Source: Streptococcus ovis DSM 16829
GTDB lineage: Bacteria; Bacillota; Bacilli; Lactobacillales; Streptococcaceae
NCBI RefSeq assembly: GCF_000380125.1
Contig: NZ_KB904574.1
Span: 209,419 to 265,895, forward strand
Direction: 5' to 3'
DNA length: 56,477 nt
In this document: in pieces, positions 1-56,477 of the stretch
Position numbering within the stretch: the stretch's first letter is position 1
How the letters are laid out: each line of letters starts with the position of its first letter
The notes under the pieces: model-generated
Database searches by the model: none
What the model saw: the letters and a program-made list of their open reading frames with translations, nothing else
Told to the model about the DNA's origin: nothing
Program-made: the position numbers and the translations under genes

Positions 1-599
1 CTCCACTCATTACAGAATTTTCTGCTGCTCACCCTGAGTATGCCAACTTTCGCATTTTTGAATCGACCACGGTACAAATTTTAGATGAGGTAGCTCAAGG
101 ATATAGCGAGTTGGGGATTATTTATCTCAATCATCGCAATACGAAAGGGATTTTACAGAAGTTAGCTAAGTTACATCTAGAGGCTGTTGAGATGATTCAT
201 TTTCAAACACATCTCTATATTCGCAAGGGCCATCCTTTAGCTAAGAAAACAGAAATTGAGCTAGAAGATTTAGTCGGTTTGCCAACAGTTCGGTTCACGC
301 AAGAGAAAGAGGAGTATCTCTATTACTCTGAAAATTTCTTTGATACGTCTGATTCCTCAGTAACCTTTGATGTGACAGACCGTGCGACCTTAAATGGTAT
401 TTTGGAGCGGACAGACGCCTATGCAACAGGGTCCGGTTTCTTAGATAGCCATAGTGTGCACGGGATTACTGTGATTCCTTTGAAAGAAGAAACGGATAAT
501 CGCATGGTGTATGTGAAACGAGAGGATGCAGAATTAACGCAATGTGCCCAAGATTTTATTGAAATGATGCAAGCATACTTTGATGAAAAGAAAGGATAA
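1..599 (+). CDS. LysR-family transcriptional regulator, C-terminal part
   Basis: This is the effector-binding half of a LysR-type regulator; the N-terminal helix-turn-helix lies left of the window. The frame is open from base 3. It shows the two alpha/beta lobes of a LysR substrate domain, including the segment reading [13 protein letters not shown], typical of the second lobe, and ends FDEKKG. In streptococci the gene just upstream of lspA is the CpsY/MtaR-type LysR regulator of methionine uptake and surface phenotypes, so this is probably that gene; the assignment rests on position. Its last codons carry the ribosome binding site of lspA, whose ATG follows the stop codon after one base. Confidence 0.8.
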
Positions 600-600
600 T

Positions 601-1065
601 ATGAGAAAAATTTGGATTCCAACTGCTATTGCGGCAATGATTGTACTTGATCAATTGGTAAAATGGTGGATTGTTGAACATATTGCCTTGGATACAGTAC
701 AAGATTTTATACCGAATGTGCTGAGTTTGGCTTACTTACGAAACTACGGTGCTGCCTGGTCACTCTTGCAAAATCAACAATTCTTTTTTATCATTGTTAC
801 ATTGGTGGTAATGACAGGAGCTGTTTGGTATTTGGTGAAGAATTTGCAAGGAAGCCTTTGGTTAGTGAGCAGTCTATCTTTAGTTATTGCTGGTGGCTTG
901 GGGAATTTTATTGATCGTCTGCGTTTAGGCTATGTCGTTGATATGTTTCACTTGGACTTTATTAATTTTCCAATTTTTAATGTGGCGGATAGTTATTTAA
1001 CAGTAGGTGTACTAATTTTATTTATTTGTTTGATGAAAGAAGAGGATCATGGACTTAACAATTGA
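601..1065 (+). CDS. lspA: Lipoprotein signal peptidase II
   Basis: A membrane aspartyl protease that cleaves signal peptides from diacylglyceryl-modified prolipoproteins. The 154-residue protein has four hydrophobic segments and the family motifs: NYGAAWS near residue 48, GGLGNFIDR at 98-106, and FNVADS near 127. The catalytic aspartates should be D114 (in YVVDMF) and D130. The start is set at 601 rather than at an upstream in-frame codon at 580: MRKIW is the normal streptococcal N-terminus, and AAAGGA lies just upstream within the end of the LysR gene. Its end overlaps rluD by 17 bases, so the two are translationally linked. Confidence 0.96.
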
Positions 1066-1939
1066 AAAGGGCGGGATTCGTCTGGATAAGGCATTGGCAG
1101 ATTTGACTGACTTGTCACGAACAGTAGCCAATGAGCAAATTAAACTAGGGCAGGTCTTGGTCAATGGTCAACCTAAAAAAGCGAAATACACTGTACAGGC
1201 TGGAGATGTTATCAGTTATCAAATACCTGAAGTGGAAGAGATAGCATACCTCCCAGAAAATCTACCGCTTGAGATCGTGTATGAAGATGCGGATGTAGTG
1301 GTGGTCAATAAGCCTCAGGGCATGGTTGTTCACCCGTCGGCTGGGCACACAAGTGGTACCTTGGTCAATGCTCTCTTATATCATGTGAAGGACTTATCTG
1401 GTATTAATGGTGTCTTGCGTCCAGGTATTGTCCATCGTATTGATAAAGATACGTCTGGCCTTCTTATGGTTGCTAAACATGATCAAGCACACCTAAAATT
1501 GGCGGATGAATTAAAGGCGAAGAAGTCCTTAAGGAAATACCTTGCTATCGTTCATGGAAATCTGCCAAATGACCGTGGCGTGATTGAAGCACCGATCGGT
1601 CGCTCTGACAAAGATCGTAAGAAACAGGCGGTGACTGCAAAAGGAAAACCGGCAGTGACACGGTTCCAAGTGTTGGAGCGATTTGGAGACTATACACTGG
1701 TTGAATTGACTCTGGAAACAGGTCGGACACATCAAATTCGTGTTCATATGGCTTATATTGGCCACCCCGTTGCAGGAGATGAGGTATATGGATCTCGTAA
1801 AACCTTAAAGGGCCACGGTCAATTCTTGCACGCGCAAACTCTTGGATTTACGCATCCAAGTACTGGAGAAATGATGACTTTTACAGCAGAAGCGCCAGCT
1901 ATTTTCCAAGAAACGCTTGCGAAATTAAAAACAAGGTAA
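1049..1939 (+). CDS. rluD: RluD-family ribosomal pseudouridine synthase
   Basis: This converts uridines to pseudouridine in 23S rRNA; it is the RluA/RluD-type enzyme encoded after lspA in streptococci. The 296-residue protein has an N-terminal S4 RNA-binding domain at about 12-60 and then the synthase domain, with motif II reading [11 protein letters not shown] and catalytic Asp at D132. The [11 protein letters not shown] motif follows near residue 225. The ATG lies inside the end of lspA, so the genes are co-transcribed. An intrinsic terminator follows directly. The exact uridines modified cannot be read from the sequence. Confidence 0.94.
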
Positions 1940-1946
1940 CCATAAC

Positions 1947-1974
1947 AAAATGATGGCCTATCGTCATCATTTTT
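1947..1974 (+). terminator. Intrinsic terminator after rluD
   Basis: The arms AAAATGATG (1947-1955) and CATCATTTT (1965-1973) form a perfect 9-bp stem that runs into a short T-tract. It ends the lspA-rluD transcript. Confidence 0.75.
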
Positions 1975-2005
1975 GCTTGGAAAAAGCAGTGAAAACCTTA
2001 TCATC

Positions 2006-2034
2006 TTGCCCTTCTTCTCCTAACGTGTTATACT
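2006..2034 (+). promoter_or_regulatory. Promoter of the PhnA-like gene
   Basis: The -35 box TTGCCC (2006-2011) and -10 box TATACT (2029-2034) are separated by exactly 17 bases, just after the rluD terminator and 38 bases before the next start codon. Confidence 0.65.
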
Positions 2035-2072
2035 ATAAAACAGGAAAAATAGAAAAAGGAAATGACAATTGT

Positions 2073-2408
2073 ATGGAAACTTTACCAAATTGCCCACAGT
2101 GTAACTCAGAGTACGTATATGAAGACGGAACATTACTTGTTTGTCCTGAATGTGCCTATGAATGGAATCCAGCTGATGTGGTAGAAGAAGAAGGTGTTGT
2201 CGCAATTGATGCGAATGGGAACCGTCTTGCAGATGGGGATACAGTCACACTGATTAAAGACTTGAAAGTCAAGGGAGCGCCAAAAGACTTGAAGCAAGGC
2301 ACGCGTGTGAAAAATATTCGCATTGTTGAAGGGGATCACAATATCGACTGTAAGATTGATGGATTTGGAGCAATGAAGCTCAAATCAGAGTTTGTGAAAA
2401 AGATTTAA
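2073..2408 (+). CDS. PhnA-family zinc-ribbon protein (alkylphosphonate utilisation operon protein PhnA homologue)
   Basis: This is a small cytosolic protein of 111 residues. An N-terminal zinc ribbon has pairs CPQC (residues 7-10) and CPEC (near 26-29), and the PhnA-type beta domain follows, with the [14 protein letters not shown] segment. The family is named after E. coli PhnA but has no established role in phosphonate breakdown; no phn genes are nearby. The start at 2073 is taken because [10 protein letters not shown] matches the usual family N-terminus; an open stretch upstream of it lies across the promoter. It is a monocistronic unit between its own promoter and a terminator. Confidence 0.85.
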
Positions 2409-2418
2409 TGGTGAAATG

Positions 2419-2447
2419 AGGAGGCTGGAAGTTCCAGCTTCTTTTAG
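2419..2447 (+). terminator. Intrinsic terminator after the PhnA-like gene
   Basis: The stem GAGGCTGG with CCAGCTTC, with a short loop and TTTT after it, lies immediately downstream of the stop codon. Confidence 0.7.
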
Positions 2448-2460
2448 TTAGAAGGAAAAG

Positions 2461-3084
2461 ATGAATCGAAATATTTTATTTTATTCACGTTGTTTGTTGG
2501 CATTTGTTGCTATCCTTGGAACAACTTTACAAATCTACCTATATGGTGCAGGAATGTTGCTGTATTACATAGTTTTGTCCAACTTATTAGTCGCAGTTTT
2601 TTCAGTATATATGGTCGTTGCAATGTATCATAAAAAGGATTTGCAAAACCAATCTTTTTTACGTGTAAAAGCTGGAGTGACCATGTCGATCATGATTACT
2701 TTCGTCATCTATCATTTTATGTTGGCTCCCTTGGTAACGGATTTTTGGCGTCTCGAAAATATTCTTTGCCACTATATCGTTCCACTGTATTTTTTCATTG
2801 ATACCCTCTTGATAGACCATCAGTCGCAGTATAGATGGTATGACCCAATTTTCTGGACAGTATTGCCTGTTTTATACATGATTTTTGCTCTTTTCAATGG
2901 TTTAGTAGTGAAAATACCTATTCCAGCAGCTGTTGATAGCCCATTTGCCTACTTTTTCCTGAATGTGACCAAGTATGGCTGGCAGTTCGTCTTAACGTAT
3001 GCTGCAGGAATTTTTGTCAGTTATGTGTTAGCAGGCTATGTCTTTTATATGGTGAAATCCCTGTCGTGGAAGAGAAAAGATTGA
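2461..3084 (+). CDS. Pr6Pr family membrane protein
   Basis: An integral membrane protein of 207 residues with about six hydrophobic helices. It shows the Pr6Pr pattern: a YYIVLSNLL segment near residue 39, HYIVPLYFFID near 108, a WYDPIFW segment, and YFFLNVTKYGW near 168. Molecular function is unknown for the family. It starts 14 bases after the preceding terminator, with AGAAGGAAAAG just ahead of the ATG. The pyrimidine operon promoter follows, so it is probably not part of that operon. Confidence 0.75.
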   Translation: MNRNILFYSRCLLAFVAILGTTLQIYLYGAGMLLYYIVLSNLLVAVFSVYMVVAMYHKKDLQNQSFLRVKAGVTMSIMITFVIYHFMLAPLVTDFWRLENILCHYIVPLYFFIDTLLIDHQSQYRWYDPIFWTVLPVLYMIFALFNGLVVKIPIPAAVDSPFAYFFLNVTKYGWQFVLTYAAGIFVSYVLAGYVFYMVKSLSWKRKD

Positions 3085-3151
3085 AAAACGAGATAAAAAA
3101 CGAGAATCATTCGGAATTGACTAGAAAATTTCTGATTTTAACGGAAATCAT

Positions 3152-3180
3152 TTGTCAGTTCTTTTTTTTTCTGCTATACT
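3152..3180 (+). promoter_or_regulatory. Promoter of the pyrR-pyrB-carA operon
   Basis: TTGTCA (3152-3157), a 17-base spacer and TATACT (3175-3180) form a near-consensus sigma-A promoter just upstream of the PyrR attenuator. Confidence 0.75.
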
Positions 3181-3190
3181 AAGAGCAATT

Positions 3191-3308
3191 AAAAATCCTT
3201 TAAGTATTGTCCCGTGAGGCAAGCAAGGAGTATCATGTAGAGATAGGGTGACTGGTTTTGTTATCCCTAGATTTTCTGAAATCTCCTTGAAAGAGGAGAT
3301 TTTTTTCA
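3191..3308 (+). promoter_or_regulatory. PyrR-dependent transcription attenuator
   Basis: The leader holds a PyrR-binding hairpin: TCCTT (3196-3200) pairs with AAGGA (3225-3229), and the loop contains GTCCCGTGAGGC, close to the conserved PyrR loop. An intrinsic terminator follows, with AAATCTCC (3279-3286) pairing with GGAGATTT and then a T-run. By the known mechanism, UMP-bound PyrR stabilises the first hairpin and lets the terminator form. Confidence 0.85.
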
Positions 3309-3339
3309 TGCCATTAGGTAAAAATTAGGAGGTCTTTTG

Positions 3340-3861
3340 ATGAGAACAAAAGAAATTGTCGATGAAATGACAATGAAACGTGCCATTACTCGGATTACTT
3401 ATGAAATCATTGAGCGCAATAAGAATCTGGATAAGATTGTATTGGCAGGGATTAAAACACGAGGTGTCTTTATTGCTCGTAGAATTCAGGAGCGACTGAA
3501 ACAACTGGAAGGTATCGAAGTACCAGTCGGTGAGCTAGATACGAAACCTTTCCGTGATGATGTAAAAGTCGAAGAAGATACGACGATGATGAAGGCAGAT
3601 ATCAATGACCGGGATGTCATTTTGATTGATGATGTCCTTTATACAGGGCGGACAATTCGAGCTGCGATTGATAACCTTGTGAGTCTCGGAAGACCTGCGC
3701 GTGTGAGTCTAGCAGTCCTGGTAGATAGAGGTCATCGAGAATTACCGATTCGGGCGGATTATGTTGGGAAAAATATTCCGACCAGTCGCACTGAGGAAAT
3801 TATTGTTCATATGTCCGAAATTGATGGACAAGACACTGTCCTTCTCTTAGAAGCAAATTAG
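3340..3861 (+). CDS. pyrR: Bifunctional pyr operon attenuator and uracil phosphoribosyltransferase
   Basis: PyrR binds pyr leader RNA when UMP is plentiful and causes termination; it also has uracil phosphoribosyltransferase activity. The 173-residue protein carries the PRPP-binding loop [13 protein letters not shown] at residues 93-105 and a basic patch typical of the RNA-binding face. The start at 3340 is chosen over a TTG one codon upstream because AGGAGG (3327-3332) sits seven bases from this ATG. It is the first gene of the pyrimidine operon and sits behind its own target attenuator. Confidence 0.97.
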
Positions 3862-3917
3862 TTACATCGCACTTTTCTTCATATTATTTCAATAACAAAG
3901 GTAAAAAGGTACAAAGC

Positions 3918-4844
3918 ATGACAATCACAAATGGTAAGGTTTCACTCAAGCACTTGGTTACAATGGAAACTCTCTCTAACGAGGAAGTTCTTGGTCTGAT
4001 TAAACGTGGCATTCAGTTCAAAAAAGGAGAAGTTGAGATTGCACACGATCGCACTTACTATGCGTCAAATCTATTCTTTGAGGATTCTACTCGGACGCAT
4101 AAATCATTTGAAATGGCAGAGCTTCGCCTTGGAATGGGGATGATTGACTTTGATGCACGTACGAGTTCAGTTAATAAGGGAGAAACTTTGTATGATACGA
4201 TTTTAACCATGAGTGCGCTTGGAGTAGATATTTGTGTGATTCGCCACTCAGAAGTGGACTATTACAAGCAGTTGATTGATAGTCCAACCATCCAAACTTC
4301 AATTGTCAACGGTGGTGATGGTTCGGGTCAGCACCCAAGTCAATCCTTGTTAGATTTGATGACGATTTATGAAGAATTTGGTGGGTTTGAAGGTTTAAAG
4401 ATTGTCATTGCTGGTGATATTACGCACTCGCGTGTGGCGAAATCCAATATGCAGATTTTGAAACGTTTGGGAGCTGAAATCTTTTTTGCTGGTCCGAAAG
4501 AATGGTATTCATCCGAATTTGATGTATATGGCCAACATGTTGGTATTGATGACATTGTTGACGAGGTAGATGTGATGATGCTTCTTCGTGTCCAACATGA
4601 GCGTCATGATGGTCAAGAAAGTTTCTCAAAAGAGGATTACAATCGTCAATTTGGTCTGACAGTGGAACGCTATAAACGTTTGAAAGATACAGCCATTGTC
4701 ATGCACCCAGCACCTGTTAACCGTGATGTAGAAATTGATGATAGTTTAGTTGAGGCTCCGAAAGCGCGTATCGTCCGTCAGATGACCAATGGCGTCTTTG
4801 TGCGGATGGCAATTTTAGAAGCAGTTTTGAACGGTAAAGCCTAA
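3918..4844 (+). CDS. pyrB: Aspartate carbamoyltransferase catalytic subunit
   Basis: This condenses carbamoyl phosphate with aspartate, the committed step of pyrimidine synthesis. The 308-residue protein has the carbamoyl-phosphate motif STRTHKSFE near residue 57, the HPSQSLLDL motif near 139 and MHPAPVNRD near 260. It lies between pyrR and carA on the same transcript, so it sits with the enzymes that make its substrate. No pyrI regulatory subunit is adjacent, as usual for Gram-positive bacteria. Confidence 0.97.
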
Positions 4845-4893
4845 TTTTCACCATCGTTAAAGGATTTCAGAGAGAATCTACGAAAGGAAGTAA

Positions 4894-5976
4894 ATGACAA
4901 AGAGACTATTAATACTGGAAGACGGGACTATTTTTGAAGGGCTAGCCTTTGGAGCAGATATCGATGTCACAGGCGAAATTGTCTTTAATACAGGGATGAC
5001 TGGATATCAAGAATCTATTACGGATCAATCTTATAATGGACAAATTTTGACCTTTACTTATCCATTAGTGGGAAATTATGGAGTCAACCGAGATGATTAT
5101 GAATCGATTTTTCCAACTTGTAAAGGAGTGGTGGTTTCGGAGGTAGCACGTCGTGCAAGCAATTGGCGAAATCAGATGACCTTGGATGAGTTTTTGAAAG
5201 TGAAAAAGATTCCAGGAATTTCAGGGATTGATACGCGAGCTTTGACTAAAATTATTCGGCAACATGGCACAATGAAAGCGACCATGGCAGACGTGGGGGA
5301 TACGATTGAGCATTTATCAGATCAATTGAGAGCGACCGTATTACCAGCAAATCATATTAAACAAGTATCCACAAAAACAGCCTATCCTGCTCCTGGAATT
5401 GGGAAAAATATTGTACTGGTTGATTTTGGTTTGAAACACTCTATTCTGCGTGAATTTTCAAAACGTGATTGCAATGTCACAGTGGTACCATACAACACAA
5501 CATCAGAAGAGATTTTACATTTGAATCCAGATGGTGTTATGCTCTCAAATGGTCCTGGCAATCCAACAGCAGTCCCAGAAGCGTTAGAGATGATTCGTGG
5601 TGTGCAGGGGAAAATTCCAATTTTTGGAATCTGTATGGGACATCAACTCTTTAGTTTAGCTAATGGTGCGAAAACGTATAAGATGAAATTTGGCCACCGT
5701 GGTTTTAACCATGCTGTCCGTGAGATTGCGACTGGCCGCGTTGACTTTACCAGTCAAAACCATGGTTTTGCAGTAGATAGAGAGAGTTTGCCTGATTGCT
5801 TGATGGTGACACATGAGGAAATCAATGATAAATCAGTTGAAGGTGTCCGTCATCGTGAATTTCCAGCTTTCTCTGTACAATTTCACCCTGATGCTGCACC
5901 TGGTCCGCATGATGCTAGTTATCTCTTTGATGAATTTTTAGAAATGATAGATGCATGGAAATTGGAAAAAGGATAG
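4894..5976 (+). CDS. carA: Carbamoyl-phosphate synthase small subunit (glutaminase)
   Basis: This releases ammonia from glutamine and channels it to CarB. The 360-residue protein has the N-terminal CPSase small-chain domain and a C-terminal class I amidotransferase domain, with nucleophile C247 in GICMGHQL and the triad histidine H331 in QFHPDA. AAGGAAG precedes the ATG. It lies 49 bases after pyrB. The gap to carB is 229 bases, far longer than other gaps in the operon, and contains its own structured RNA. Confidence 0.97.
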
Positions 5977-6205
5977 TCCAGGTGTTATTTGTACTAGATT
6001 TTTGACGAAAAATCGTTGAACATTTATTTAATTCTACCCTGTGAGGTAGAGAATAAAGAAAGGAGAGGATACAGGTTCAGTTAGTGAGTCTGCTAATTTG
6101 AACACGCCCTACAAGCTGTGCTAAAAAGATAAACGTTGGCTAGACGCCAGTGTCTGCCTCAAGTTTCTTATTTTGCCTTCGCTTGACGGCTTTGTATCAT
6201 GTATT
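5977..6205 (+). promoter_or_regulatory. carA-carB intergenic region with a PyrR-like hairpin
   Basis: This 229-base gap has no gene. TTCTACC (6032-6038) pairs with GGTAGAGAA (6045-6053) around loop CTGTGA, which gives CCCTGTGAGG, much like the loop in the pyrR leader. A strong Shine-Dalgarno-like AAGGAGAGGA near 6059-6068 has no start codon at a normal distance. A further inverted repeat, GTTCAGTTAG (6075-6084) with CTAATTTGAAC (6093-6103), follows. I infer a separate PyrR-responsive control of carB. No clear terminator with a U-run is visible. Confidence 0.5.
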
Positions 6206-9200
6206 ATGCCTAAACGTATTGATATCAAAAAAATTATGGTGATTGGTTCTGGACCGATTATTATCGGGCAGGCTGCTGAATTTGATTATGCAGGGACACA
6301 AGCCTGTCTGGCCTTAAAAGAAGAAGGCTACAGTGTCATTTTAGTCAATTCCAATCCTGCTACTATTATGACAGATAAAGAAATTGCGGATAAGGTGTAT
6401 ATTGAACCCATTACCTTAGAATTTGTGACCCGCATTCTCCGCAAGGAGCGACCGGATGCTCTTTTACCAACCCTTGGTGGTCAAACTGGTTTGAACATGG
6501 CGATGCAACTGTCTAAAGCAGGTATCCTTGATGAGCTTGGTGTTGAGCTTCTGGGAACAAAATTGTCTGCTATTGACCAAGCTGAGGACCGTGATTTGTT
6601 CAAGCAATTGATGGAAGATTTGGAGCAGCCAATTCCAGAATCTGAAATCGTGGAAACAGTTGAAGAAGCAGTGAATTTTGCTAATAGCATTGGTTACCCT
6701 GTGATTGTCCGCCCTGCTTTTACACTTGGTGGTACCGGTGGCGGTATGTGTGCCAGTGAAGAAGAACTCCGTGACATCGCTAAAAATGGTTTGAAATTGT
6801 CACCAGTAACTCAATGTTTGATTGAACGTTCAATCGCTGGCTTTAAAGAAATTGAATACGAAGTCATGCGCGATGCAGCTGATAATGCTTTGGTCGTATG
6901 CAACATGGAAAACTTTGACCCAGTTGGCATTCATACAGGCGATTCCATCGTCTTTGCTCCTACACAAACACTCTCAGATATTGAGAATCAACTGCTACGG
7001 GATGCTAGCTTGAAAATTATCCGTGCCCTTAAAATCGAAGGGGGATGTAATGTGCAACTAGCCCTTGACCCACATAGTTTTAAATACTATGTGATTGAGG
7101 TAAATCCACGTGTATCTCGATCCTCAGCTCTTGCTTCAAAAGCAACTGGGTATCCTATCGCCAAATTAGCTGCCAAAATTGCGGTAGGATTAACTCTTGA
7201 TGAAATGATTAACCCTGTCACAGGTACAACCTACGCTATGTTTGAACCTGCCTTAGACTACGTTGTGGCGAAAATCCCACGTTTTCCATTTGATAAATTT
7301 GAACACGGAGAACGCCAACTTGGCACGCAGATGAAGGCAACTGGGGAAGTCATGGCGATCGGTCGAAACATCGAAGAAAGTCTTCTAAAAGCCTGTCGCT
7401 CCCTTGAAATCGGTGTTTTCCATAATGAAATGCGGGAACTATCAGAAGTGACAGATGACGACTTGGTAGCAAAAATCGTCAAAGCACAAGATGATCGACT
7501 TTTCTATTTGTCGGAGGCGATTCGTCGTGGCTATACCATTGAGGAATTGTCAGAGCTGACAAAGATTGATATTTTTTTCCTTGATAAACTTCTTCACATT
7601 TATGAAATTGAGCAAGAACTTGCAACGCATATCGGTGATCTTGATGTGCTCAAAGAAGCAAAACGCAATGGGTTTGCGGATAGGAAGATCGCAGAGCTTT
7701 GGGAGATGACATCAGCAGAAGTACGTACTCTTCGTCTTGAGAATAAGATTGTCCCTGTTTACAAGATGGTAGATACCTGCGCAGCAGAGTTTGAATCAAG
7801 CACGCCATATTTTTACTCAACTTATGAGTGGGAAAACGAGTCTATCAAGTCTGATAAAGACTCTGTGCTTGTGCTTGGTTCTGGTCCAATCCGTATCGGT
7901 CAAGGGGTAGAATTTGACTATGCAACGGTTCATTCTGTCAAGGCTATTCAAGTAACAGGTTATGAAGCCATCATCATGAATTCAAATCCAGAGACAGTGT
8001 CAACAGACTTCTCTGTTTCTGATAAACTGTACTTTGAACCATTGACTTTTGAAGATGTGATGAATGTCATTGAGTTAGAACAGCCCAAAGGTGTTGTAGT
8101 TCAATTTGGTGGGCAAACTGCCATTAACTTAGCAGAAGCCTTGTCGCATGCAGGAGTTACGATTCTTGGAACACAGGTTGAGGATTTGGACCGTGCTGAG
8201 GACCGTGATTTATTTGAAAAAGCACTGAAGGAATTAGACATTCCTCAACCACCAGGGCAAACTACAACCAACGAAGAAGAAGCGGTCGAAGCTGCCCGTA
8301 AGATTGGTTTTCCAGTGCTGGTTCGTCCATCTTATGTTCTCGGTGGTCGTGCTATGGAAATTGTAGAAAATGAAGAAGACTTGCGTTCCTATATGCGGAC
8401 AGCTGTCAAAGCAAGTCCAGAGCACCCTGTCCTTGTAGATTCTTATATTGTTGGACGAGAGTGTGAGGTAGATGCTATTTCTGACGGTACAGATGTCTTA
8501 ATTCCAGGGATCATGGAACACATTGAGCGTGCAGGAGTTCACTCGGGTGACTCCATGGCCGTCTATCCTCCACAGACCCTTTCCAAAGAAATTCAAGATA
8601 CGATTGCAGATTACACCAAACGTTTGGCTCTTGGTTTAAACTGTATCGGTATGATGAACATTCAGTTTGTCATTAAAGACGAGACGGTATATGTGATTGA
8701 GGTGAACCCACGCGCTAGCCGTACGGTACCGTTCCTCTCTAAAGTGACAGATATTCCGATGGCGCAAGTGGCAACGAACTTGATTCTTGGCAAATCACTG
8801 GCTGAACAAGGCTACGAAGATGGATTATATCCAGAGAGCCAACAGGTTCATGTAAAAGCACCGGTATTCTCCTTTACCAAATTGGCAAAAGTAGACAGTT
8901 TGTTGGGACCTGAGATGAAGTCAACTGGTGAGGTGATGGGATCTGATGTAACTTTAGAAAAAGCTCTCTATAAAGCTTTTGAAGCATCTTATTTCCATCT
9001 ACCAGAATTTGGCAATGTGGTCTTTACGATTGCGGACGATACCAAAGAAGAAGCCTTGGAATTGGCCAAACGATTTGACCGCATTGGTTATACAGTCTTT
9101 GCGACAGAAGGCACTGCAAATTATTTTGCTGAAAATGGTCTAGAAACGCAACTTGTCGGTAAAATTGGTCAAGGAGAAACCGCCATTCCAAACCTCGTTC

Positions 9201-9382
9201 GCCAAGGAAAAGTTCAAGCCATCATCAATACAGTTGGTACCAAACGGACCGCTGATGAAGATGGTCAAGTGATCCGAAGCTCAGCCATTAGTCAAGGTGT
9301 ACCACTTTTTACAGCACTTGATACAGCAGAAGCCATGTTACAAGTCCTTGAAAACCGCGGTTTTACCACACAAGCGATATAA
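6206..9382 (+). CDS. carB: Carbamoyl-phosphate synthase large subunit
   Basis: This makes carbamoyl phosphate from bicarbonate, ammonia and two ATP. The 1058-residue protein has two ATP-grasp halves, each beginning with a motif of the form GSGPI-IGQ (residues near 16 and 559), an oligomerisation region between them, and a C-terminal MGS-like allosteric domain that normally binds UMP or IMP. The start at 6206 is set by the usual N-terminus MPKRIDIKK. An in-frame TTG at 6173 adds only unconserved residues. Neither start has a recognisable Shine-Dalgarno sequence, which is odd for such a large enzyme. Confidence 0.95.
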
Positions 9383-9388
9383 GATGAA

Positions 9389-9419
9389 AAGGCTGGATAA
9401 ACATCCAGTCTTAGTTTTT
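9389..9419 (+). terminator. Intrinsic terminator after carB
   Basis: AAGGCTGGAT (9389-9398) and ATCCAGTCTT (9403-9412) form a 10-bp stem with loop AAAC, followed by AGTTTTT. It closes the pyrimidine operon. Confidence 0.8.
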
Positions 9420-9431
9420 ATGAGGGATTCA

Positions 9432-9440
9432 TGCTATAAT
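9432..9440 (+). promoter_or_regulatory. Extended -10 promoter of the RsmJ-like gene (predicted leaderless)
   Basis: TG at 9432-9433 followed by TATAAT at 9435-9440 is an extended -10 element. Standard spacing puts +1 at 9447, the A of the start codon. Only a weak -35 (TTAGTT near 9411) is present, overlapping the carB terminator. Confidence 0.55.
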
Positions 9441-9446
9441 ACTCCT

Positions 9447-10190
9447 ATGATAATCACAACGAGTTCAAGAGTGACACCGGCCTTAGAGAAAGAGGCGCAG
9501 GCAATTGGAGCGTCACTAAAAATAGACTATGTAGCGCGTGAGAAGCGGTCTATGAAGAAGTTACAGGCATTATACGGTGATATTCTCTTGTTAACTCAGG
9601 AGAAGTTGAGCCTAGAGTATGCGGATGGGACTTCCTTTTCTTTCCATCCTGATACAGCTATGTTGCGGATAAAGGCGCCACGTGATCCTCTGGTTGAGTT
9701 GCTGGGTAAGGAAACACAGACGATTTTAGATACGACAATGGGCTTGGCGAGCGATAGCATTGTTATGAGTGCTGCTGGTCATGTAGTAACTGCTTTGGAA
9801 AGTCAGTCTCTTATTCATGCGATTGTTGCGCGTGGGTTGCAGACTTTTGATACGGGAAATATGGTCGTCAATACAGCGATGCGTCGGATTCAGACGGCGT
9901 GTGCTGATAGTCTTGACTTCCTCAAGCAGCAAGAGGACAATTCCTACGACATCATTTACTGTGACCCCATGTTTTCAGAGGAAATCAAAGAGTCCGACAA
10001 TCTTTCTGGTATCAAGCAGTTGGCAAATTATGCTAAATTAAACGAAGCTTTTTTATCAGAAGCCAAACGTGTCGCTCGTAATAAAATCATTCTAAAAGCC
10101 CATTTTCGAGATACGGTCTTTGAAGACTTTGGATTCAAACGATTTGTGAGGCCTTATCAGAAGTTTCATTATGGAATACTGTTGATGTAA
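9447..10190 (+). CDS. Class I SAM-dependent methyltransferase, RsmJ-like
   Basis: A predicted methyltransferase of 247 residues that resembles the RsmJ family, which methylates 16S rRNA. The SAM-binding region reads LDTTMGLASDSIV near residue 96, followed by an acidic strand end (ALES) and a catalytic-type motif YDIIYCDPMFSE near 172. The start at 9447 is the first ATG after the promoter; the open frame upstream runs back into carB. No ribosome binding site is possible, because the predicted transcript starts at the ATG. The substrate is inferred from family resemblance only. Confidence 0.75.
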   Translation: MIITTSSRVTPALEKEAQAIGASLKIDYVAREKRSMKKLQALYGDILLLTQEKLSLEYADGTSFSFHPDTAMLRIKAPRDPLVELLGKETQTILDTTMGLASDSIVMSAAGHVVTALESQSLIHAIVARGLQTFDTGNMVVNTAMRRIQTACADSLDFLKQQEDNSYDIIYCDPMFSEEIKESDNLSGIKQLANYAKLNEAFLSEAKRVARNKIILKAHFRDTVFEDFGFKRFVRPYQKFHYGILLM

Positions 10191-10286
10191 GTGTACCGAG
10201 TAGAACAATGCTATCGTTTAATGTGAATAGTTTCTCTGTTCAATAAGAATGTGACAAAAATAATTTACCAGATTAGTATAAAATAG

Positions 10287-10315
10287 TTGCAAAAACCATT
10301 TTCAATGTTTATAAT
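10287..10315 (+). promoter_or_regulatory. Promoter of ahpC-ahpF
   Basis: TTGCAA (10287-10292), 17 bases, then TATAAT (10310-10315). The sequence around the -10 (TTATAATAGGATTAG) has a partial resemblance to a PerR box, which would fit peroxide control, but the match is incomplete. A second TATACT lies nearer the gene, at about 10355. Confidence 0.55.
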
Positions 10316-10374
10316 AGGATTAGTGATATTCTTTGATTATCAAACAACTATACTATACTAAGGAGGATTTTATT

Positions 10375-10938
10375 ATGTCACTTATTGGTAAAGCGGTAGA
10401 AGATTTTACAGCAAATGCCTATCACAATGGTAAGTTTTTATCACTTACACAAGAAGATTTCAAAGGGAAATGGAGCGTTGTCTGCTTTTATCCAGCGGAT
10501 TTTACCTTTGTCTGTCCGACTGAGTTGGAAGATTTGCAAGGGCAATATGCTACTCTCAAGAATTTGGACGTAGAGGTTTATTCCGTTTCAACAGATACAC
10601 ATTTTACGCATAAAGCATGGCATGATACGTCAGATGCTATTGGCAAGATTGAGTACATCATGATTGGTGATCCATCTCACCATATTTCACGTATTTTTGA
10701 TGTCTTAGACGAAGAAGCTGGCTTGGCACAGCGTGGTACTTTCATCATTGACCCAGATGGTGTAGTTCAAACAATGGAAGTCAATGCAGATGGTATTGGG
10801 CGTGATGCGAGTGTCTTGGTAGACAAGATTCGCGCTGCTCAATACGTTCGCCAGCATCCGGGTGAAGTTTGTCCAGCAAAATGGAAAGAAGGGGCAGAAA
10901 CTCTAAAACCAAGTTTAGACCTTGTTGGTAAAATTTAG
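10375..10938 (+). CDS. ahpC: Alkyl hydroperoxide reductase subunit C (peroxiredoxin)
   Basis: A typical 2-Cys peroxiredoxin of 187 residues that reduces hydrogen peroxide and organic peroxides. The peroxidatic cysteine is C47 in FVCPTE and the resolving cysteine is C166 in EVCPAKW. The start at 10375 follows a strong AAGGAGG; the upstream in-frame codon lies within the leader. It is followed after ten bases by ahpF, its reductase partner. Streptococci lack catalase, so this pair is a main defence against self-made peroxide. Confidence 0.96.
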
Positions 10939-10948
10939 AGGTGATTCT

Positions 10949-12484
10949 ATGGCATTAGATGCAGATATCAAGGTTCAATTAGGGCAATATTTAGAATTAC
11001 TAGAATCAGATTTGATTTTCAAAGCTGATTTAGCAACAAACGATCATTCTCAAAAGGTTCGAGAATTTTTAGAAGAAATTGTCACAATGTCACCACGTCT
11101 AAGTTTATTAGAAACCGATTTAGGTCAACGCAAACCTACATTTGAAATCATAAGACCAGATGGTACAAGTGGTGTTAGTTTTGCTGGCTTACCGCTAGGG
11201 CATGAGTTTACTTCTTTTGTTCTAGCGCTTTTGCAAGTTTCAGGTCGCGCACCTAAGGTTGATGCGGAAATGGTTGAACGCATCCAGTCTATCAATCAAG
11301 AACTTCATTTTGAGACTTATGTTAGCTTGACTTGTCATAATTGTCCAGATGTAGTTCAGGCTCTCAATATTATGAGTGTACTCAATCCTAAGATCAGTCA
11401 TACCATGATAGAAGGTGGTATGTTTAAAGAGGAAGTAGAAGCCAAAAAAATCATGGCAGTACCAACTGTCTTCCTCAATGGTGAAGAGTTTGTCAGCGGT
11501 CGAATGACAATTGAGCAACTGGTTGATAAGGTTGCTAGCCCTTTGCCAGATGACAGTTTTGCTAAAAAGGGGATCTTTGATGTTTTGGTTATCGGTGGTG
11601 GTCCAGCAGGTAACAGTGCAGCCATTTATGCGGCGCGCAAGGGAATTAAGACAGGCATGTTAGTCGAGACTTTCGGTGGTCAAGTGATGGAAACTGTCGG
11701 CATTGAAAATATGATAGGACAGACCTATACAGAAGGTCCAAAGTTGATGGCGCATGTAGAGAATCATACTAAGTCTTATCCGATTGACATCATGAAAAAT
11801 CAACGTGCAAAATCCATTCGTAAGACAGACTTAGTTGAGGTGGAACTGGAAAATGGTCACATTCTTAAAGCGAAAACTGTTATTTTAGCTGTTGGTGCTC
11901 GATGGCGTAATGTCAATGTTCCAGGTGAACAAGAATTGCGCAATAAAGGGGTGACTTATTGTCCGCATTGTGATGGACCTCTTTTTGAAGGGAAGAAGGT
12001 AGCAGTTATCGGTGGCGGTAATTCTGGTGTTGAGGCTGCGATTGATTTGGCGGGGCTAGCTGATCATGTTTACCTTTTGGAATTTATGGAAACCCTCAAA
12101 GCAGATCAAGTTCTGCAAGAACGTCTACATAATCTTTCTAATACGACTGTGTTGACAAATGTAGCGACAAAAGAGATTGTTGGTCACGATGAGGTGGAAG
12201 GTCTAATTTATACGGACCGCACCACTCAAAAAGAATTTCCTTTAGATATTGAGGGAGTTTTTGTTCAAATTGGTCTAGTTCCGAACACCAATTGGTTGGC
12301 AGACAGTGGCTTAGAATTTACTAAGGCAGGAGAAATCGTAGTGGATAGCCACGGAGCTACTAATATTGATGGTATCTTTGCCGCAGGTGATTGTACGAAT
12401 AGCGCCTATAAACAAATCATCATCTCTATGGGGTCAGGGGCGACAGCCGCCCTTGGTGCCTTTGACTATTTGATTCGTCAATAA
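10949..12484 (+). CDS. ahpF: Alkyl hydroperoxide reductase subunit F
   Basis: A flavoprotein of 511 residues that passes electrons from NADH to AhpC. The N-terminal tandem thioredoxin-fold domain contains the redox pair C129/C132 in CHNC. The FAD motif GGGPAGNSAA starts near residue 216. The thioredoxin-reductase-like disulfide is C338/C341 in CPHC. The NADH motif GGGNSG follows near 355, and a GIFAAGDC segment lies near the C-terminus. The start is at 10949 after AGAGGTG; an upstream in-frame codon at 10922 falls inside ahpC. Confidence 0.95.
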   Translation: MALDADIKVQLGQYLELLESDLIFKADLATNDHSQKVREFLEEIVTMSPRLSLLETDLGQRKPTFEIIRPDGTSGVSFAGLPLGHEFTSFVLALLQVSGRAPKVDAEMVERIQSINQELHFETYVSLTCHNCPDVVQALNIMSVLNPKISHTMIEGGMFKEEVEAKKIMAVPTVFLNGEEFVSGRMTIEQLVDKVASPLPDDSFAKKGIFDVLVIGGGPAGNSAAIYAARKGIKTGMLVETFGGQVMETVGIENMIGQTYTEGPKLMAHVENHTKSYPIDIMKNQRAKSIRKTDLVEVELENGHILKAKTVILAVGARWRNVNVPGEQELRNKGVTYCPHCDGPLFEGKKVAVIGGGNSGVEAAIDLAGLADHVYLLEFMETLKADQVLQERLHNLSNTTVLTNVATKEIVGHDEVEGLIYTDRTTQKEFPLDIEGVFVQIGLVPNTNWLADSGLEFTKAGEIVVDSHGATNIDGIFAAGDCTNSAYKQIIISMGSGATAALGAFDYLIRQ

Positions 12485-12629
12485 ATTAGAAAACGATTTT
12501 GGTTTGATAAGTAGCCATCCAACATATTGACGAACAGTCTATAATCCATATTCGGAATGAGGGCTTTTCATTTTTAGAATCTACTTTTCAGTACGATTAA
12601 AAATATTTTTTATCTGTCAAGTTTTTTTC

Positions 12630-12657
12630 TTGACACTGTTCGAAATTCTGTTATAAT
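12630..12657 (+). promoter_or_regulatory. Promoter of rpsP-khpA
   Basis: TTGACA (12630-12635), 16 bases, TATAAT (12652-12657), a strong sigma-A promoter for a ribosomal protein gene. The rest of the 238-base gap after ahpF shows no clear terminator and no gene. Confidence 0.8.
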
Positions 12658-12722
12658 AGATTAAGTAAGTTGCGGGAGACCGTCAACAAAATAAAAAATT
12701 AAAGAAAAGAGAACATTTAAAA

Positions 12723-12995
12723 ATGGCAGTAAAAATCCGTTTAACTCGTATGGGTTCTAAGAAAAAACCTTTCTACCGTATCAACGTAGCAGACTCACGT
12801 GCTCCACGTGATGGTCGTTTCATCGAAACAGTTGGTACTTACAACCCATTGGTTGCTGAAAATCAAGTAACATTGAAAGAAGACCGCGTTCTTGACTGGT
12901 TGGCTAAAGGTGCGCAACCATCTGATACAGTTCGTAACATCCTTTCAAAAGAAGGCGTTATGAAGAAATTCCACGACGCTAAATTCTCAAAATAA
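12723..12995 (+). CDS. rpsP: 30S ribosomal protein S16
   Basis: Ribosomal protein bS16, 90 residues, a component of the small subunit body. It begins with the invariant [20 protein letters not shown] and includes [12 protein letters not shown]. It is strongly expressed, with optimal streptococcal codons. It is followed 24 bases later by the KH-domain gene khpA, its usual partner in streptococci; rimM and trmD come next after a terminator. Confidence 0.98.
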
Positions 12996-13019
12996 TTACC
13001 TGACGAAACGAGAACACTT

Positions 13020-13259
13020 ATGGATATGATTGAAAATCTTATTATTGCAATTGTGAAACCTTTGATTTCACAACCTGATAGCTTGACGATTAAAATCGTT
13101 GATACACCTGAATTCTTAGAGTACCATTTGGACTTGGATCAGTCTGATATCGGCCGTGTAATCGGTAGAAAAGGTCGCACAATTTCTGCGATTCGTACGA
13201 TTGTTTATTCAGTTCCAACAAGTGATAAAAAAGTACGTCTTGTCATTGACGAGAAATAA
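13020..13259 (+). CDS. khpA: KH-domain RNA-binding protein KhpA
   Basis: A small RNA-binding protein of 79 residues with one KH domain; the GxxG loop reads GRKG (in VIGRKGRT) near residue 49. In pneumococcus KhpA works with KhpB in control of cell division and elongation. The start MDMIENLII fits the usual N-terminus and length. A clear Shine-Dalgarno sequence is lacking, so translation may be partly coupled to rpsP 24 bases upstream. A terminator follows at once. Confidence 0.93.
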
Positions 13260-13287
13260 AAAATGGTCCAGTGGACCATTTTTTATT
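13258..13287 (+). terminator. Intrinsic terminator after khpA
   Basis: AAATGGTCC (13261-13269) and GGACCATT (13273-13280) form a strong stem followed by TTTTTTATTT. Confidence 0.85.
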
Positions 13288-13384
13288 TCGCTCAGAAGCA
13301 GAGAAGCTGTGCTGATATTTTCAATCAAGTTGAGAAAAAAAGAGCTTTCTGATAGAATAGAGAAAATATAGTTTTGGAGTTTAC

Positions 13385-13903
13385 ATGAATTACTTTAACG
13401 TTGGAAAAATTGTCAATACGCAAGGATTGCAAGGCGAATTGCGTGTGTTATCGGTGACGGATTTTGCAGAAGAGCGCTTCAAAAAAGGAAGCAAACTATC
13501 TATTTTTAACGACAAGGATCAGTTTGTATTGGAAGTAGAAGTAGCAACTCACCGTAAGCAGAAGAATTTTGACATTGTCAAATTCAAGGGGCTCTATCAT
13601 ATCAATGATGTAGAGAAGTATAAAGGGTGTTCGCTTAAGGTTGCTGAAGAAGATTTGACAGAATTAGAAGAGGACGAATTCTACTATCATGAAATCATTG
13701 GATTAGATGTGTATGAAAGGGATGTTCTCATCGGACAAATCAAGGAAATCTTGCAACCGGGTGCCAATGATGTCTGGGTAGTGGCTCGTAAAGGCAAGCG
13801 TGATTTGCTCTTGCCTTATATCCCACCAGTGGTCTTAAATGTGGATATTGCGGGTAATCGCGTAGATGTTGAACTGTTGGAAGGGTTAGATGATGAAGAT
13901 TGA
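13385..13903 (+). CDS. rimM: Ribosome maturation factor RimM
   Basis: This assists maturation of the 30S head by binding S19. The 172-residue protein has an N-terminal beta-barrel beginning [17 protein letters not shown] and a C-terminal PRC-barrel domain with the motif LLPYIPPVV near residue 142. Its last codons overlap trmD, the standard pairing in bacteria. TTTTGGAG lies shortly before the ATG. Confidence 0.95.
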
Positions 13904-14621
13904 TATTTTGACGCTCTTTCCAGAAATGTTCGCCCCACTCGAGCATTCCATTGTTGGAAAAGCGAAAGAAAAAGGTCTGTTAGACATCAACTATCACAAT
14001 TTTCGTGATTATGCAGAGAACGCACGTCATGTGGATGATGAACCCTATGGTGGTGGGCAAGGAATGTTGCTTCGAGCTCAGCCGATTTTTGATGCAATGG
14101 ATGCTATTCAAGCGAAGAACCCTCGTGTGATCTTGCTGGATCCTGCTGGCCGCACCTTTGACCAAGCCTACGCGGAAGATTTGGCACGGGAAGAGGAGTT
14201 AATTTTTATCTGTGGGCACTATGAGGGCTATGATGAACGCATCAAAACATTGGTGACTGACGAAATTTCCCTAGGCGATTTTGTATTGACAGGTGGCGAG
14301 TTGGCAGCCATGACCATGGTGGATGCTACCGTTCGTCTTATTCCAGAAGTGATTGGCAAAGAAGCTAGCCATCAAGACGATAGTTTCTCATCAGGTCTCT
14401 TGGAATATCCACAGTACACTCGTCCATATGATTTCCGTGGAATGAAAGTGCCAGATGTTTTGATGAGTGGTCATCATGAGAATATTCGTCGTTGGCGAAT
14501 CGAACAAAGTCTGCGCAAGACGTTAGAACGTAGACCAGATTTACTAGAACATTACTCATTTACAGAAGAAGAGCGAAAGATTTTTGAGAAAATCAAACAA
14601 GAGAGAGAAACACTGCAGTAA
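13893..14621 (+). CDS. trmD: tRNA (guanine-N1-)-methyltransferase
   Basis: This methylates G37 of tRNAs, which prevents +1 frameshifts. The 242-residue SPOUT protein begins [13 protein letters not shown] and contains [13 protein letters not shown] and the knot motif [11 protein letters not shown], then LTGGELAAM. Of the two adjacent ATG codons (13890 and 13893), the second gives the usual N-terminus and better spacing from the AAGG inside rimM. It overlaps rimM by 11 bases. Its own end forms part of the terminator hairpin. Confidence 0.96.
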
Positions 14622-14638
14622 AATGTAGTGTTTTTTTA
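14609..14638 (+). terminator. Intrinsic terminator overlapping the end of trmD
   Basis: AACACTGCA (14609-14617) pairs with TGTAGTGTT (14624-14632), followed by a T-run. The left arm is within the trmD coding sequence. Confidence 0.75.
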
Positions 14639-14739
14639 GAGAAATGAAAGAAAATGATAGTTTTCGTCTTTGTTTTCATAGTTTTGATCGAATTACCCCA
14701 AAAAAATGCATTATTTTGAAAGATTTTGATAGAAAATGT

Positions 14740-14767
14740 TTGACAAAATGAAATAAAGATGTATAAT
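14740..14767 (+). promoter_or_regulatory. Promoter of fruR-fruK-fruA
   Basis: TTGACA (14740-14745), 16 bases, TATAAT (14762-14767). Both hexamers match consensus, so the operon must rely on repression for control. Confidence 0.8.
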
Positions 14768-14772
14768 AATAG

Positions 14773-14787
14773 ATGTAATCGGTTGCA
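14773..14787 (+). promoter_or_regulatory. Catabolite-responsive element (cre) in the fru leader
   Basis: The 15-mer ATGTAATCGGTTGCA fits the CcpA consensus WTGNAANCGNWNNCW at every position. It lies directly downstream of the -10 box, at the predicted transcription start, so bound CcpA would block initiation. Confidence 0.75.
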
Positions 14788-14794
14788 GGAGGTG

Positions 14795-15544
14795 ATGGTT
14801 ATTCTTAAATCTGAACGAAAACAATTGATTTTGAAGGAAATCAAGGAAAAAAAATTCATTCAGCTAGAAGAACTGGTTCAATTAGTGGATAGTTCGGAGT
14901 CAACTGTTAGAAGGGATTTGGACGAATTGGAGGCAGAAGGCCATCTACGTCGAGTTCACGGTGGTGCGGAGATGATTTCGCGCTTACAAGTGGAAGAATC
15001 CATTCAAGAAAAATCTATCAAAAACGTTCAGCAAAAACGGGAGATTGCTAAAAAAGCAGCATCGCTCATTGAGGATGATGAGGTGATTTTCATTGATGCA
15101 GGGACGACTACGGAACTATTAGTAGAAGAATTACACCAAAAGCAGCTGACGGTCGTAACAAACTCTATTCACCATGCAGCAAAGCTGGTTGATCAGCAAA
15201 TCAAGACGATTATCATCGGAGGATATGTAAAGCAGTCAACAGATGCTAGTATTGGAAAAGTGGCGTTAGACCAGATTGCACAGCTGAATTTTGATAAGGC
15301 TTTTATCGGTATGAATGGTGTGGATGAACATTATCTGACAACACCTGATATTGAAGAAGCGGTCATCAAAAAAGCAATTATTGAAAATGCACAAAAAGCC
15401 TATGTCCTCTTAGATTCTTCTAAGTTTGGGCAGGTCTCATTTGTTAAGGTAGCTAAAGTAGATGAAGTGACGATTCTCACTACGAAAGCTGAGGGAGCCC
15501 TTGTAAAAAAAATTAAGGAAAAAACGGAGGTAATCGACGCATGA
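14795..15544 (+). CDS. fruR: DeoR-family transcriptional regulator of fructose use
   Basis: A repressor of the fructose operon. The N-terminal winged helix reads SESTVRRDLDELEAEG near residue 30, followed by RRVHGGAE. The C-terminal DeoR sensor domain binds a phosphosugar, here expected to be fructose 1-phosphate, and includes DAGTTTELL. The ATG used starts only two bases after AGGAGG (14787-14792), too close for efficient initiation. An in-frame ATT at 14801, eight bases from the Shine-Dalgarno sequence, would give the usual N-terminus (M)LKSERKQ. The stop overlaps the fruK start by four bases. Confidence 0.92.
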   Translation: MVILKSERKQLILKEIKEKKFIQLEELVQLVDSSESTVRRDLDELEAEGHLRRVHGGAEMISRLQVEESIQEKSIKNVQQKREIAKKAASLIEDDEVIFIDAGTTTELLVEELHQKQLTVVTNSIHHAAKLVDQQIKTIIIGGYVKQSTDASIGKVALDQIAQLNFDKAFIGMNGVDEHYLTTPDIEEAVIKKAIIENAQKAYVLLDSSKFGQVSFVKVAKVDEVTILTTKAEGALVKKIKEKTEVIDA

Positions 15545-16452
15545 TTTATACCGTTACCCTAAATCCTTCGATTGACTATATTGTTCGCCTTGAAAGTTTA
15601 GCGCTGGGGAGCGTGAACCGCATGGAGAGCGATGATAAGTACGCTGGGGGAAAAGGAATCAACGTTAGTCGAATTTTAAAACGTTTGGAGATTGAAAATA
15701 CTGCTACTGGTTTTATCGGTGGCTTTACAGGACGTTTTGTCAAAGATGGTCTCGTTGAGGAAGGGATTGCCACTCACTTTGTTGAAGTTGCAGATGATAC
15801 ACGTATCAATGTAAAAATCAAAGCGGGTGAAGAAACTGAAATCAATGGAGCTGGTCCTGCTATTTCAACTGAGAAATTAGCAGAACTAGAATCTATTTTA
15901 GCTGGATTGACCAGTCAAGATACAGTGGTATTTGCTGGTTCTGCACCAAGAAGTTTGGGCAACACGGTTTACAATACCTTGATTCCAATTGCGAAAAAAG
16001 CAGGCGCAGAAGTGGTTTGTGATTTCGAAGGACAAACTCTCTTGGATTCACTAGCACATGAGCCACTTTTGGTTAAACCAAACAACCACGAATTGGCAGA
16101 TATCTTTGGAGTGGAATTGAACAGTCTGGCAGATATTGAAAAATATGCCCGTGAGATTCTTGTTAAAGGTGCGAAGAATGTGATTATTTCTATGGCTGGA
16201 GATGGTGCTCTCTTGGTCACTCCCGAGGCTGCGTATTTCGCAAAACCAATTAAAGGCCAAGTGAAAAACTCTGTCGGAGCAGGAGATTCGATGGTAGCTG
16301 GTTTTACTGGTGAATTTGTCAAATCTGGCGATCCAGTTGAAGCTCTCAAATGGGGAGTGGCTTGTGGTACAGCAACCACCTTCTCAGATGATTTGGCGAC
16401 AGCCGAATTTATTAAAGAAACTTATGAAAAAGTAGAGGTAGAAAAACTATGA
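15541..16452 (+). CDS. fruK: 1-phosphofructokinase
   Basis: This phosphorylates fructose 1-phosphate to fructose 1,6-bisphosphate. The 303-residue PfkB-family protein has the sugar-binding motif AGGKGIN at residues 35-41 and the signature NSVGAGDSM with catalytic base D249. It overlaps fruR and fruA by four bases each (ATGA), so the three genes are translationally coupled. Its substrate is the product of FruA transport. Confidence 0.96.
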   Translation: MIYTVTLNPSIDYIVRLESLALGSVNRMESDDKYAGGKGINVSRILKRLEIENTATGFIGGFTGRFVKDGLVEEGIATHFVEVADDTRINVKIKAGEETEINGAGPAISTEKLAELESILAGLTSQDTVVFAGSAPRSLGNTVYNTLIPIAKKAGAEVVCDFEGQTLLDSLAHEPLLVKPNNHELADIFGVELNSLADIEKYAREILVKGAKNVIISMAGDGALLVTPEAAYFAKPIKGQVKNSVGAGDSMVAGFTGEFVKSGDPVEALKWGVACGTATTFSDDLATAEFIKETYEKVEVEKL

Positions 16453-18401
16453 AAATTCAAGACCTTCTGAAAAAAGAAGTGATGCTTCTTGATTTGCAAG
16501 CAACTACAAAAGAAGCAGTCATTGATGAAATGATTACAAGCCTTGTGAACAATGGCGTTGTGACTGATTTTGATACATTCAAAACTGGTATCATGAACCG
16601 TGAAGCGCAGACTTCAACTGGTTTGGGTGATGGCATTGCGATGCCACATAGCAAAAATGCAGCAGTGAAAGAAGCAACCGTTCTTTTCGCTAAATCAGCT
16701 AAAGGTGTGGACTACGAAGCGCTTGACGGTCAACCAACTGACTTGTTCTTTATGATTGCAGCTCCAGATGGAGCAAATGATACCCACTTAGCAGCTCTTG
16801 CGGAATTATCTAAATACTTGTTGAAAGATGGTTTTGCTGCTAAATTACGCACGGTGACATCGGCAGATGATGTGATCGCAACATTTGACGCTGCTGAAGA
16901 AGCTGATAAAGTAGAAGAAGCTCCAGTTGCACCAAAAGCTGGTGAAGACTTTATCGTCGCTGTTACAGCTTGTACGACTGGTATCGCCCATACTTACATG
17001 GCTGAAGAAGCTTTGAAAAAAGTTGCAGCTGAAATGGGCGTTGGTATCAAAGTTGAAACCAATGGTGCCTCTGGTGTTGGGAACAAATTGACTGCAGCAG
17101 ATATCGAAAAAGCAAAAGGTGTTATCATTGCAGCGGATAAGGCTGTTGATATGCCTCGTTTCAACGGTAAACCACTTGTGAATCGTCCAGTTGCAGATGG
17201 TATCAAGAAAACAGAAGAATTGATTAACATCATCTTGAACGATGAAGCGGAAGTTTATGTAGCCAAAGAAGGTGCACAAGCAACAGTAGCGACTGAAGAA
17301 AAGATGTCAGCTGGTCAAGCTTTCTACAAACACTTGATGAGTGGGGTTTCCCAAATGCTTCCATTCGTTATCGGTGGTGGTATTATGATCGCCCTCGCCT
17401 TCCTTTTCGACAATATCCTTGGTGTGCCACAAGACAGCTTAGGTAGCCTTGGTTCATATCATGAAATTTCATCTATTTTCAATAAGATTGGTAGTGCAGC
17501 CTTTGGCTTCATGCTCCCAGTATTTGCTGGTTATGTAGCGTACTCAATCGCTGAAAAACCGGGTCTTGTTTCCGGTTTTGTAGCTGGTTCCATTGCTTCA
17601 AGTGGTTTGGCTTATGGTAAAATTCCTTTCGCAGCTGGAGGAGAAGAAACTTTGGCTCTTGCAGGAGTTCCTTCTGGTTTCCTTGGCGCCCTTGTTGGTG
17701 GTTTCTTGGCTGGTTGGGTTGTCAATATCTTGAAAAAATATGTGAAAGTTCCACGTTCATTAGAAGGTGCGAAATCAATCTTGCTATTACCGCTTCTCGG
17801 GGTAATGATTACAGGATTGTTGATGCTAGCTGTGAATATTCCAATGTCTGCTATCAATACAGCGTTGAATGATTTCTTAACAAGCTTATCAGGTAGTTCA
17901 GCTGTCCTTCTTGGTCTTCTTGTTGGTGGTATGATGGCTGTCGATATGGGTGGTCCTGTAAATAAAGCTGCCTATGTTTTTGGTACAGGAACACTTGCCG
18001 CAACAGTAACAAGTGGTGGTTCGGTCGTAATGGCGGCTGTTATGGCTGGTGGTATGGTTCCACCACTTGCAGTCTTTATTGCTACACTACTTTTCAAAGA
18101 CAAATTTACACAAGAAGAGCGTGATTCTGGTTTGACAAATATCATCATGGGTCTCTCCTTTATCACAGAAGGTGCGATTCCATTTGGAGCTGCAGATCCT
18201 GCCCGTGCAATCCCAAGCTTTGTTGCTGGTTCTGCTTTAGCAGGTGCTCTTGTTGGTCTTGCAGGTATTAAATTGATGGCGCCACACGGAGGGGTCTTCG
18301 TTATTGCCTTAACATCTAACCCATTCCTTTACCTTGTCTTTGTTCTGATTGGTGCACTGGTGTCTGGTGTTCTCTTCGGAGCTCTTCGTAAAGCGAAATA
18401 A
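16449..18401 (+). CDS. fruA: Fructose-specific PTS enzyme IIABC
   Basis: This takes up fructose and phosphorylates it to fructose 1-phosphate. The 650-residue membrane protein is a fusion in the order IIA, IIB, IIC. IIA (about 1-145) has the phosphorylated histidine H67 in MPHSK. IIB (about 167-265) has phosphocysteine C175 in TACTTGIAHT. IIC fills the rest, with eight or so hydrophobic helices and many Gly-rich turns. It is the last gene of the fru operon and is followed by a terminator. Confidence 0.96.
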   Translation: MKIQDLLKKEVMLLDLQATTKEAVIDEMITSLVNNGVVTDFDTFKTGIMNREAQTSTGLGDGIAMPHSKNAAVKEATVLFAKSAKGVDYEALDGQPTDLFFMIAAPDGANDTHLAALAELSKYLLKDGFAAKLRTVTSADDVIATFDAAEEADKVEEAPVAPKAGEDFIVAVTACTTGIAHTYMAEEALKKVAAEMGVGIKVETNGASGVGNKLTAADIEKAKGVIIAADKAVDMPRFNGKPLVNRPVADGIKKTEELINIILNDEAEVYVAKEGAQATVATEEKMSAGQAFYKHLMSGVSQMLPFVIGGGIMIALAFLFDNILGVPQDSLGSLGSYHEISSIFNKIGSAAFGFMLPVFAGYVAYSIAEKPGLVSGFVAGSIASSGLAYGKIPFAAGGEETLALAGVPSGFLGALVGGFLAGWVVNILKKYVKVPRSLEGAKSILLLPLLGVMITGLLMLAVNIPMSAINTALNDFLTSLSGSSAVLLGLLVGGMMAVDMGGPVNKAAYVFGTGTLAATVTSGGSVVMAAVMAGGMVPPLAVFIATLLFKDKFTQEERDSGLTNIIMGLSFITEGAIPFGAADPARAIPSFVAGSALAGALVGLAGIKLMAPHGGVFVIALTSNPFLYLVFVLIGALVSGVLFGALRKAK

Positions 18402-18421
18402 TAATTGTAAATAGCATGAAG

Positions 18422-18447
18422 AAACCTTGTTTTGGACAAGGTTTTTT
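18422..18447 (+). terminator. Intrinsic terminator after fruA
   Basis: AAACCTTGT (18422-18430) pairs with ACAAGGTTT (18436-18444), then a T-run. Confidence 0.85.
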
Positions 18448-18466
18448 CGATGTTTACATGAATTTA

Positions 18467-18475
18467 TGGTATAAT
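18467..18475 (+). promoter_or_regulatory. Extended -10 promoter of the DUF1149 gene
   Basis: TG at 18467-18468 and TATAAT at 18470-18475; no good -35 is seen. Confidence 0.5.
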
Positions 18476-18505
18476 ATAAATTATTATTGTAATGAGGAGT
18501 AAGAG

Positions 18506-18880
18506 ATGGAAGTCGTACGCGAGAAAGAATTTGTCAATCAATATCACTTTGATGCACGTAATCGTCAGTGGGAAGAAGAGCATGGTGTTCCTGAAACTAG
18601 GGTTCGAGTGGATTTTCATTTGATGGAAAAAAATGATGAAGAACAAACTATGACAGTTGTGACCATCATGAACTTTATGATTGTCTTGGACCAATTTGTT
18701 ATTTCAGGATTGATGACACAAGGTGTTCATATTTCAAACCGAATCGTAGAAGGACCAAATGAATTTTCAGATGAAGAAAAACATTTCTTGGTTGAACCCC
18801 TCATTGATATGTTAAAACGCTTGACCTATGAAGTGACAGAAATTGCCTTTGATGCACCAGGCGTGAAATTGGAGATGTAG
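18506..18880 (+). CDS. DUF1149 family protein (SecB-like fold)
   Basis: A cytosolic protein of 124 residues belonging to the DUF1149 group found in streptococci and relatives. Its strand-rich pattern ([30 protein letters not shown]) fits the SecB-like fold reported for the family. No enzymatic motif is present. GAGGAG lies shortly before the ATG. It ends one base before the DegV gene, so the two form an operon. Confidence 0.8.
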
Positions 18881-18881
18881 A

Positions 18882-19733
18882 ATGAAATTAGCCGTTATTA
18901 CAGACTCATCAGCTGTATTGCCTTCACATATTGCCCAGCATGAACGTCTTTTTGTATTGGAAATTCCTGTTACCATTGATAATGTGGAGTATGTCGAAGG
19001 GAAGAATCTCACTGCAGAAGAATTTTATGAAAAGATGGCGCAGTCGACAGAATTACCAAAAACTAGTCAACCAAGTTTAGCAAGTCTTGCAGAAATTCTA
19101 ACTGCATTACCAGCACAGGGATATACACATGCTATTGGACTTTTCTTGTCATCAGGAATTTCAGGTTTTTATCAAAATATTCAGTTTTTAGCAGATGAAG
19201 TGTCAGATTTGACAGTCGCATTTCCAGACAGTCGTATTACCTCTGCACCTCTAGGGTTAATGGTTGAAAATGTATTGCGCTGGTCTGAAAATACAAGTAC
19301 ATTTGATGAGATTTTAGATAAATTACAATATCAAATTGATAAAACAGCAGCTTTCATTATGGTAGATGACCTGAATCATTTGGTAAAAGGTGGTCGTCTA
19401 TCAAATGGCGTTGCTTTGCTGGGAAATCTGCTGAGCATTAAGCCAATCCTTTATTTTACTGAAGAAGGAAAAATAGAGGTTTACGAGAAAGTTCGGACAG
19501 AGAAAAAAGCCGTAAAACGTCTCTTGGAAATTATTCAAGAAAAATTTGGAGATGGTGAATATCAAACATTGATTATTCATGCGAATGCCCCTGAAAAGGC
19601 TGAGGAATTTCAACGTCTTCTGCGTGAGCAAGGAGTTTCAGGGGAATTGCCAATTGTCACATTTGGATCTGTCATTGGAACACACTTAGGTGAAGGGGCA
19701 ATTGCAGCAGGTATTACACCGATTATTGAGTAG
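18882..19733 (+). CDS. DegV family fatty-acid-binding protein
   Basis: A 283-residue member of the DegV family. Characterised members (FakB) bind an acyl chain and present it to the kinase FakA for use in phospholipid synthesis. The N-terminus [11 protein letters not shown] and the later TSQPS motif (near residue 61) fit the fatty-acid carboxylate-binding region, and [21 protein letters not shown] near residue 169 is typical. No fakA gene is in the window, and which FakB paralogue this is cannot be told. It is co-transcribed with the DUF1149 gene. Confidence 0.88.
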
Positions 19734-19867
19734 AATAGACATTTGCATTTTATTTTTATGATACACACAATGACATTTTAGTGTGAATCTCAGTCTTATG
19801 ATGACATTTACATGCAAAGCTGTCTTTATTCTGATAAAAAACTTGTAAATGGGTTGGAACATTTAAT

Positions 19868-21076
19868 ATGAAATTACACAATATGCCTTCTGAATTTCAG
19901 GAGGCTTTGCCGATTTTAAATAAACTACAATCAGCTGGTTATGAGGCTTATTTTGTTGGTGGCTCAGTTCGAGATGCCATTTTAGGCCGTCCTATCCATG
20001 ATGTTGATATTGCCACTAGTGCCTACCCTGAGGAAACAAAGTCTGTCTTTCAAAGAACGGTTGATGTTGGGATAGAACATGGGACTGTTTTGGTACTACA
20101 TCATCAGCATGAATATGAAATTACAACCTTTCGGACTGAGGACGTCTATGTTGATTATCGTCGTCCAAGTCAGGTTTCTTTTGTGCGTTCCCTTGATGAG
20201 GATTTAAAACGTCGCGATTTTACTGTGAATGCCTTTGCGCTAAATCAGTCAGGAGAGGTGATTGATCAATTCGATGGTTTGACAGATTTACAGCAGTACT
20301 TGCTCCGAGCAGTAGGAGTCGCTAGTGAACGGTTTAACGAGGATGCTTTGAGAATCATGCGTGGCTTTCGTTTTGCAGCGACACTAGATTTCGATATTGA
20401 AACAGAAACCTTCCAAGCCATGCGTGAAACAGCTCCCTTACTTGAAAAAATTTCGGTAGAACGTATTTTTATAGAATTTGATAAACTATTGCTGGCACGT
20501 TTTTGGCGGAAAGGTTTTCAGAAATTGATTGAAGCCAAAGCTTACAATTTCTTGCCTGAGATGAAGCAGAAGGGAACAGAGTTGACTGCTTTATTAGAGC
20601 GATTGAAAGAGGATTTTTGTTTTCAAACATCCGAACAGGCGTGGGCTATGCTGTTGATCGCTTTGGAAGTCAAGGATGTTCGAGGCTTTCTTAGAAAATG
20701 GAAGACTTCTAATGATTTTCAAAAAACAGTCTCACACTTAGTTGAGGTTTATCGAATTCGCGAAGAGGCTTCCGCGGACAAGTGGCTGTGCTACAAATAT
20801 GGTTTGGACAATTTACTGTTAGTTGAGGATTTGCGTCAAGCGCAGGGGCTTTCGGTAGAAACTGAAAGTATTCAAGCGTTAGATGCTAGTTTGCAAATTC
20901 ATGACAAGCATGAACTGGTGGTCAATGGTGCGACATTGATGCAGGAATTTGGTATCAAACCTGGACCGCAGTTAGGGAAGCTCCTAACGACCATTGAAGA
21001 AGCAATTGTTTGGGGCCAGATTGAAAATCAAAAAGAAGCAATCTTTGCCTTTTTAGAAGGGAAAGGGATAGTATGA
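19868..21076 (+). CDS. cca: CCA-adding tRNA nucleotidyltransferase
   Basis: This adds or repairs the 3' CCA end of tRNAs. The 402-residue class II enzyme has the head motif [11 protein letters not shown] at 31-41, catalytic aspartates D45 and D47 in HDVDIAT, and the template motif [10 protein letters not shown] near residue 115. The ATG follows a 134-base gap with no other gene. Its stop overlaps the ABC-F gene by four bases. Confidence 0.95.
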
Positions 21077-22941
21077 GTGATTTTATTGTTGAACACTTGA
21101 CAAAATCTGTTGGAGATAAGACCGTTTTTAGAGATTTGTCCTTCATTATTCATGAGGAAGACCGAATCGGTATTATCGGGGTCAACGGGACTGGGAAAAC
21201 TACGCTCCTGGATGTGATTTCAGGAAGATTAGGATTTGATGGTGACCGTTCACCTTTTACACGGAAAAATGACTACCGGATGGCTTATTTAACGCAGGAT
21301 CCTGACTTTGATGATGACAAAACCGTGTTAGACACAGTCTTGTCAAATGATTTGCGTGAAATGCAACTGATTAGAGACTACGAACAGTTGACCAGCCAGT
21401 ATGATGAATCGAATCAGGTAAAACTCGAAAAGGTCATGGCCGAGATGGACGCCTTGAACGCTTGGGAAGTGGAAAGTCAAGTCAAAACGGTTTTGACGAA
21501 ATTGGGCCTGTCAGATTTGAATCAAAAAGTTGGAGATTTGTCAGGTGGATTACGTCGTCGAGTGCAATTGGCCCAAACCTTGCTTGGTGATGATGACTTG
21601 CTCCTACTAGATGAGCCAACAAACCACTTGGACATTGATACCATTGAATGGTTGCAGCAATTCTTAAAATCATCAAAAAAGACAGTTCTCTTCATTACCC
21701 ACGATCGCTATTTCTTGGATAATGTAGCGACTCGAATTTTTGAATTGGACCGTGCGAATCTGACAGAATATCAGGGGAATTATCAGGATTATGTTCGTCT
21801 GAAGGCAGAGCAGGATGAGCGTGACGCAGCCTCCCTCCATAAGAAAGAGCAATTATACAAGCAGGAATTGGCTTGGATGCGCCGTCAGCCTCAGGCACGT
21901 GCGACGAAGCAGGAAGCGCGAATTCATCGCTTTCATGATTTGAAAGAAGATTTATCTCATAAGGTAAATGATAGCCAACTAGAAATGAATTTTGAAACGA
22001 GCCGAATTGGAAAGAAAGTCATTCAGTTTGAAGGGGTGTCATTCTCTTATCCTGATAAACCAATTTTGACTGATTTTAGCCTCCTTATTCAAAATGCAGA
22101 TCGTATCGGAATTGTTGGCGATAATGGGAAAGGAAAATCAACCCTGCTAAATCTAATTGCAGGTGAATTGCAGGCTGATACTGGAAAAATTGACATTGGC
22201 GAAACAATCCGGATTGGTTATTTTTCGCAGCAAATCAAAGGACTGGATGAGAAAAAACGAGTCATTAACTTCTTGCAGGAAGTGGCAGAAGAAGCCCAAA
22301 CCAGCTCAGGAATGGTTTCGATTGCAGAGTTGCTGGAGCAATTTCTGTTCTCTCGTAATACTCATGGAACATTGATTGAAAAATTATCGGGTGGAGAGAA
22401 GAAGCGACTTTATTTGCTAAAAATCTTATTAGAACGACCAAATGTTCTTCTCTTAGATGAACCGACCAATGACTTAGACATTGCGACTCTGACTGTCTTG
22501 GAGAATTTCCTGCAGCATTTCGCAGGTCCCGTTATCACAGTCAGCCACGACCGTTACTTCCTTGATAAAGTTGCTAACAAAATCATTGCCTTTGAAGATC
22601 AAGGGATTGATATTTTCTTTGGAAACTATACGGACTATTTAGATGAAAAAGCCTTTTTGGCAATGCCTCAGCAAACAGTGGTCAAAGAGAAATCTGAAAA
22701 AACGGATCGCGTTCGTACTGAAAAGCAACGAATGTCCTACGTCGAAAAACAAGAGTGGGCAAGTATAGAAACAGATATTGCTAGCATCGAAGAAAAAATT
22801 GCAGAGATAGAAGCAGATATGCAGACTTGTGGTAGTGATTTCACACGTCTTTCTGATTTACAAAAAGAATTAGATACTCGAAATGATCTCCTTTTAGAAA
22901 AGTATGAGCGCTACGAGTATCTGAGTGAACTAGAAAATTAG
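21073..22941 (+). CDS. ABC-F family ATPase (Uup/YfmR type)
   Basis: A soluble protein of 622 residues with two fused ABC ATPase domains and no membrane segments. Walker A motifs are GVNGTGKT (36-43) and GDNGKGKST (near 345); signature motifs are LSGGLRRRV and LSGGEKKRL. The C-terminal 80 residues form a charged coiled coil ([12 protein letters not shown]), as in Uup/YfmR proteins, which act on the ribosome. Uncertainty is about which ABC-F subgroup; nothing points to antibiotic resistance. It is translationally coupled to cca. Confidence 0.9.
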
Positions 22942-22956
22942 AGCGAGGGAAATTAG

Positions 22957-23295
22957 ATGAAATTAGTTGCAATTGGTTGCCTGATACTCTATATTCTTGT
23001 AGCGTTGTTTGCAGGCTTATATAATTTTTTAAAAACGAAAACGATGCGCTTATCTCTCTTTATACTTCTTTGCTTATTTCTTCTATTGGTGTTAGCAGGT
23101 CTGGTGTTTTATGCTAAAAGTTACCATCCAGTTCAAATGGTCGTTTTCGCTCTTAGTTTTACATCTATTTCCAGTCTCTTTTTCTATACCAGTTACCAAG
23201 GAGAGAAGAGTAAATTTTCAATGGTATTTGTGTTTAGTGCCGTTCGCTTTCTCATTCATTTACAATTATTAGTGTTGCTCTATTTTTTACGATAA
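22957..23295 (+). CDS. Small hydrophobic membrane protein of unknown function
   Basis: A 112-residue protein with four predicted membrane helices (about 5-25, 31-53, 57-78 and 89-111) and short basic loops. I recognise no family. GAGGGAAATTAG precedes the ATG, 15 bases after the ABC-F stop, so it is probably the last gene of the cca operon. Confidence 0.7.
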   Translation: MKLVAIGCLILYILVALFAGLYNFLKTKTMRLSLFILLCLFLLLVLAGLVFYAKSYHPVQMVVFALSFTSISSLFFYTSYQGEKSKFSMVFVFSAVRFLIHLQLLVLLYFLR

Positions 23296-23335
23296 CAAAA
23301 TGAATTTTTTGATGTTGCAACCCTTTCCAATATGA

Positions 23336-23341
23336 TATAAT
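23336..23341 (+). promoter_or_regulatory. -10 box of the glucokinase promoter
   Basis: TATAAT preceded by TGA forms an extended -10; TTGCAA at 23315-23320 is a -35 candidate with a short 15-base spacer. Confidence 0.5.
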
Positions 23342-23375
23342 AAACTGAACATTCATTTATTTTTAGGAGAACAGT

Positions 23376-24335
23376 ATGTCTAAGAAAATTATTGGTATTG
23401 ACCTTGGCGGTACATCTGTCAAGTTAGCAATTTTAACAACTGATGGTGAAATTCAAGAAAAATGGTCGATTAAGACAAATATTTTGGAAGACGGACGTCA
23501 TATCGTACCAGATATCATTGCTTCTATCCAGCACCGCATGGAAACGCACAATTTAAACCAAGAAGACTTTTTGGGGATTGGAATGGGCTCGCCGGGTGTT
23601 GTTGACCGCCATGCAGGAACTGTCATCGGAGCTTATAACCTCAACTGGAAAGACTTGCAAGAAGTCAAAAAACAATTTGAAGAAGCCATTGGTTTGCCAT
23701 TTTATATTGACAATGACGCCAACGTAGCAGCTCTTGGTGAGCAGTGGGTTGGCGCTGGCGAAAACAATCCAGATGTTGTCTTTATGACACTAGGAACAGG
23801 TGTTGGTGGCGGTGTTGTCGCTTCTGGAAATCTCATTCATGGTTTTGGTGGCGCTGGAGGGGAATTGGGTCATATCGTGGTTGATTTTGAAGACCCAATC
23901 GCTTGTACTTGTGGCAAGAAGGGCTGTCTTGAAACGGTTGCCTCTGCAACAGGGATTGTCAATTTAACGCGCCGTTATGCTGATCAGTATGCAGGAGATG
24001 CACAGCTCAAGAAGATGATTGATGACGGCCAAGAAGTCACTGCAAAAGATGTCTTTGACTTGGCGAAAGAAGGTGATGATTTAGCTCTTATCGTTTACAA
24101 ACATTTTTCACGTTACCTTGGGACAGCCTGTGCCAATATTGCCAGTATCTTGAATCCAGCCTTTATCGTTATTGGTGGTGGTGTATCAGCAGCAGGAGAG
24201 TTTCTTCTATCGGGTGTTCAAAAGGTTTATGAAGAAAATGTCTTCCCACCTATCAAGACATCTACCAAATTGTCCTTGGCAAATCTTGGAAATGATGCAG
24301 GTGTTATTGGTGCAGCGTCATTGGTGTTGAAATAA
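23376..24335 (+). CDS. glcK: ROK-family glucokinase
   Basis: This phosphorylates glucose with ATP. The 319-residue protein has the phosphate-binding motif IGIDLGGTSVKLAI at the N-terminus, the ROK signature near residues 134-160 (TLGTGVGGGVV, then GAGGELGHIV), and the zinc-binding cluster CTCGKKGCLE near residue 177. The length and sequence match the streptococcal glucokinase that supplies glucose 6-phosphate from internal glucose. AGGAGAA lies before the ATG. It is a single-gene unit, with a promoter upstream and a terminator downstream. Confidence 0.93.
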   Translation: MSKKIIGIDLGGTSVKLAILTTDGEIQEKWSIKTNILEDGRHIVPDIIASIQHRMETHNLNQEDFLGIGMGSPGVVDRHAGTVIGAYNLNWKDLQEVKKQFEEAIGLPFYIDNDANVAALGEQWVGAGENNPDVVFMTLGTGVGGGVVASGNLIHGFGGAGGELGHIVVDFEDPIACTCGKKGCLETVASATGIVNLTRRYADQYAGDAQLKKMIDDGQEVTAKDVFDLAKEGDDLALIVYKHFSRYLGTACANIASILNPAFIVIGGGVSAAGEFLLSGVQKVYEENVFPPIKTSTKLSLANLGNDAGVIGAASLVLK

Positions 24336-24341
24336 ACTCTT

Positions 24342-24366
24342 AAAGACTAGATTTCTAGTCTTTTTT
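24342..24366 (+). terminator. Intrinsic terminator after glcK
   Basis: AAAGACTAG (24342-24350) pairs with CTAGTCTTT (24355-24363) around ATTT, followed by Ts. Confidence 0.85.
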
Positions 24367-24383
24367 CTTGTTTCACTTCTTTT

Positions 24384-24412
24384 CAGACAAAAACGGGTCT
24401 GCGTGATATAAT
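24384..24412 (+). promoter_or_regulatory. thyA promoter (predicted leaderless)
   Basis: CAGACA (24384-24389), 17 bases, and TATAAT (24407-24412) preceded by TGA. Standard spacing puts +1 at 24419, the A of the thyA ATG. Confidence 0.6.
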
Positions 24413-24418
24413 AAAAGT

Positions 24419-25258
24419 ATGACAAAAGCAGATCAAATTTTTAAAGAGAATATTCGTGAGATTTTGGAAGAAGGTGTATGGTCAGAGCAGGCTCGGCCTA
24501 AGTATAAGGATGGACAAACTGCCAACTCTAAGTACATTACAGGCGTCTTCGCTAGTTATGATTTGAATAAAGGGGAATTTCCTATTACCACCCTTCGTCC
24601 GATTGCCATCAAGTCTGCCATCAAGGAGATTTTTTGGATTTATCAGGATCAAACCAGTGATTTGTCTGTGTTGACGGACAAATACAATGTGAATTATTGG
24701 AATGACTGGGAAGTAGGGGATAGCGGGACAATTGGTGAGCGCTATGGTGCCATTGTTAAAAAGCATCAGATTGTCCATAAAATCCTAAAACAATTGGAAG
24801 AAAATCCTTGGAATCGCCGGAATGTCATTTCGCTTTGGGATTATGAAGCCTTTGAAACATCAGAAGGACTTTTGCCGTGCGCTTTTCAGACCATGTTTGA
24901 TGTACGACATGTTGATGGCGAAATATATTTAGATGCAACGTTGACCCAACGTTCCAATGATATGTTGGTGGCTCATCATATTAATGCCATGCAATATGTT
25001 GCCCTTCAAATGATGATTGCCAAACATTTTGGTTGGAAAGTTGGAAAATTCTTTTATTTCGTTAACAATCTTCATATCTATGATAATCAATTTGAGCAAG
25101 CTCAAGAATTGCTTCGCCGTGAGGCAACAGATTGTCAACCTAGATTAGTATTGAATGTGCCAGATGAAACGAATTTCTTTGACATTAAACCTGAGGATTT
25201 TGAGTTGGTGGATTATGAACCTGTTCGGCCACAATTGAAATTTGACCTCGCAATTTAA
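24419..25258 (+). CDS. thyA: Thymidylate synthase
   Basis: This makes dTMP from dUMP with methylene-tetrahydrofolate, releasing dihydrofolate. The 279-residue protein has the nucleophile C154 in [10 protein letters not shown], the [13 protein letters not shown] segment for dUMP binding, and a C-terminal LKFDLAI. No Shine-Dalgarno sequence exists: the -10 box ends six bases before the ATG, so the mRNA is predicted to be leaderless. Dihydrofolate reductase, which recycles its product, is encoded next. Confidence 0.96.
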
Positions 25259-25266
25259 CAATTTGT

Positions 25267-25296
25267 ACTTGCCACAAGTCTGGCAAGTGCATTTTT
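25267..25296 (+). terminator. Intrinsic terminator between thyA and folA
   Basis: ACTTGCCA (25267-25274) pairs with TGGCAAGT (25281-25288), then GCATTTTTATT. Confidence 0.7.
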
Positions 25297-25314
25297 ATTG
25301 AATATCTGATAGAA

Positions 25315-25320
25315 TATAAT
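25315..25320 (+). promoter_or_regulatory. -10 box of the folA promoter
   Basis: TATAAT 19 bases before the folA ATG gives a leader of about 12 bases that holds only GGAG. The -35 region is poor. Confidence 0.45.
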
Positions 25321-25338
25321 AATGGAAAGATGGAGAAT

Positions 25339-25848
25339 ATGACAAAAAAAATCATCGGAATTTGGGCGCAAGATGAAGAAGGTGTCATTGGCAAGAATCA
25401 AGTCTTGCCATGGTCTCTTCCTGCTGAATTGCGGCATTTTAAGGAAACCACAATTGGACACAATCTTTTGATGGGGCGTGTTACTTTTGACGGAATGGGG
25501 AGACGGGCACTTCCGGGTCGACTCTCGCTCATTTTAACGCGTGACAGGGAATTTCGCAGTGACAACGAGCGTGTTCTCATTTTCCATGATGTTAATGAGA
25601 TTTTGGATTGGTACAAAGCGCAGGATAAAAATTTGTATGTCATTGGTGGTAAGCAGGTATTTACGATATTTGAACCCTATTTAGACCAATTGGTCCGTAC
25701 AGATATCCATGCTCACTATGAAGGAGATACGTATTTTCCTACTGACTTTGATTGGTCTGTTTGGAAAGAAGTTCGGTCAGACTTCAGAGCAAAAGATGCA
25801 GAAAATCCTGCTGATTTTACCATTAGGATATTTGAAAGAGAGAAATAA
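25339..25848 (+). CDS. folA: Dihydrofolate reductase
   Basis: This reduces dihydrofolate to tetrahydrofolate with NADPH and is the target of trimethoprim. The 169-residue protein begins [19 protein letters not shown], followed by [28 protein letters not shown] and YVIGGKQVF, all hallmarks of the streptococcal enzyme. The start at 25339 fits homologues and a GGAG four bases upstream; an in-frame ATG three codons earlier would lie almost at the transcript 5' end. It follows thyA, its metabolic partner, but has its own promoter. Confidence 0.95.
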
Positions 25849-25852
25849 GAGC

Positions 25853-26023
25853 ATGCAAAAAAGTTTATTTGGACTCTTTACAGCCTTCCTATGCGGTATT
25901 TGTGTCCTTTGTGCTGGTCAAGCATTTCAAAAAAAACGCTATGGGCTAGCCACCATCTTCTTGCTGAATGCCTTTACCAATTTGGTCAATAGTATTCATG
26001 CATTTTATGGTTTTTTGTTTTAG
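25853..26023 (+). CDS. Small membrane protein between folA and clpX
   Basis: A 56-residue protein with two hydrophobic stretches (about 4-20 and 31-52) separated by a basic loop, FQKKRYG. A small hydrophobic gene at this place between folA and clpX is common in streptococci; its function is unknown. The ATG lies four bases after the folA stop, and AAGAG is the only weak ribosome binding site, so translation is likely coupled to folA. Confidence 0.65.
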   Translation: MQKSLFGLFTAFLCGICVLCAGQAFQKKRYGLATIFLLNAFTNLVNSIHAFYGFLF

Positions 26024-26048
26024 AATTTTGTAGAGTAAGAGGGAAAAA

Positions 26049-27275
26049 ATGGCAATACACAACCAGCCTGAGATGATTTATTGTTCTTTTTGTGGAAAGA
26101 GTCAAGAAGAAGTCAGAAAAATCATTGCAGGAAATAATGTTTTTATTTGTGACGAATGTGTGGAATTAGCACAGGAAATTATTCGTGAAGAGTTAGCGGA
26201 AGAGGTGCTCACTGATTTGGCTGACACACCAAAGCCACAGGAATTGTTAAACATCTTAAGCCACTATGTTATTGGACAAGATCGGGCGAAACGCGCCTTA
26301 GCTGTTGCGGTTTATAACCACTACAAGCGTATCAATTTCCAAGATAGTCGAGATGAGAATGATGTGGATTTACAGAAATCCAACATCTTGATGATCGGCC
26401 CTACTGGATCAGGAAAGACCTTTTTGGCTCAAACCTTGGCTAAAAGTCTAAATGTACCGTTTGCGATTGCGGATGCAACCTCTTTGACAGAAGCAGGCTA
26501 TGTCGGAGAGGATGTTGAAAATATTTTGTTAAAACTCATTCAGGCGGCAGATTATAACATTGAGCGTGCTGAACGCGGAATTATTTACGTTGATGAGATT
26601 GATAAAATCGCAAAAAAAGGTGAAAATGTATCTATTACTCGCGATGTTTCTGGTGAAGGGGTGCAACAAGCTCTCTTGAAAATTATTGAGGGAACTGTAG
26701 CAAGTGTACCTCCACAAGGTGGGCGTAAACACCCAAATCAGGAAATGATCCAAATTGATACAAAAAATATCCTCTTTATCGTTGGTGGTGCCTTTGACGG
26801 CATCGAAGAAATTGTCAAACAGCGCCTCGGCGAAAAAATCATCGGCTTTGGCCATAACAATAAAGCAATTGACGAAAAAGATTCATACATGCAAAATATC
26901 ATTTCAGAAGACATCCAGAAATTTGGGATTATTCCAGAATTGATTGGACGATTACCTGTTTTTGCGGCGTTGAATCAACTAACGGTTGACGATTTAGTAC
27001 GTATTTTAACAGAGCCTCGTAATGCTCTTGTGAAGCAATACCAAACCCTTCTATCCTACGATGACGTAGAGTTAGAATTTGATGATGATGCGCTTCAAGA
27101 AATTGCTAATAAGGCGATTGAACGGAAGACAGGCGCACGTGGTCTTCGCTCAATCATTGAAGAAACTATGTTAGATGTCATGTTTGAAATTCCAAGTCAG
27201 GAAGAGGTGAAACGCGTTCGTATCACCAAAGAAGCTGTCCAAGGGACTGAAAAACCTTTGTTAGAAACAGCTTAA
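26049..27275 (+). CDS. clpX: ATP-dependent Clp protease ATP-binding subunit ClpX
   Basis: This AAA+ unfoldase feeds substrates to ClpP. The 408-residue protein has the N-terminal zinc-binding domain with C12, C15, C34 and C37, Walker A GPTGSGKT at 117-124, Walker B YVDEIDK, and the sensor region GARGLRS near residue 362. AGAGGG lies before the ATG. It is followed by ysxC, as in most Firmicutes. Confidence 0.97.
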
Positions 27276-27333
27276 ATCAGAATGATGATACCGGTCAGCG
27301 TTGATTCCGCTGGCTACTGTTGAAAGGAAAATG

Positions 27334-27924
27334 ATGGAAATCAATACCAATAATGCAGAGATTGTTCTTAGTGCTGTCTCGAAAGCACAGTACCCTCAAG
27401 ACGATATGCCTGAGATTGCTTTGGCTGGACGCTCAAATGTGGGAAAATCCTCTTTTATCAATACGCTTTTAGGACGTAAAAATTTAGCACGTACCTCAAG
27501 TAAACCTGGAAAGACTCAGCAACTCAATTTTTACAATATTGATGACAAGCTTCGTTTTGTCGATGTTCCTGGCTATGGCTACGCTAAGGTTTCAAAAACA
27601 GAGAGAGCCAAGTGGGGTAAGATGATTGAGGAGTATTTGACCAGCCGTGATAATCTTCGAGCAGTGGTGAGCTTAGTCGATATGCGACATGATCCATCTG
27701 CTGACGATGTACAGATGTATGAATTTCTCAAGTATTACGAAATTCCTGTTATTGTTGTGGCTACAAAGGCAGATAAGATTCCACGCGGAAAATGGAATAA
27801 GCATGAATCAGCTATCAAGAAGAAACTAGATTTTGAGAAAAGTGATCATTTTGTGGTGTTTTCATCAGAAACACGACATGGATTTGAAGAGGCTTGGAAC
27901 AGTATTTTAGAGAAAATTGATTAA
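27334..27924 (+). CDS. ysxC: Ribosome biogenesis GTPase YsxC (EngB)
   Basis: A GTPase of 196 residues needed for 50S subunit assembly. The G1 loop is GRSNVGKS (32-39), G2 is in [12 protein letters not shown]3 is DVPGYG and G4 is TKADK. The start MEINTNNAE at 27334 is chosen because it gives the usual N-terminus and a good distance from GAAAGGA; an in-frame ATG directly before and a TTG at 27301 are less likely. A short hairpin (GTCAGCG with CGCTGGC) lies between clpX and this gene. Confidence 0.95.
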
Positions 27925-27949
27925 AAATCGGATTTTTTCCGATTTTTTT
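27923..27949 (+). terminator. Intrinsic terminator after ysxC
   Basis: AAAATCGGA (27924-27932) pairs with TCCGATTTT (27938-27946), followed by Ts. Confidence 0.85.
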
Positions 27950-27969
27950 CAAATGTTGAAAGAAAATCC

Positions 27970-27998
27970 TTGCATCCATCACAGAAGTATGGTATCAT
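27970..27998 (+). promoter_or_regulatory. Promoter of rplJ-rplL
   Basis: TTGCAT (27970-27975), 17 bases, TATCAT (27993-27998), upstream of the L10 leader. Confidence 0.7.
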
Positions 27999-28014
27999 AA
28001 TTGAGGTTTGAAAA

Positions 28015-28140
28015 AACTGACCTAAGACAGTAGGGGAGCTGGACTCATAAAGATCCTACCGAGGCACAAAACGATAATCTTAATTATGCGTATTTGTACT
28101 TTCGTGTCTAGGTTTAGGTGCGATTTTTTTTGTGCCTAGC
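28015..28140 (+). ncRNA. Ribosomal protein L10 leader
   Basis: The stretch with CCTAAGACAGTAGGGGAGC, then ACTCATAAAGATCCTACCG and AGGCACAAAACG, is the conserved L10 leader that binds the L10(L12)4 complex for autoregulation. A T-rich segment (28116-28131, GCGATTTTTTTTGTGCC) downstream may form part of an attenuator. Confidence 0.8.
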
Positions 28141-28167
28141 CCAAAATAAAAACGGAGGTAAAACGAA

Positions 28168-28665
28168 ATGTCAGAAGCTATTATTGCTAAAAAAGCAGAA
28201 TTAGTAGATGCAGTTGCCGAGCAAATGAAAGCTGCTACTTCAATCGTTGTAGTAGACGCACGTGGTTTGACAGTTGAACAAGATACAGTTCTTCGTCGTA
28301 ACTTGCGTGGTGAAGAAGTTGAGTATAAAGTCATTAAAAACTCAATCTTGCGTCGTGCTGCAGAGAAAGCTGGTCTTGAAGGACTTGTAGAATTGTTTGT
28401 AGGTCCATCTGCAGTTGCATTCTCAAACGATGCAGTTGCTCCAGCTAAAATTATCTATGATTTTGCAAAAACTGCTGACGCTCTTGAAATCAAGGGTGGT
28501 GCTGTAGAAGGTAAAGTTTCAACTAAAGCTGAAATTGAAGCACTTGCTACATTGCCAAACCGCGAAGGAATGCTTTCTATGCTCCTTTCAGTACTTCAAG
28601 CGCCTGTTCGCAACGTTGCATATGCTGTCAAAGCAGTTGCAGAAAAAGAAGAAGACGCTGCTTAA
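28168..28665 (+). CDS. rplJ: 50S ribosomal protein L10
   Basis: Ribosomal stalk base protein uL10, 165 residues. It begins [20 protein letters not shown] and has [17 protein letters not shown] and the [14 protein letters not shown] segment. It anchors L7/L12 dimers and represses its own operon through the leader RNA upstream. ACGGAGG lies before the ATG. A small hairpin (GTAGC with GCTAC) sits between it and rplL. Confidence 0.97.
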
Positions 28666-28733
28666 TGCGTCAGAGTGTAGCTGCTTAGTGCTACAAAAAC
28701 TATTTTAAAAAAAACTATTTGGAGGAAATCACA

Positions 28734-29099
28734 ATGGCATTGAACATTGAAAACATTATTGCTGAAATTAAAGAAGCTACAATCCTTGAGCTTAACGACC
28801 TTGTAAAAGCTATCGAAGAAGAATTTGGTGTAACAGCTGCTGCTCCTGTTGCAGTTGCTGCTGCTGGTGGTGCTGAAGAAGCTGCTAAAGATTCATTCGA
28901 CGTTGAATTGACATCTGCTGGCGACAAAAAAGTTGGCGTTATCAAAGTTGTACGTGAAATCACTGGTGAAGGCCTTAAAGAAGCTAAAGCTATCGTTGAC
29001 AACGCACCATCAATCATCAAAGAAGGTGCTTCTGCAGCTGAAGCTGAAGAAATCAAAGCTAAATTGGAAGAAGCTGGAGCTAGCGTAACTCTTAAATAA
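28734..29099 (+). CDS. rplL: 50S ribosomal protein L7/L12
   Basis: Ribosomal stalk protein bL12, 121 residues. The N-terminal dimerisation domain ([17 protein letters not shown]) is joined by an Ala/Val-rich hinge (near 38-52) to the C-terminal factor-binding domain, with [20 protein letters not shown]. The start at 28734 follows TTGGAGG. A terminator follows. Codon use is strongly optimised, as for an abundant protein. Confidence 0.98.
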
Positions 29100-29134
29100 T
29101 AGAGTTCTGCAAGTACTTGCAATATTCTAATAGC

Positions 29135-29168
29135 ATCCCCACTGAGAGTTTTCTTGGTGGGGATTTTT
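29135..29168 (+). terminator. Intrinsic terminator after rplL
   Basis: ATCCCCAC (29135-29142) pairs with GTGGGGAT (29157-29164), followed by TTTTG. Confidence 0.8.
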
Positions 29169-29260
29169 GTCATGTGTTTTATGAAAATGTCGCTTCTCCA
29201 TTATTGCCTCATTCATGGTATAATAGAGAGAATGAAAATGTAATTGTATGAGGTGAATAA

Positions 29261-30118
29261 ATGGCTACGATTCAATGGTTTCCAGGGCACATGTCCAAGG
29301 CTCGGAGACAGGTACAGGAAAACATAAAATTTGTGGATTTTGTGACGATTTTGGTAGATGCAAGATTGCCTTTATCCAGTCAAAATCCCATGTTAACAAA
29401 GATTGTCGGAGATAAGCCAAAGTTGCTGATTTTGAACAAGGCGGATTTAGCAGATCCAGTTCGGACTAAGGAATGGCGTACTTTTTATGAAAGTCAAGGA
29501 ATTAAAACCTTGGTCATCAATTCCAAGGAACAGTCAACCGTTAAAAAAGTGACAGATGCGGCGAAGGCTTTGATGGCAGATAAAATTGCCCGTCAGAAAG
29601 AGAGGGGGATCCAGATTGAAACCTTACGCACCATGATTATCGGCATCCCAAATGCAGGGAAATCTACCTTAATGAATCGTTTGGCAGGTAAGAAAATCGC
29701 CGTCGTTGGCAATAAGCCAGGTGTGACAAAGGGGCAACAGTGGCTCAAATCGAATAAAGATTTGGAAATTTTGGATACACCAGGGATTCTCTGGCCCAAG
29801 TTTGAAGATGAGGTGGTTGGTCTAAAATTAGCTCTAACAGGTGCGATTAAAGATCAGTTACTCCCGATGGACGAAGTAACGATTTTTGGATTAAATTATT
29901 TCAAAACCTATTATCCAGAACGCCTAAAAGAGCGGTTTAAAGGGATTGACTTGGAGGAAGAAGCGCCTGAAATGATCATGTCACTGACAAAGAAATTAGG
30001 TTTCCGAGATGATTATGATCGGTTTTACAGTCTTTTTGTGAAGGATGTTCGTGATGGAAAATTAGGGCTATATACACTGGATAGGGTAGAAGTAGATGGC
30101 GACAATCAAGGAAATTAA
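29261..30118 (+). CDS. rbgA: Ribosome biogenesis GTPase RbgA (YlqF)
   Basis: A circularly permuted GTPase of 285 residues that acts late in 50S assembly. The permuted order is visible: NKAD (G4) at 59-62 comes before the P-loop GIPNAGKST at 128-136, and DTPGI (G3) follows. An extended -10 (TG, then TATAAT at 29219-29224) precedes it, and GAGGTG is its ribosome binding site. Its end overlaps rnhB by 23 bases. Confidence 0.95.
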
Positions 30119-30881
30119 AGAAGAATTGGCTACTATCTCAGATTTAGCTGATGAACGCTGGGCCATGTTTGAGGCGGATAGCAGAGCAGGAGTCCAATCT
30201 GCCATTCGTCAGCGAAGAAAGACTATTCAAGCGGTGATTGCGGAAGAGGAACGCTTGGAAAACATGTTGCGCTATGAAAAGGAGTTATACAGCAAAGGGT
30301 ATGAGGCGATTGCGGGGATTGATGAAGTGGGTCGGGGTCCGCTTGCAGGTCCTGTGGTGACTGCTTGTGTCATTTTGCCTAAGAATTGTAAGATTACGGG
30401 TCTTAATGATTCTAAAAAAATTCCTAAAAGTAAGCACGAGACTATCTATCAAGCTGTTTTAGAAGCTGCACTCAGCGTGGGAATCGGAATTGTAGACCAG
30501 GAAACCATTGACCAAGTTAATATCTATGAGGCGACCAAAATTGGAATGTTAGCAGCCATTCACAATTTGAAAGGTGAAGTGATGCGACCTGATTATCTGC
30601 TGATTGACGCCATGAAGCTAGAAACTCAAATTCCACAGCAATCTATTATTAAAGGAGATGCTAATTCTCTTTCAATTGCTGCTGCTTCCATCGTGGCTAA
30701 AGTCACCCGTGATCGTATCATGGCAGACTACGACCGGCAATTTCCGGGATATGGTTTTGCTCAAAATGCTGGATATGGGACGGCGGAGCATTTGGAAGGT
30801 CTTAAAAGATATGGTGTGACACCAATTCACCGAAAAACGTTCGAACCGATTAAAGGTATCCTGAAGTCCCAACAACAGTAA
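30096..30881 (+). CDS. rnhB: Ribonuclease HII
   Basis: This cleaves RNA in RNA/DNA hybrids and removes single misincorporated ribonucleotides. The 261-residue protein has an N-terminal helical extension (about 1-65) and the catalytic start [15 protein letters not shown] with D76 and E77; the remaining acidic residues lie in LLIDAMK and near residue 205. It overlaps rbgA, so the genes are co-transcribed, as in most Firmicutes. Confidence 0.95.
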
Positions 30882-30916
30882 AGTGAATCAATTCACTCTA
30901 TTTTGATCAATTTTTC

Positions 30917-30946
30917 AACCGTTCAACAAGTTTGTTGGACGGTTTT
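30917..30946 (+). terminator. Intrinsic terminator between rnhB and dprA
   Basis: AACCGTTCAACA (30917-30928) pairs with TGTTGGACGGTT (one G-T wobble), followed by TTCG. It would isolate dprA from the upstream operon. Confidence 0.6.
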
Positions 30947-30952
30947 CGAATT
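30945..30952 (+). promoter_or_regulatory. Possible competence (cin) box of dprA
   Basis: TTCGAATT resembles the streptococcal SigX box TACGAATA at six of eight positions. It lies 20 bases before the dprA start, a suitable distance for a short leader with GGAGGG. The match is imperfect, so this is tentative. Confidence 0.3.
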
Positions 30953-30971
30953 AAATAAATGGAGGGATTTT

Positions 30972-31814
30972 ATGAATAATTTTGACATTTTTAAGCTGAA
31001 AAAAGCAGGACTGACAAATCTCAATATCAATAAGGTATTAGCGTATAAAGAGAAAGTCGGAAAGCGACTATCGCTACGGGATATTGCAGTAGTATCTGAG
31101 TGCAAGGAACCAATTCTCTTTATTGAAAAATATAAGCAATTAGATATTAAGTCCTGCCGTGAGGAGTTCAATCGCTTCCCATCGTTTTCTATTTTAGACA
31201 CCATCTATCCTATGGAGTTAAAAGAAATTTACAATCCACCTACTCTTATCTTTTATCAGGGGAATTTAGAATTACTGGATTTACCAAAACTTGCTGTTGT
31301 GGGCACGCGCAAGGCTAGTACGTATGGAATCCAATCTATTCAAAAAATCATCAATGAGTTGAAGAATCGCTTTGTCATTGTGAGTGGTTTGGCACGTGGG
31401 ATTGATACAGCGGCGCATATTGCCAGTCTCAAAAACGGTGGGCAAACAATTGCTGTTATTGGGACAGGACTCGACCAGTATTATCCAAGAGAAAATCGAG
31501 AGTTACAAAACTATCTTGCCAAGAACCAATTGTTACTGTCAGAGTATGAACCAGAATCTAAGCCTTTGAAATACCATTTCCCAGAACGGAATCGACTTAT
31601 TGCAGGGCTATCTCGTGCGGTTCTAGTAGCAGAAGCTAAGATGAGATCTGGTAGTCTGATTACCTGTGAGAGAGCTTTGGAAGAAGGACGTGATATCTTT
31701 GCAATTCCTGGTTCCATTTTAGATGGAAAATCGGATGGATGCCACCTTTTAATACAAGAAGGCGCAAAGTGCGTCACATCAGGCTTTGACATCCTATCAG
31801 AGTATGAAAAATGA
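30972..31814 (+). CDS. dprA: DNA-processing protein DprA
   Basis: This loads RecA onto incoming single-stranded DNA during natural transformation. The 280-residue protein has the Rossmann-fold core with VVGTRKASTYG, IVSGLARGIDTAAH and VIGTGLDQYYPRENREL, and later FPERNRLIAGLSRAVLVAEA. The start at 30972 follows GGAGGG; the open frame upstream overlaps the terminator. A complete dprA indicates that the transformation machinery is probably retained. Confidence 0.95.
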   Translation: MNNFDIFKLKKAGLTNLNINKVLAYKEKVGKRLSLRDIAVVSECKEPILFIEKYKQLDIKSCREEFNRFPSFSILDTIYPMELKEIYNPPTLIFYQGNLELLDLPKLAVVGTRKASTYGIQSIQKIINELKNRFVIVSGLARGIDTAAHIASLKNGGQTIAVIGTGLDQYYPRENRELQNYLAKNQLLLSEYEPESKPLKYHFPERNRLIAGLSRAVLVAEAKMRSGSLITCERALEEGRDIFAIPGSILDGKSDGCHLLIQEGAKCVTSGFDILSEYEK

Positions 31815-31846
31815 AAGTTGTTTCTCCTATAGGAAAAAGAAAGTTC

Positions 31847-31875
31847 TTGACACATACCTAAAAATAGTATATTCT
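31847..31875 (+). promoter_or_regulatory. Promoter of topA
   Basis: TTGACA (31847-31852), 17 bases, TATTCT (31870-31875). Confidence 0.65.
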
Positions 31876-31905
31876 TTTGAGAGTTAAAACTATAAAGGTA
31901 TGAAA

Positions 31906-33999
31906 ATGGCTACAAAAACAAGTACAAAAAAGAAAACGATAACAAAGAAAAATCTAGTTATCGTAGAGTCGCCTGCAAAGGCAAAAACAATTGAGAAATA
32001 TTTGGGTCGAAATTACAAGGTAGTTGCCTCAGTTGGACATATTCGAGATTTGAAAAAATCAACCATGTCAATTGATTTTGAGAATAACTATGAACCGCAA
32101 TATATCAATATTCGTGGTAAGGGAGACCTAATAAACTCTCTGAAAAAAGAAGCAAAGAATGCTAAAAAAGTCTATTTAGCGAGTGACCCGGACCGTGAAG
32201 GAGAAGCTATTTCATGGCATTTGGCACATATTTTGAACTTGGACGAATCGGATGCCAACCGTGTGGTCTTTAATGAGATTACCAAAGATGCTGTAAAAAA
32301 TGCTTTTAAAGAGCCTCGAACGATTGACCATGACCTAGTAGATGCCCAGCAGGCTCGTCGTGTTTTAGACCGTATCGTGGGGTATTCTATTTCACCACTC
32401 CTATGGAAGAAGGTCAAAAAAGGTTTATCAGCAGGACGTGTGCAGTCTGTTGCTTTAAAGCTGATCATTGACCGCGAAAATGAGATCAACCGATTCCAAC
32501 CAGAAGAATACTGGACCATTGATGCGAACTTTAAAAAGGGAAATAAAAAGTTTCAAGCGAATTTCTACGGACTTGATGGAAAAAAACTGAAACTCGAGAA
32601 CAATGATCAAGTCAAAGAAGTACTGGCTCGCATCAAGGGAGATGAGTTCCAAGTTGAGCAGGTGGAACGCAAGGAACGGAAACGCAATGCTCCATTGCCA
32701 TACACAACTTCCACGATGCAGATGGATGCGGCCAATAAAATCAATTTCCGAACTCGTAAAACCATGATGGTCGCTCAGCAACTCTATGAGGGAGTGAATT
32801 TGGGAACTGGTGGAGCGCAAGGGTTGATTACTTATATGCGTACAGACTCTACGCGTATCAGTCCTGTGGCACAGGAACAAGCAGCAGCCTTCATCACGGA
32901 GCGATTTGGAGAAAAATATTCGAAGCATGGAAGTCGAGTGCGTAATGCATCAGGTGCTCAGGATGCGCATGAAGCTATTCGACCTTCGAACGTCAATCTG
33001 ACACCAGAATCTATTGCGAAACACTTAGATAAGGACCAACTCAAACTCTACACCTTAATTTGGAATCGATTTGTTGCTAGCCAAATGACCGCAGCCGTTT
33101 TTGATACTATGAATGTCCGTCTTGGTCAAAATGGAGTTCTCTTTACTGCCAATGGTAGTCAGGTCAAATTTGACGGTTATATGGCTGTTTACAATGATGC
33201 TGATAAGAACAAGATGCTTCCTGATATGGAAACGGGTGATGTTGTCACACGTTCGACAACAAATCCTGAACAGCATTTTACGCAGCCACCAGCTCGCTAT
33301 TCAGAAGCGACTCTTATCAAGACGTTGGAAGAAAATGGTGTTGGACGTCCATCTACTTATGCCCCAACGATTGAGACTATTCAGAAACGTTATTATGTGA
33401 AACTTGTTTCTAAACGTTTTGAACCAACTGAACTAGGTGAAATTGTCAACAAACTCATCGTCGAATTCTTCCCTGATATTGTCAATGTGACGTTTACAGC
33501 CGAAATGGAGCAAAAACTGGATGATGTCGAAGTTGGGAAGGAGCAGTGGCAGAAGGTCATTGATAGTTTCTACCAGCCTTTCAAGGTCGAATTGGCCAAG
33601 GCAGAAACAGAAATGGAAAAAATCCAAATCAAGGATGAGCCTGCTGGTTTTGACTGTGATGTTTGCGGTAATCCAATGGTCATCAAATTAGGCAAATACG
33701 GCAAATTCTACGCCTGCTCAAATTTCCCTGATTGTCGCAACACCAAACAAATTGTCAAAGAAATTGGCGTAACCTGCCCAGTCTGTGGAGAAGGACATGT
33801 CATTGAGCGAAAGAGCAAACGAAATCGTCTCTTCTATGGATGTGACCGCTATCCAGAATGTGAATTTACTTCATGGGACAAGCCGGTTGGTCGTCACTGT
33901 CCAAAATGCGACCATTACCTGGTTGAAAAGAAAGTTCGTGGTGGCGGTAAGCAAGTTGTTTGTCCAAATGGTGATTACGAAGAAGAAAAAGTTAAATAA
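31906..33999 (+). CDS. topA: DNA topoisomerase I
   Basis: A type IA enzyme of 697 residues that relaxes negative supercoils. The Toprim domain starts [19 protein letters not shown] and includes [15 protein letters not shown]. The active-site tyrosine is Y310 in [12 protein letters not shown]. Three C-terminal zinc-ribbon segments follow, two with four cysteines (CDVCGN, then C-x4-C; CPVCGE, then C-x5-C) and one weaker. The start at 31906 is preferred to 31900 because AAAGG is seven bases upstream and MATKTS fits homologues. Confidence 0.97.
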
Positions 34000-34001
34000 G
34001 C

Positions 34002-34040
34002 AAAAAAAGTTTACATAACATGTATTATGTAAACTTTTTT
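34002..34040 (+). terminator. Bidirectional-looking terminator after topA, with a dif-like palindrome
   Basis: AGTTTACATAA (34008-34018) and TTATGTAAACT (34025-34035) are perfect inverted arms around CATGTA, flanked by A6 and T6. It should terminate transcription in either direction. The 28-bp core has the 11-6-11 layout of a Xer recombination site and is discussed in the findings. Confidence 0.8.
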
Positions 34041-34186
34041 GCATTCTTATTCATTCAAGCTCCAATATTTTGAATATGAATGGTGAGTAGGTCATTCGCA
34101 AGAATTAGGTATTTCTGATATAATAGTCATTATTAAAATAGAAAGATTTGAACTAGAATACATTTCTAGTAAGAGGTATTAGTGTA

Positions 34187-35536
34187 TTGTCTCAATCAAT
34201 CAAAAAAGCGTCGTATATCAATGTCATTGGTGCTGGTCTGGCTGGCTCAGAAGCAGCTTATCAGATTGCTAAACGAGGTATTCCAGTAAAACTATATGAA
34301 ATGCGTGGTGTCAAGCCAACGCCACAACATAAGACAGCCAATTTTGCTGAGTTAGTTTGTTCCAATTCCTTCCGTGGTGATTCTTTAACAAATGCGGTTG
34401 GCTTATTGAAAGAAGAGATGCGTCGTTTGGATTCGGTTATTCTTCGCAATGGTGAAGCCAATCGTGTCCCGGCTGGTGGGGCGATGGCGGTGGATCGTGA
34501 AGGTTATGCAGAGGCTGTCACAGCTGAAATTGAAAGCAATCCTTTGATTGAAGTCATTCGTGGAGAGATGAGAGAGATTCCTGATGATGCCATCACAGTC
34601 ATTGCAACTGGTCCCTTGACTTCAGATGCCTTAGCAGAAAAAATCCATGAATTAAATGGTGGTGACGGTTTTTATTTCTACGATGCAGCAGCGCCGATTA
34701 TTGACAAGTCGACGATTGATATGGACAAGGTCTATCTGAAATCGCGTTATGACAAGGGCGAGGCGGCTTATCTCAACTGTCCGATGACCAAAGAAGAGTT
34801 TATGGCTTTTCATGAAGCCTTGACAACGGCTGAAGAAGCTCCGCTAAATTCTTTTGAAAAAGAAAAGTACTTTGAAGGCTGTATGCCAATTGAAGTCATG
34901 GCCAAACGAGGTATTAAAACCATTCTCTATGGCCCTATGAAGCCAGTTGGTCTAGAATACCCTGAAGATTATAAAGGACCGCGTGATGGCGAGTTTAAGA
35001 CACCTTATGCAGTCGTACAACTCCGCCAAGACAATGCAGCAGGGAGCCTCTACAATATTGTAGGCTTCCAAACGCATCTCAAATGGGGGGAGCAAAAACG
35101 CGTCTTCCAAATGATTCCTGGTCTCGAAAATGCTGAGTTTGTCCGCTATGGGGTGATGCATCGTAATTCTTACATGGATTCACCAAATCTCTTGACACAA
35201 ACCTTCCAGTCCCGCACCAACCCAAATCTATTCTTTGCTGGTCAAATGACAGGTGTGGAAGGCTATGTTGAGTCAGCGGCATCTGGTCTTGTGGCAGGGA
35301 TAAATGCAGCGCGTCTTTTCAAGGGCGAAGAAGAAGTTGTCTTCCCTGAAACAACAGCTATCGGTGCTCTACCATACTATATCACGCATACGGAAAGCAA
35401 ACATTTCCAACCAATGAATGTCAACTTTGGGATTATTAAAGAGCTTGATGGTCCACGGATTCGTGATAAAAAAGAGCGCTATGAAACGATTGCAGCACGT
35501 GCTTTGAATGATTTAGAAGGCTATCTAACAGTCTAA
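34187..35536 (+). CDS. trmFO: Methylenetetrahydrofolate-tRNA-(uracil-5-)-methyltransferase
   Basis: This folate- and FAD-dependent enzyme forms ribothymidine 54 in tRNAs. The 449-residue protein has the dinucleotide motif [13 protein letters not shown] near the N-terminus, [13 protein letters not shown] with its conserved cysteine, and [23 protein letters not shown] near residue 345. The start is a TTG at 34187; AAGAGG lies about 11 bases upstream and no ATG is in a suitable place. An extended -10 (TGATATAAT ending at 34124) gives a leader of about 60 bases. Confidence 0.93.
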
Positions 35537-35549
35537 TCATTCTGTCTAC

Positions 35550-35588
35550 ATCTCCCTTTCTGTTGTATGCAAGGGAGATTATTTTTTA
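35550..35588 (+). terminator. Intrinsic terminator after trmFO
   Basis: ATCTCCCTT (35550-35558) pairs with AAGGGAGAT (35571-35579), followed by TATTTTTTAT. Confidence 0.8.
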
Positions 35589-35657
35589 TATGAATATAGA
35601 ATTTTTCTGAAAAGTAAGGTATAATAGCAAAAACAATAGAATGACAGGAATATGCAT

Positions 35658-36482
35658 GTGAACAAAGCCTATTTTTATCTTGAAATGAGAACGCATGAAT
35701 TATGCGTTCCTTATACCAATCAGATGCGCCGCATTCGTGTACTTTTGCCAAAAAACTACGAAGAAAATGCCTCTGATACTTATCCGGTAGTATATTTTCA
35801 TGATGGCCAAAATGTTTTTTATAGCAAAGAAGCTTTTGCTGGCCATTCTTGGAAGGTGATTCCTGCGATTAAACGCAATCCCGATATTGCGCAAATGATT
35901 GTAGTGGCAATTGACAATGATGGCGCAAATCGGATGAATGAATATGCTGCATGGAAGTACCAAGAATTTGGAATTCCTGGTGTGCAATTCGGAGGAATGG
36001 GAACAGAGTATGCAGAGTTCATCATGGATGTCGTGAAACCGTTTATTGATCAAGAATACCGTACCAAATCTGATAAGGCTCATACAGCGATGATAGGATC
36101 TTCTCTTGGAGGCAATATCACGCAATTTATGGGCCTGGCTTATCAAGAGAAGATTGGTTGTCTTGGTGTCTTTTCGTCTGCGAATTGGATTCATCAAGAC
36201 GCCTTTGATCGTTACATTGACAGACAGGTATTGGATAAGGAGCAGCGCGTTTATATCTATGTAGGCACAGAAGAAGCAGATGACACGGATAAAACACTTA
36301 TGGCAGGAAATATTAAACAGGCTTATATTGATTCTTCTCTCTCCTACTATCGTCAATTGATAGCGGGAGGAATTGGAGTGGACAATCTTAAGCTTTCTAT
36401 TGCATCGGGAGCGATTCATCACGAGGAAGCATGGGCATCATATCTACCGGATTGCTTGCGATTTTTAAGTGAAAATTGGTAA
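35658..36482 (+). CDS. Alpha/beta-hydrolase esterase (esterase D/Fes type)
   Basis: A cytosolic serine hydrolase of 274 residues. The core strand reads YPVVYFHDGQNVF and the nucleophile elbow is GSSLGG with S149. HHEEAWASYLP near the C-terminus supplies the catalytic histidine. A GTG start at 35658 is chosen because AGGA is eight bases upstream; the ATG at 35652 is only two bases from it. TATAAT lies at 35620-35625. It forms an apparent operon with a second esterase and an ATP-grasp protein. The substrate is unknown. Confidence 0.8.
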   Translation: MNKAYFYLEMRTHELCVPYTNQMRRIRVLLPKNYEENASDTYPVVYFHDGQNVFYSKEAFAGHSWKVIPAIKRNPDIAQMIVVAIDNDGANRMNEYAAWKYQEFGIPGVQFGGMGTEYAEFIMDVVKPFIDQEYRTKSDKAHTAMIGSSLGGNITQFMGLAYQEKIGCLGVFSSANWIHQDAFDRYIDRQVLDKEQRVYIYVGTEEADDTDKTLMAGNIKQAYIDSSLSYYRQLIAGGIGVDNLKLSIASGAIHHEEAWASYLPDCLRFLSENW

Positions 36483-36497
36483 GGAGGACCTATCATC

Positions 36498-37244
36498 GTG
36501 CATGTTGAATTTTTAAGTCATTGGTCAGGGCAATTGGGACGTGAAATGGCGCTCAATCGGTATGGCCATGCTGGTATTCCTGTTGTCGTTTTTCCATCAT
36601 CAGGCGGTACCCACAATGAATATGCTGATTTTGGTATGATTGAAGCCTGTCATGAGTTTATCGAGGCAGGAAAAGTGCAATTTTTTACTCTAAGTAGTAT
36701 TGATAATGAAAGTTGGCTAGCAGATTGGAAATCGATGTATGACCGTGCACAAGCACATACAGCCTACGAAGGTTATGTGATCAGCGAGGCCATTCCTTTT
36801 ATCAAGCACAAAACGGGTTGGTTTGACGGAATGATGGTGACAGGCTGCTCGATGGGAGCCTTCCATGCTGTGAATTTCTTCCTTCAGCACCCAGATGTGT
36901 TTACCAAGGTCATTGCCCTTTCAGGCGTCTATGATGTCCGTTATTTTAACGGAAATCAAGATTATGGCAATGATCCTACCGTTTACCAACATTCACCAGC
37001 AGACTATCTTTGGAATCAAGAGGATAGTTGGTTTATCGACCATTATAGGGCAGCAGATATTATTGTCTGTAGTGGTCTGGGCGCTTGGGAACAGGATGGT
37101 TTACCCAGCTTTTATACACTCAAAGATGCCTTTCAATTCAAAAATATTCCAGCCTGGTTTGACGAATGGGGTTATGATGTGGCGCACGACTGGGTATGGT
37201 GGCGTCAGCAAATGCCTTATTTCCTTCATCACATGAATCTCTAG
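36498..37244 (+). CDS. Alpha/beta-hydrolase, esterase family
   Basis: A 248-residue hydrolase distinct from its upstream neighbour. The nucleophile elbow is TGCSMGAFHA with S118; the GIPVVVFPSSGGT segment forms the oxyanion-side strand, and YDVAHDWVWW near residue 229 supplies the histidine. The GTG start has AAGGAGG 10 to 16 bases upstream. It begins 15 bases after the first esterase. Substrate unknown; no signal peptide is present, so it acts in the cytosol. Confidence 0.8.
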   Translation: MHVEFLSHWSGQLGREMALNRYGHAGIPVVVFPSSGGTHNEYADFGMIEACHEFIEAGKVQFFTLSSIDNESWLADWKSMYDRAQAHTAYEGYVISEAIPFIKHKTGWFDGMMVTGCSMGAFHAVNFFLQHPDVFTKVIALSGVYDVRYFNGNQDYGNDPTVYQHSPADYLWNQEDSWFIDHYRAADIIVCSGLGAWEQDGLPSFYTLKDAFQFKNIPAWFDEWGYDVAHDWVWWRQQMPYFLHHMNL

Positions 37245-37256
37245 AAAGGATTGCTT

Positions 37257-38423
37257 ATGAATTACCTTGTGATTTCCCCTTATTATCCTGATAATTTCCA
37301 ACCCTTTACCACTGCACTGGCTAAAAAAGAAAATGTAACTGTATTAGGCATAGGTCAAGAGCCATATGATCAGCTGGGAGCAGAATTGCAGGAAGCGTTA
37401 ACGGAATATTTCCGTGTAGAAAATCTAGAAGATTTGGATGAAGTGAAACGTGCAGTTGCCTTTCTTTTTTACAAACATGGTCCAATTGATCGTATTGAAT
37501 CGCACAATGAATACTGGCTCGACATGGATGCAGCTCTCCGTGCTCAATTTGATGTATTTGGGCCAAAGCCTGCGGATTTGAAGAAAACAAAATTTAAATC
37601 AGAAATGAAAAAGTATTTCAAAAAAGCTGGTGTACCAGTAGTAGCAGGCCAAATAATCAAAACAGAGAGACACATCAAAAAAGCGGTCAAAGAAATTGGT
37701 TTTCCAATGATTGCAAAACCAGACAATGGTGTAGGGGCAGCAGCCACTTATAAGCTATCTACCCCAAAAGATGTTGAACGTTTTCAAGCAGAGTGGGATG
37801 GTCAAACTGTCTATTTCTTTGAGAAATTTGTCAATTCTAGTAAGGTGATTACCTATGATGGCTTAATTGACAGCCAGGGTAATATCGTCTATGAGACGAG
37901 CTTAGAGTATGTCCATACACCTTTAAGTTTGGTAGTAGACCAGAAGGACAATGCCTATTTTATTTATGATAAAGTTGATGAAAAACTTCGTCAATATGGG
38001 CAGGCTATCATAAAGACTTTTGGTATGAAAGAACGATTCTTCCATATTGAATTTTTCAAAGATGGCGATGACTATATCGTGATTGAATACAATAATCGTC
38101 CAGCTGGTGGGTTTACAGTTGATGCCTATAATTTTGCGCATTCCATTGATTTGTACAGCGATTATGCGCGAATGGTTGCTGGTGAAACCGTTGCGGAACG
38201 AATCTATCCAGCTCAGTTTTCTCTTTCAATTAGCCGACGAGATCAGACCAGCTATGTCCATACGGAAGAAGAAATTCGCGCTCGTTACCAAGGCAAATTG
38301 AAGATGGTCAAAAGGATGCCAGAAGCCTTTGTAGCCTTACAGGGCAATCTTGTGTATATCTTGACAGCAGAAAATCTAGAAGCGATTCATGAAATGATTG
38401 CATTTATCAGTCAAACTACTTAA
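37257..38423 (+). CDS. ATP-grasp domain ligase
   Basis: A 388-residue protein of the ATP-grasp superfamily, which joins a carboxylate to an amine or thiol using ATP. An N-terminal pre-grasp domain (1-105) is followed by a nucleotide-binding segment (IGFPMIAKPDNGVGAA near residue 147) and the metal-binding end EFFKDGDDYIVIEYNNRPAGG near residue 266. AAGGATT precedes the ATG at 37257. It ends the three-gene unit with two esterases. I do not recognise a characterised orthologue, and the product is unknown. Confidence 0.8.
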   Translation: MNYLVISPYYPDNFQPFTTALAKKENVTVLGIGQEPYDQLGAELQEALTEYFRVENLEDLDEVKRAVAFLFYKHGPIDRIESHNEYWLDMDAALRAQFDVFGPKPADLKKTKFKSEMKKYFKKAGVPVVAGQIIKTERHIKKAVKEIGFPMIAKPDNGVGAAATYKLSTPKDVERFQAEWDGQTVYFFEKFVNSSKVITYDGLIDSQGNIVYETSLEYVHTPLSLVVDQKDNAYFIYDKVDEKLRQYGQAIIKTFGMKERFFHIEFFKDGDDYIVIEYNNRPAGGFTVDAYNFAHSIDLYSDYARMVAGETVAERIYPAQFSLSISRRDQTSYVHTEEEIRARYQGKLKMVKRMPEAFVALQGNLVYILTAENLEAIHEMIAFISQTT

Positions 38424-38475
38424 GATTTCGTATGAATTTTATAAGAAAGACATATGAAACAGATGTGAAATTTGA

Positions 38476-38505
38476 AAAAAAGCGGGACATGGTTCCTGCT
38501 TTTTT
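38476..38505 (+). terminator. Intrinsic terminator after the ATP-grasp gene
   Basis: AAGCGGGA pairs with TCCTGCTT (one G-T), with A-rich flank before and TTTTTT after. Confidence 0.8.
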
Positions 38506-38556
38506 ATGCCCTTTTCAAATTTTATGATACAGTAGCAGAAAACTTTGAAGGAAAAT

Positions 38557-38622
38557 GTGAGCGTGTTTAAGGAGGAAAGACTTCGAAAAATCAATAAAGA
38601 AAGCCTTTTCACAAATCTATAA
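38557..38622 (+). CDS. Possible small ORF or regulator remnant
   Basis: A GTG preceded by GAAGGA opens a 21-codon frame ending TAA. The peptide, with KEERLRKINKE, is charged and looks like the first helix of a DeoR-type regulator. It could be a regulator remnant, a leader peptide or chance. Its stop codon overlaps the left arm of the operator palindrome. Confidence 0.25.
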   Translation: MSVFKEERLRKINKESLFTNL

Positions 38623-38684
38623 CTTTAACTTATAGTCTGATTAATTTTTCTTAAGTAGACTTTGAAAGCGTTTCATATTAAGAT
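38617..38684 (+). promoter_or_regulatory. Promoter and LysR-type operator of the acyl-CoA dehydrogenase operon
   Basis: CTATAA (38617-38622) and TTATAG (38630-38635) form a dyad with a 7-base spacer. ATTAATTT and CTTAAGTAGACT (38650-38661) follow. TAGACT serves as a poor -35, with a 17-base spacer to TAAGAT (38679-38684). The same arrangement, base for base in spacing, occurs before the crotonase operon. The weak promoter with an upstream dyad fits activation by a LysR protein. Confidence 0.6.
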
Positions 38685-38716
38685 AAGGGTGTCAACAAAA
38701 ATGTAAACGCTTTACA
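38663..38716 (+). promoter_or_regulatory. Two cre-like palindromes
   Basis: TGAAAGCGTTTCA (38663-38675) lies between -35 and -10; TGTAAACGCTTTACA (38702-38716) lies downstream of the -10. Both have the CG centre and TG/CA ends of CcpA sites, though their spacing differs by one base from the standard 14-bp form. Confidence 0.5.
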
Positions 38717-38755
38717 CGGAAAAATTTCATAATAAATATAAAAGGAGTTTTAACG

Positions 38756-39961
38756 ATGTCAGTTAAAGAATTAGCACGTGAATTGTACCCAGAGGATTTG
38801 TTTGGTTATGCTGAAAAGCTAACGGAAGGTGAATTGAAGGTTTTGAAACACCTTCGTGAAGAAATGGAGAAACGTATTCGCCCAGTTCTCATTGAGAGCT
38901 ACGAAAAAGCATTGTTGCCACGTGAAGAAATTCTTGGTGCATTTGCAGCAGCTCGCATCATGGATCACCCAGACTTATTTGTAGGTCGCGAAGGTCAATG
39001 GAAATCACGTGAAATCTACAACACTTTCCTCTATCTTGAATTGGCTCGCTTCGATCCCTCAGTAGCAACATTCTATACAGTACATGGTGGTTTGGGATAC
39101 AACACCATCCTCATCGGTGGGAATGAAGAGCAACGCGAACGCTTCGGTACACCTGTTCGCACCTTTCAAGCACAAACTTGTTTTGCTTTGACAGAGCCTG
39201 ATCATGGTTCAGATATCGCAGGTGGTTTGGCAACAACTGCTGAGCGCCGTGGCGACAAATGGATCTTAAATGGTGAAAAACGTTGGATTGGTGGTGCAAA
39301 AACAGCCGACTTCATTCCAGTCTTTGCTCGTGATGTAGAAACGAAGAAAATCAAATGTTTCATGGTTAAAAAAGGTAGTGAAGGACTTTCAGTTGAAAAC
39401 GTACCACACAAAATTGCGCTTCGTTTGGTAAATAACGGACACATCACATTAAAAGATGTTGAAGTAGCAGAAGCTGACCGTCTTGAAAATATCAACGGCT
39501 ACGGCGATGTTGCAAAAATCTTTGTCCGTACTCGTGCAGACGTAGCGTACATCGCAATGGGAACAGCAGCTGGTGCTTATAATGCAGCCCTTCGTTTGAC
39601 AACAACTCGTGAGCAATTTGGCCGTAAATTGGCTGGCTTCCAGTTGGTACAAGAAAAATTGGCTCGTATGCAAGCGAACGTAGTAGCAGCTATTGCGTAC
39701 AGTGTCCGTATTGGTGAATTGCAAGAAGAAGGTCAAGAAGTGATGCTCAACTCATCTCTTGCGAAATTGCACAACTCACTTCGTATGCGTGAAACAGTTG
39801 CCCTGGCACGTGAAGTATGTGGTGGTAATGGTATCACTCTTGAAACAGAGGTGGCACGCTTCTTCACTGACGCAGAAGCAATCTACACTTACGAAGGGAC
39901 GCATGAAATCAACGCTATGCTCGTTGCTCGTGAATTGACAGGTATCGGTGCATTCGTATAA
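38756..39961 (+). CDS. Acyl-CoA dehydrogenase (short-chain type)
   Basis: A FAD enzyme of 401 residues that would oxidise an acyl-CoA to the trans-2-enoyl-CoA. It shows QTCFALTEPDHGSDIAG (flavin/substrate binding, near residue 140), WILNGEKRWIGGA, and the C-terminal catalytic base E380 in YTYEGTHEIN. AAAGGAG lies before the ATG. It is the first gene of an operon with 3-hydroxyacyl-CoA dehydrogenase, thiolase and a transporter. Such enzymes normally pass electrons to an electron-transfer flavoprotein, which is not encoded here. Chain length is not determinable, but the partners suggest C4. Confidence 0.88.
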   Translation: MSVKELARELYPEDLFGYAEKLTEGELKVLKHLREEMEKRIRPVLIESYEKALLPREEILGAFAAARIMDHPDLFVGREGQWKSREIYNTFLYLELARFDPSVATFYTVHGGLGYNTILIGGNEEQRERFGTPVRTFQAQTCFALTEPDHGSDIAGGLATTAERRGDKWILNGEKRWIGGAKTADFIPVFARDVETKKIKCFMVKKGSEGLSVENVPHKIALRLVNNGHITLKDVEVAEADRLENINGYGDVAKIFVRTRADVAYIAMGTAAGAYNAALRLTTTREQFGRKLAGFQLVQEKLARMQANVVAAIAYSVRIGELQEEGQEVMLNSSLAKLHNSLRMRETVALAREVCGGNGITLETEVARFFTDAEAIYTYEGTHEINAMLVARELTGIGAFV

Positions 39962-39962
39962 A

Positions 39963-40014
39963 AAAGGAATGTGAAGGAATGGTTGAAAGGCTGATGCCAT
40001 TCGACTGTTCCTTT
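39963..40014 (+). other. Intra-operon hairpin between acyl-CoA dehydrogenase and hbd
   Basis: AAAGGAA (39963-39969) with TTCCTTT (40008-40014), and within it GAATGG (39977-39982) with CCATTC (39997-40002), form a long two-part stem. It follows the first gene's stop by two bases. It may be an attenuating terminator or an mRNA-stabilising end that raises the level of the first gene. Confidence 0.5.
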
Positions 40015-40049
40015 CTTGTTGGATATTTAAGAGGAAAAGGAAAAGAACA

Positions 40050-40898
40050 ATGACAATTTCAAAAGTAATGATTATCGGTTCAGGTCAAATGGGTAGCGGT
40101 ATTGCTCAAGTATTTGCACAATCTGGTTTCACAGTTTATCTCAATGACATCAACGAAGAATTTGTAAAACGTGGTTTGAAAGGCATCCAAAAACAATTGG
40201 CTCGTTCAGTAGCCCGTGAGCGTTTGACACAAGAACAAGCGGAAGAAATCTTCGACCGCATTATTCCTTCAGTGGATTATGCAGATGCGAAAGACGTAGA
40301 ATTGATTGTTGAAGCAGCAACTGAAAACCGTGATATCAAACTCAGCATTTTCAAACAATTGGATGAAATCACTGGTGAAAATACCATCCTGGCTTCGAAC
40401 ACTTCTTCACTTTCTATTACAGACATCGCTGCAGCGACAGGTCGTCCTGATAAAGTTGTTGGTTTGCATTTCTTCAACCCAGCACCAGTGATGAAATTGG
40501 TTGAAATTATTAAAGCCATCCAGACATCAACTGAGACTGTTCACTTGATGGAAGAATTAGCTGGTCAAATCAATAAGACAGCGGTTCGTGTTGCGGATTC
40601 TTACGGATTTGTTGTCAACCGTATCTTGATTCCAATGATCAATGAAGCTATCTTTGTGCTCGGTGAAGGTGTGGCAGAAGCAGAAGAAATTGATGAAGCA
40701 ATGAAATTGGGTGCCAACCATCCGATTGGTCCATTGGCACTTGGTGATTTGATTGGTTTGGATGTCGTATTGGCCATCATGAACGTATTGAACAATGGTT
40801 TCAACGATCCAAAATACCGTCCAGCACCACTCCTTAAGAAAATGGTTGAAGCAGGTAAACTTGGCCGTAAGACAGGCGAAGGTTTCTTTAAATATTAA
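40050..40898 (+). CDS. hbd: 3-hydroxybutyryl-CoA dehydrogenase
   Basis: This interconverts 3-hydroxybutyryl-CoA and acetoacetyl-CoA with NAD(H). The 282-residue protein has the nucleotide motif [13 protein letters not shown] at 8-20, the segment SNTSSLSIT near 116, and catalytic H140 in [16 protein letters not shown]; the C-terminal helical domain ends [12 protein letters not shown]. It is a stand-alone dehydrogenase, not fused to crotonase. AAGAGGAAAAGGA lies before the ATG. It is the second gene of the acyl-CoA dehydrogenase operon. Confidence 0.93.
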
Positions 40899-40928
40899 GA
40901 GAGAGCAGAGTTAGAAAGAGGTAAAAAT

Positions 40929-42107
40929 ATGAAAGAAGCAGTAATTGTCTCAGCAGTTCGGACACCGATTGGTAGCTTCGGTGGATCATTAAAAGATGTT
41001 TCAGCAGTTGATTTAGGTGTGACAGTGGTAAAAGGTGCAATTGAGCGCGCTGGCTTGAAACCAGAACAAGTAGATGAAGTCATTTTGGGGAATGTCTTGA
41101 GTGGTGGCCTTGGCCAAAATATGGCACGCCAAGTCAGCGTAAAATCAGGTATTCCAATTTCAAGTCCCGCATTTACCATCAATAAAGTATGTGGATCAGG
41201 TTTGAAAACCATCCAATTGGCAGCGCAAGCTATTATGCTAGGGGATGCAGATATCATCGTAGCAGGTGGAGCTGAAAGTATGAGTCAAGCACCGTATGTC
41301 CTGCAACAACAACGTTGGGGTTCACGTATGGGCGACAGCAAGGTTGTAGATACCCTTTTGCGTGATGGTTTGGTGGACGCGTTTGACGATTACCACATGG
41401 GAATCACCGCAGAAAATGTTGCTGAGAAATATAACATCACGCGCGAACAACAGGACACCTTTGCTGTTCATTCACAACGCAAAGCAGTTGCAGCAGTCAA
41501 AGCTGGTCGTTTTAAAGAAGAAATTGTTCCAGTTCTTGTGCCACAACGTAAGGGTGACCCAATCGTATTTGATACGGATGAATACCCACGTGAAAATGCG
41601 TCATTGGAAGGTATGGCTAAGTTGCGTACTGCCTTCAAGAAAGATGGTACAGTAACAGCTGGGAACGCTTCTGGTATCAATGATGGTGCAGCAGCCGTGG
41701 TCGTAACATCTCGTGAAAAAGCGGAAGAACTTGGACTTGAAATCCTTGCGACTATCAAATCCTATGCAAGTGCTGGTTTGGAACCAGAATACATGGGTTG
41801 TGGCCCCATCTACGCTACTCGTAAAGCCTTAGAAAAAGCAGACTTGAAAGTCAGTGACCTTGATTTGATTGAATCAAATGAAGCTTTTGCAGCACAAGCA
41901 TGCGCAGTCAACCAAGAACTCGGTTTGAACACAGATATTGTCAACGTTAATGGTGGGGCAATTGCTCTAGGACACCCTATCGGTGCATCTGGTGCTCGTA
42001 TCTTCGTTACTTTACTTCACGAAATGCAAAAACGTGATGCCAAACGTGGATTAGCAACTCTCTGTATCGGTGGCGGTATGGGGACTGCTGTAATCGTTGA
42101 ACGGTAG
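40929..42107 (+). CDS. Acetyl-CoA acetyltransferase (thiolase)
   Basis: This cleaves acetoacetyl-CoA to two acetyl-CoA, or the reverse. The 392-residue protein has the acyl-accepting C88 in [12 protein letters not shown]349 in [12 protein letters not shown] and the base C379 in [10 protein letters not shown]. It is a biosynthetic-type (type II) thiolase by length and motifs, of the AtoB/ThlA group. AGAAAGAGG precedes the ATG. With its neighbours it completes the conversion of a C4 acyl-CoA to acetyl-CoA. Confidence 0.93.
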
Positions 42108-42122
42108 TAGGGGGTAGTGGCG

Positions 42123-43313
42123 ATGACGAAACAACCAAATCGTTGGCTGATTTTAGCAGCTGCTATTCTCACAAACCTTTCATTGGGAACAGGGTATGCC
42201 TGGTCTGTTTTCCAAGCAGCCTTATTGGAAACCAATGCCAGTAAGGGTTGGGAACTGTCACAGACATCCCTAGCCTTCAGTATTTCCTTTGCCATGGTCC
42301 CTGTTGGAATGATTCTTTTTGGACCAAAAATAGATGCGCAAGGGCCAAAGAAATTTGTTTTCTTAGGCGGTATCTTGTTCGGTCTAGGTATGTTCTTGAC
42401 AGGATTTGCTACTAGTATTCCACTTCTCTATATAACTTACGGTGTGCTTCTCGGGCTTGGTATTGGCTCAGCCTATGGTGCAGCAACATCAGTTGCTGTA
42501 AAATGGTTCCCTGATAAAAAGGGCTTGGCTGGTGGTTTGACAGCAGCAGGCTTTGGCTCAGGCCCAATTATCTTTTCACCCATTATCAAGAGCTTGATTG
42601 CTTCAGTAGGGGTCTATCGTACCTTTAACATTCTTGGTTTGGTTCTATTGGTCATCATTTGTGGTGCTTCTATTGTGATGGAAAAAGCACCTACAACAAA
42701 AGGAGCAGCAGAACAAGTAGTGCTAGCTGGCAAGACCTACAAAGAAATGCTCAAAGAAGGAAACTTCTGGTTACTCTGGCTGATTTACACTCTTGGAGCG
42801 ACAGGAGGTATGATGATGATTGGTACGGCAAGTGATATTGCCAAAACATACGCATTAGCCGACCCTGTACTGGTTGTAATGTTAGTCAGTTTAGCCAATA
42901 CTTTCGGACGTATCTTCTGGGGAGTGATTTCTGATAAAATTGGACGCTATTTTACCGTTGTTGCCATGTTTATGGTTATAGCAGTAGGCCTATTCTTACT
43001 TGCTTCTAATCAATCGCTTGGTGCTAGTTTAGGTATTATTGGTGTAATGATGGTAGCACTTTCTTTCGGTGGTTTCCTTGGAGCCTTCCCTGGAATTACT
43101 GCTGAAAATTGGGGAGTTCAGAACGCAGGTTCTAACTATGGTTGGATGTTTACCGCTTACGGCGTAGCTGCTCTATTTGGCCCGCAATTAGCTACCAACA
43201 TCAAAACTGCCAATAACGGAGATTATACCCTTGCCTTCTTCATTGTAATTGCAATGGCTCTTATTGGGATACTCTTCCAACTTTACTTTATAAAAAAGCT
43301 TAAGAAATCTTAA
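42123..43313 (+). CDS. MFS transporter, oxalate/formate antiporter (OFA) type
   Basis: A membrane protein of 396 residues with 12 predicted helices. The N-terminus NRWLILAAAILTNLSLGTGYAWSVFQ and the loop WFPDKKGLAGGLTAAGFGSG are OFA-family marks. OFA proteins move small carboxylates; in this operon the likely substrate is a short-chain carboxylate or a related acid, which is inference. The ATG at 42123 follows GGGGGTAG; a GTG two codons earlier is possible. It is the last gene of the operon, before a strong terminator. Confidence 0.85.
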   Translation: MTKQPNRWLILAAAILTNLSLGTGYAWSVFQAALLETNASKGWELSQTSLAFSISFAMVPVGMILFGPKIDAQGPKKFVFLGGILFGLGMFLTGFATSIPLLYITYGVLLGLGIGSAYGAATSVAVKWFPDKKGLAGGLTAAGFGSGPIIFSPIIKSLIASVGVYRTFNILGLVLLVIICGASIVMEKAPTTKGAAEQVVLAGKTYKEMLKEGNFWLLWLIYTLGATGGMMMIGTASDIAKTYALADPVLVVMLVSLANTFGRIFWGVISDKIGRYFTVVAMFMVIAVGLFLLASNQSLGASLGIIGVMMVALSFGGFLGAFPGITAENWGVQNAGSNYGWMFTAYGVAALFGPQLATNIKTANNGDYTLAFFIVIAMALIGILFQLYFIKKLKKS

Positions 43314-43345
43314 TAGATTTCCCATTTTCCTTCATATGATTCAAT

Positions 43346-43380
43346 AAAGTTACAAGTTTAAGCTTTCTTGTAACTTTTTT
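43346..43380 (+). terminator. Intrinsic terminator after the MFS gene
   Basis: AAAGTTACAAG (43346-43356) pairs with CTTGTAACTTT (43367-43377), then Ts. Confidence 0.85.
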
Positions 43381-43398
43381 AATTTCTATCGCACTGAC

Positions 43399-43466
43399 CT
43401 ATAAGTCTAGCTTATAGGTGTATTAATTTAACTTAAGTAGACTAAAATTGATGTTGCTGGTACAAT
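43399..43466 (+). promoter_or_regulatory. Promoter and LysR-type operator of the crotonase/CoA-transferase operon
   Basis: CTATAA (43399-43404) and TTATAG (43412-43417) form the dyad, here extended to 9-bp arms ACCTATAAG and CTTATAGGT. ATTAATTT and CTTAAGTAGACT (43432-43443) follow; TAGACT, 17 bases, then TACAAT (43461-43466) is the promoter. Over 45 bases I count 36 identities with the operator at 38617-38661, without a gap. Confidence 0.65.
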
Positions 43467-43471
43467 AATAT

Positions 43472-43486
43472 TGTAAGCGTTTTACA
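43472..43486 (+). promoter_or_regulatory. cre-like palindrome before the crotonase gene
   Basis: TGTAAGCGTTTTACA, with TGTAA and TTACA ends around a GCG core, lies at the predicted transcription start. It has the same size and position type as the site at 38702-38716. Confidence 0.5.
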
Positions 43487-43557
43487 TTTTGAAGAAGTAA
43501 GGTACATTTGTTGACGCTAGGTACCTTCGCTAAAAATTCAAAATAGGAGAACACACT

Positions 43558-44337
43558 ATGAGTAACACTGTCTTGCTGGAAGTAAAGGAGCAAATTGGTT
43601 ACATCACAATCAATCGACCAGAAGCCTTGAACGCACTTAGTTCACAAGTATTATCAGACTTGGATAAGGTACTGGATGATGTAAAAGAAAATGATGACAT
43701 TCGTGTTGTTATCGTGACAGGATCTGGAGAAAAAGCATTTGTCGCAGGCGCTGACATCAAAGAGATGGATAAAATGACGCCAACAGAAGCTTTTGAATAT
43801 ATGACTTATGCGAACGACGTCTTTTCTAAATTAGAACAACTTCGCCAACCAACGATTGCAGCTGTAAATGGCTATGCGCTCGGTGGTGGTATGGAGTTAG
43901 CTCTCTCAACAGATATTCGTCTTGGTCATGAGAAAACCTTGCTTGGCTTCCCAGAAGTTGGTTTAGGGATTATTCCTGGTTTTGCTGGAACACAACGCAT
44001 GCCACGCCTTATCGGAACAAGCAAAGCAAAAGAATTAATTTTCACAGCCCGCCATGTGAAAGCTGAAGAAGCAGTTGCACTAGGCATTTTAAATCGTTTG
44101 GTCCCTGCTGAAAATCTTCTTGAAGAAGCTGAAAATCTTGCACGTAGTATCATGAAGAATGCTCCGCTTGCGGTTGAAAAAGCAAAACATGTGATCACTG
44201 TTGGTATTGATCTTCCCCTTCAAAATGCCATTCGTTTGGAAACAGAAGCAGAAGCACTCCTCTTCTCAACAGAAGACAAAGTAGAGGGCATGGGAGCTTT
44301 TGTAGAAAAACGAAAAGCAGCATTTAAACGGAAATAA
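43558..44337 (+). CDS. Enoyl-CoA hydratase (crotonase family)
   Basis: This hydrates crotonyl-CoA-type enoyl-CoA to 3-hydroxyacyl-CoA. The 259-residue protein has the oxyanion-hole segments AFVAGADIKEM near residue 60 and YALGGGMELALSTDI near 106, and both catalytic glutamates, E113 and E133 (in FPEVGLGIIPGFAGTQR). AGGAGA lies before the ATG. It provides the one step missing from the operon upstream, which supports a shared pathway under the shared operator. Confidence 0.92.
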   Translation: MSNTVLLEVKEQIGYITINRPEALNALSSQVLSDLDKVLDDVKENDDIRVVIVTGSGEKAFVAGADIKEMDKMTPTEAFEYMTYANDVFSKLEQLRQPTIAAVNGYALGGGMELALSTDIRLGHEKTLLGFPEVGLGIIPGFAGTQRMPRLIGTSKAKELIFTARHVKAEEAVALGILNRLVPAENLLEEAENLARSIMKNAPLAVEKAKHVITVGIDLPLQNAIRLETEAEALLFSTEDKVEGMGAFVEKRKAAFKRK

Positions 44338-44350
44338 GGGAGGAGAAGAC

Positions 44351-45073
44351 ATGGCAAAGATTGTTGATGTTCAAGAAGCAATTAGCTTAGTCAAACAAGG
44401 AGATGTTGTCGGAATTTCAGGTTTTCTTGGCGTTGGGGAACCCTTTGAATTAATTGAAGAATTGGTCGAACAAAACACAGGTGATTTAACACTGGTCTCT
44501 GTTGTGACCTCGCACCCTGGTAAAGAAGTGGGAGTAGGTCGACTCTGTGAAAATTATCAAGTGAAAAAATACATCGCAGCCCACGTGGGAACATCTGCAG
44601 CTGCTCAACGTGCTTACTTTGAAGAAGCCATGGAAGTTGAATTTACACCAATGGGAACAGTTGTTGAGCGATTGCATGCTGCTGGAGCTGGGCTGGGGGC
44701 CGTTCTTACTCCAACAGGTGTTGGAACCATTCTTGAAGAAACACAAGAAAAGATTACTCGGAATGGCCGTGATTACCTCATTTATGATCCACTCAAGTTG
44801 AACGTAGCGCTTATAAAAGCTACGAAAGCTGATGCATACGGAAATTTATTCATCGATGGAACAACTCGGAATATTTCACGTCAATTGGCACTCGCTGCAG
44901 ATGTAGTGATTGTAGAAACGAATGAAATTGTCGAAGTAGGCGACATTTCACCTGATGATATCTATATTCCAGGTATCTTGGTAGACTATATTGTCCAAGG
45001 TCTTTCTACAAACGAGCATTATAAGATGATGGGTGATTTGTGGACTGAGACAAAGAAATTAGCGGTGAGGTAA
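44351..45073 (+). CDS. atoD: CoA-transferase subunit A
   Basis: The alpha subunit of a family I 3-oxoacid/short-chain acyl CoA-transferase, 240 residues. It has a Gly-rich start (GDVVGISGFLGVGEP) near residue 17 and the ALIKATKADAYGNL segment near 155. GGGAGGAG lies before the ATG. Paired with the beta subunit four bases downstream, it would move CoA from acetyl-CoA or acetoacetyl-CoA onto a free short-chain acid. The exact acid is not deducible; the AtoD label is by family. Confidence 0.85.
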   Translation: MAKIVDVQEAISLVKQGDVVGISGFLGVGEPFELIEELVEQNTGDLTLVSVVTSHPGKEVGVGRLCENYQVKKYIAAHVGTSAAAQRAYFEEAMEVEFTPMGTVVERLHAAGAGLGAVLTPTGVGTILEETQEKITRNGRDYLIYDPLKLNVALIKATKADAYGNLFIDGTTRNISRQLALAADVVIVETNEIVEVGDISPDDIYIPGILVDYIVQGLSTNEHYKMMGDLWTETKKLAVR

Positions 45074-45077
45074 GAAG

Positions 45078-45731
45078 ATGAACGCAAAAGAAGTTATTGC
45101 ATGTCGTGTTGCTTTAGAGTTCCGTGATGGGGACGTTGTCAATTTGGGATTTGGAATTCCAAACTATTCAGCAGATTTTATTCCAGAAGGTGTCAATGTG
45201 ATACTGCAAGCTGAAAACGGTGCTCTTCGTTTTGGTGAGACACCAACGAAAGAGAATTACAATCCCAATCTTGCAAATTCAGGTGGTTCTCCCATTACCC
45301 TAATGCCAGGTGCCTCTACCTTTGATATCCAAACATCATTTGCCATTATTCGTGGTGGACATGTAGATGCAACCGTATTGGGAGCTTTGGAAGTGAGCCA
45401 AGATGCTAGTATTGCCAACTGGATTATTCCAGGAAAGTTTGCTCCAGGTATGGGAGGAGCAATGGATCTTCTCGTTGGTGCCAAACGTGTGATTGTAGCA
45501 ATTCAGCACGTCGATAAGAATGGCAATTCTAAAATTTTAAAAGAATGTACTCTTCCTTTGTCAGCTAAAGGAGTCGTCTCTCGTGTCATTACAGAATTAG
45601 CAGTATTTGATTTCCAGGATGGAAAATATTTGTTAAAAGAACTTGCACCGGGCGTGACCGTTGAGGAAGTGTTGGAAAAAACTGCTGGAGATGTGATTGT
45701 ATCTGAAAATCTCATCACCATGCCGATTTAA
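45078..45731 (+). CDS. atoA: CoA-transferase subunit B
   Basis: The catalytic beta subunit, 217 residues, with the active-site glutamate E46 in LQAENGALRFG, which forms the glutamyl-CoA thioester. GFGIPNYSADFIP near residue 24 and the SKILKECTLPLSAKGVV segment are family marks. It follows the alpha subunit by four bases. Together they let the pathway start from a free acid without ATP use. Confidence 0.9.
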   Translation: MNAKEVIACRVALEFRDGDVVNLGFGIPNYSADFIPEGVNVILQAENGALRFGETPTKENYNPNLANSGGSPITLMPGASTFDIQTSFAIIRGGHVDATVLGALEVSQDASIANWIIPGKFAPGMGGAMDLLVGAKRVIVAIQHVDKNGNSKILKECTLPLSAKGVVSRVITELAVFDFQDGKYLLKELAPGVTVEEVLEKTAGDVIVSENLITMPI

Positions 45732-45736
45732 TATAA

Positions 45737-45765
45737 GTTAGGAAGCTGATGGTCAGTTTCCTAAC
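45737..45765 (+). terminator. Hairpin after atoA
   Basis: GTTAGGAAGCTGA (45737-45749) pairs with TCAGTTTCCTAAC (45753-45765) with one G-T. It is a strong stem but without a proper T-run, so termination may be partial. Confidence 0.55.
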
Positions 45766-45796
45766 TGATTAATTGAAATTCAGAATCTCTAACTAG

Positions 45797-45824
45797 TTAT
45801 AGTTAACTACTTCTATGTTATACT
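45797..45824 (+). promoter_or_regulatory. Promoter region of the LysR regulator gene
   Basis: TATACT (45819-45824) is the -10. The -35 region overlaps TTATAG (45797-45802), which is one half of the dyad found in the two structural promoters, inside TAGTTA-N4-TAACTA. Autoregulation is plausible. Confidence 0.45.
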
Positions 45825-45864
45825 AGTTGTGTAGAATATTTTAAGGGAAGGTGAAGCAGCCAAT

Positions 45865-46770
45865 ATGGATATTATTCAAATGTACTATTTTATGAATATT
45901 GTAGAATGCAGCTGTAATCTTTCCTTAGCAGCAAAGAAAATTCATATTAGCCAATCAGCACTGAGTCAATTTGTTAAAAATTTTGAAGAAAATGAGAATA
46001 TTCAGCTATTTCATCGAAAAAATGGACGTTTGGACGGATTAACAGAAGCAGGAGAGCGGATTTATCGATATTCTACAGAGATTATCAGCAAGTACGAAGA
46101 GATGCAAAATGCCATCCAAAGTGAATCAGCCAAGCAAAAAGGAACGATTCGTTTGGGGCTCCCTTCTCTGATTCTTCGGTTTTATTTCTCAAATATCCTA
46201 CCAAACTTCTTATTGAAACATCCTCATATTGATATTCAAATTGTTGAGAGTGGTGGAGTGGATTTGCGTCAAAAATTATTGGCAGAAGAACTCAACTACG
46301 CTCTATTAATTGAGCCAACTAGCCTTGATACTAAAAAATACGAACAACATATCATTCAGATGGATGAGTATGTAGCCTTTATGGATAAACATCATCCACT
46401 GGCGCAAAAAGACTTGTTAGAATGGAAAGATCTAGAAGCTTATCAATTGGGAACCTTTGTAAAAAGCTTTACAACTTATGGTCTTGTAGAGGAAAAATTA
46501 AAAAAAGAAAAAATCAATGCGAAATTAGCTCATTTATCATCTAGTTGGGATTACTTAGTGGAATCAACGTATAAAACGGACATCATCAGTATTTTGCCTG
46601 CTCCGATTGAGAATTTATTAGATTATGATCGTTTTAAGGTCGTTCGTTTTAGGGACTTTATTCCTTTTAATATTTGGTTCTGTCGTCCCTATAAAACAAG
46701 AACAAATGATGTTGAAAACTTTGTTTATGAAGAATTTCTAAAACTGTTTTATATGCCTGTATCAGACTAG
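45865..46770 (+). CDS. LysR-family regulator of the short-chain acyl-CoA genes
   Basis: A 301-residue LysR-type regulator. The N-terminal winged helix includes NLSLAAKKIHISQSALSQFVKNFE near residue 19 and a wing with LFHRKNGRLDGLTEAGE; the C-terminal two-lobed effector domain starts near residue 90 (GTIRLGLPS). GGGAAGGTG precedes the ATG. Its place beside two operons that share a dyad operator makes it their likely activator. The effector is probably an acyl-CoA or short-chain acid, by inference. Confidence 0.88.
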   Translation: MDIIQMYYFMNIVECSCNLSLAAKKIHISQSALSQFVKNFEENENIQLFHRKNGRLDGLTEAGERIYRYSTEIISKYEEMQNAIQSESAKQKGTIRLGLPSLILRFYFSNILPNFLLKHPHIDIQIVESGGVDLRQKLLAEELNYALLIEPTSLDTKKYEQHIIQMDEYVAFMDKHHPLAQKDLLEWKDLEAYQLGTFVKSFTTYGLVEEKLKKEKINAKLAHLSSSWDYLVESTYKTDIISILPAPIENLLDYDRFKVVRFRDFIPFNIWFCRPYKTRTNDVENFVYEEFLKLFYMPVSD

Positions 46771-46783
46771 AAAGGTCAGACAC

Positions 46784-47896
46784 TTGTTTCACGAAGATTT
46801 AACTGCTGAAGTATCTCAATACACACATACTCATCTTGCTGGAAAGGCGCGAGAATTTGATGATTCACAAACTTTTCCGCAGGAACACTGGCATTATTTA
46901 AGCAAAAATCTGCGTTTATTTGATTGCTTAATTACAAAAGATGCACAACCTCGTTCTTTTCGGACCTTTTTAGAAGCAATCCGTATTATTTCTAAAGAAT
47001 TCGCTTCTTTGGGAAGCATCTTATTGACCCAAGGAATTTATGCTATTTGGACCTTGGAGCATTTTGGAACAGAGGAGCAAAAGGAAGTCTATCTAGAAAG
47101 TCTTGTTTCCGGTGAAATACTTGGAGGTTTTGCTTTTTCGGAACAAGATATTCGTCTGAAAAAAGAACTTCCTCAAACACTTGCTATCCAAACAGAGACA
47201 GGTTGGATTTTGACAGGTCAAAAACACATGGTTTCAAATGCTAGTCTGGCTGATTTCCTGCTCGTCTTTGCCCGTACACAGACCCTAGAGGGTCAAGAAG
47301 GGACTGGTATTTTCATTGTTCATTCTCATCAAGAGGGAGTGACTGTGGGAAAAGCAATTGAAAAATATGGTGTTAAGGCAATGCCGATTGCTCCTGTTAC
47401 TTTTGACGGTGTCCAATTAGCCAAGGATTCCTTACTAGGGAATCGCTTAGACGCCCTCGAGGTATTGGCTCAGGTTATTGTGAAAATGCGATTAGCAATC
47501 AGTGCACAAGCCCTAGGAATTGCTGAAGGGGTCTTTCGAAAAGGGCTGGATTATAGTAGGTTGAAGCGTGGATTTGGTAGACGACCGATTGATGTGAGTG
47601 TTAACCAATTCAAATTTTCTGAGATAGAAATGAAATTAGCTGCCTGCAAAGCCTATTACCATGAATATATCCGAGGGAGTATGGTGGATGATCGTCGAGT
47701 GTCCATGTTAAAATTACTGACCACTTCAACAGCTCAAGAAGTAGCAGATGAAGTGGTGCGGATCACAGGAGCCTATAGTTTTATTGCCGATAATGATATT
47801 GAACGCTATGTGCATGATGCTAAAGTGACTGGGCTTTATGGAGGTGCAACAGATAGTTTGAAACGAAATATTGCTCAGATTTGGCTAGAGAACTAG
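46784..47896 (+). CDS. Divergent acyl-CoA dehydrogenase-like protein
   Basis: A 370-residue protein of the acyl-CoA dehydrogenase superfamily: GGFAFSEQD near residue 113, GWILTGQKHMVSNAS, and a C-terminal helical domain with FGRRPIDVSVNQF. Where the first dehydrogenase has YEGT, this one reads YGGA, so G353 replaces the usual catalytic glutamate. It may use a base elsewhere, as isovaleryl- and long-chain enzymes do, or have another activity. The start is TTG, with GAAAGG upstream. It follows the LysR gene by 13 bases. Confidence 0.8.
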   Translation: MFHEDLTAEVSQYTHTHLAGKAREFDDSQTFPQEHWHYLSKNLRLFDCLITKDAQPRSFRTFLEAIRIISKEFASLGSILLTQGIYAIWTLEHFGTEEQKEVYLESLVSGEILGGFAFSEQDIRLKKELPQTLAIQTETGWILTGQKHMVSNASLADFLLVFARTQTLEGQEGTGIFIVHSHQEGVTVGKAIEKYGVKAMPIAPVTFDGVQLAKDSLLGNRLDALEVLAQVIVKMRLAISAQALGIAEGVFRKGLDYSRLKRGFGRRPIDVSVNQFKFSEIEMKLAACKAYYHEYIRGSMVDDRRVSMLKLLTTSTAQEVADEVVRITGAYSFIADNDIERYVHDAKVTGLYGGATDSLKRNIAQIWLEN

Positions 47897-47910
47897 AAAA
47901 GGATGAGTCT

Positions 47911-48828
47911 ATGGAATTACAAACTTACCAATTTGGAGATATGACGCTTACGTGGTTAAGAGGTGCCGACAAATATACAGATGCTGGGACACTTTTTGGA
48001 CCAGTTCCAAAAGCAGTCTGGTCTCGATTTTTTCCCACAACCGAAGATGGTCTATTGGCTGATTTGACAGATCCAATTCTTATTTCCTATCAAGGAAAGC
48101 ATTATCTGATTGATGCCAGCCTAGGTACAGAAAAGTTAGACGAAAAACAACGACGTAATCTAGGAATTCTATCGGAAAATCGTGTGGTAGAAAGTTTAGA
48201 GAGTCTTGGATTAACTATTCAGGATATTGACTATGTCTTGATGACCCACATGCACAATGATCATGCTGGAGGTTTAACTTCGCTAAAAGATGGTGAAATC
48301 GTATCTACGTTTCCAAATGCCACCATTTATATTCAGGAAATTGAGTGGAACGAGGTACGTCATCCAAATAAACGAACACGGGGCACTTATCTAAAGGAAA
48401 ACTGGGAAGCTATTCAGAAACAAGTCGTGACATTCGGTGAATTTCTAGAGGTTCTTCCAGGGATTGAAATGCATCACACGGGAGGTCACAGTAATGGACA
48501 CAGCATTATTCTCCTGAAACAAGGCGACAAAACAATGATTCACATGTCTGATTTGCTGATAAGCCATGCACATCGCAATCCCCTGTGGGTAGCAGCAGTG
48601 GATGACTATCCAATGGATGCTATTGCGGCGAAAGAAAAATGGATGAAAATAGCTTATGAAAACAGTTATCAGTTCTTTTTCTACCATGATCAGTTCTATG
48701 CTGTGCTTGAATTTGACAAGAGTGGTCAGCAAGTTGTTGCATGTCTTGAACGGAAACGACCGCCGAGAGTTCCGTGGACTGATAAACAAGACAAACGTCT
48801 TCAAATCCCAGAAGGTTGCAGCCTTTAA
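47911..48828 (+). CDS. YtnP-like metallo-beta-lactamase-fold lactonase
   Basis: A 305-residue metallo-beta-lactamase-fold hydrolase. The zinc motif is THMHNDHAG with H113, H115, D117 and H118; HTGGHSNGH near residue 189 and HMSDLLISHAH supply the other ligands. Resemblance to B. subtilis YtnP, a quorum-quenching lactonase, is clear along the length (FPNATIYIQEIEWNEVRHPN). The start at 47911 follows AAAGGATGA; an upstream in-frame codon lies in the previous gene. Co-transcription with LysR and acyl-CoA dehydrogenase genes suggests a lactone or thioester substrate. Confidence 0.85.
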   Translation: MELQTYQFGDMTLTWLRGADKYTDAGTLFGPVPKAVWSRFFPTTEDGLLADLTDPILISYQGKHYLIDASLGTEKLDEKQRRNLGILSENRVVESLESLGLTIQDIDYVLMTHMHNDHAGGLTSLKDGEIVSTFPNATIYIQEIEWNEVRHPNKRTRGTYLKENWEAIQKQVVTFGEFLEVLPGIEMHHTGGHSNGHSIILLKQGDKTMIHMSDLLISHAHRNPLWVAAVDDYPMDAIAAKEKWMKIAYENSYQFFFYHDQFYAVLEFDKSGQQVVACLERKRPPRVPWTDKQDKRLQIPEGCSL

Positions 48829-48841
48829 AATCGATTAAATG

Positions 48842-48870
48842 AAAACACAGGAGTTTTTCCTGTGTTTTTT
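48842..48870 (+). terminator. Intrinsic terminator after the YtnP-like gene
   Basis: AAAACACAGGA (48842-48852) pairs with TCCTGTGTTTT (48858-48868), followed by Ts. It can also serve the converging xerS transcript. Confidence 0.85.
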
Positions 48871-48874
48871 AAAT

Positions 48875-48914
48875 ATCTATAATTTACATAATATATGTTA
48901 TGTAAATTATAGAT
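48875..48914. repeat. 17-bp inverted repeat at the 3' end of xerS
   Basis: The arms at 48875-48891 and 48898-48914 are perfect inverted copies around TATATG. The right arm covers the xerS stop codon. The inner 24 bp, TTTACATAA-N6-TTATGTAAA, also occurs after topA at 34010-34033. Confidence 0.85.
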
Positions 48915-49977
48915 TATCTAATGCGTTTTTCTGCTCATCATTGACAATATGGGTATAGAGGTCTGTAACTTGCGTGTTGGCGTGCCCTAGTTGATGACTG
49001 ACCAGCACTTGTGATTTGGTCGCATCATAGAGGCGTGTTGCGAGAGTGTGTCGTAATTTATGGGGTGTCACACGAATCTTGAAGTCAGCAGAGTACTTGG
49101 CGACCATTTTTTCGATAGAAGAAGCGTCAATACGGTTTGGGACACCTCGATACTCTGTTAAAAAGAAGGCTAAGTCTGTTTTTTCAGCCTTGTAGCGTTG
49201 TTGGCGAATGGCAGCATAAGCTTCGAGATAGGGCTTTGCAAAGCCAGCAACATTGACAGAGTCCCGTTTTCCGCCCTTACGAGTGACCTCAATGATCATC
49301 ATTTTGAGATTAACATCCTTCAAATCAAGATTCACAGCTTCAGAAAGGCGGACACCAGAAGCCAGTAGCAAAGCTAAAATGGCTAAATCACGTTCTTTAT
49401 TTTTTCGGAAAGATGATTTGGCACGATTGGAAAGTTTGTTCTCATATTCACAATCTATATACTCTAAAAAATCCATGGTCTCATCGCCTAAAAAGAGTTT
49501 TTGCTTGATGTTTTCTGCACGAGCCGCCAGTGTCTCACGTTTTTTCTGAGTGGAGACCTTTTTCATAACATTTCGGTAGAAATAAGGTTCTCCTTGGTCG
49601 TTTTCGACCTCCTCAGTCAGATATTTGTACAGGCTGGATAAAGCCGATAAGGTTCGGTTAATCGTTGTCTGAGAGACACCGTTCTGGGTTGTATTGGCAT
49701 TGAGCAAAGGTCGTTCCCGTAAATAAAGAATAAAGGCCTCCATGTCTTTTTTTGTTAAAGTTTCTAGTCTATCTAAAGGAATATCGGCTAATTGATGAAC
49801 AGATACCAGATCAGCATCAATCAGCCATTCAAAGAAACGTCGATATTCCTTCAAGTATTCGTACAAGGTTGTAAAACTATAGGGAACAGCCAATTTTGAT
49901 TGATAGTAGTCCAGGACATACCAGGGCATCACAGATTTTAATTCTTCAATTTTTTCCAATAATAATTCACGTCGCAT
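48907..49977 (-). CDS. xerS: Tyrosine recombinase XerS
   Basis: The single chromosome-dimer-resolution recombinase of streptococci and lactococci, which acts at dif_SL. The 356-residue protein has the whole catalytic set: R210 in [10 protein letters not shown]306 and R309 in [10 protein letters not shown]332 in LGHANTQ and the nucleophile Y341 in TDLYTHI. The start at 49977 gives exactly the family length and N-terminus ([14 protein letters not shown]) with AGGAGA seven bases upstream; 13 extra in-frame codons upstream are not used. It is divergent from its dif site, whose edge supplies its -35 box. Confidence 0.97.
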
Positions 49978-50006
49978 CGTATATTCTCCTAAATTTCTAT
50001 ACAAGT

Positions 50007-50035
50007 AGTATAACACGTATATAGATATATTTCAA
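50007..50035 (-). promoter_or_regulatory. xerS promoter, with -35 inside dif
   Basis: On the minus strand TTGAAA (50035-50030), 17 bases, TATACT (50012-50007). The -35 hexamer is the terminal six bases of the dif site, so XerS bound to dif should hinder its own transcription. Confidence 0.7.
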
Positions 50036-50060
50036 GAAAATTATAGTTTTTCGGAAAGAT
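50030..50060 (-). other. dif_SL chromosome dimer resolution site
   Basis: A 31-bp sequence that, read on the minus strand, starts ATCTTTCCGAAAAACTATAA and ends TTTTCTTGAAA. This corresponds to the known streptococcal/lactococcal dif_SL site, which lies next to xerS. It marks the replication terminus, and gene orientation in the window changes here. The match to the published site is from memory. Confidence 0.9.
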
Positions 50061-50070
50061 GATAAAGGAC

Positions 50071-50229
50071 ATTTTTCTACAATAACCAAAAAAATTTTTC
50101 TAGGATAAATCAGCTAAAAATGTACTTAATTCAAGGCTAAACTGGAATTTCTAGATACCTTCATTTTTCTATAAAAGTGTACTTTATTAACGACAAAACT
50201 GGAAATTTTTTCAAAAGTACATTTTTCTA
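50071..50229. repeat. Short repeats in the non-coding element end next to dif
   Basis: ATTTTTCTA occurs four times (50071, 50094, 50163, 50221). Two degenerate units of about 57 bp are seen: TGTACTT at 50121 and 50178, AAACTGGAA at 50139 and 50196, ATTTTTCTA at 50163 and 50221. The second unit ends in AAGTACA, the inverse of TGTACTT. They could be arm-type recombinase-binding sites. Confidence 0.65.
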
Positions 50230-50292
50230 TTTAATTTGATACCTAAAACTATGTTTTCGGACATAGAGATCCCCCCATTTTTTACATAAATT

Positions 50293-50323
50293 TAAAACAG
50301 ATCTATATTTTAGACCTGTTTTA
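50293..50323 (-). terminator. Hairpin after the zinc-ribbon gene
   Basis: TAAAACAG (50293-50300) and CTGTTTTA (50316-50323) are inverted arms with further pairing TCTA/TAGA inside. They abut the stop codon of the minus-strand gene. Confidence 0.6.
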
Positions 50324-52177
50324 TTATTTCTTAAATTGAACAAAATGAGCTCGTTTTCTTCTAAATCCTTTACATATCGAACATGGCTCTTGATTTCTTA
50401 TCTCACACATTATTCTATTTTTAATAGATGCCTTATAGCGATGTTCGGGATTATTGTTGCAAATCCACCATACTTGCTGTCTGCTATTTTCTGTATGATT
50501 TTCTGGATTTCCAAGCAACATATTGTTTAGATAATCCCATTCTTTCAATAAATGAGGGTATGTTTCGCTCATGTTATTTTCTACATAAGGAACATCTAAT
50601 TTATTACAACTGGGACAGACATTATCGATACTTACCGTATCAGTTAAGTATCTGTTCAGTACTACATTGATACTTTCTCTGTAGCTTATTTGACATTTAT
50701 TACAGCGCCAACTGTAGTTTCTATTGCTTTTGTAATCTAGGATAACAGATTCTGTAGTAATATTGTTTTCTGTATCCCAGATTGTTTTCAATTCAGGATA
50801 AAGATCAAATAAGGTATTTACACCCTTTAAAGGCAACTCATTATTACAATACGGACAGCAACTTTGAATTTCTCTTCGAATTGGTATAGAGCAAAGATAG
50901 TCATTTTTACAATCTGAGCAATTCCACCAATATTTCTTAGTTTCTACATTTGTGAGGGCTAGAAACATAGGTATTTTATTTTTTTCACTCCACTCTTTGA
51001 TAAGAATGGGTTCGTTATGCAGAGAATTATTTTTAAATACACTGGTTGACCATTCACAGAAATTTGGGCAGGATTGAACAAATACGTTTTTAGAGTCTGT
51101 TCGAGTAATCATTTCTTTTGGACTGCATTCAAATGAAATATCGCAACAAGGACACATCCAAGTAATTTCTTCAGTAGATTGGTGCCAATAATCTGTTAGA
51201 CTTTCCAGGTTATTTGGATGTAAAAATTGTTTTAGATATGGATGGGTTTTATCTAGTGTATTAAAGCCTCTCAACATTTCTTTGTTGCTACAAAATGGGC
51301 AACTATGGTTAGTCCTTTCATAGACTTTACATGAATAGGAACCCTTGCATTTTGAACAACTCCATATTACAGGCATATCTGAAAGCGCATCAACTTGATT
51401 AGGTGATATGTTATTCTCTTCTGACCATTCATCAATGTAGTCTGGTGTTAAAAAATCCAATGGTGCATTTGTTGATGAATTCTGTAATGGGTTATTAAAA
51501 CTTGCATTGCATTCAGTACAATAACTGCCGTTTCGCCTTATTCTAGCGAACAAACTATCAATTGGCATTGTGAAATCATAACGACACTTGTCACAGTTCC
51601 AATGCATAGGTTTTGTAACATTTGTGTTCAGCCTTAATTCATTGAATTGAATATCATTCAACTCATCGTTATATATTTGTCCTAGATTCGGATAGACTTC
51701 AGTATAGTAATTTTGATACGATAACTCATTACAACCAATATGGAATATTTCCTTTTCCTCAGACTGAAATAATCTTAAATTTATAGCTGCATCTCTCCAG
51801 GAGCTATGACAAGTTGGACATTTAAGTTGGAATATATGTCTAGAGTTAAATCTTTGATTCTGTAGTAAGTGACTAATCGTTTCTCTATCCTCACGATGAT
51901 AATTTATATAATTCTCAAAGTCAGGAAACATAGCTTTGATGCTATTTATCTCACTAATAAGAACTTTTCCAAGATTGCAACAAGGGCAAAAATCGGGAAT
52001 CTTCAGACTTATTTTATAAATGTCATTGATTTTAGCCTCCCATTGATACGAACAGCTGGGGCATATCCAGTTTGCATAATGCCGACTATTTACTTTTGTA
52101 CTTTCTAAATCCAATATATTCAAGTTCAAATTCCAGTATAACAGCATACCTGGCACTTCTTTTATTGTTTTTATCAT
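50324..52177 (-). CDS. Protein of eight zinc-ribbon repeats (DUF4379-like)
   Basis: A 617-residue protein built of about eight copies of a 65-80-residue unit. Each unit has a W-x-C-x-x-C (or close) pair, an aromatic/hydrophobic strand, then a C-x-x-C pair before a CN or CS turn; several are linked by an EW-x3-N segment (IKEWSEKN, IDEWSEEN). This matches the probable zinc-ribbon domain often found in phage and mobile-element proteins, sometimes fused to Vsr-like nucleases; no nuclease domain is seen here. The eighth unit is degenerate (CNNNPEH). It is the last gene of the recombinase operon. Function unknown; DNA or RNA binding is likely. Confidence 0.75.
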   Translation of the reverse strand: MIKTIKEVPGMLLYWNLNLNILDLESTKVNSRHYANWICPSCSYQWEAKINDIYKISLKIPDFCPCCNLGKVLISEINSIKAMFPDFENYINYHREDRETISHLLQNQRFNSRHIFQLKCPTCHSSWRDAAINLRLFQSEEKEIFHIGCNELSYQNYYTEVYPNLGQIYNDELNDIQFNELRLNTNVTKPMHWNCDKCRYDFTMPIDSLFARIRRNGSYCTECNASFNNPLQNSSTNAPLDFLTPDYIDEWSEENNISPNQVDALSDMPVIWSCSKCKGSYSCKVYERTNHSCPFCSNKEMLRGFNTLDKTHPYLKQFLHPNNLESLTDYWHQSTEEITWMCPCCDISFECSPKEMITRTDSKNVFVQSCPNFCEWSTSVFKNNSLHNEPILIKEWSEKNKIPMFLALTNVETKKYWWNCSDCKNDYLCSIPIRREIQSCCPYCNNELPLKGVNTLFDLYPELKTIWDTENNITTESVILDYKSNRNYSWRCNKCQISYRESINVVLNRYLTDTVSIDNVCPSCNKLDVPYVENNMSETYPHLLKEWDYLNNMLLGNPENHTENSRQQVWWICNNNPEHRYKASIKNRIMCEIRNQEPCSICKGFRRKRAHFVQFKK

Positions 52178-52187
52178 ACTTCATCTC

Positions 52188-52889
52188 TCAATAATTTGTT
52201 TTGCTATCTAGTAAATTTTTTATATTTACAATTTTATTTTTAGCTCCATCATTGTTGGTTGATTTTGATTGAAAATCAATTTTTGAATCTGCTGTAATAA
52301 TCTGACTTGCTAGATAATCATCAGAAATGATTCTATTCTCTGATTTCAAAAGACCCTCTGCTTTTAATAGTTCGTTAGCAATTTCAGGATAGACAGTAGT
52401 TTTGATGATACTTTTAAGTGAGCTGATTTCATCCATTAATACCTTGCACTCTTCAATATTACTTGATGTCAATTCAAGTTGATCCTTTAACTTTTTATTC
52501 TCAATTACCAGAACTTCTGCTTCATCTTTATACTTTAAAGCCACTTCAACAATCCCTTTATAGTATTTGTTCAGTTCAACTAGTGCTGAACGGATTGCCC
52601 TGGGTGTTCGATTGGTCATCATAAAACTGTCTATATCTAAGGTCTTGTAAGTAATGATAGTTTGAAATTCTTCATCCTCTGCCTCAGCTTTTCGTTTCTC
52701 GATAGTTAATCGAAAATTTTTATTTCGCCTCAAGGTAGTATCGGTAACTTCGGGAAAACCTGTAACTCTTAAGTAATCACCGAATTTTGGTAATTTGAAC
52801 AAAGAAATATCATTTGAACACTCATTTAAGACATATTCCTCGAATTTTTCGAATAAATCTTCATCAGAAATTAGTCTTCTTCTAGCCAT
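52188..52889 (-). CDS. Coiled-coil protein in the position of TnpC
   Basis: A 233-residue charged protein. The first 75 residues look like a small DNA-binding head (ARRRLISDEDLF, then TDTTLRRNKNFRLTIEKRK); residues about 105-175 form a heptad-rich coiled coil. Tn554-type elements carry a small coiled-coil accessory protein, TnpC, after their two recombinases, and this gene has that place, overlapping the upstream recombinase by eight bases. The sequence itself does not prove kinship. Confidence 0.55.
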   Translation of the reverse strand: MARRRLISDEDLFEKFEEYVLNECSNDISLFKLPKFGDYLRVTGFPEVTDTTLRRNKNFRLTIEKRKAEAEDEEFQTIITYKTLDIDSFMMTNRTPRAIRSALVELNKYYKGIVEVALKYKDEAEVLVIENKKLKDQLELTSSNIEECKVLMDEISSLKSIIKTTVYPEIANELLKAEGLLKSENRIISDDYLASQIITADSKIDFQSKSTNNDGAKNKIVNIKNLLDSKTNY

Positions 52890-54543
52890 TTAACCCCTCC
52901 GCTTTAAACATTTGTTTCGCACCTAAATACTCTTGATACGAGTGGCTTACAGACGATAGCTTCAAAAGTGCCTCGCCAATATCTTCCATATTCCCCTTGC
53001 CTTGTCTAACTCGTTTTACAGCCTCATCAACAATAAGGGCTTCTTGGTCAACTGACTTCTTGTAAGTCTTATCCATTGAAAAATACTCTTTTCCAGCCTT
53101 GCGATAGAACGGACAACTCGTACAAGCTCCAAGTTCTGCATGATTACTGATAACTTTTAGACAATCTGAGTAATCACCCGAAGCAAACCTCGGTGAGTAG
53201 CACCGTCCTTTGTTTTCTAATTGAACAAACGCCTTTCCTACTGTATATCTAGGTTGTGCCTTACTAATCTCATAAGTTGTTTGTGAACTAGTCAGCTTAC
53301 GAAATACTTGATAGCTTCGACATTCTATGAATTGACTAAGATTTGAAAAATAATGTGACGAAGTTGCTACGTTATCATGGCCTGCAAGCAACATTGCAGT
53401 TACTGGGCTAGCCCCTTCAGCAATTAGGTTGATCATTGCAATATGTCTAGTGTCTCCGATATGGATAAAGTTGATTTCCTTATCTTCCAATCGAGATATG
53501 GGATCGATGTAATGTACTTGATAGCCATATTTCACCTCAATAATCTCATTAAAGAAATACTTTAATATGGTGTTGATATTTTGATACGTTAAAAAGCGGT
53601 TATTGATACCTGTCTTTCTATTCCAACGCTGATAATGCGTATCGGTTACAAAAAGTGTATTTAATTTTGTTGACTCTAAATCTTGTGTTAATTTTAAGTA
53701 ATGTTGGATTGATTGAGCAAGATTAGTGGGAATCTCATAGGTCGTTAAGTAATAGTCTTCAGTAATTTTATGTGAAATCGCCTTCTCTCTTCCTTTTAGG
53801 TTATTTCTTCTAAGAGTTAGATAATACTTACCATTCTTCTCAGATAGACAGTCTCTTTGAGTCAATAAAAATTCCCGTGGTCGTAAGGGAACTACTGCTG
53901 TAATTTGCCACCAAAGATAAATTGGGTAGTAAAACAACCTTTCAGTTTCAGGGAGGGGTTGAGACCAATAGTCAGTTAGGATATCGTTAAATGCAAAATA
54001 GGACTGAAATTGGGCTAGTTGACGCTGTTGCTTTGATTTTGATTGATATTGCAATGCAATCACATGATCTAGTTGTTCCAAGAATTGATTCATTTGTGAA
54101 TCTTCAACGCAAGGTAGACTTGCAAAAAAGTCAAAACATAAGTTGGGAGCTGATAATTTGATATTTGCCATATCCGATACAACATTTTGCTTTGTTGTTT
54201 TTACTAATCTTTTTACATCTCGTAAAAAGATTTGCAAAGTGGTCAGGACATGCTGTTCCATAGATAAGACTACATATGACTTCAAATATTCAATAAATGA
54301 ATGGTAAGTAAAACCTGTCAATGTCTCAAAATATCGTTCATATTGAAATCTGTTAACATTGAAGAGAAAATTTACATTAGCATATTCATTAGTTAATAAC
54401 CATTTTCCTGATTCAAAATCAGGAGTAAGAATGATATCTTTTTCATAATAGTCCTTAAAATACACATGTGCCTTATCAACCATGACTTGATCGATTTCGG
54501 TAATACTTTTAATGGTTTGAAATAGCTTTGCTTCTGTAATCAA
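52882..54543 (-). CDS. Tyrosine-type recombinase/integrase
   Basis: A 553-residue site-specific recombinase. The catalytic domain (about 205-410) has R221 in VVPLRPREF, H361 and R366-H367 in HIGDTRH, H389 in LLAGHDN and nucleophile Y398 in SSHYFS. After it comes an unusual C-terminal region with a cysteine cluster (GRCYS, DCLKV, ACTSCPFY), probably zinc-binding, as in large Tn554-type recombinases. The N-terminal 200 residues would hold the core-binding domain. It overlaps the upstream gene by four bases. Confidence 0.85.
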   Translation of the reverse strand: MITEAKLFQTIKSITEIDQVMVDKAHVYFKDYYEKDIILTPDFESGKWLLTNEYANVNFLFNVNRFQYERYFETLTGFTYHSFIEYLKSYVVLSMEQHVLTTLQIFLRDVKRLVKTTKQNVVSDMANIKLSAPNLCFDFFASLPCVEDSQMNQFLEQLDHVIALQYQSKSKQQRQLAQFQSYFAFNDILTDYWSQPLPETERLFYYPIYLWWQITAVVPLRPREFLLTQRDCLSEKNGKYYLTLRRNNLKGREKAISHKITEDYYLTTYEIPTNLAQSIQHYLKLTQDLESTKLNTLFVTDTHYQRWNRKTGINNRFLTYQNINTILKYFFNEIIEVKYGYQVHYIDPISRLEDKEINFIHIGDTRHIAMINLIAEGASPVTAMLLAGHDNVATSSHYFSNLSQFIECRSYQVFRKLTSSQTTYEISKAQPRYTVGKAFVQLENKGRCYSPRFASGDYSDCLKVISNHAELGACTSCPFYRKAGKEYFSMDKTYKKSVDQEALIVDEAVKRVRQGKGNMEDIGEALLKLSSVSHSYQEYLGAKQMFKAEGLNG

Positions 54544-56393
54544 TGGATTAACTCCTTTATTATTTCTTCATAGTCATTCAAGACTTCTTCACCGTATTGC
54601 TCAGAAAGCGACTGTAGCATTTCAGTCAAACAGGGCTTCAACTGCAATTCCAATATTGCTTTTATCTTTCCTTTTTCTAAATCATCTATTACTTCGTTAT
54701 AACGATGGTTCAAACGATTAAATTCTCCGATGAGAAGCAAAAGCGTTGATTTCGTCTGCAATTCATATTGACAACCTACACAATGCTGCTTGTCGATGTA
54801 GGGGCAAAGTTTACCAAGTGCAGATAACAAGCACATGCTTTCGGTCTGTTTGGAAAATGCTTCTCCATTACCGATTCTATGGCAAACTGTCAATAATTGT
54901 TGAGGACTCAATTGCTCTTGAATAACTGTTTTTAGCGCATTCTGCGAGCGAGAATCAGCTCTTATACTAATTTCTAAAGTTTTTTCTATTTCCGCAGGTG
55001 TCAGATCTAATTCTTTAATCATCCGTGTTTGTTGACTTGGAGTCAGCTCTTTGTACTTACCTCTCGTTACAATCGTCAATAACATTGATGGAACCATTGA
55101 TAGTACACCTCTCTCAAATAGTTCTTTTGCAACCATTTCAGGCTGCACTTGTCCTAATTGAGCATCCTTTAAGTATGTTGACGTCGTTTGAGCAAATTCA
55201 TCGTAAGAGCCTTTGTGACTTCTAGCTAAGGCTGCTAAGAAATACCCTTTTATGTTGAGTTCAGATTTCTCCTCTATGACATCATCGGCGAGCATCGCGA
55301 CAGCTTGGAGATATGATTTATTTGCTGAACGGCTACTAAAGTTTCTTTCTAAAAATAAGCTACCAATTTCTTCTCCCATGTATCTATGAATTCGTTCATA
55401 GTCGGATATCTTCCTGATTAGAGGTGACTCAGAAGCTTGTTTGTTTGCTATTTGATAATGTGCCTCACAGATAGCCAGGAGTGTTCCAATCAGCACCTGA
55501 CAGCTCTCAGGCACATGGAATTTCAATTGGCTGACATTTGAAGCTCTCTTAGTCTTGTTTGGAGTAATGTTGAGATATGTCAATCTTGTGGTAATACTAA
55601 GGAGTGTTCGCCTTGCCTCACCAGTAGTCCAAGTACCATTCTTGACTGCCCTTAGTATGTCGTTAGGAACACGAGATAATTTGGGGTGTCCAATTCTTTC
55701 CAAATCTGTAGTTCTAAAGGCACATATAAAATGGAGTGCAAGATAAAGCCAAGTGTCAGCGTAATCTTTAGATTGGGCTGCAAGGTAAAGCATGTTATTT
55801 TTTTGAATATAGTCATCATTAAAAAGATAAAACATCAATTGTAAGTAGTCATTCAACTCGTATGCTCCGTTTTTATCTTCAAGCGTATAACGATTCGTCA
55901 TAACATAAGAGTTTCTGTAATGTGTCACACCTTTCCCTAATAACCAATCAGAAAATGATATCAACTCTTTACCATGAGACTTGCTCAGAGCTTCGGTTGC
56001 GTATTCGATGAGTTTTTCAAGGTTTCGATCATTATATAGAAAAATGTCTTTCTCCAAGTAATAACTAAGAAAATCCATCAGATAAAATTGACTAGCTTCT
56101 TCAAGATTTTGAATAGTTACAAATTCTTTAAAATATTGGTGTGACATGGGAAATTTTTGTTTAAAAATTGCCTCCATCGATTCAATTCCAGGCTCAGTTG
56201 TCAAAAAGCTAACTATTCGCTTCTTTAAAAGCTGAGTATCATGATCTTTAATACACTGATTATCTTTATTTATCCCAATATAAAACCACTTATTATCTAA
56301 TAAATATTGACTTATCTTCTCTCTCATTTTTGGAGTATCTGCATTTAACTCTATTAAAAGAGCTTCAAGAAATCTTTTTAAATCGACTGCCAC
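54540..56393 (-). CDS. Large recombinase-like protein with degenerate tyrosine-recombinase core
   Basis: A 617-residue protein. A region at about 210-410 can be aligned by eye to a tyrosine recombinase: R227 in CAFRTTDLERI, R355 in SSRSANKS, H393 in RSHKGS and Y407 in TTSTYL, but the usual HxxR box is not clear. A C-terminal cysteine cluster (C530, C538, C541) parallels that of the next gene. The GTG start overlaps the upstream stop (TAGTG). It may be a partner recombinase that is active, partly active or structural; identification is moderate. Confidence 0.6.
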   Translation of the reverse strand: MAVDLKRFLEALLIELNADTPKMREKISQYLLDNKWFYIGINKDNQCIKDHDTQLLKKRIVSFLTTEPGIESMEAIFKQKFPMSHQYFKEFVTIQNLEEASQFYLMDFLSYYLEKDIFLYNDRNLEKLIEYATEALSKSHGKELISFSDWLLGKGVTHYRNSYVMTNRYTLEDKNGAYELNDYLQLMFYLFNDDYIQKNNMLYLAAQSKDYADTWLYLALHFICAFRTTDLERIGHPKLSRVPNDILRAVKNGTWTTGEARRTLLSITTRLTYLNITPNKTKRASNVSQLKFHVPESCQVLIGTLLAICEAHYQIANKQASESPLIRKISDYERIHRYMGEEIGSLFLERNFSSRSANKSYLQAVAMLADDVIEEKSELNIKGYFLAALARSHKGSYDEFAQTTSTYLKDAQLGQVQPEMVAKELFERGVLSMVPSMLLTIVTRGKYKELTPSQQTRMIKELDLTPAEIEKTLEISIRADSRSQNALKTVIQEQLSPQQLLTVCHRIGNGEAFSKQTESMCLLSALGKLCPYIDKQHCVGCQYELQTKSTLLLLIGEFNRLNHRYNEVIDDLEKGKIKAILELQLKPCLTEMLQSLSEQYGEEVLNDYEEIIKELIH

Positions 56394-56477
56394 TACTCTC
56401 CTCCTCCAAATAAATCATTTGCTCTCCAACTAAGATAATCAAACACACCGTCATTAACTTGTCTGTACTGTTTAGCT
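56393..56477 (-). CDS. C-terminal end of an upstream element gene (cut by the window)
   Basis: The last 27 codons of a minus-strand gene, ending DYLSWRANDLFGGGE and a TAG that shares its G with the next gene's GTG start. The tight overlap places it in the same operon, probably as the first recombinase of a trio, but the tail is too short to identify. Confidence 0.6.
   Translation of the reverse strand, partial: AKQYRQVNDGVFDYLSWRANDLFGGGE

Follow-up and report, generated by a model that had tools for sequence, protein, structure and literature searches.

A streptococcal mobile element that inserts tens of base pairs from dif, at a distance that tracks the zinc-ribbon module number of one of its proteins

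What kind of genetic unit occupies the DNA next to the dif_SL site of Streptococcus ovis DSM 16829, and what determines its position? The window, by which we mean the whole analysed stretch of 56,477 nucleotides, carries on its minus strand the host gene xerS (48907..50016), which encodes the chromosome dimer resolution recombinase (553 bits against the NCBIfam XerS equivalog, cut-off 267). It is adjoined by the 31-bp dif_SL site (50030..50060), which was found by a dif pattern with 0 chance matches expected (100 shuffles). Beyond dif follow 15 bp of host DNA up to the insertion point (50061..50075, placed relative to the right end of the element) and a 6-nt coupling sequence reading TGTAGA on the minus strand (50076..50081). 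Next comes the right end itself (RE, minus strand, 50082..50240, inner limit approximate), which matches our RE model and is composed of a terminal A/T tract plus GGTTAT with iterons upstream. The minus-strand genes E (50324..52177), D (52188..52889), C (52882..54543) and B (54540..56393) come next, followed by the 3′ end of A (56393..56477), a gene that continues beyond the window until the end of the contig truncates it. The original prediction had described five tightly overlapping minus-strand genes beside dif. All five genes are present, as are dif and xerS, and overlaps were found for D/C (8 bp), C/B (4 bp) and B/A (1 bp, the stop codon of A overlapping the start of B), but a gap of 10 bp separates E from D. 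The stop codon of E is located 263 bp from dif.

The five-gene unit is likely to be the recombination core of a mobile element. Gene A, most of which lies outside the window, encodes a tyrosine recombinase of about 420 aa (HxxRH...Y). B and C had been predicted to be large tyrosine-recombinase-like proteins with C-terminal cysteine clusters. Invariant clusters are indeed present in the C-terminal parts of both proteins (residues 521-541 of B, 448-477 of C), and in our alignment C (553 aa, Pfam recombinase score below the cut-off) carries the invariant tyrosine recombinase residues R221, R366-H367, H389 and Y398. In contrast, no profile search confirmed B (617 aa), the motif spacing of which is unusual, as a recombinase. 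Profile-profile comparison of A, B and C indicated no link among the three, and since it also missed the pair A and C, both of which carry recombinase residues, this comparison is uninformative. D (233 aa) looks like the coiled-coil protein that had been expected, with no Pfam family reaching its cut-off, and it occupies the position of Srap, GinD or TnpC in known elements. E (617 aa) scored 169.8 bits with the Pfam family DUF4379 (gathering cut-off 24.5, E = 1.3e-50) and is a zinc-ribbon array. Instead of the eight repeats originally counted, it has 13 CxxC motifs and six Pfam stretches. When E was compared across elements, the ends of the protein were constant and 0-3 extra CxxC/CxxC modules of about 70 aa were found between them; the S. 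ovis protein in the window has zero. Structure prediction gave mean pLDDT values of 45 for B and 33 for E.

A second copy of the operon is present elsewhere in the S. ovis genome (6596 bp, 100% identity); the identity starts exactly at 50082, and the second copy has a different flank in place of the coupling sequence. The elements are built as left end (LE), variable cargo, A-B-C-D-E and RE next to E, and in one island examined the cargo comprised Abi and HEPN proteins and transporters. Mobility, which had been proposed before, is borne out by empty sites in relatives lacking the element. Among 14 elements tried, three gave gapless joins at the insertion point (L051 vs G205, L040 vs G205, L046 vs G212), each with 6 extra nt, so that the notion of genes sitting beside dif with no junction falls away. 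For L039 and L041, about 31-33 bp of host DNA were missing at the join, for L042 and L044 the join was off by 1-4 nt, and the remaining elements gave no clean empty-site match. In G071, the hexanucleotide TTCTCA stands left of one LE and also right of another copy's RE, a single donor-recipient pair in which the donor was inferred from contig ends. Together with the three gapless joins, this pair displays the behaviour of Tn554 and of strand-biased integrative elements (SEs), in which the 6 nt left of the donor reappear on the right-hand side of the new insertion and the target is not duplicated. As judged by eye, the LE AAAACTAAAAG and RE TTTTTAGTTAT-like ends form short imperfect inverted repeats (13-19 bp being characteristic of SEs), and no long inverted repeat common to both ends was seen in this way.

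The operon was detected in 20 of 284 genomes of the genus, in 19 of them beside xerS/dif. Our RE model yielded 137 matches in 82 genomes, 96 of which lie within 450 bp of dif (76 of the 284 genomes), and RE ends at dif are common in genomes without the operon. The dif pattern itself was present in all 284 genomes, with two matches only in G189. Whichever side of dif it occupies, the RE faces dif: a two-strand profile search (E ≤ 0.01, <500 bp) returned 98 matches upstream on the plus strand, 3 mirrored on the xerS side and 0 in reverse orientation. Homologues are thus concentrated at dif and not scattered at random sites, as had been anticipated for an element that targets this neighbourhood. 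They are mostly but not always there, since the second S. ovis copy and at least one G071 copy are located elsewhere, and the off-target copies L004 and L043 showed no dif match. Repeated independent insertions and stacking at dif can be read from the compared sequences, and the data show that streptococci widely use the dif/xerS locus as a site of accretion, where variable cargo gathers. Among the matches listed in our literature search, the coverage of which leaves out most subscription journals, no elements of this kind were described at the dif site of streptococci.

To relate the architecture of E to the insertion site, we considered those genomes in which the element's own RE is the one nearest to dif. 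The RE-to-dif distance was 20-22 bp with zero extra modules, 30 bp with one, 39-41 bp with two and 50-51 bp with three. Over 19 genomes, which represent 16 distinct events (combinations of module number and coupling sequence), the module number correlated with the distance at r = 0.998 with a slope of 9.91 bp per module and no overlap between classes, the one-module class consisting of a single genome (G053) with a frameshifted E. The chance of perfect separation is 8.3e-7 by event and 2e-4 by the nine E types. Broken E genes occur in four of the 19 genomes, and their removal left r at 0.998 (n = 15). Three genomes stood outside this test: G203 and G234, where an intervening RE leaves the element's own RE 314 and 186 bp away from dif, and G071, because its contig ends. 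Across the genus, 81 curated REs were found at 77 of 283 dif loci read; for this set, nine of 90 terminal motifs were dropped for want of iteron or HMM support, and motifs <15 bp from dif were skipped. Their distances are periodic with a best period of 9.1 bp (R = 0.66, 53 clusters), and none of 20,000 jittered sets was as strong; R was 0.50 at 10.0 bp and 0.33 at 10.5 bp. Part of this periodicity could be due to insertions that stack within the ends of others. The best period is shorter than the 10.5 bp of B-DNA. Helical phasing alone was also considered for the spacing of about 9-10 bp; the module count of E fits the classes better.

Because the module count tracks the RE-to-dif distance, we infer that E acts as a ruler built of modules, which couples insertion to dif or dif-bound XerS. 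The constant N-terminal part of E would dock on dif or dif-bound XerS, the variable modules would follow the DNA with roughly one module for each helical turn, and the recombinase complex carrying the circular joint of the element would be held by the constant C-terminal part. With docking at one end and the recombinases held at the other, the module count would fix the position of strand exchange. As far as sequence data can tell, E is probably a molecular ruler encoded by repeat number, in which gain or loss of a module shifts insertion by about 10 bp from dif, roughly one DNA turn each. With slightly greater confidence we regard the whole as a putative autonomous tyrosine-recombinase element of the Tn554/SE/GInt type that inserts at the side of dif and in which the module number of E sets the distance. 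As had been suggested earlier, the zinc-ribbon protein E is the best candidate for directing target choice, and a distance measured from dif takes the place of the suggested safe-harbour insertion. Should E be a ruler, the arrays of DUF4379, a Pfam family without an assigned function, would become DNA-measuring proteins, and site choice by SE-, GInt- and Tn554-type elements would become testable through the response of the distance to module number. We know of no counterpart among mobile elements for target selection set by repeat number, should this reading be true.

The link between modules and distance might instead be historical, each lineage having settled once and then been inherited or recombined together with its flanks while E does something else. 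L045-type elements, which occur in many species with one E type, and the coupling CCTTTT common to some two-module genomes would fit such a history. However, couplings differ within classes (16 events), which indicates separate insertions within a module class, and the order is perfect across the nine E types as well. Moreover, the E proteins of L110 and L040 share 87% identity and differ by one module, and their REs lie at 50 and 39 bp, respectively, a difference of 11 bp. L051 and L048 have a host flank in common, in which L051 is inserted at 40 bp and L048 shows an older LE junction at the 20-bp position (by eye). We therefore consider a purely historical link unlikely. Somewhat less probable still is that the recombinases select an att core near dif by its sequence, with E in a regulatory or accessory role. 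A CCTATA-related sequence does recur, both at the 20-bp site and, in some copies, as the coupling, and the A/T tract of a pre-existing RE is often hit by new insertions, but right flanks at equal distance have no common sequence by eye except for the approach to dif. Furthermore, A, B and C vary little in length among elements and D does not track the distance, whereas E does.

That E is passenger cargo, for instance a defence function as once suggested, in an otherwise ordinary Tn554 relative is very improbable. E follows D at all 22 genus operon loci read and also in Enterococcus avium and Paenibacillus, the true cargo is variable and lies on the other side of A, and the module number of E tracks the insertion distance. 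In favour of a passenger, E was not seen at L034 and L035, two of the four non-genus loci with C and the more distant ones. DUF4379 arrays also exist apart from recombinase trios, since none of five annotated plasmid neighbourhoods contained a trio and one had a single tyrosine recombinase gene (6 of 55 records opened, the sixth without annotation). IMEX are likewise tied to dif, and a dif-like site serves for their entry through Xer recombination (PMC5357621); use of XerS/dif recombination by the present element, suggested by its abutting dif, is hardly credible, since its ends lie 20-71 bp from dif and outside it, a single dif and not a bounding pair is present in 283 of 284 genomes, and the element encodes its own recombinases.

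In its remaining features the element resembles SEs, GInts and Tn554, of which it is a candidate member. In the parts of the SE description available to us, the gene order is an ordinary recombinase (IntA), a large Tfp without clear motif, a large recombinase (IntB) and the coiled-coil Srap. This order appears to parallel A-B-C-D, with sizes and motifs that would also fit except for the unconfirmed motif of B, and insertion at a few preferred sites is common to SEs and the present element. The same parts report SEs only from Gammaproteobacteria, with a core of four genes that lie at the left end and include no zinc-ribbon array, whereas here cargo separates LE from A; they mention attL x attR recombination leaving no empty site (copy-out) and imperfect inverted terminal repeats, and describe neither dif targeting nor a measured distance. 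RIT elements have three recombinases (315-410 aa in the archetype) and 34-bp terminal inverted repeats; here B, unconfirmed, has 617 aa and C 553 aa. Tn554 has three transposition genes without a Tfp counterpart or an E, and its site is att554 and not dif. In Tn7, the zinc-motif protein TnsD binds a conserved host site and insertion occurs at a fixed distance beside it, but Tn7 uses a DDE transposase and one distance that does not change with repeat number. Tn554 shares the 6-nt rule, a preferred site and TnpA-TnpB-TnpC as likely counterparts of A, C and D (PMC10214605), and the reference list of that article contains a paper whose title states that Tn554 does not duplicate its target. GInts share three recombinase-like genes with a small HLH protein, large variable cargo, an A/T-rich end and high insertion specificity; in the sections of that source available, they place ginABCD at one end with cargo after ginD, unlike the present arrangement (E at RE, cargo between LE and A), are flanked by imperfect direct repeats of 10-17 nt, have an ABC transporter gene or ssb among their targets, and have no fifth zinc-ribbon gene described (PMC5385486).

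Beyond the genus the operon was seldom found: an order-wide draw of 395 genomes, which also included genus genomes, gave one partial match (G540, E = 1.8e-34). A weak match in G009 (28% identity, E = 6.5e-4) was left uncounted as an element. Searches for homologues of C gave 0 phage records and three plasmid records (23-29% identity), and a scan of viral contigs returned one distant locus with E and none with dif. Of the four non-genus loci with C from another collection, the full unit is present in E. avium and in Paenibacillus (in the latter with D assigned by position only). In the E. avium locus, where no good dif match was found, the RE directly adjoins a xerS gene at its 3′ end, and E contains 31 CxxC motifs.

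In the window, the 31-bp dif_SL site (dif; 50030-50060) adjoins the host recombinase gene xerS, and the first gene of the mobile element lies 263 bp past it. Five minus-strand genes follow in series, either overlapping or separated by a 10-bp gap. The first one (E) encodes a zinc-ribbon protein of 617 amino acids with a Pfam match to DUF4379, and it is followed by D (233 amino acids), C (553 amino acids), B (617 amino acids) and A, of which only the 3′ end is in the window. A and C carry tyrosine-recombinase residues (R208, H350-x-x-R353 and Y386 in A; R221, R366-H367, H389 and Y398 in C), which were invariant in alignments of ten sequences each. R227, R355, H393 and Y407 of B were invariant in nine sequences, but their spacing is unusual, and none of the profile searches supported B as a recombinase. 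The cysteine clusters at the C-terminal side of B and C were also invariant. Since an identical second copy (6596 bp) is present on another contig of the same genome and the flanks of the two copies differ, the element is mobile. The identity begins at window position 50082, which is 21 bp outside dif, and the flanks diverge past that point; both contigs stop at the same point within A. The second copy (L004, G000:C22, 4983-8345) was inserted beside open reading frames which, judged by eye, resemble ParA, a relaxase and a MobC-like protein. Its host is probably a mobilizable element, which could carry the mobile element between cells.

When we searched 284 genomes of the genus (one per species, many assemblies fragmented), C was matched in 21 of them, and 20 remained after a weak match (G009) had been left out. 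For the 19 genomes besides that of the window, 20 loci were fetched. At 18 of these loci, the operon with E adjoined xerS and dif, which makes 19 of the 20 genomes when the window is included. The exceptions were two copies in G071, the dif site of which still has an element end beside it. Three dif-side loci (L047, L052, L053) were truncated on the A side by contig ends, and C or E was interrupted at several operon loci. E was found at all 22 operon loci (the 20 fetched ones and both S. ovis copies), and E or a fragment of it was present in 38 of the 284 genomes.

The right end (RE) of the element, located beside E, carries iterons (TTTAGTTTTCACTTAAATAAAGTACATTTT-like), and its terminus is an A/T tract that closes with GTTA and one further base. 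Past the cargo, upstream of A, is the left end (LE), AAAACTAAAAGTTTATGTACAATTGACTTAAC. The start of LE, AAAACTAAAAGTTTA, resembles the dif sequence AAAACTATAATTTTC at 12 of 15 positions by eye, which may be chance in A/T-rich DNA. At 14 loci the LE-to-RE span was 13.9-27.8 kb, possibly with stacked units included in some of them. The cargo content varies from island to island, and farther out there are older LE and RE sequences; the islands therefore grow by repeated insertion. The cargo of one island (L060 7525-19656, L040 59-4821) involves, according to Pfam, a HEPN protein, an Abi_2 protein, ABC transporters, a histidine kinase and an MFS transporter. Islands of G006, G071, G144, G170, G203, G208, G215 and G234 have in common a block of about 5.5 kb with genes for an MFS and an ABC protein (e.g. 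L060 17301-19900, L040 1-2948), which was at least 99.5% identical between species and may be the macrolide-efflux Mega element.

The surroundings of dif were read in 283 of the 284 genomes (G038 was left out). RE profile matches up to 110 bp upstream of dif were present in 79 genomes at an E-value of ≤ 1 and in 73 at ≤ 0.001. Curation of the terminal motifs, by which 9 of 90 were dropped, left 81 REs in 77 genomes, namely all 20 operon genomes and 57 without operon. Genome-wide, an RE sequence model limited to 12 scored candidates per genome gave 137 matches in 82 of the 284 genomes, some of which are pieces of a single RE. Of these matches, 96 (from 76 genomes) lay no more than 450 bp from dif, another 12 lay within 40 kb, and 29 were elsewhere or on other contigs. 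In a two-strand profile search all 101 hits (E-value ≤ 0.01, ≤ 500 bp) faced dif, 98 from upstream and three mirrored on the xerS side (G250, G260, G263); weaker mirrored hits were found in G054 and G261. In G054 (L119) the mirrored RE sits downstream of dif, between dif and xerS; the start of xerS is about 1.2 kb away from dif, and the usual xerS-dif module is split apart. Seven of 40 dif loci had both an LE and an RE terminus, with LE 284-3009 bp from dif, and A-D were not among the matches listed for these loci. G189 was the only genome in which dif was matched twice (G189:C4:24-129); the two matches are separated by 80 bp and stand at the start of a contig, possibly an assembly effect.

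For 14 elements, among them L043, which lies away from dif, we joined the left-hand flank outside LE to the right-hand flank outside RE plus 6 nt and sought this junction in dif loci. Gapless empty sites were found in relatives for three of them: L051 (G149, G205), L040 (G205, G149, G063) and L046 (G212). L042 is compatible with an older RE as its target, with no more than one gap close to the join, and the join of L044 was off by 1-4 nt. In L039 (G006) and L041 (G215), a stretch of host DNA (about 31-33 bp) was absent between the flanks when compared with relatives, perhaps owing to two insertion events or a deletion. The other seven elements gave no clean empty-site match, often because of an older element on the left. 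The insertions that can be read cleanly are thus precise and have a 6-nt coupling sequence. In G071, TTCTCA stands left of one LE (L037) and again right of the RE both in another copy (L043) and at dif; judging from the contig ends, this LE would belong to the dif copy. Such a transfer fits the rule known for Tn554 and strand-biased integrative elements (SEs), a 6-nt rule common to both according to passages of PMC10214605.

Measured from the GTTA end of RE to dif, the distances fell into classes of 20-23, 30, 37-41, 46-51, 56-60 bp and beyond, with a single case at 26 bp. Their periodicity peaked at 9.1 bp (R = 0.66, 53 clusters; 0.50 at 10.0 and 0.33 at 10.5 bp). The alignment of E suggests a reason for these classes. 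Between constant N-terminal (about 500 residues) and C-terminal (about 70 residues) parts there are 0-3 extra modules, each of about 70 amino acids with two CxxC motifs. Without extra module (13 CxxC), the distance was 20-22 bp (10 genomes); with one (15 CxxC), it was 30 bp, represented only by G053 with a broken E; with two (17 CxxC; 18 in G265, where one motif overlaps another), it was 39-41 bp (6 genomes); and with three (19 CxxC), 50-51 bp (2 genomes). Module count and distance correlated with r = 0.998 and a slope of 9.91 bp over 16 distinct module/coupling events, and over nine E types of our own grouping the slope was 9.7. L110 and L040, the E proteins of which are 87% identical and differ by one module, lie at 50 and 39 bp, respectively. 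G234 and G203 were excluded because another RE lies between element and dif, their own RE being at 186 and 314 bp; when the flanks of the whole G234 composite are joined, they enclose an RE at 40 bp, as its two modules would predict. G071 has 39 bp at dif and a two-module E in its other copy, but was not counted since E at dif is truncated by a contig end. Our confidence in E as a putative ruler is unaffected by the elements lacking a clean empty site and by the two loci outside the genus at which E was absent, because the test of module count against distance is independent of them.

Mechanistically, the constant N-terminal part of E may bind dif, or XerS on dif, the extra modules would run along the DNA, one per turn, and the constant C-terminal part would place the A/B/C/D complex. 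Alternatively, a co-inherited protein might set the distance, but among the aligned members the lengths of A, B and C hardly vary, and that of D (233-242 amino acids in Streptococcus) does not track the distance. The sequences show the geometry and the correlation; that E itself sets the distance is our inference.

According to parts of PMC5385486 and PMC10214605, recombinase-like genes and a coiled-coil/helix-loop-helix protein make up a core common to SEs and GInts. By these descriptions, our element resembles them and may belong with them, but it does not have the GInt layout. The passages of PMC5357621 on XerS/dif_SL and IMEX do not mention an element of this kind. DUF4379-like modules are present in the solved structures of mS66 and mt-SAF33. 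Both are kinetoplastid mitoribosome proteins, which only hints at nucleic-acid surroundings for such modules. We opened six of the 55 plasmid records that contain E-like arrays; among the five annotated ones, none had a recombinase trio near the array and one had a single tyrosine recombinase gene adjoining it. Since such arrays occur without the trio, the element probably acquired E from a larger family of proteins. In Enterococcus avium (L032 16700-18157), a related element, the E protein of which has 31 CxxC motifs, abuts the 3′ end of xerS, and a pair of RE-like termini with a spacing of about 20 bp points to stacking at this locus as well.
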